13,108 nucleotides of DNA, taken from a bacterium. GTDB taxonomy: Bacteria; JAJVIF01; JAGGVT01. Location: assembly GCA_021157815.1 (NCBI GenBank), contig JAGGVT010000019.1, positions 1 to 13,108 on the forward strand. Reading direction: 5' to 3'. Both the position numbers and the translations under genes were made by a program. The notes below the pieces were generated by a model that was given only the letters and a program-made list of their open reading frames with translations, made no database searches and had not been told where the DNA came from. The number at the start of each line of letters is the position of its first letter. Positions within the stretch are counted from its first letter, which is position 1. Positions 1 through 13,108 of this stretch are shown one piece after another.

Positions 1-148
1 TATCATTCAAACATCCTGTATACTCTTTAATATCAGACAGGGGGCACTGCTTTTAGAAAATTGTATAGTTCTTACTACGGCATTTCAGTGTGATATCCTT
101 TTCCGGGTCTAACGAAAGATTGACCATCAAATACATAAGGATAGAAAA

Positions 149-3100
149 ATGAAGCTATTTAATGTATTAATCGCCGTCTTGTCATTGCTGTTTGCATTAT
201 TCGGATGCTCTAAAGGCAAATCAAATCCTGTTGTCGCTGATACTCCCTCGGATTCTTTTTATGGAACCCTTCAACAAGGGTCACTTCCGGTAATAGCGTT
301 TGATGGTACAAGCGCTATTGGTTTGCTGTGGGCCTTCGAGATGTCTGTTACATCAGAAGGAGCCGATCTCCAGATGATGCCGGCAAGATCGTCATTTATT
401 GGGGAGTCTTTTGTAGTGAGTGGCGATGCATTTTTCACTACCACACCATGCCGCGACTGTTTGAGAATCGACCATTTCGGCCTGGACCAGGATCAGAATA
501 TCATTGTCGGCCTTTCGATCAAACATCCATTTGAAAAGGGTAATCAGGGTGAACTACCATCGGGAACCAACAGGCTTGATCTTGATATTTTTGATGTCGC
601 TCTGGTTATTAATCCTCTCGATACTACGCCATCTACTTATGCTTTGACAGACGCTGAGGTTTTTTCAAGTATTGTATTAAACCCGGACGGTTACACATCT
701 GAATTAACCGAGGTTATTGGCGACTCGGCATTACGCCCTTTCAAGATCTGCTATTTGAATCCTGATAACAACAGGTTCGAAATGGGCACTGGCCGGTCAG
801 ATTTCGAGGTTCTGCTATCACAGGACATATTGCATTTTGAAATGTATGTCACCATGGGTTACGGTGCGAGCGCCAAGCGATTAGACCGGTTGAATCCGGA
901 GTACTATATCCCCGAGTTTAACCGTAAAGCCGCATGGAAAGTCGAGGTTTCAGCGGGTACCTGGTTCAATAGCTACCCGAATACCGTAACAATCGATGTG
1001 TACGACTGGAATCACAATGCAACAATTTCCGATAATTTCCCCGACAGTGAAAATCCCGATCATATCAGGGCATCCACCGATATCGCAGAGGTTACCGTTG
1101 AAGTGCCGGGTATGACTGACAGAATTATAACAGCGATCACAACCGACACTTCCACAAACGGATGGGATGATCCAATCACTTATACCGCAACTTTTGCTAA
1201 TGAGAACGCACTTGATGAGGGTGAATATATCGGACTCGTCAAAGTTCTTGATACGCGAGTTCCCGGTGAAGTAATCGAGGGTGGAGAATCCGATACGCTT
1301 GTTGACACACTGGATGGAATCGAGCTTGTATGGCTGACCGTTCCCGAATTCGCGACATATCAAACCTTCAAAGCTATTGTGGATAATGATTTATGCGGCC
1401 CGATTACCGGAGAAATAGTTTCTCCTGAATGTCCTGTCAGCGGCGTTTATAATGGACAAACAATCGATTTTAACGTATTCGCAACCAGTGCGGGGCACGG
1501 AAATCCAATCGTTCTATATGAATCTGACTGGGACTACGATGGCTCGATTTTCGATACCGACGCCACAAGCCCGGACGGTTTCTTTGCAAACTCAGGGCCA
1601 TTCATCAATCCGAACTGTGGCGGATCTAATGATCCTGTTACTTATACAGTTGCATTCCGTGCAACCGATAGCTGCGATCCGCCAAATGTTACAATATTCG
1701 CCACTTGCGATCTCACTGTTGAGTACTGCTGTGGCCCGATTACAGGTGAGATACTAAGCCCGTCCTGTCCGGTGATCGATCATAAAAGAGGCGATACCAT
1801 CGATTTCAGTGTCTTTGCCACAAGCCCGAACGGCGGGGACCCTATTTACATGTACCAGGCGGACTGGGATTATGACGGGTTGGTTTTCGACAATGACGCC
1901 TGGAACAACGATGGCATTTTCGATAACGCCGGGCCTTTTATTAACCCAAACTGCGATTCATCCGGAGAGCCGGTAACATATACGGTTGCATTCCGTGGTT
2001 TTGACAGTTGTGTCCCGCCAAATATAACAATTTTCGCAACATGCGAGGTTACAGTGATTTGTTCAGGCCCGTATGGCTGGGGTAAAGCATGGGGCGGACA
2101 TATTCACGAACAGTTCATGGATGTTGGCGCTGACAGTTATGGCAGCGTATTCGTCTGCGGTTCATTTGGAGCAACAGTTGATTTTGATCCCGGACCAGGA
2201 TCATACATACGAACAGCGATCGGAAAGGATGATTGTTATCTGAGTAAATTCGATTCATGGGGAGAATTTAGCGGAGCGAGAACCTGGGGTGGCACTCAAA
2301 AAGACTATGCATACAGCGTTGCGGTTGATTATAATCAGAATGTGTTTGTAACCGGGAATTTCGAGGATATTGCTGATTTCGACCCGGGACCGGAATCGGA
2401 AATTCGTTCAGCAAACGGGCCTAGAGATATATTTCTCAGCAAATTCGATAATAACGGAAGTTTCCAGTGGGTCAACACATGGGGTGGATCAAAAGGCCAT
2501 GAAACTGAAGAGGGTCGTCAGGTTGAGGTTGATTATATGGGAAATGTATTTGTCGAAGGAAGATTTTCATTATCAATCGATTTTGATCCGGGTCCCGGCG
2601 TTGATGAAACCATAGGATGGAGCGGCGACTTCCTGAGCAAATTCGACTCCAACGGTAACTATTATTGGGCAAAAAGATGGCAATCAAGTGCAAGTTGCGA
2701 TAATCCCGGTTTCACAATAGATGGCTCAGGTAATATCTACTTGGCAGATCATACGGATAGCTATGTATTTTTCCTTGCAAAACTGAGTAACAGCGGAAAC
2801 ATTGAATGGTACATCACTGATGTTGTTTTAGGCCAGGCGCTGATAGCTGACAATTACGGTAATCTATACCAGGCGGGACGTTTTGCATTAGGAAGGGATT
2901 TTGATCCCGGTCCCGGTGAAGATTATCATCAAGCCGGACTTATTGATAAAGCTTTTGTTACTAAATTCGATATTGACCATAACTATTACTGGACACAAAC
3001 CTGGGCAGCGGCAGATAATTCAACACCGGTTGAATCTCGTGCAATAGATGTAAATGATTCCGGCGAAATCTTCGTTGCCGGAGTATTTTCCGGATTGGTG

Positions 3101-3394
3101 GATTTTGATCCCGGTCCCGGAGAGGAGTGGCATCAATCAAATGGTTTGAATAAAGATATCTTCCTGAGTAAATTCATGCCGGATGGCAGTTTCTCGTGGG
3201 TTCGAACATGGGGAAGCAATTTGAGGGAAAGACCATACGCTGTCGATGTCGATGATCAAGGCAATATTTATCTTGTTGGTAATTTTGAAGGCACTATGGA
3301 TTTCGATCCCGGTCCCGGTGAATACTGGCTCACTCCCGAATGGGACCATGGAAATTTCCTTATAAAATTGCTTCCAAACGGTTACTGGGAGTAG
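149..3394 (+). CDS. Large surface lipoprotein with two PKD-like repeats and a seven-blade DFDPGP propeller
   Basis: Probably a secreted, lipid-anchored envelope or cell-surface protein; its ligand or role is unknown. Residues 1-20 form a lipoprotein signal peptide with lipobox L-F-G-C, so Cys20 would be lipidated. A TAAGGA ribosome site lies about 7 bp before the ATG. Residues about 30-410 are a beta-rich region of no family I can name, with a CxxC pair in 'PCRDCLRI'. Two related repeats start at Cys416 and Cys528 (period 112). Each has 'CGPITGEI', 'DWDYDG', 'GPFINPNC' and 'VTYTVAFR', with matching cysteines; they resemble PKD/Ig-like folds but lack the canonical WDFGDG. Residues about 637-1081 are seven blades of roughly 65-68 residues with W-G starts and 'FLSKF' ends. 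Six carry DFDPGP, at D678, D743, D811, D917, D985 and D1051; the fourth blade has lost it. The pattern resembles SBBP-type beta-propellers. Lipoprotein status is secure; the folds are inferred. Confidence 0.9.
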   Translation: MKLFNVLIAVLSLLFALFGCSKGKSNPVVADTPSDSFYGTLQQGSLPVIAFDGTSAIGLLWAFEMSVTSEGADLQMMPARSSFIGESFVVSGDAFFTTTPCRDCLRIDHFGLDQDQNIIVGLSIKHPFEKGNQGELPSGTNRLDLDIFDVALVINPLDTTPSTYALTDAEVFSSIVLNPDGYTSELTEVIGDSALRPFKICYLNPDNNRFEMGTGRSDFEVLLSQDILHFEMYVTMGYGASAKRLDRLNPEYYIPEFNRKAAWKVEVSAGTWFNSYPNTVTIDVYDWNHNATISDNFPDSENPDHIRASTDIAEVTVEVPGMTDRIITAITTDTSTNGWDDPITYTATFANENALDEGEYIGLVKVLDTRVPGEVIEGGESDTLVDTLDGIELVWLTVPEFATYQTFKAIVDNDLCGPITGEIVSPECPVSGVYNGQTIDFNVFATSAGHGNPIVLYESDWDYDGSIFDTDATSPDGFFANSGPFINPNCGGSNDPVTYTVAFRATDSCDPPNVTIFATCDLTVEYCCGPITGEILSPSCPVIDHKRGDTIDFSVFATSPNGGDPIYMYQADWDYDGLVFDNDAWNNDGIFDNAGPFINPNCDSSGEPVTYTVAFRGFDSCVPPNITIFATCEVTVICSGPYGWGKAWGGHIHEQFMDVGADSYGSVFVCGSFGATVDFDPGPGSYIRTAIGKDDCYLSKFDSWGEFSGARTWGGTQKDYAYSVAVDYNQNVFVTGNFEDIADFDPGPESEIRSANGPRDIFLSKFDNNGSFQWVNTWGGSKGHETEEGRQVEVDYMGNVFVEGRFSLSIDFDPGPGVDETIGWSGDFLSKFDSNGNYYWAKRWQSSASCDNPGFTIDGSGNIYLADHTDSYVFFLAKLSNSGNIEWYITDVVLGQALIADNYGNLYQAGRFALGRDFDPGPGEDYHQAGLIDKAFVTKFDIDHNYYWTQTWAAADNSTPVESRAIDVNDSGEIFVAGVFSGLVDFDPGPGEEWHQSNGLNKDIFLSKFMPDGSFSWVRTWGSNLRERPYAVDVDDQGNIYLVGNFEGTMDFDPGPGEYWLTPEWDHGNFLIKLLPNGYWE

Positions 3395-3401
3395 TAACTG
3401 G

Positions 3402-3426
3402 TTAATTTGTACCGGGTACAAATTAA
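3402..3426. repeat. 25-bp perfect palindrome, copy 1, after the lipoprotein gene
   Basis: Arms TTAATTTGTACC and GGTACAAATTAA flank a single central G. The palindrome starts 7 bp after the stop codon of the upstream lipoprotein gene. As RNA it could fold into an 11-bp stem with a CGG loop. It has no long following U-tract, so it is at best an atypical terminator. It shares 20 identical bases with the copy exactly 120 bp downstream. It could be a terminator, a protein-binding site or one end of a small repeat element. Confidence 0.75.
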
Positions 3427-3521
3427 ATTTCAGGAAACTTTCTGGTTGTGATAAATATCCTCAGTTGGCTGTATTAATGCCCGTTTGAGTGAATTATCCA
3501 AAAGAGGGGGATTCGGACTAT

Positions 3522-3546
3522 TAAATTCGTACCGGGTACAAATTAA
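3522..3546. repeat. Second copy of the palindrome, beside the sugar transferase stop
   Basis: This is an imperfect copy of the palindrome at 3402-3426. The left arm TAAATTCGTACC differs from the perfect arm at two positions, and the right arm is identical. It lies 6 bp beyond the stop codon of the convergent minus-strand gene. Both convergent genes therefore end at the same distance from a copy. The 95 bp between the copies have no ORF or other structure that I recognise. Confidence 0.7.
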
Positions 3547-3552
3547 ATCCAA

Positions 3553-4293
3553 TTAACACGCGCCCTTTTTCAGAAGGCAGATATACGCTGTGATAGCAAT
3601 GATTTTTAAGTCAAGCCAAAGTGTGCGGCGCTTGATGTAAAGAAGGTCATATCGAAGTTTATCGCGAGGGTCTGTGTGATAGCCCCCCCTGATTTGAGCG
3701 AGTCCGGTAATGCCGGGTTTGGCCTCAAGGCGTTTGAAAAATTCAGGCCAATCCTTCACGATGTTGTCATAAATTTCAGGGCGCTCGGGACGAGGGCCGA
3801 CAAGTGCCATCTGGCCCGCGAGAACATTGAACATTTGCGGGATTTCATCGATTCTAAGATGCCGCAACACTTGCCCCGCCCGTGTGATGCGATCATCATC
3901 CTTGCGTGCGAGAATAGGGCCGGTCTGCTTTTCAGCATCTGAAATCATCGTACGGAATTTCGTAATCCGAAATATCTTGCCGCCATTTCCCATTCTTTCC
4001 TGCTTGAAGAAAACAGGTCCCGGACTGTCAAGTTTAATCCAGATGGCAACTATAAGCAGGATAGGGGAAGCTGCAATAAGAAATATCAGTGAGAATATTG
4101 TGTTAATCGCACTGTGAATGAAATTAGTGAGATGCTGAAGAAACGATATCCCCTCGGGTTTTGCTTCTTTTAATGTTTCAATGTATCGCAGTTTTTCGAT
4201 GCGAACATCGGTGGAAGGATTTAATGTTTCCCTGAGTATGCCCATAATTCCCGGATAGCCTGTACTTAAAACAAACGTAAAAAGTTTCATCAT
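3553..4293 (-). CDS. Monotopic sugar-phosphate transferase (bacterial sugar transferase family, PglC/WcaJ catalytic domain)
   Basis: Predicted to transfer a sugar-1-phosphate from a nucleotide sugar to undecaprenyl phosphate at the inner membrane, the first membrane step of capsule, exopolysaccharide or O-antigen assembly. The 246-residue protein has a single hydrophobic segment at about 60-86 containing the Ser76-Pro77 helix break typical of re-entrant monotopic enzymes. The catalytic core follows: 'SPGPVFFKQERMG', 'KFRTM', the Asp149-Glu150 dyad in 'RIDEIPQ', 'LVGPRP' (PRP at 167-169) and 'GITGLAQIRGGY'. It lacks the four N-terminal transmembrane helices and nucleotide-binding-like domain of WcaJ-type enzymes, having only about 55 leading residues. 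The start is supported by a GGGGTGAG-type ribosome site ahead of tandem ATGs; the second ATG is equally possible. No other polysaccharide genes lie in the window. Family is secure; the sugar is unknown. Confidence 0.93.
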   Translation of the reverse strand: MMKLFTFVLSTGYPGIMGILRETLNPSTDVRIEKLRYIETLKEAKPEGISFLQHLTNFIHSAINTIFSLIFLIAASPILLIVAIWIKLDSPGPVFFKQERMGNGGKIFRITKFRTMISDAEKQTGPILARKDDDRITRAGQVLRHLRIDEIPQMFNVLAGQMALVGPRPERPEIYDNIVKDWPEFFKRLEAKPGITGLAQIRGGYHTDPRDKLRYDLLYIKRRTLWLDLKIIAITAYICLLKKGAC

Positions 4294-4547
4294 TTACTCA
4301 CCCCTTTAGCCTAAAAATTCCACCCTCTGCAATTATTTGATGCAGTCAGCTATCATTTAAATATAACCCAGCGGTTTTTTTGCCCAAATACATATATTAC
4401 TATTATACACATTTGTCGTGGAATATCCACAAATATTGTTGATATTACCTCTTTTTTAGTGAATTTTCCTCTCAAATGCGATTTCCATCACTTTTTTATG
4501 TCCAAAACGCGATGGTTATCCGATATTTACTTGGGGAGTTGTTTGCC
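4294..4547. other. AT-rich divergent intergenic region
   Basis: This stretch separates the divergent sugar transferase and TPR genes and should hold both promoters. A short palindrome, GTGGA-ATA-TCCAC, lies at 4418-4430 and might be an operator. On the minus strand an exact TATAAT occurs (4402-4407), but without a good -35 element at standard spacing. In such AT-rich DNA that is weak evidence. No gene is visible here. Confidence 0.35.
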
Positions 4548-5453
4548 ATGTCGGAAATAAAAACGAACAAAGATGAACAGAAAAAATACAGGGCGCTGAA
4601 ATATTTAATGATCGCGCTTTTCGGCATTGCATTTCTGGCTGGTGTATTCGCCAGAAGTAATGACCTGCCTCAGAAAAGAATGTCGGAGGATGGCAACGGC
4701 CTGGAAGAGAATAAATGGGAAGTGGCGCATGTCGATGATTTAACCTCCGATTATGCTCCCGACATCGATACCAGAAGAGAGCTGGGCGACAAATTACGTG
4801 ACAACCCGGATAATCCTGAACTTCACAATGAAATGGGTATTGCGCTGGCAAAGGATGGTCTTGTCTCAGAGGCGATGATTCATTTCAACAAGGCAATTGA
4901 ACTCGACCCGCGAAACGCGGCAGCGCACCATAATGTTGGCGTTGTTTACGAATTCATGGGGGAATATGATACCGCCCGGATATATATCGAGAAGGCTCAT
5001 GAATTTAATCCTGAAAATAAAGAAACCGCTAAAACGCTTAATCGTATTGAATTCGTGTTAGAATATCGTCCGGAGGGCAGGGAAAAATATGAGGCCGACC
5101 TGAACAAGGCTCTTGCGGCAATGGGAAAAGGATGCACTGATTTGGATTATGCCAGCGCAATCCTTGAGGGTCTGGTTGTGGAAAATCCATCCGGCATGGA
5201 GGCGCTCAACGCTCTTGCCGTTGTGAAGGCAAGAACGGGTGATGCGGACGATGCCGAGAGGATACTCAAACAGGTGATAGATGAGGAACCGGGTTATATT
5301 TACGCTTATATCAACCTGGCGACTATATATGAATCGAAAAAGGATTATTCAAAAGCGTTGGATTTCCTGGCCAAAGCAAAAAACCTTGCCGATGACAAGA
5401 AATCGATTCGTGAACTGGACAAGCGAATCAGGGAAATTAACAAGAAGCTCTAG
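4548..5453 (+). CDS. Membrane-anchored TPR-repeat protein
   Basis: A protein-interaction scaffold anchored in the inner membrane, with no catalytic domain visible. I chose the ATG at 4548 (301 residues) because GGGGAG sits 9 bp upstream. The longer in-frame start at 4476 has no ribosome site and would put 24 odd residues before the charged N-terminus. A single hydrophobic helix covers about 18-34, followed by a linker rich in charged residues to about 88. TPR units lie at about 89-122 ('HNEMGIALAKDGLVSEAMIHF') and 123-156. After a helical insert come further units at about 215-248 and 249-282. These match the TPR pattern of small residues at positions 8 and 20 and Pro at the turn ('ELDP', 'EFNP', 'EENP'-like 'VENP' and 'EEP'). 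The C-terminal repeats would face the periplasm if the helix is an uncleaved anchor. It is followed after 13 bp by a small membrane ORF, suggesting co-transcription. Partner unknown. Confidence 0.88.
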   Translation: MSEIKTNKDEQKKYRALKYLMIALFGIAFLAGVFARSNDLPQKRMSEDGNGLEENKWEVAHVDDLTSDYAPDIDTRRELGDKLRDNPDNPELHNEMGIALAKDGLVSEAMIHFNKAIELDPRNAAAHHNVGVVYEFMGEYDTARIYIEKAHEFNPENKETAKTLNRIEFVLEYRPEGREKYEADLNKALAAMGKGCTDLDYASAILEGLVVENPSGMEALNALAVVKARTGDADDAERILKQVIDEEPGYIYAYINLATIYESKKDYSKALDFLAKAKNLADDKKSIRELDKRIREINKKL

Positions 5454-5466
5454 GATTATTTTGAAA

Positions 5467-5613
5467 ATGAAAGATGATGAAAAACAACCGATTATTTCCA
5501 TTGTTCTGTCAACCTTGTTTGGCATACTGCCCGGCATTGGTTTTGCGTTGAGCATATATATTTCTCTCGCTGTTGTTACCCTGATTGCGAGAGCGGTACA
5601 CATTCTCGGCTGA
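5467..5613 (+). CDS. Small hydrophobic membrane protein (48 residues)
   Basis: A short ORF starting 'MKDDEKQPIIS' and then almost entirely hydrophobic, with 'GILPGIGFAL' in the middle. This suggests a helical hairpin or one long membrane helix, ending in 'ARAVHILG'. It starts 13 bp after the TPR gene stop, and AGGA about 11 bp upstream is a weak ribosome site. The same frame stays open upstream inside the TPR gene, but starting at this ATG avoids a long overlap and gives a clean charged-then-hydrophobic protein. No family recognised. Its position between an anchored TPR protein and a phosphatase suggests an operon member. Conservation in relatives would be needed to be sure it is translated. 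Confidence 0.5.
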   Translation: MKDDEKQPIISIVLSTLFGILPGIGFALSIYISLAVVTLIARAVHILG

Positions 5614-5659
5614 TTTATCGAAACGGTGATTTCTTCTGGCAAATACAAATTCCCATAAA

Positions 5660-6334
5660 TTGATTCTATTCGACAACGACGGCACCTTGAACACACGTTT
5701 CTCATGCTGGCGATACACTCAACAGGCGCTGGGAATATTCGAGCCTGAAGTCCAATCTCTTATAGATGATTATCATGCGAATAAAATCAATTATGAGGAA
5801 TTCACAAGGTACTCTGTAAAACGTTGGAAAGGAATGAGAGTCGATGATTTCGAACGGGTAATCAATGAAATCTCTCTTAGAGAAGGCGCTCTTGATGTTT
5901 TGAACTATTTCAAGAATCATGGATATCATGTTGCATGCGTATCAAGCGGATTCGATTTCTGGAAATCAGTATTCGAGAAAAAGCACGGTTTCATTTTTGA
6001 CGCTTTTCTCGCAAACCATGTTATTGTTAATGAGAACGGTATCCTGACAGGTGAGGTTGATGTTATAGTCACGGATGACACGCCATTAAAAAACAAAGGC
6101 GAACAGTTGAAAAAACTATGCGGCAAATTCGGAATAAATCCCAGCGAGTCCATAATGGTTGGCGACGGTCTTGGCGATATAAAAGCATTCGAACTCGCTG
6201 GTTTGTCATTCGCGGTTGACCCAACTCATGACGAGGTCGCAAAAGCGGCTGATCATTTGGTTGGAAATAACTCGCTGGCTGAAATAATGGATTATTTCAA
6301 GGATGGAGTTTACAATCATCCATTGGATGGATAG
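5660..6334 (+). CDS. HAD-superfamily phosphatase, phosphoserine phosphatase-like (subfamily I)
   Basis: Predicted cytoplasmic phosphomonoesterase acting through an aspartyl-phosphate intermediate; the substrate is not determined by sequence. All four HAD motifs are present. Motif I is 'FDNDGT' with nucleophile Asp5 and acid/base Asp7. Motif II is 'VSSGF' (Ser95 or Ser96). A motif III lysine lies in 'PLKNKG' (144 or 146). Motif IV is 'GDGLGD' (Asp169, Asp173). A helical C1-type cap fits residues about 15-75, as in SerB-like enzymes. The length, 224 residues, is normal for the family. The start is uncertain: TTG at 5660 has no ribosome site, while an in-frame CTG at 5636 lies 5 bp after GGTGAT and would add eight residues. 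The stop codon TAG overlaps the left end of the inverted-repeat element that follows. Family secure; calling it serB would be unsupported. Confidence 0.88.
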   Translation: MILFDNDGTLNTRFSCWRYTQQALGIFEPEVQSLIDDYHANKINYEEFTRYSVKRWKGMRVDDFERVINEISLREGALDVLNYFKNHGYHVACVSSGFDFWKSVFEKKHGFIFDAFLANHVIVNENGILTGEVDVIVTDDTPLKNKGEQLKKLCGKFGINPSESIMVGDGLGDIKAFELAGLSFAVDPTHDEVAKAADHLVGNNSLAEIMDYFKDGVYNHPLDG

Positions 6335-6557
6335 CATAGGGTTTAAGAGCGTGTCGGGAAAGCATGTTGATTCTTAAACATACCATTTTCCTGATAACTC
6401 ACGGGTGCCGCCCACACATCACGTCTTTTTGTGATTTGTGGGTGAAATGCATGACTTCGCAACATGTCACCCATAAAGCCGAGACGGCTGTATGGGCGGC
6501 ACCCGATGTTTTAAATCAGTTTGGTGCCTTTCCCGACAGGCTCTTAAACCCTATGCT
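6333..6557. mobile_element. 225-bp MITE-like element with 30-bp terminal inverted repeats
   Basis: The ends 6333-6362 and 6528-6557 are inverted copies matching at 29 of 30 positions, beginning AGCATAGGGTTTAAGAGC. Inside are more inverted repeats. CGGGTGCCGCCCA at 6402-6414 pairs perfectly with TGGGCGGCACCCG at 6493-6505. TGGGTGA (6439-6445) pairs with TCACCCA (6467-6473), and a small ATCAC/GTGAT stem lies near 6417-6435. There is no transposase gene, and I see no clear target-site duplication. The left edge falls within the TAG stop of the HAD gene; the right edge is 32 bp before the ymdB start. It is most like a non-autonomous transposable element, but it could also be a structured RNA or intergenic regulator, since a transcript would fold into a long branched hairpin. 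Confidence 0.7.
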
Positions 6558-6589
6558 GTTTAACAGAAAAACAGAAAGGAAAAACAAGA

Positions 6590-7381
6590 TTGAAAATCTG
6601 TTTCATAGGTGATATTGTCGGACGTCCCGGTAGGACAATCGTAATTGACCTTCTTTCAGGCATAAGGAAAGAACACGATCTTGATTTCGTAATCGCAAAT
6701 GGTGAAAATGCGTCAGGGGGCACAGGGCTTGTCCCGCATAACGCTGAAACTCTTCTGGATGCCGGAATCGATTTTTTCACCAGCGGAAATCATATCTTTC
6801 AAAACAAGGAGTATGAGCACCTCTTCGCATCCTATCCGCAGGTGATTCGACCGGCTAACTACCCCGATTCCGTCCCGGGAAAGGGTTTTTATACAATGGA
6901 GCCTGTCAGGGGTGCGCCAATCACCGTGATTAATATTATTGGAAGAACATTCATGGATCCGATGGACTGCCCTTTTAAGGCCATTGACAAGATTCTGGAC
7001 AATCTTCCTGATGATTCAAAAATAATTATTGTGGATTTCCATGCTGAAGCGACAAGTGAAAAAATAGCGATGGGCTGGTATCTTAACGGGCGAGTCAGCG
7101 CGATGGTTGGAACTCATACACATGTGCAGACATCCGATGAAAGAATTCTCAGTGAGGGAACTGCCTATATAACTGATGTCGGCATGGCAGGTCCCATTGA
7201 TTCAGTAATCGGAGTGGAACGAAAGGCTATCTTAAGGCGTTTTCTCACAGGCCTTCCAACTAAATTCACAGTGGCAAAAGGGCCGTCAAAACTCAATGCG
7301 GTTATAATCGACGTGGATGAGGACACAGGCAACGCGCGGTCAATTGAACGCCTGTCGATTACACGAAAATATCCATCATAA
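6590..7381 (+). CDS. ymdB: YmdB-family metallophosphoesterase (2',3'-cyclic nucleotide 2'-phosphodiesterase)
   Basis: A dinuclear-metal phosphodiesterase of the family named for Bacillus YmdB, which hydrolyses cyclic nucleotides and influences biofilm and motility decisions there; the role here is inferred only. Metal-ligand motifs are intact: Asp8 in 'GDIVGRPGR', Glu39-Asn40 in 'NGENASGG', Asn67-His68 in 'SGNHIF', His151 in 'DFHAEATSEK', and His176 and His178 in 'GTHTHVQT'. The C-terminal 'YITDVGMAGP' and 'ERKAILRRFLTGLP' are also typical. The 263 residues match the usual length. The start is TTG with AAAGGA 9 bp upstream. Usual members have 'GNHVWD'; here it is 'GNHIFQN', a change next to but not at the metal ligands. 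It is followed after 26 bp by a lipoprotein gene, probably in the same operon. The inverted-repeat element lies just upstream. Confidence 0.93.
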   Translation: MKICFIGDIVGRPGRTIVIDLLSGIRKEHDLDFVIANGENASGGTGLVPHNAETLLDAGIDFFTSGNHIFQNKEYEHLFASYPQVIRPANYPDSVPGKGFYTMEPVRGAPITVINIIGRTFMDPMDCPFKAIDKILDNLPDDSKIIIVDFHAEATSEKIAMGWYLNGRVSAMVGTHTHVQTSDERILSEGTAYITDVGMAGPIDSVIGVERKAILRRFLTGLPTKFTVAKGPSKLNAVIIDVDEDTGNARSIERLSITRKYPS

Positions 7382-7407
7382 GATAAATCCAATACCGGGA
7401 GTAAATC

Positions 7408-7977
7408 ATGAAAAATAATCTATATCCCATTATCTTTCTATTTGGTCTGATTGGGCTTCTTTTTCTTGTAGGATGTGCCTCAGAGCCGAATTTCCCTCCA
7501 GGTTTGCCATGCGGAGAAGTTTCAATCACTCCATTTGCAGACAGCCAGCATCCCGGAGCACGATTCGATTTTGAAACAGGCCAGATAGTCTATGAAGCTG
7601 ATATGCCTGTCGCGGGAGATATTTTCTTCGACCGCAAATTCGTATGCGGCAGCGGAGCTCCACTGTGGGTCGGTGTGCAGGATACTCAACCGCAAAGTAT
7701 CGGCGCGGACCCGTCAGCTCCCTCAATGGGATATGAATTTCCCGATAATGATTCAGGTGTGCCGTCACGGGAAGGCCTATACACCAGCCACGTTTACTGG
7801 ATTAAACTCACTGATGGGAAATACGCTAAAATTAAGATCAAGGAAGCGATTTTAAATGATGATACTTCGGATTATAAAAGCATCACATTTCAATGGGTCT
7901 ATCAGCCGGATGGTTCCACTAATTTCAAGGGCAAAGAAGTGGAAGAGGAAGTGGAAGAGGAAAACGAGACAGGTTAA
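7408..7977 (+). CDS. Small lipoprotein of unknown function, possibly HmuY-like
   Basis: The 189-residue protein has a lipoprotein signal peptide ending in lipobox L-V-G-C with Cys23. GGGAG lies 6 bp before the ATG. The mature part has 'RFDFETGQIV' followed by 'GDIFFDRKF', and later 'YWIKLTDGKYAKIKIKEA' and 'ITFQWVYQPDGS'. This order of strands recalls HmuY-type lipoproteins ('F.LetG', 'WD.aF', 'G.YAK...', 'ftY'), but the likeness is from memory and weak. There are too few conserved heme ligands to claim heme binding. The C-terminus ends in an acidic tail, 'EVEEEVEEENETG', encoded by a near-repeat of GAAGTGGAAGAG. Directly downstream of ymdB with a 26-bp gap, so likely co-expressed. Function unknown. 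Confidence 0.85.
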   Translation: MKNNLYPIIFLFGLIGLLFLVGCASEPNFPPGLPCGEVSITPFADSQHPGARFDFETGQIVYEADMPVAGDIFFDRKFVCGSGAPLWVGVQDTQPQSIGADPSAPSMGYEFPDNDSGVPSREGLYTSHVYWIKLTDGKYAKIKIKEAILNDDTSDYKSITFQWVYQPDGSTNFKGKEVEEEVEEENETG

Positions 7978-8140
7978 TCCCGGTTGGAAATCCGGCAGCT
8001 CATACTCAAAGTAGCATTTTGGGTTGAGATTCTTTGATTTTCATCAATCATGGGTTTATAATTACCCATTTGTATATTCAGAATTATTAACCTTAAAGGG
8101 TTAGAGTATTATCATTTTCACTATCAAGGAGTTATAAGCC

Positions 8141-8947
8141 GTGGAAATCACATCTCAGTTTGACGATATAATTCAGACTTCCGGTTACGAGAATTTACAG
8201 CTAATCATCAGGGTGATGTGGATTTCTGTGGTTGTTGTTCTTATCGCCCTTGGCAAGGATTTCTGGTATAACATTTTCGCGATGATCTTTTTCCCACGTG
8301 TCAACTTTGGGCGAATCGCGGGTGAACAGCAGGTTCTTCCAAACATGTTCATCGCGCTTCTCTTCGGGCTGATCAATGGAGTCATCGGCTTTCAATACTG
8401 GGCTAACACTGCAATACAGAAATCGTATATCGTTTACATGAACGAGAAAATACTGCCCAACATGACCCAGTTGGAGGATGTGCTACAAACGGATGTCTTT
8501 GGCACTATGGTTCAGGCGATGACTAAAGACCCAAACTATACACTCGGTATACTTGCAATGGTACCGATAATGTGCCTGTTTGGTTGGTTTTTCTACGCAC
8601 TGGCGCTTTTCATAACCGCGAAGTTAATTACAAAAAGCGGCGGCGGCGGGCTGACCAACTACCTTTGCGGCATAGCGCCTTTCTCCTGGATTACTCCTCT
8701 CTTTTTCCTGGCATACTGGATGGGATTTAACCAGGATTCCACAACAATGGCGATGGTTCTCAATATCATTGGTCTGGTTTTGATGCTCTTCTATATGATT
8801 ATGGTGATGCGGGAGTACTACCATGTTGCGTGGGGCAAAGCTATTTTCGGCATGGTGATTATCGCTCCTCTGACTTTCGCTGTCCTCTGGATTGCTTTCA
8901 TTGCGCTAACGCTGTTAATGATTGTTCAGATTAACACATACATATAG
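8141..8947 (+). CDS. Multi-pass membrane protein, Yip1-like
   Basis: A 268-residue integral membrane protein with hydrophobic segments at about 19-37, 66-87, 134-162, 172-194, 203-223 and 234-262. The stretch from 'IFFPRVNFGRIAGEQ' through five membrane helices resembles the bacterial Yip1 domain family, whose function is largely unknown in bacteria. Here that is an inference from layout, not from a diagnostic motif. The start is GTG, with AAGGAG 9 bp upstream giving strong support. Notable features are a loop at about 91-130 between helices 2 and 3 and a Gly4 run (167-170) before helix 4. It stands 163 bp from the preceding lipoprotein gene and 72 bp from the following BON lipoprotein, so it may have its own promoter. 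Confidence 0.85.
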   Translation: MEITSQFDDIIQTSGYENLQLIIRVMWISVVVVLIALGKDFWYNIFAMIFFPRVNFGRIAGEQQVLPNMFIALLFGLINGVIGFQYWANTAIQKSYIVYMNEKILPNMTQLEDVLQTDVFGTMVQAMTKDPNYTLGILAMVPIMCLFGWFFYALALFITAKLITKSGGGGLTNYLCGIAPFSWITPLFFLAYWMGFNQDSTTMAMVLNIIGLVLMLFYMIMVMREYYHVAWGKAIFGMVIIAPLTFAVLWIAFIALTLLMIVQINTYI

Positions 8948-9019
8948 CTGCTCGAATCAGTTCAGGATATAACATATTCAATTATTCCATTATCTAATCA
9001 AAACAGATAAGGTGAAATT

Positions 9020-9400
9020 ATGCGTTTAATAGGTTTATCTCTAATAATTCTGGCTGTTCTGGCAACCGGTTCCCTTATGGGATGCAGCCCAAAACAGGAT
9101 GCTAAAATCCGTGAAAGAACCGATTTGGGTATGAGTGATCTGGTCAAGGCAAAGGATATGGGGCTGGAGTCAACAGTAAGAGCCACTCTGGCTGGGGACC
9201 CGATCTGTAAATTCTACGGTCTTGACTGCAAGGCGTCTCATGATGTTGTAACGCTGATTGGTAAAGTGAAAACCGAAAAGCAGAAACAGGATGCCTACGA
9301 ACTGGTTATGAGCATCGACTTGAGTAGAATAAAAAAAGAGAACATAATCAATGAAATTCAGGTTGACCCATCGCTGGATGAACCACCATTTGAATGGTAA
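9020..9400 (+). CDS. BON-domain lipoprotein
   Basis: Probably a periplasmic lipoprotein. BON domains are found in OsmY-like proteins and secretins and are linked to membrane or phospholipid binding. The 126-residue protein has a signal peptide with lipobox L-M-G-C (Cys22, followed by Ser). A BON-like alpha/beta unit lies at about 45-117, with 'LESTVRATLAGDP' (helix), 'SHDVVTLIGKVKTEKQKQDAYELV' split across the strand-turn-helix, and a final strand in 'INEIQVDP'. The Gly in 'TLIGKV' is the conserved turn of the family. Two cysteines, Cys63 and Cys70, lie where other members rarely have them and could form a disulfide. AAGGTGA lies about 5 bp before the ATG. A tandem repeat array begins 15 bp after the stop. 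Confidence 0.87.
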   Translation: MRLIGLSLIILAVLATGSLMGCSPKQDAKIRERTDLGMSDLVKAKDMGLESTVRATLAGDPICKFYGLDCKASHDVVTLIGKVKTEKQKQDAYELVMSIDLSRIKKENIINEIQVDPSLDEPPFEW

Positions 9401-9415
9401 TCGTCCGTTTGCAGG

Positions 9416-9551
9416 TTAGCAAGTTAGCAGGTTAACAAGTTAGCAAGTTAGCAGGTTAGTAGGTTAGCAAGTTAGTAGGTTAGCAAGTTAGTAGGTTAGC
9501 AAGTTAGTAGGTTAGCAAGTTAGTAGGTTAGCAAGTTAGTAGGTTAGCAGG
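9416..9551. repeat. Tandem array of 17 units of 8 bp (TTAGYARG)
   Basis: There are 17 back-to-back 8-bp units of the form TTAG(C/T)A(A/G)G; only the third, TTAACAAG, departs from it. From 9464 to 9543 the units alternate strictly as TTAGCAAG-TTAGTAGG, giving five copies of a 16-bp higher-order repeat. The edges are degenerate (TTTGCAGG before, TTGTAGTG after). Because 8 is not a multiple of 3, TAG on the + strand and TAA on the - strand recur in every frame, so the array cannot be coding. It lies between the BON lipoprotein and the TPR gene. Confidence 0.95.
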
Positions 9552-9647
9552 TTGTAGTGAACTCGCACCCTGGCATATTGACAAGCTCAGTACAAGCTGT
9601 CCCTTCGCCGGGATTCTTTATGTTTCCAATAACTCTAAGATATCTTC

Positions 9648-9669
9648 ATCGGTTGGCAAAACCAACGAT
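9648..9669 (+). terminator. Possible intrinsic terminator hairpin
   Basis: ATCGGTTGG and CCAACGAT pair with one bulged G across a CAAAA loop, followed by TTTCATTTT. The U-rich tail is interrupted, so it is a modest candidate. It would end transcription from the BON lipoprotein gene, or from the tandem array, before the TPR gene at 9744. Confidence 0.3.
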
Positions 9670-9743
9670 TTCATTTTAATACATAAGTAAAAATGATATT
9701 CTCTTATTCTTGATTCATCTTGAAAGAAGGAGATAATTTCAAA

Positions 9744-10988
9744 ATGACAAAGATGGATTATTATATGAATTGCGGAAACAAATCACTGCTTGAAATGGCT
9801 CCGGACAATGCTGAAGAGTGTTTCAGAAAAGCATTGGCGCTGTCTGAGAAGCCAGCGTTTAAAAAAGAACGGGCAAGGGTTATTAATGAAATTGGAAAAG
9901 CCAAATATATGAGGCAGGATTTCAAAGGCGCTATTGAAACCTGGGAAAATGCGATCAATGTTGCTGAAGAGCTTGAAGATGGTTCAACAATTGCACATGC
10001 TAATTGCGAGATTGGATGCGCTAATTTCAGTCTTGGCAATACGGATGTTGTGGAAAATTATTTCAAGCGTTCAATTGAGCTGCATGAAAAACTGGAAGCA
10101 TCAGACCCGGAAATTCTGATTGATATCTATAGCAGCATGGCCGCAATTTATAATCAAATTGGTAAACCTGATGTTTCTCTTGAAAAATACAGGTACGCAT
10201 TAAAAATTGCTGAAGTATGTAGTTTTAAGGATTTATGTGCGAATTTGTTAAACTGCATTGGTGTTGTTTACACTGACAAGGAGCAACATAAGGACTCATT
10301 AGAGTGTTTTTCAAAGGCTCTTAAGATCTCAATTAAGATGAGAGATAGATTCTGGATTGTTAATTCAAGGCTTAATCTTGCCAATGCTTATAATGATCTG
10401 GAGATGTATAAAGATGCGTTGGATTCTTATGAGAAGGTTTTAAAAGAGATTGATGGCTTACCTCTTATGGATCATAAGGCATCAGCTATGAATTCAATGG
10501 GGGGAATTTACGATCTGTTGGGGCAGACAGACAAAGCCGTTGAAATTTCAGAGGAATTGCTGCCTATCTGCCGCGAACTAAACAATCGTGAGATGATACT
10601 CGAAAACCTGCAGTTTCTTGGTTCCTATTATTGCGACAAGGAAGACAGCAACAAGGCGTTACTGTTCATGGAGGAAGCGCTTTCAATTGCCAGGGAACTT
10701 GCTGATAAAAAAAACGAAGCCACAATTCTTTGCACCATTGGGATATTATTTGGCAAAAAAAAGAATATTAAAAAAGCAATCGTTGCCGTTAAACAGGGAT
10801 TGGCAATATATGTCGAGAACAAAGATGAAATCAACGAGGCATTGACAAGAGAGGTTCTTGCGGGCTATTACATGATGATGGATAATCTAAAAGCTGCAAA
10901 ACGTGAAATAAAAAAAGTGGATAAAATATTCAAGAAATTCAATATCCACGATATTATGGATATTAATAGTTTTCAACAATTGAATTAG
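9744..10988 (+). CDS. Soluble TPR-repeat protein
   Basis: A 414-residue protein built almost entirely of helical TPR units with a period near 40 residues, as in the longer-loop TPR class found in Rap-like, MalT-like and kinesin-light-chain-like proteins. It has no signal peptide, membrane segment or catalytic domain, so a cytoplasmic interaction role is inferred. Recognisable units include 'INEIGKAKYMRQDFKGAIETW', 'YSSMAAIYNQIGKPDVSLEKY', 'LNCIGVVYTDKEQHKDSLECF', 'LNLANAYNDLEMYKDALDSYE' and 'MNSMGGIYDLLGQTDKAVEIS', with about nine units in all. The ATG at 9744 is preferred because AAGGAGAT sits 9 bp upstream. A TTG at 9720 in the same frame would place that ribosome site inside the coding region. 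It is flanked by repeat-rich intergenic DNA on both sides and appears monocistronic. No output domain such as DNA-binding, kinase or CHAT is present. Partner unknown. Confidence 0.9.
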   Translation: MTKMDYYMNCGNKSLLEMAPDNAEECFRKALALSEKPAFKKERARVINEIGKAKYMRQDFKGAIETWENAINVAEELEDGSTIAHANCEIGCANFSLGNTDVVENYFKRSIELHEKLEASDPEILIDIYSSMAAIYNQIGKPDVSLEKYRYALKIAEVCSFKDLCANLLNCIGVVYTDKEQHKDSLECFSKALKISIKMRDRFWIVNSRLNLANAYNDLEMYKDALDSYEKVLKEIDGLPLMDHKASAMNSMGGIYDLLGQTDKAVEISEELLPICRELNNREMILENLQFLGSYYCDKEDSNKALLFMEEALSIARELADKKNEATILCTIGILFGKKKNIKKAIVAVKQGLAIYVENKDEINEALTREVLAGYYMMMDNLKAAKREIKKVDKIFKKFNIHDIMDINSFQQLN

Positions 10989-10991
10989 CTC

Positions 10992-11103
10992 GTAGCCCGG
11001 CTTCTCATTAGCCGGGAAAATATGGGAGATAGACACGCATTTCCCCGGTTAATGAGAAACCAATCCGCAGGATTGTACTGAGCCTGTCGAAGTGCCGGGC
11101 TGC
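10992..11103. repeat. Compound palindromic intergenic repeat (REP/BIME-like)
   Basis: Outer arms AGCCCGGC (10994-11001) and GCCGGGCT (11094-11101) enclose inner arms TTCTCATTA (11002-11010) and TAATGAGAA (11050-11058), with CCGGG-type blocks beside them. It contains TGTACTGAGCCTGTCGAAG, a type of short sequence I recall as dispersed in many bacterial genomes. A related sequence occurs inverted near 9580-9594. The whole block fills the gap between the TPR gene and glnS. Likely a dispersed extragenic repeat, and perhaps transcriptional punctuation for the TPR gene. Confidence 0.6.
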
Positions 11104-11144
11104 AATATATTTCTTTTCAAAGGTCTCCAAAGGAAATCTGAATA

Positions 11145-12839
11145 ATGGACGACACAAAAGCATCCTCAAGTAAAGACTTCATCCGAACCATTATCGATGA
11201 GGATATCCGAACGAATAAATGGGGAGGGAAAGTGGTAACTCGATTCCCCCCTGAGCCGAACGCATACCTTCATATCGGACACGCGAAATCGATCTGCCTC
11301 AATTACGGAATATCACAGGAATATAACGGCGTGTTCCATCTACGGTTCGATGACACGAATCCCTGCAAGGAAGAGGAAGAGTTTGTCGAATCGATGATTG
11401 AGGACATTCGATGGCTTGGCGCTGACTGGGGCGACAACCTGTTTTATGCCTCTGATTACTACGATCAGCTGTACGAATGGGCGATCAAATTAATTAAAGA
11501 CGGAAAGGCGTATGTGTGTGATTTAACCTCCGATCAGATAAGTGAGTATCGCGGCAAATGGAATGAACCTGGAAAGGAAAGCCCATATCGAAACCGTTCT
11601 GTCGAGGAAAATCTTGATCTGTTCGAGCGCATGAAAAATGGTGAATTCGATGAGGGCTCCCATGTGTTGAGAGCGAAAATCGACATGGCAGCATCCAATA
11701 TGAACATGCGCGACCCGGTCATGTACCGTATTTTGAAAGTATCGCATCACCGCACCGGCGATAAATGGTGCATATACCCAACTTACGATTTCACACATGG
11801 ACAGTCGGATTCAATCGAGAAAATCACACATTCACTCTGCACCCTCGAATTTGAGGACCATCGCCCCTTATATGACTGGTATATCGAACAGCTGGGAATC
11901 CATCACACACAGCAGATTGAATTCGCGCGATTGAATATAACCTACATGGTTTTATCCAAGAGAAAATTGGTTCAAGTTGTGGAAAATAATTATGTCAGCG
12001 GCTGGGACGACCCGCGAATGCCTACTATCACAGGCTTAAGAAGGCGAGGCTACACGCCGGAATCAATACGGGATTTCTGTTCCCGTATCGGAATGGCTAA
12101 ATCGGACAACACAGTCGAGATTGAACTTCTGGAGCACTGCCTGAGAGAGGATTTAAACAAACGCGCGAATCGTGTGATGAGCGTATTGAAACCTCTCAAA
12201 GTGGTTATTGAAAATTATCCCGATGGCAAAACCGAGGAGCTTGACGCCATTAACAATCCGGAGGATGAATCCGCCGGGACACGCAAAGTTCCCTTCTCGA
12301 AAGTTCTCTACATAGAGCAGGATGATTTCATGGAGGACCCGCCAAAGAAATTCTTCCGTCTCGCTCCCGGACGCGAGGTGCGCTTGAGATACGCTTATTT
12401 CATCAAGTGTGTCGATGTTGTCAAAGACGAGCAAACAGGCGAGATTATCGAATTGCGCTGCACTTACGACCCCGAAACCCGCGGCGGAAACGCTCCGGAT
12501 GGCCGCAAGGTCAAAACCACGATGCATTGGGTATCGGCTGAACATGCCATTGAAGCGGATGTCCGCCTGTATGACCGCCTTTTCACAAACGCTAATCCGC
12601 TTGATGTCGATGAAGGCGAAAACTGGCTGGACAATATCAATCCGGATTCGCTTACCGTATTGGAATCATGCCGTATCGAGCCATCACTCAAAAACGCGAA
12701 ACCGCAGGATCGATTTCAATTCGAAAGGCTTGGTTATTTCTGCGTGGACAAAGACTCAACCAGCGACAAACTGGTTTTCAACCGCACGGTAACGCTACGC
12801 GATGAATGGGCGAAGATTCAGAAATCGCGGAAGAAGTAA
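11145..12839 (+). CDS. glnS: Glutaminyl-tRNA synthetase
   Basis: Charges tRNA-Gln with glutamine in the cytoplasm, using ATP. The 564 residues are close to the roughly 550 of the bacterial family. The class I signature is '[12 protein letters not shown]' (HIGH at 43-46), and the second ATP-binding motif is 'MVLSKRKL' (268-275), the GlnRS form of KMSKS. 'LRFDDTNP' (67-74), '[15 protein letters not shown]' (211-225) and 'GWDDPRMPT' are typical of GlnRS rather than GluRS. The two-barrel anticodon-binding part is present, with '[18 protein letters not shown]' and the C-terminal '[14 protein letters not shown]' and '[12 protein letters not shown]'. The usual 'PEPNG' is PEPNA here. The ATG is preceded by AAAGGA at a somewhat long distance. 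Having GlnRS suggests the organism charges Gln directly, though GatCAB could still exist for Asn. Confidence 0.98.
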
Positions 12840-12874
12840 ATCTGTTTTACATGGGAAATTCCTTTCCTGGGAGC

Positions 12875-12891
12875 GCTGGTCTCTGACCGGC
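12875..12891. repeat. Short hairpin downstream of glnS
   Basis: GCTGGTC and GACCGGC pair across TCT, with one G-U-type mismatch. There is no U-tract, so it is not a standard terminator. The sequence looks like a dispersed short repeat, but only one copy is present here. The remaining DNA from 12840 to 13108 holds no gene that I can support. Confidence 0.35.
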
Positions 12892-13070
12892 ACCTTGATA
12901 AGGTTAATAAAAATTAATAGAGCTTATTTTACAGATGACATCACTACTGTGCGGTTAAGCTAGAGACTAATTACCGTATTACTGATTAATAAAGAACATA
13001 CCGGCTTATTGGTATCTATCAGACATGAATCGTAAGTGAATACCCTAAATCCGCGATTGAACTCGTTGTC

Positions 13071-13091
13071 ATTCCGGGCTTGACCCGGAAT
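13071..13091. repeat. REP-like hairpin at the right edge
   Basis: Perfect 8-bp arms ATTCCGGG and CCCGGAAT enclose CTTGA and are followed by CCATC. The form 'gtcattccggg...cccggaatccat' matches a class of dispersed extragenic palindromes that I know from many bacterial genomes. Only one copy lies in this window, and the element may continue past the edge. Confidence 0.6.
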
Positions 13092-13108
13092 CCATCTTGA
13101 CAAGCGAA

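Follow-up and report, generated by a model that had tools for sequence, protein, structure and literature searches.

Between a gene for a HAD-like hydrolase and one for a ymdB-like phosphoesterase in a draft bacterial genome (3.2 Mb in 221 contigs) lies a block of 225 bp with inverted ends and further inverted repeats nested inside. An earlier note on the window (the whole stretch of 13,108 nucleotides that was analysed, contig C160) took the block either for a MITE with long terminal repeats or for a structured RNA or attenuator, and the question is which of these it is, or of what it is otherwise composed. The block is real and consists of three nested repeat layers (Table 1), and is neither a simple MITE nor a proven RNA. 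Very likely the layers are a host palindrome, a non-autonomous element (F2) placed in the loop of that palindrome, probably by an IS1182-like, hairpin-recognising enzyme, and a RAYT-linked REPIN that F2 carries as cargo.

Table 1. Features of the locus in window coordinates
Feature	Position	Strand	Remarks
HAD-like hydrolase gene	5660-6334	+	palindrome edge falls within its TAG stop (6332-6334)
Left half of host palindrome	6333-6346	+	stem AGCATAGGGT 6333-6342; loop or TSD copy TTAA 6343-6346
F2 element, 197 bp, non-autonomous	6347-6543	+	elements of this length with these ends recur at many sites
Left terminal inverted repeat GAGCGTGTCGGGAAAG, 16 bp	6347-6362	+	from end-motif search
REPIN, ~103 bp	6402-6505	+	a spacer between two REP units, inverted and diverged; present outside F2 too
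REP unit A	6402-6444	+	98% mean pairwise identity among copies
REPIN spacer	6445-6467	+	variable; some copies have it inverted
REP unit B, diverged, inverted	6468-6505	-	includes the covarying 5-bp hairpin
Right terminal inverted repeat GAGCCTGTCGGGAAAG, 16 bp	6528-6543	-	from end-motif search
Right half of host palindrome	6544-6557	+	loop or TSD copy TTAA 6544-6547; stem ACCCTATGCT 6548-6557
ymdB-like phosphoesterase gene	6590-7381	+	downstream of the block; TTG start at 6590

Composition and copies of the block

The 30-bp inverted ends of the earlier note are present, positions 6333-6362 and 6528-6557 matching on opposite strands at 29 of 30 positions (97% over 30 bp), but they are not a single terminal repeat: each is a composite of 14 bp of host palindrome and 16 bp of element end. 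Also borne out are the left edge within the TAG (6332-6334) of the HAD-like gene, the right edge 32 bp ahead of the TTG at 6590, the lack of a transposase gene inside the block, and the nested inner repeats, which on folding form three hairpins within GC-rich CGGGTGCCGCCCA arms. Since a TAG at the edge is frequent in the host palindrome family (ATAGCAGAGGG...CCCTCTGCTAT), the overlap with the stop codon may need no special explanation.

The objection to mobility that a single copy would have raised falls away, as the genome search gave many copies with conserved ends. With the block as query, matches were obtained at 40 scored places among ~160 candidates, and the F2 end motif GAGCNTGTCGGGAAAG, at no more than 2 mismatches, has 169 genome matches versus 3 for a reversed-pattern control. 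Most F2 copies are 194-200 bp long with an interior that varies by subfamily, being the REPIN, a GC-rich CCCCGCGAGCGGGG pair or a palindrome-c element; one locus (L068) has four nested levels, namely palindrome b, F2, a palindrome-c element and F4, a second element described below. The block was found in 0 of 19 other genomes searched, and neither a plasmid collection nor an exact-pattern search of a genome-contig collection gave a match; the exact F2 ends are present in 3 of 385 genomes, the host genome among the 3. Only three other genomes from the host's phylum were available for comparison.

It is very unlikely that the entire 225 bp is one ordinary MITE with long terminal repeats and a fixed short target. 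The block is multi-copy and non-coding and has terminal inverted repeats, as such an element would, but beyond the 16-bp ends the aligned copies lose identity (54-57% between copies in the outer 14 bp), yet the two sides pair within most copies. The outer 14 bp match free-standing palindromes, copies with other outer palindromes contradict a common end, and the inner part is found without the ends. What remains of the MITE interpretation is the 197-bp middle layer, F2 being short, non-coding and multi-copy with terminal inverted repeats and a target site duplication; the outer arms of the 225 bp are its target palindrome.

Other repeats are found in the window. Positions 9415-9555 hold a tandem GTTAGCAAGTTAGTAGGTTAGCAG-type repeat, the source of the commonest 14-mer in the sampled genome sequence (96 occurrences), and arrays of this type adjoin several F2/REPIN copies (L005, L010, L016, L021, L022 and L023). 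A near-identical palindrome pair, TTNGTACCGGGTACAAATTAAAT, lies at 3406-3428 and 3526-3548, where chance would produce none.

Palindrome loops as sites of F2 and F4

The host palindrome in the window is AGCATAGGGT-TTAA-ACCCTATGCT, with its TTAA loop duplicated around F2; the assignment of the palindrome halves rests on the flanks of 54 F2 copies, among which other copies carry the halves of other palindromes. These host palindromes around F2 ends are unrelated and include CAGAGGGT and ACCCTCTG about TTAA, TTTA or TAAA, CACCATGC and GCATGGTG about TTTA or TAAA, CATTCCCGC and GCGGGAATG about TTTC, and an imperfect type, CCTCNNAC-GTNNGAGG. Palindromes of the same kinds that lack an insert, in a 585-kb sample, show a spacer of TTTA or TAAA in type b (12/12), of GAAA or TTTC in type c (22/22) and of 5 nt in type e (14/18), and occupied sites carry the spacer on both sides, e.g. 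CACCATGC-TTTA-F2-TTTA-GCATGGTG. TTAA reads the same on both strands, so the window copy alone cannot distinguish direct repetition from symmetry of the stem; the argument for loop duplication rests on the asymmetric loops.

F4 (131 bp, ends GGGGCTGTTGAAAAAG, 178 end matches with 0 in the control) shares the palindrome-c loop with F2 and also enters loops of 5 nt (ATCCT, TTCCA) and 6 nt (GTAGCC). For the direct-repeat and dyad counts, ends were matched with up to 3 mismatches for F2 and up to 2 for F4, in sets made up of copies from the searches and from sampled stretches (~0.6 Mb) rather than a full census. An exact 4-bp direct repeat flanks 29 of 54 F2 copies, versus 14% for randomly re-paired flanks, and is absent from about half. 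The dyad statistic is confined to copies in which at least 4 bp of direct repeat survive, and in 24 of 31 such F2 copies and 17 of 20 such F4 copies the midpoint of the repeat falls exactly on the dyad of the rejoined target; a stem of at least 7 pairs is centred exactly at 0.4% of random places. The length of the repeat tracks the target loop at 4, 5 or 6 bp: F4 copies, whose element ends are identical, have dyad-centred repeats of 4 bp (10 copies), 5 bp (5) and 6 bp (2). Open reading frames of at least 150 codons, which make up 76% of the sample, contain 8 of 78 F2 ends and 0 of 38 F4 ends.

The same nesting could be the work of a sequence-recognising enzyme with a flexible stagger of 4-6 bp, to which the palindromes are suited by their sequence. 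The commonest target loops are indeed A+T-rich or purine/pyrimidine runs (TTAA, TTTA, GAAA), and in one F2 copy (L133) the TTAA repeat is not within a clear palindrome, but we regard this reading as rather unlikely, although it deserves serious consideration, in that at least five unrelated palindromes are used and the length of the repeat follows the loop although the F4 ends are identical.

Some F2 copies have mismatched host halves (L127, L021), which may be due to ectopic recombination or, because the genome is a draft in 221 contigs, to assembly error. At L107:13997, L050, L161 and L191 the flanks are inverted, not direct, with inserts between CCCGCGAAA and TTTCGCGGG, perhaps because a longer palindromic element has lost its central part. 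Recombination does happen, as is evident from the mixed flanks and inverted spacers, and recombination or template switching at palindrome centres might in principle have produced the nesting with no transposase at all; this is improbable, since loop direct repeats at precise element ends, and the IS1182 relic with F4 ends considered below, suit transposition better.

The inner REPIN

The earlier note judged the inner GC-rich arms to be more than a simple MITE needs; the inner structure is a separate mobile element, a REPIN. Unit A and inverted unit B align with a score of 55, the best of 2000 shuffles reaching 36, and identity among copies (REP A 98%, REP B 90%, spacer 75%, F2 interior 72-80%, flanks 34%) displays the two inverted REPs and less conserved spacer of a REPIN. 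A 24-mer of the inner part has 93 genome matches, 81 of them exact, with 0 in the control; outside F2 the REPIN has unrelated flanks, and unit B is missing in 14 of 65 unit-A copies. The same REP is also found beside a RAYT gene: one of the nine Y1_Tnp genes of the genome (at C84) has inverted unit A immediately on both sides and encodes a product of 182 aa that scores 92.8 bits, against a cut-off of 80, with NF047646 (REP-associated tyrosine transposase), and the left REP unit of the window is identical to the C84-flanking unit at 49 of 49 positions. A PDB sequence search with the RAYT gave no match. Judged from these sequence relationships, the REPIN would be moved by the RAYT. Homogenisation or RAYT-dependent renewal are possibilities for the far better conservation of unit A than of its carrier F2.

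Compared with other copies, four loci (L060, L102, L132 and L107:15626) have the spacer between the REP units in the opposite orientation. An exact REP A 27-mer occurs at 7597-7623 of viral contig L243 (IMGVR_UViG_3300016457_001200), the sole viral contig matched.

The fold of the 225 bp is very stable (-121.5 kcal/mol versus -60.1 +/- 4.5 for dinucleotide shuffles; z = -13.7; 0/200 as stable), as would befit an attenuator or structured regulatory RNA in the HAD-ymdB interval, and the covariation analysis proposed for the inner stems did detect three compensating pairs in one 5-bp hairpin (14 cells, 0/500 shuffles). Most stem pairs, however, show no covariation, and the three that do could also arise by REPIN or DNA-hairpin evolution, e.g. 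by arm-to-arm palindrome repair. Neither broad covariation nor a fixed orientation was found: 51 of 55 unit-A copies with enough flank are intergenic, and these occupy all gene orientations (31 tandem, as 18 and 13, 12 convergent and 8 divergent). Moreover the block has no Rfam match, the locus has no terminator-like site, and the conserved sequence is the one that flanks a RAYT gene. A regulatory RNA is very unlikely.

Candidate transposases and related systems

The earlier note proposed a search for an autonomous transposon with the same ends, and none with exactly those ends was found. No transposase lies between F2 ends in the ~0.6 Mb of sampled stretches or at the examined transposase loci of this assembly, a draft that may have lost repeats, and none was recognised, by eye and from ORFs, at the F2-end loci (L230, L232, L233) of a genome of the same class (G001). 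One 1.6-kb candidate (L108) has end matches that arose by chance around a gene that we take, from its sequence, to be seryl-tRNA-synthetase-like, and an intact DUF772 transposase at C155 was rejected as a partner of F2 on account of different ends (GGTACCGTTGCAAAA). An F2 copy at L028 (C108, ~1257-1640) is split by a 207-bp element, for which the ends are GAGACCGTTGCA and the direct repeat is AACTT (5 bp); ends like these flank the C155 gene (an intact 337-aa DUF772/DDE transposase).

F4 ends enclose a decayed, frameshifted transposase at C90, which matches NF033551 IS1182 in two pieces (E 1.5e-32 and 1.1e-19), the fragments falling below the whole-protein cut-off. Intact IS1182-like genes in other genomes have ends (GGGGCTGTTGAAAAA) near-identical to those of F4, and F2 ends and IS1182-type ends are alike at 10 of 15 positions. 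Because of the shared targets, the loop duplication and the similar ends, a related IS1182-type enzyme probably moves F2. Among IS1182-like elements elsewhere of which both ends were read, only one (L218, genome G170) is clearly within a palindrome; this intact element is bordered by palindrome arms of 18 bp, GGGGTCAAGTCTTTACA, has no direct repeat and appears to resemble an IS1272-type insertion. Another (L215) shows a 5-bp repeat but no clear hairpin.

Close known systems are IS1272 and TnSha1, members of the IS1182 family in staphylococci, of which IS1272 replaces the hairpin with no target duplication (PMC5678879, PMC4923244). The elements described here share with these the hairpin targets of unrelated sequence, the 16-bp ends and, through the F4 relic, an IS1182-type transposase (PMC5678879, PMC4923244), but unlike IS1272 they keep the stem and duplicate the loop, and so are not of the inverted-repeat-replacing kind. 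A loop-duplicating outcome with the stem kept is pathway c in the model of PMC5678879, and the present pattern fits that pathway, which is modelled but was unreported for IS1272 in a literature search that missed most subscription journals.

The inner layer resembles the REPINs with RAYTs of PMC3116915 in its inverted REP doublet, variable spacer, ends more conserved than the spacer, single units as apparent remnants and a RAYT gene flanked by the same REP; it differs in being carried mostly at a fixed position within a DDE-type MITE. Palindromic sequences that contain REP dimers have been reported from A. variabilis, H. neapolitanus and T. roseum (PMC3733652), and palindrome c has the CGTC-1 layout of that work, with a CGTC tag, an 8-bp stem starting AT and a 4-nt loop; there the REP is the insert, whereas here REP-like palindromes also serve as targets for DDE-type elements. 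Insertion into extragenic palindromes is shared with IS1397, ISKpn1, ISPsy8 and others, each of which is said to be specific to the REP type that its host carries (PMC1525189), whereas F2 and F4 use several unrelated palindromes. The preferred reading of the locus is nested insertion into a palindrome loop, and IS1397 reportedly enters the loop with a short duplication.

On this reading a short palindrome would first have been present between the HAD gene and ymdB, and F2 would have entered its loop with duplication of the TTAA, probably by means of a hairpin- or cruciform-recognising DDE transposase of IS1182-like type that, we infer, cuts both loop edges of the extruded hairpin. The F2 lineage would carry a REPIN that belongs to the resident RAYT and would thereby spread the REPIN as cargo. 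In this way a single unit stacks a DDE-type MITE with a RAYT-linked REPIN, mobile systems that are unrelated to each other.

Scores of copies suggest that the jumping enzyme selects its target by DNA shape. The more general proposal, held tentatively as something close to an even prospect, is that the IS1182-like transposases here choose the hairpin shape and cut at the loop edges, the duplication length being set by the target loop and not by the enzyme. Target duplication is usually regarded as a fixed property of a transposase, whereas here the same ends give 4-, 5- or 6-bp duplications; this loop dependence points to DNA-shape targeting and makes the proposed pathway testable. If the proposal is true, every palindrome, including the elements' own products, becomes a landing site and nested palindromes result, which would explain how multi-level palindromes can build up between genes.
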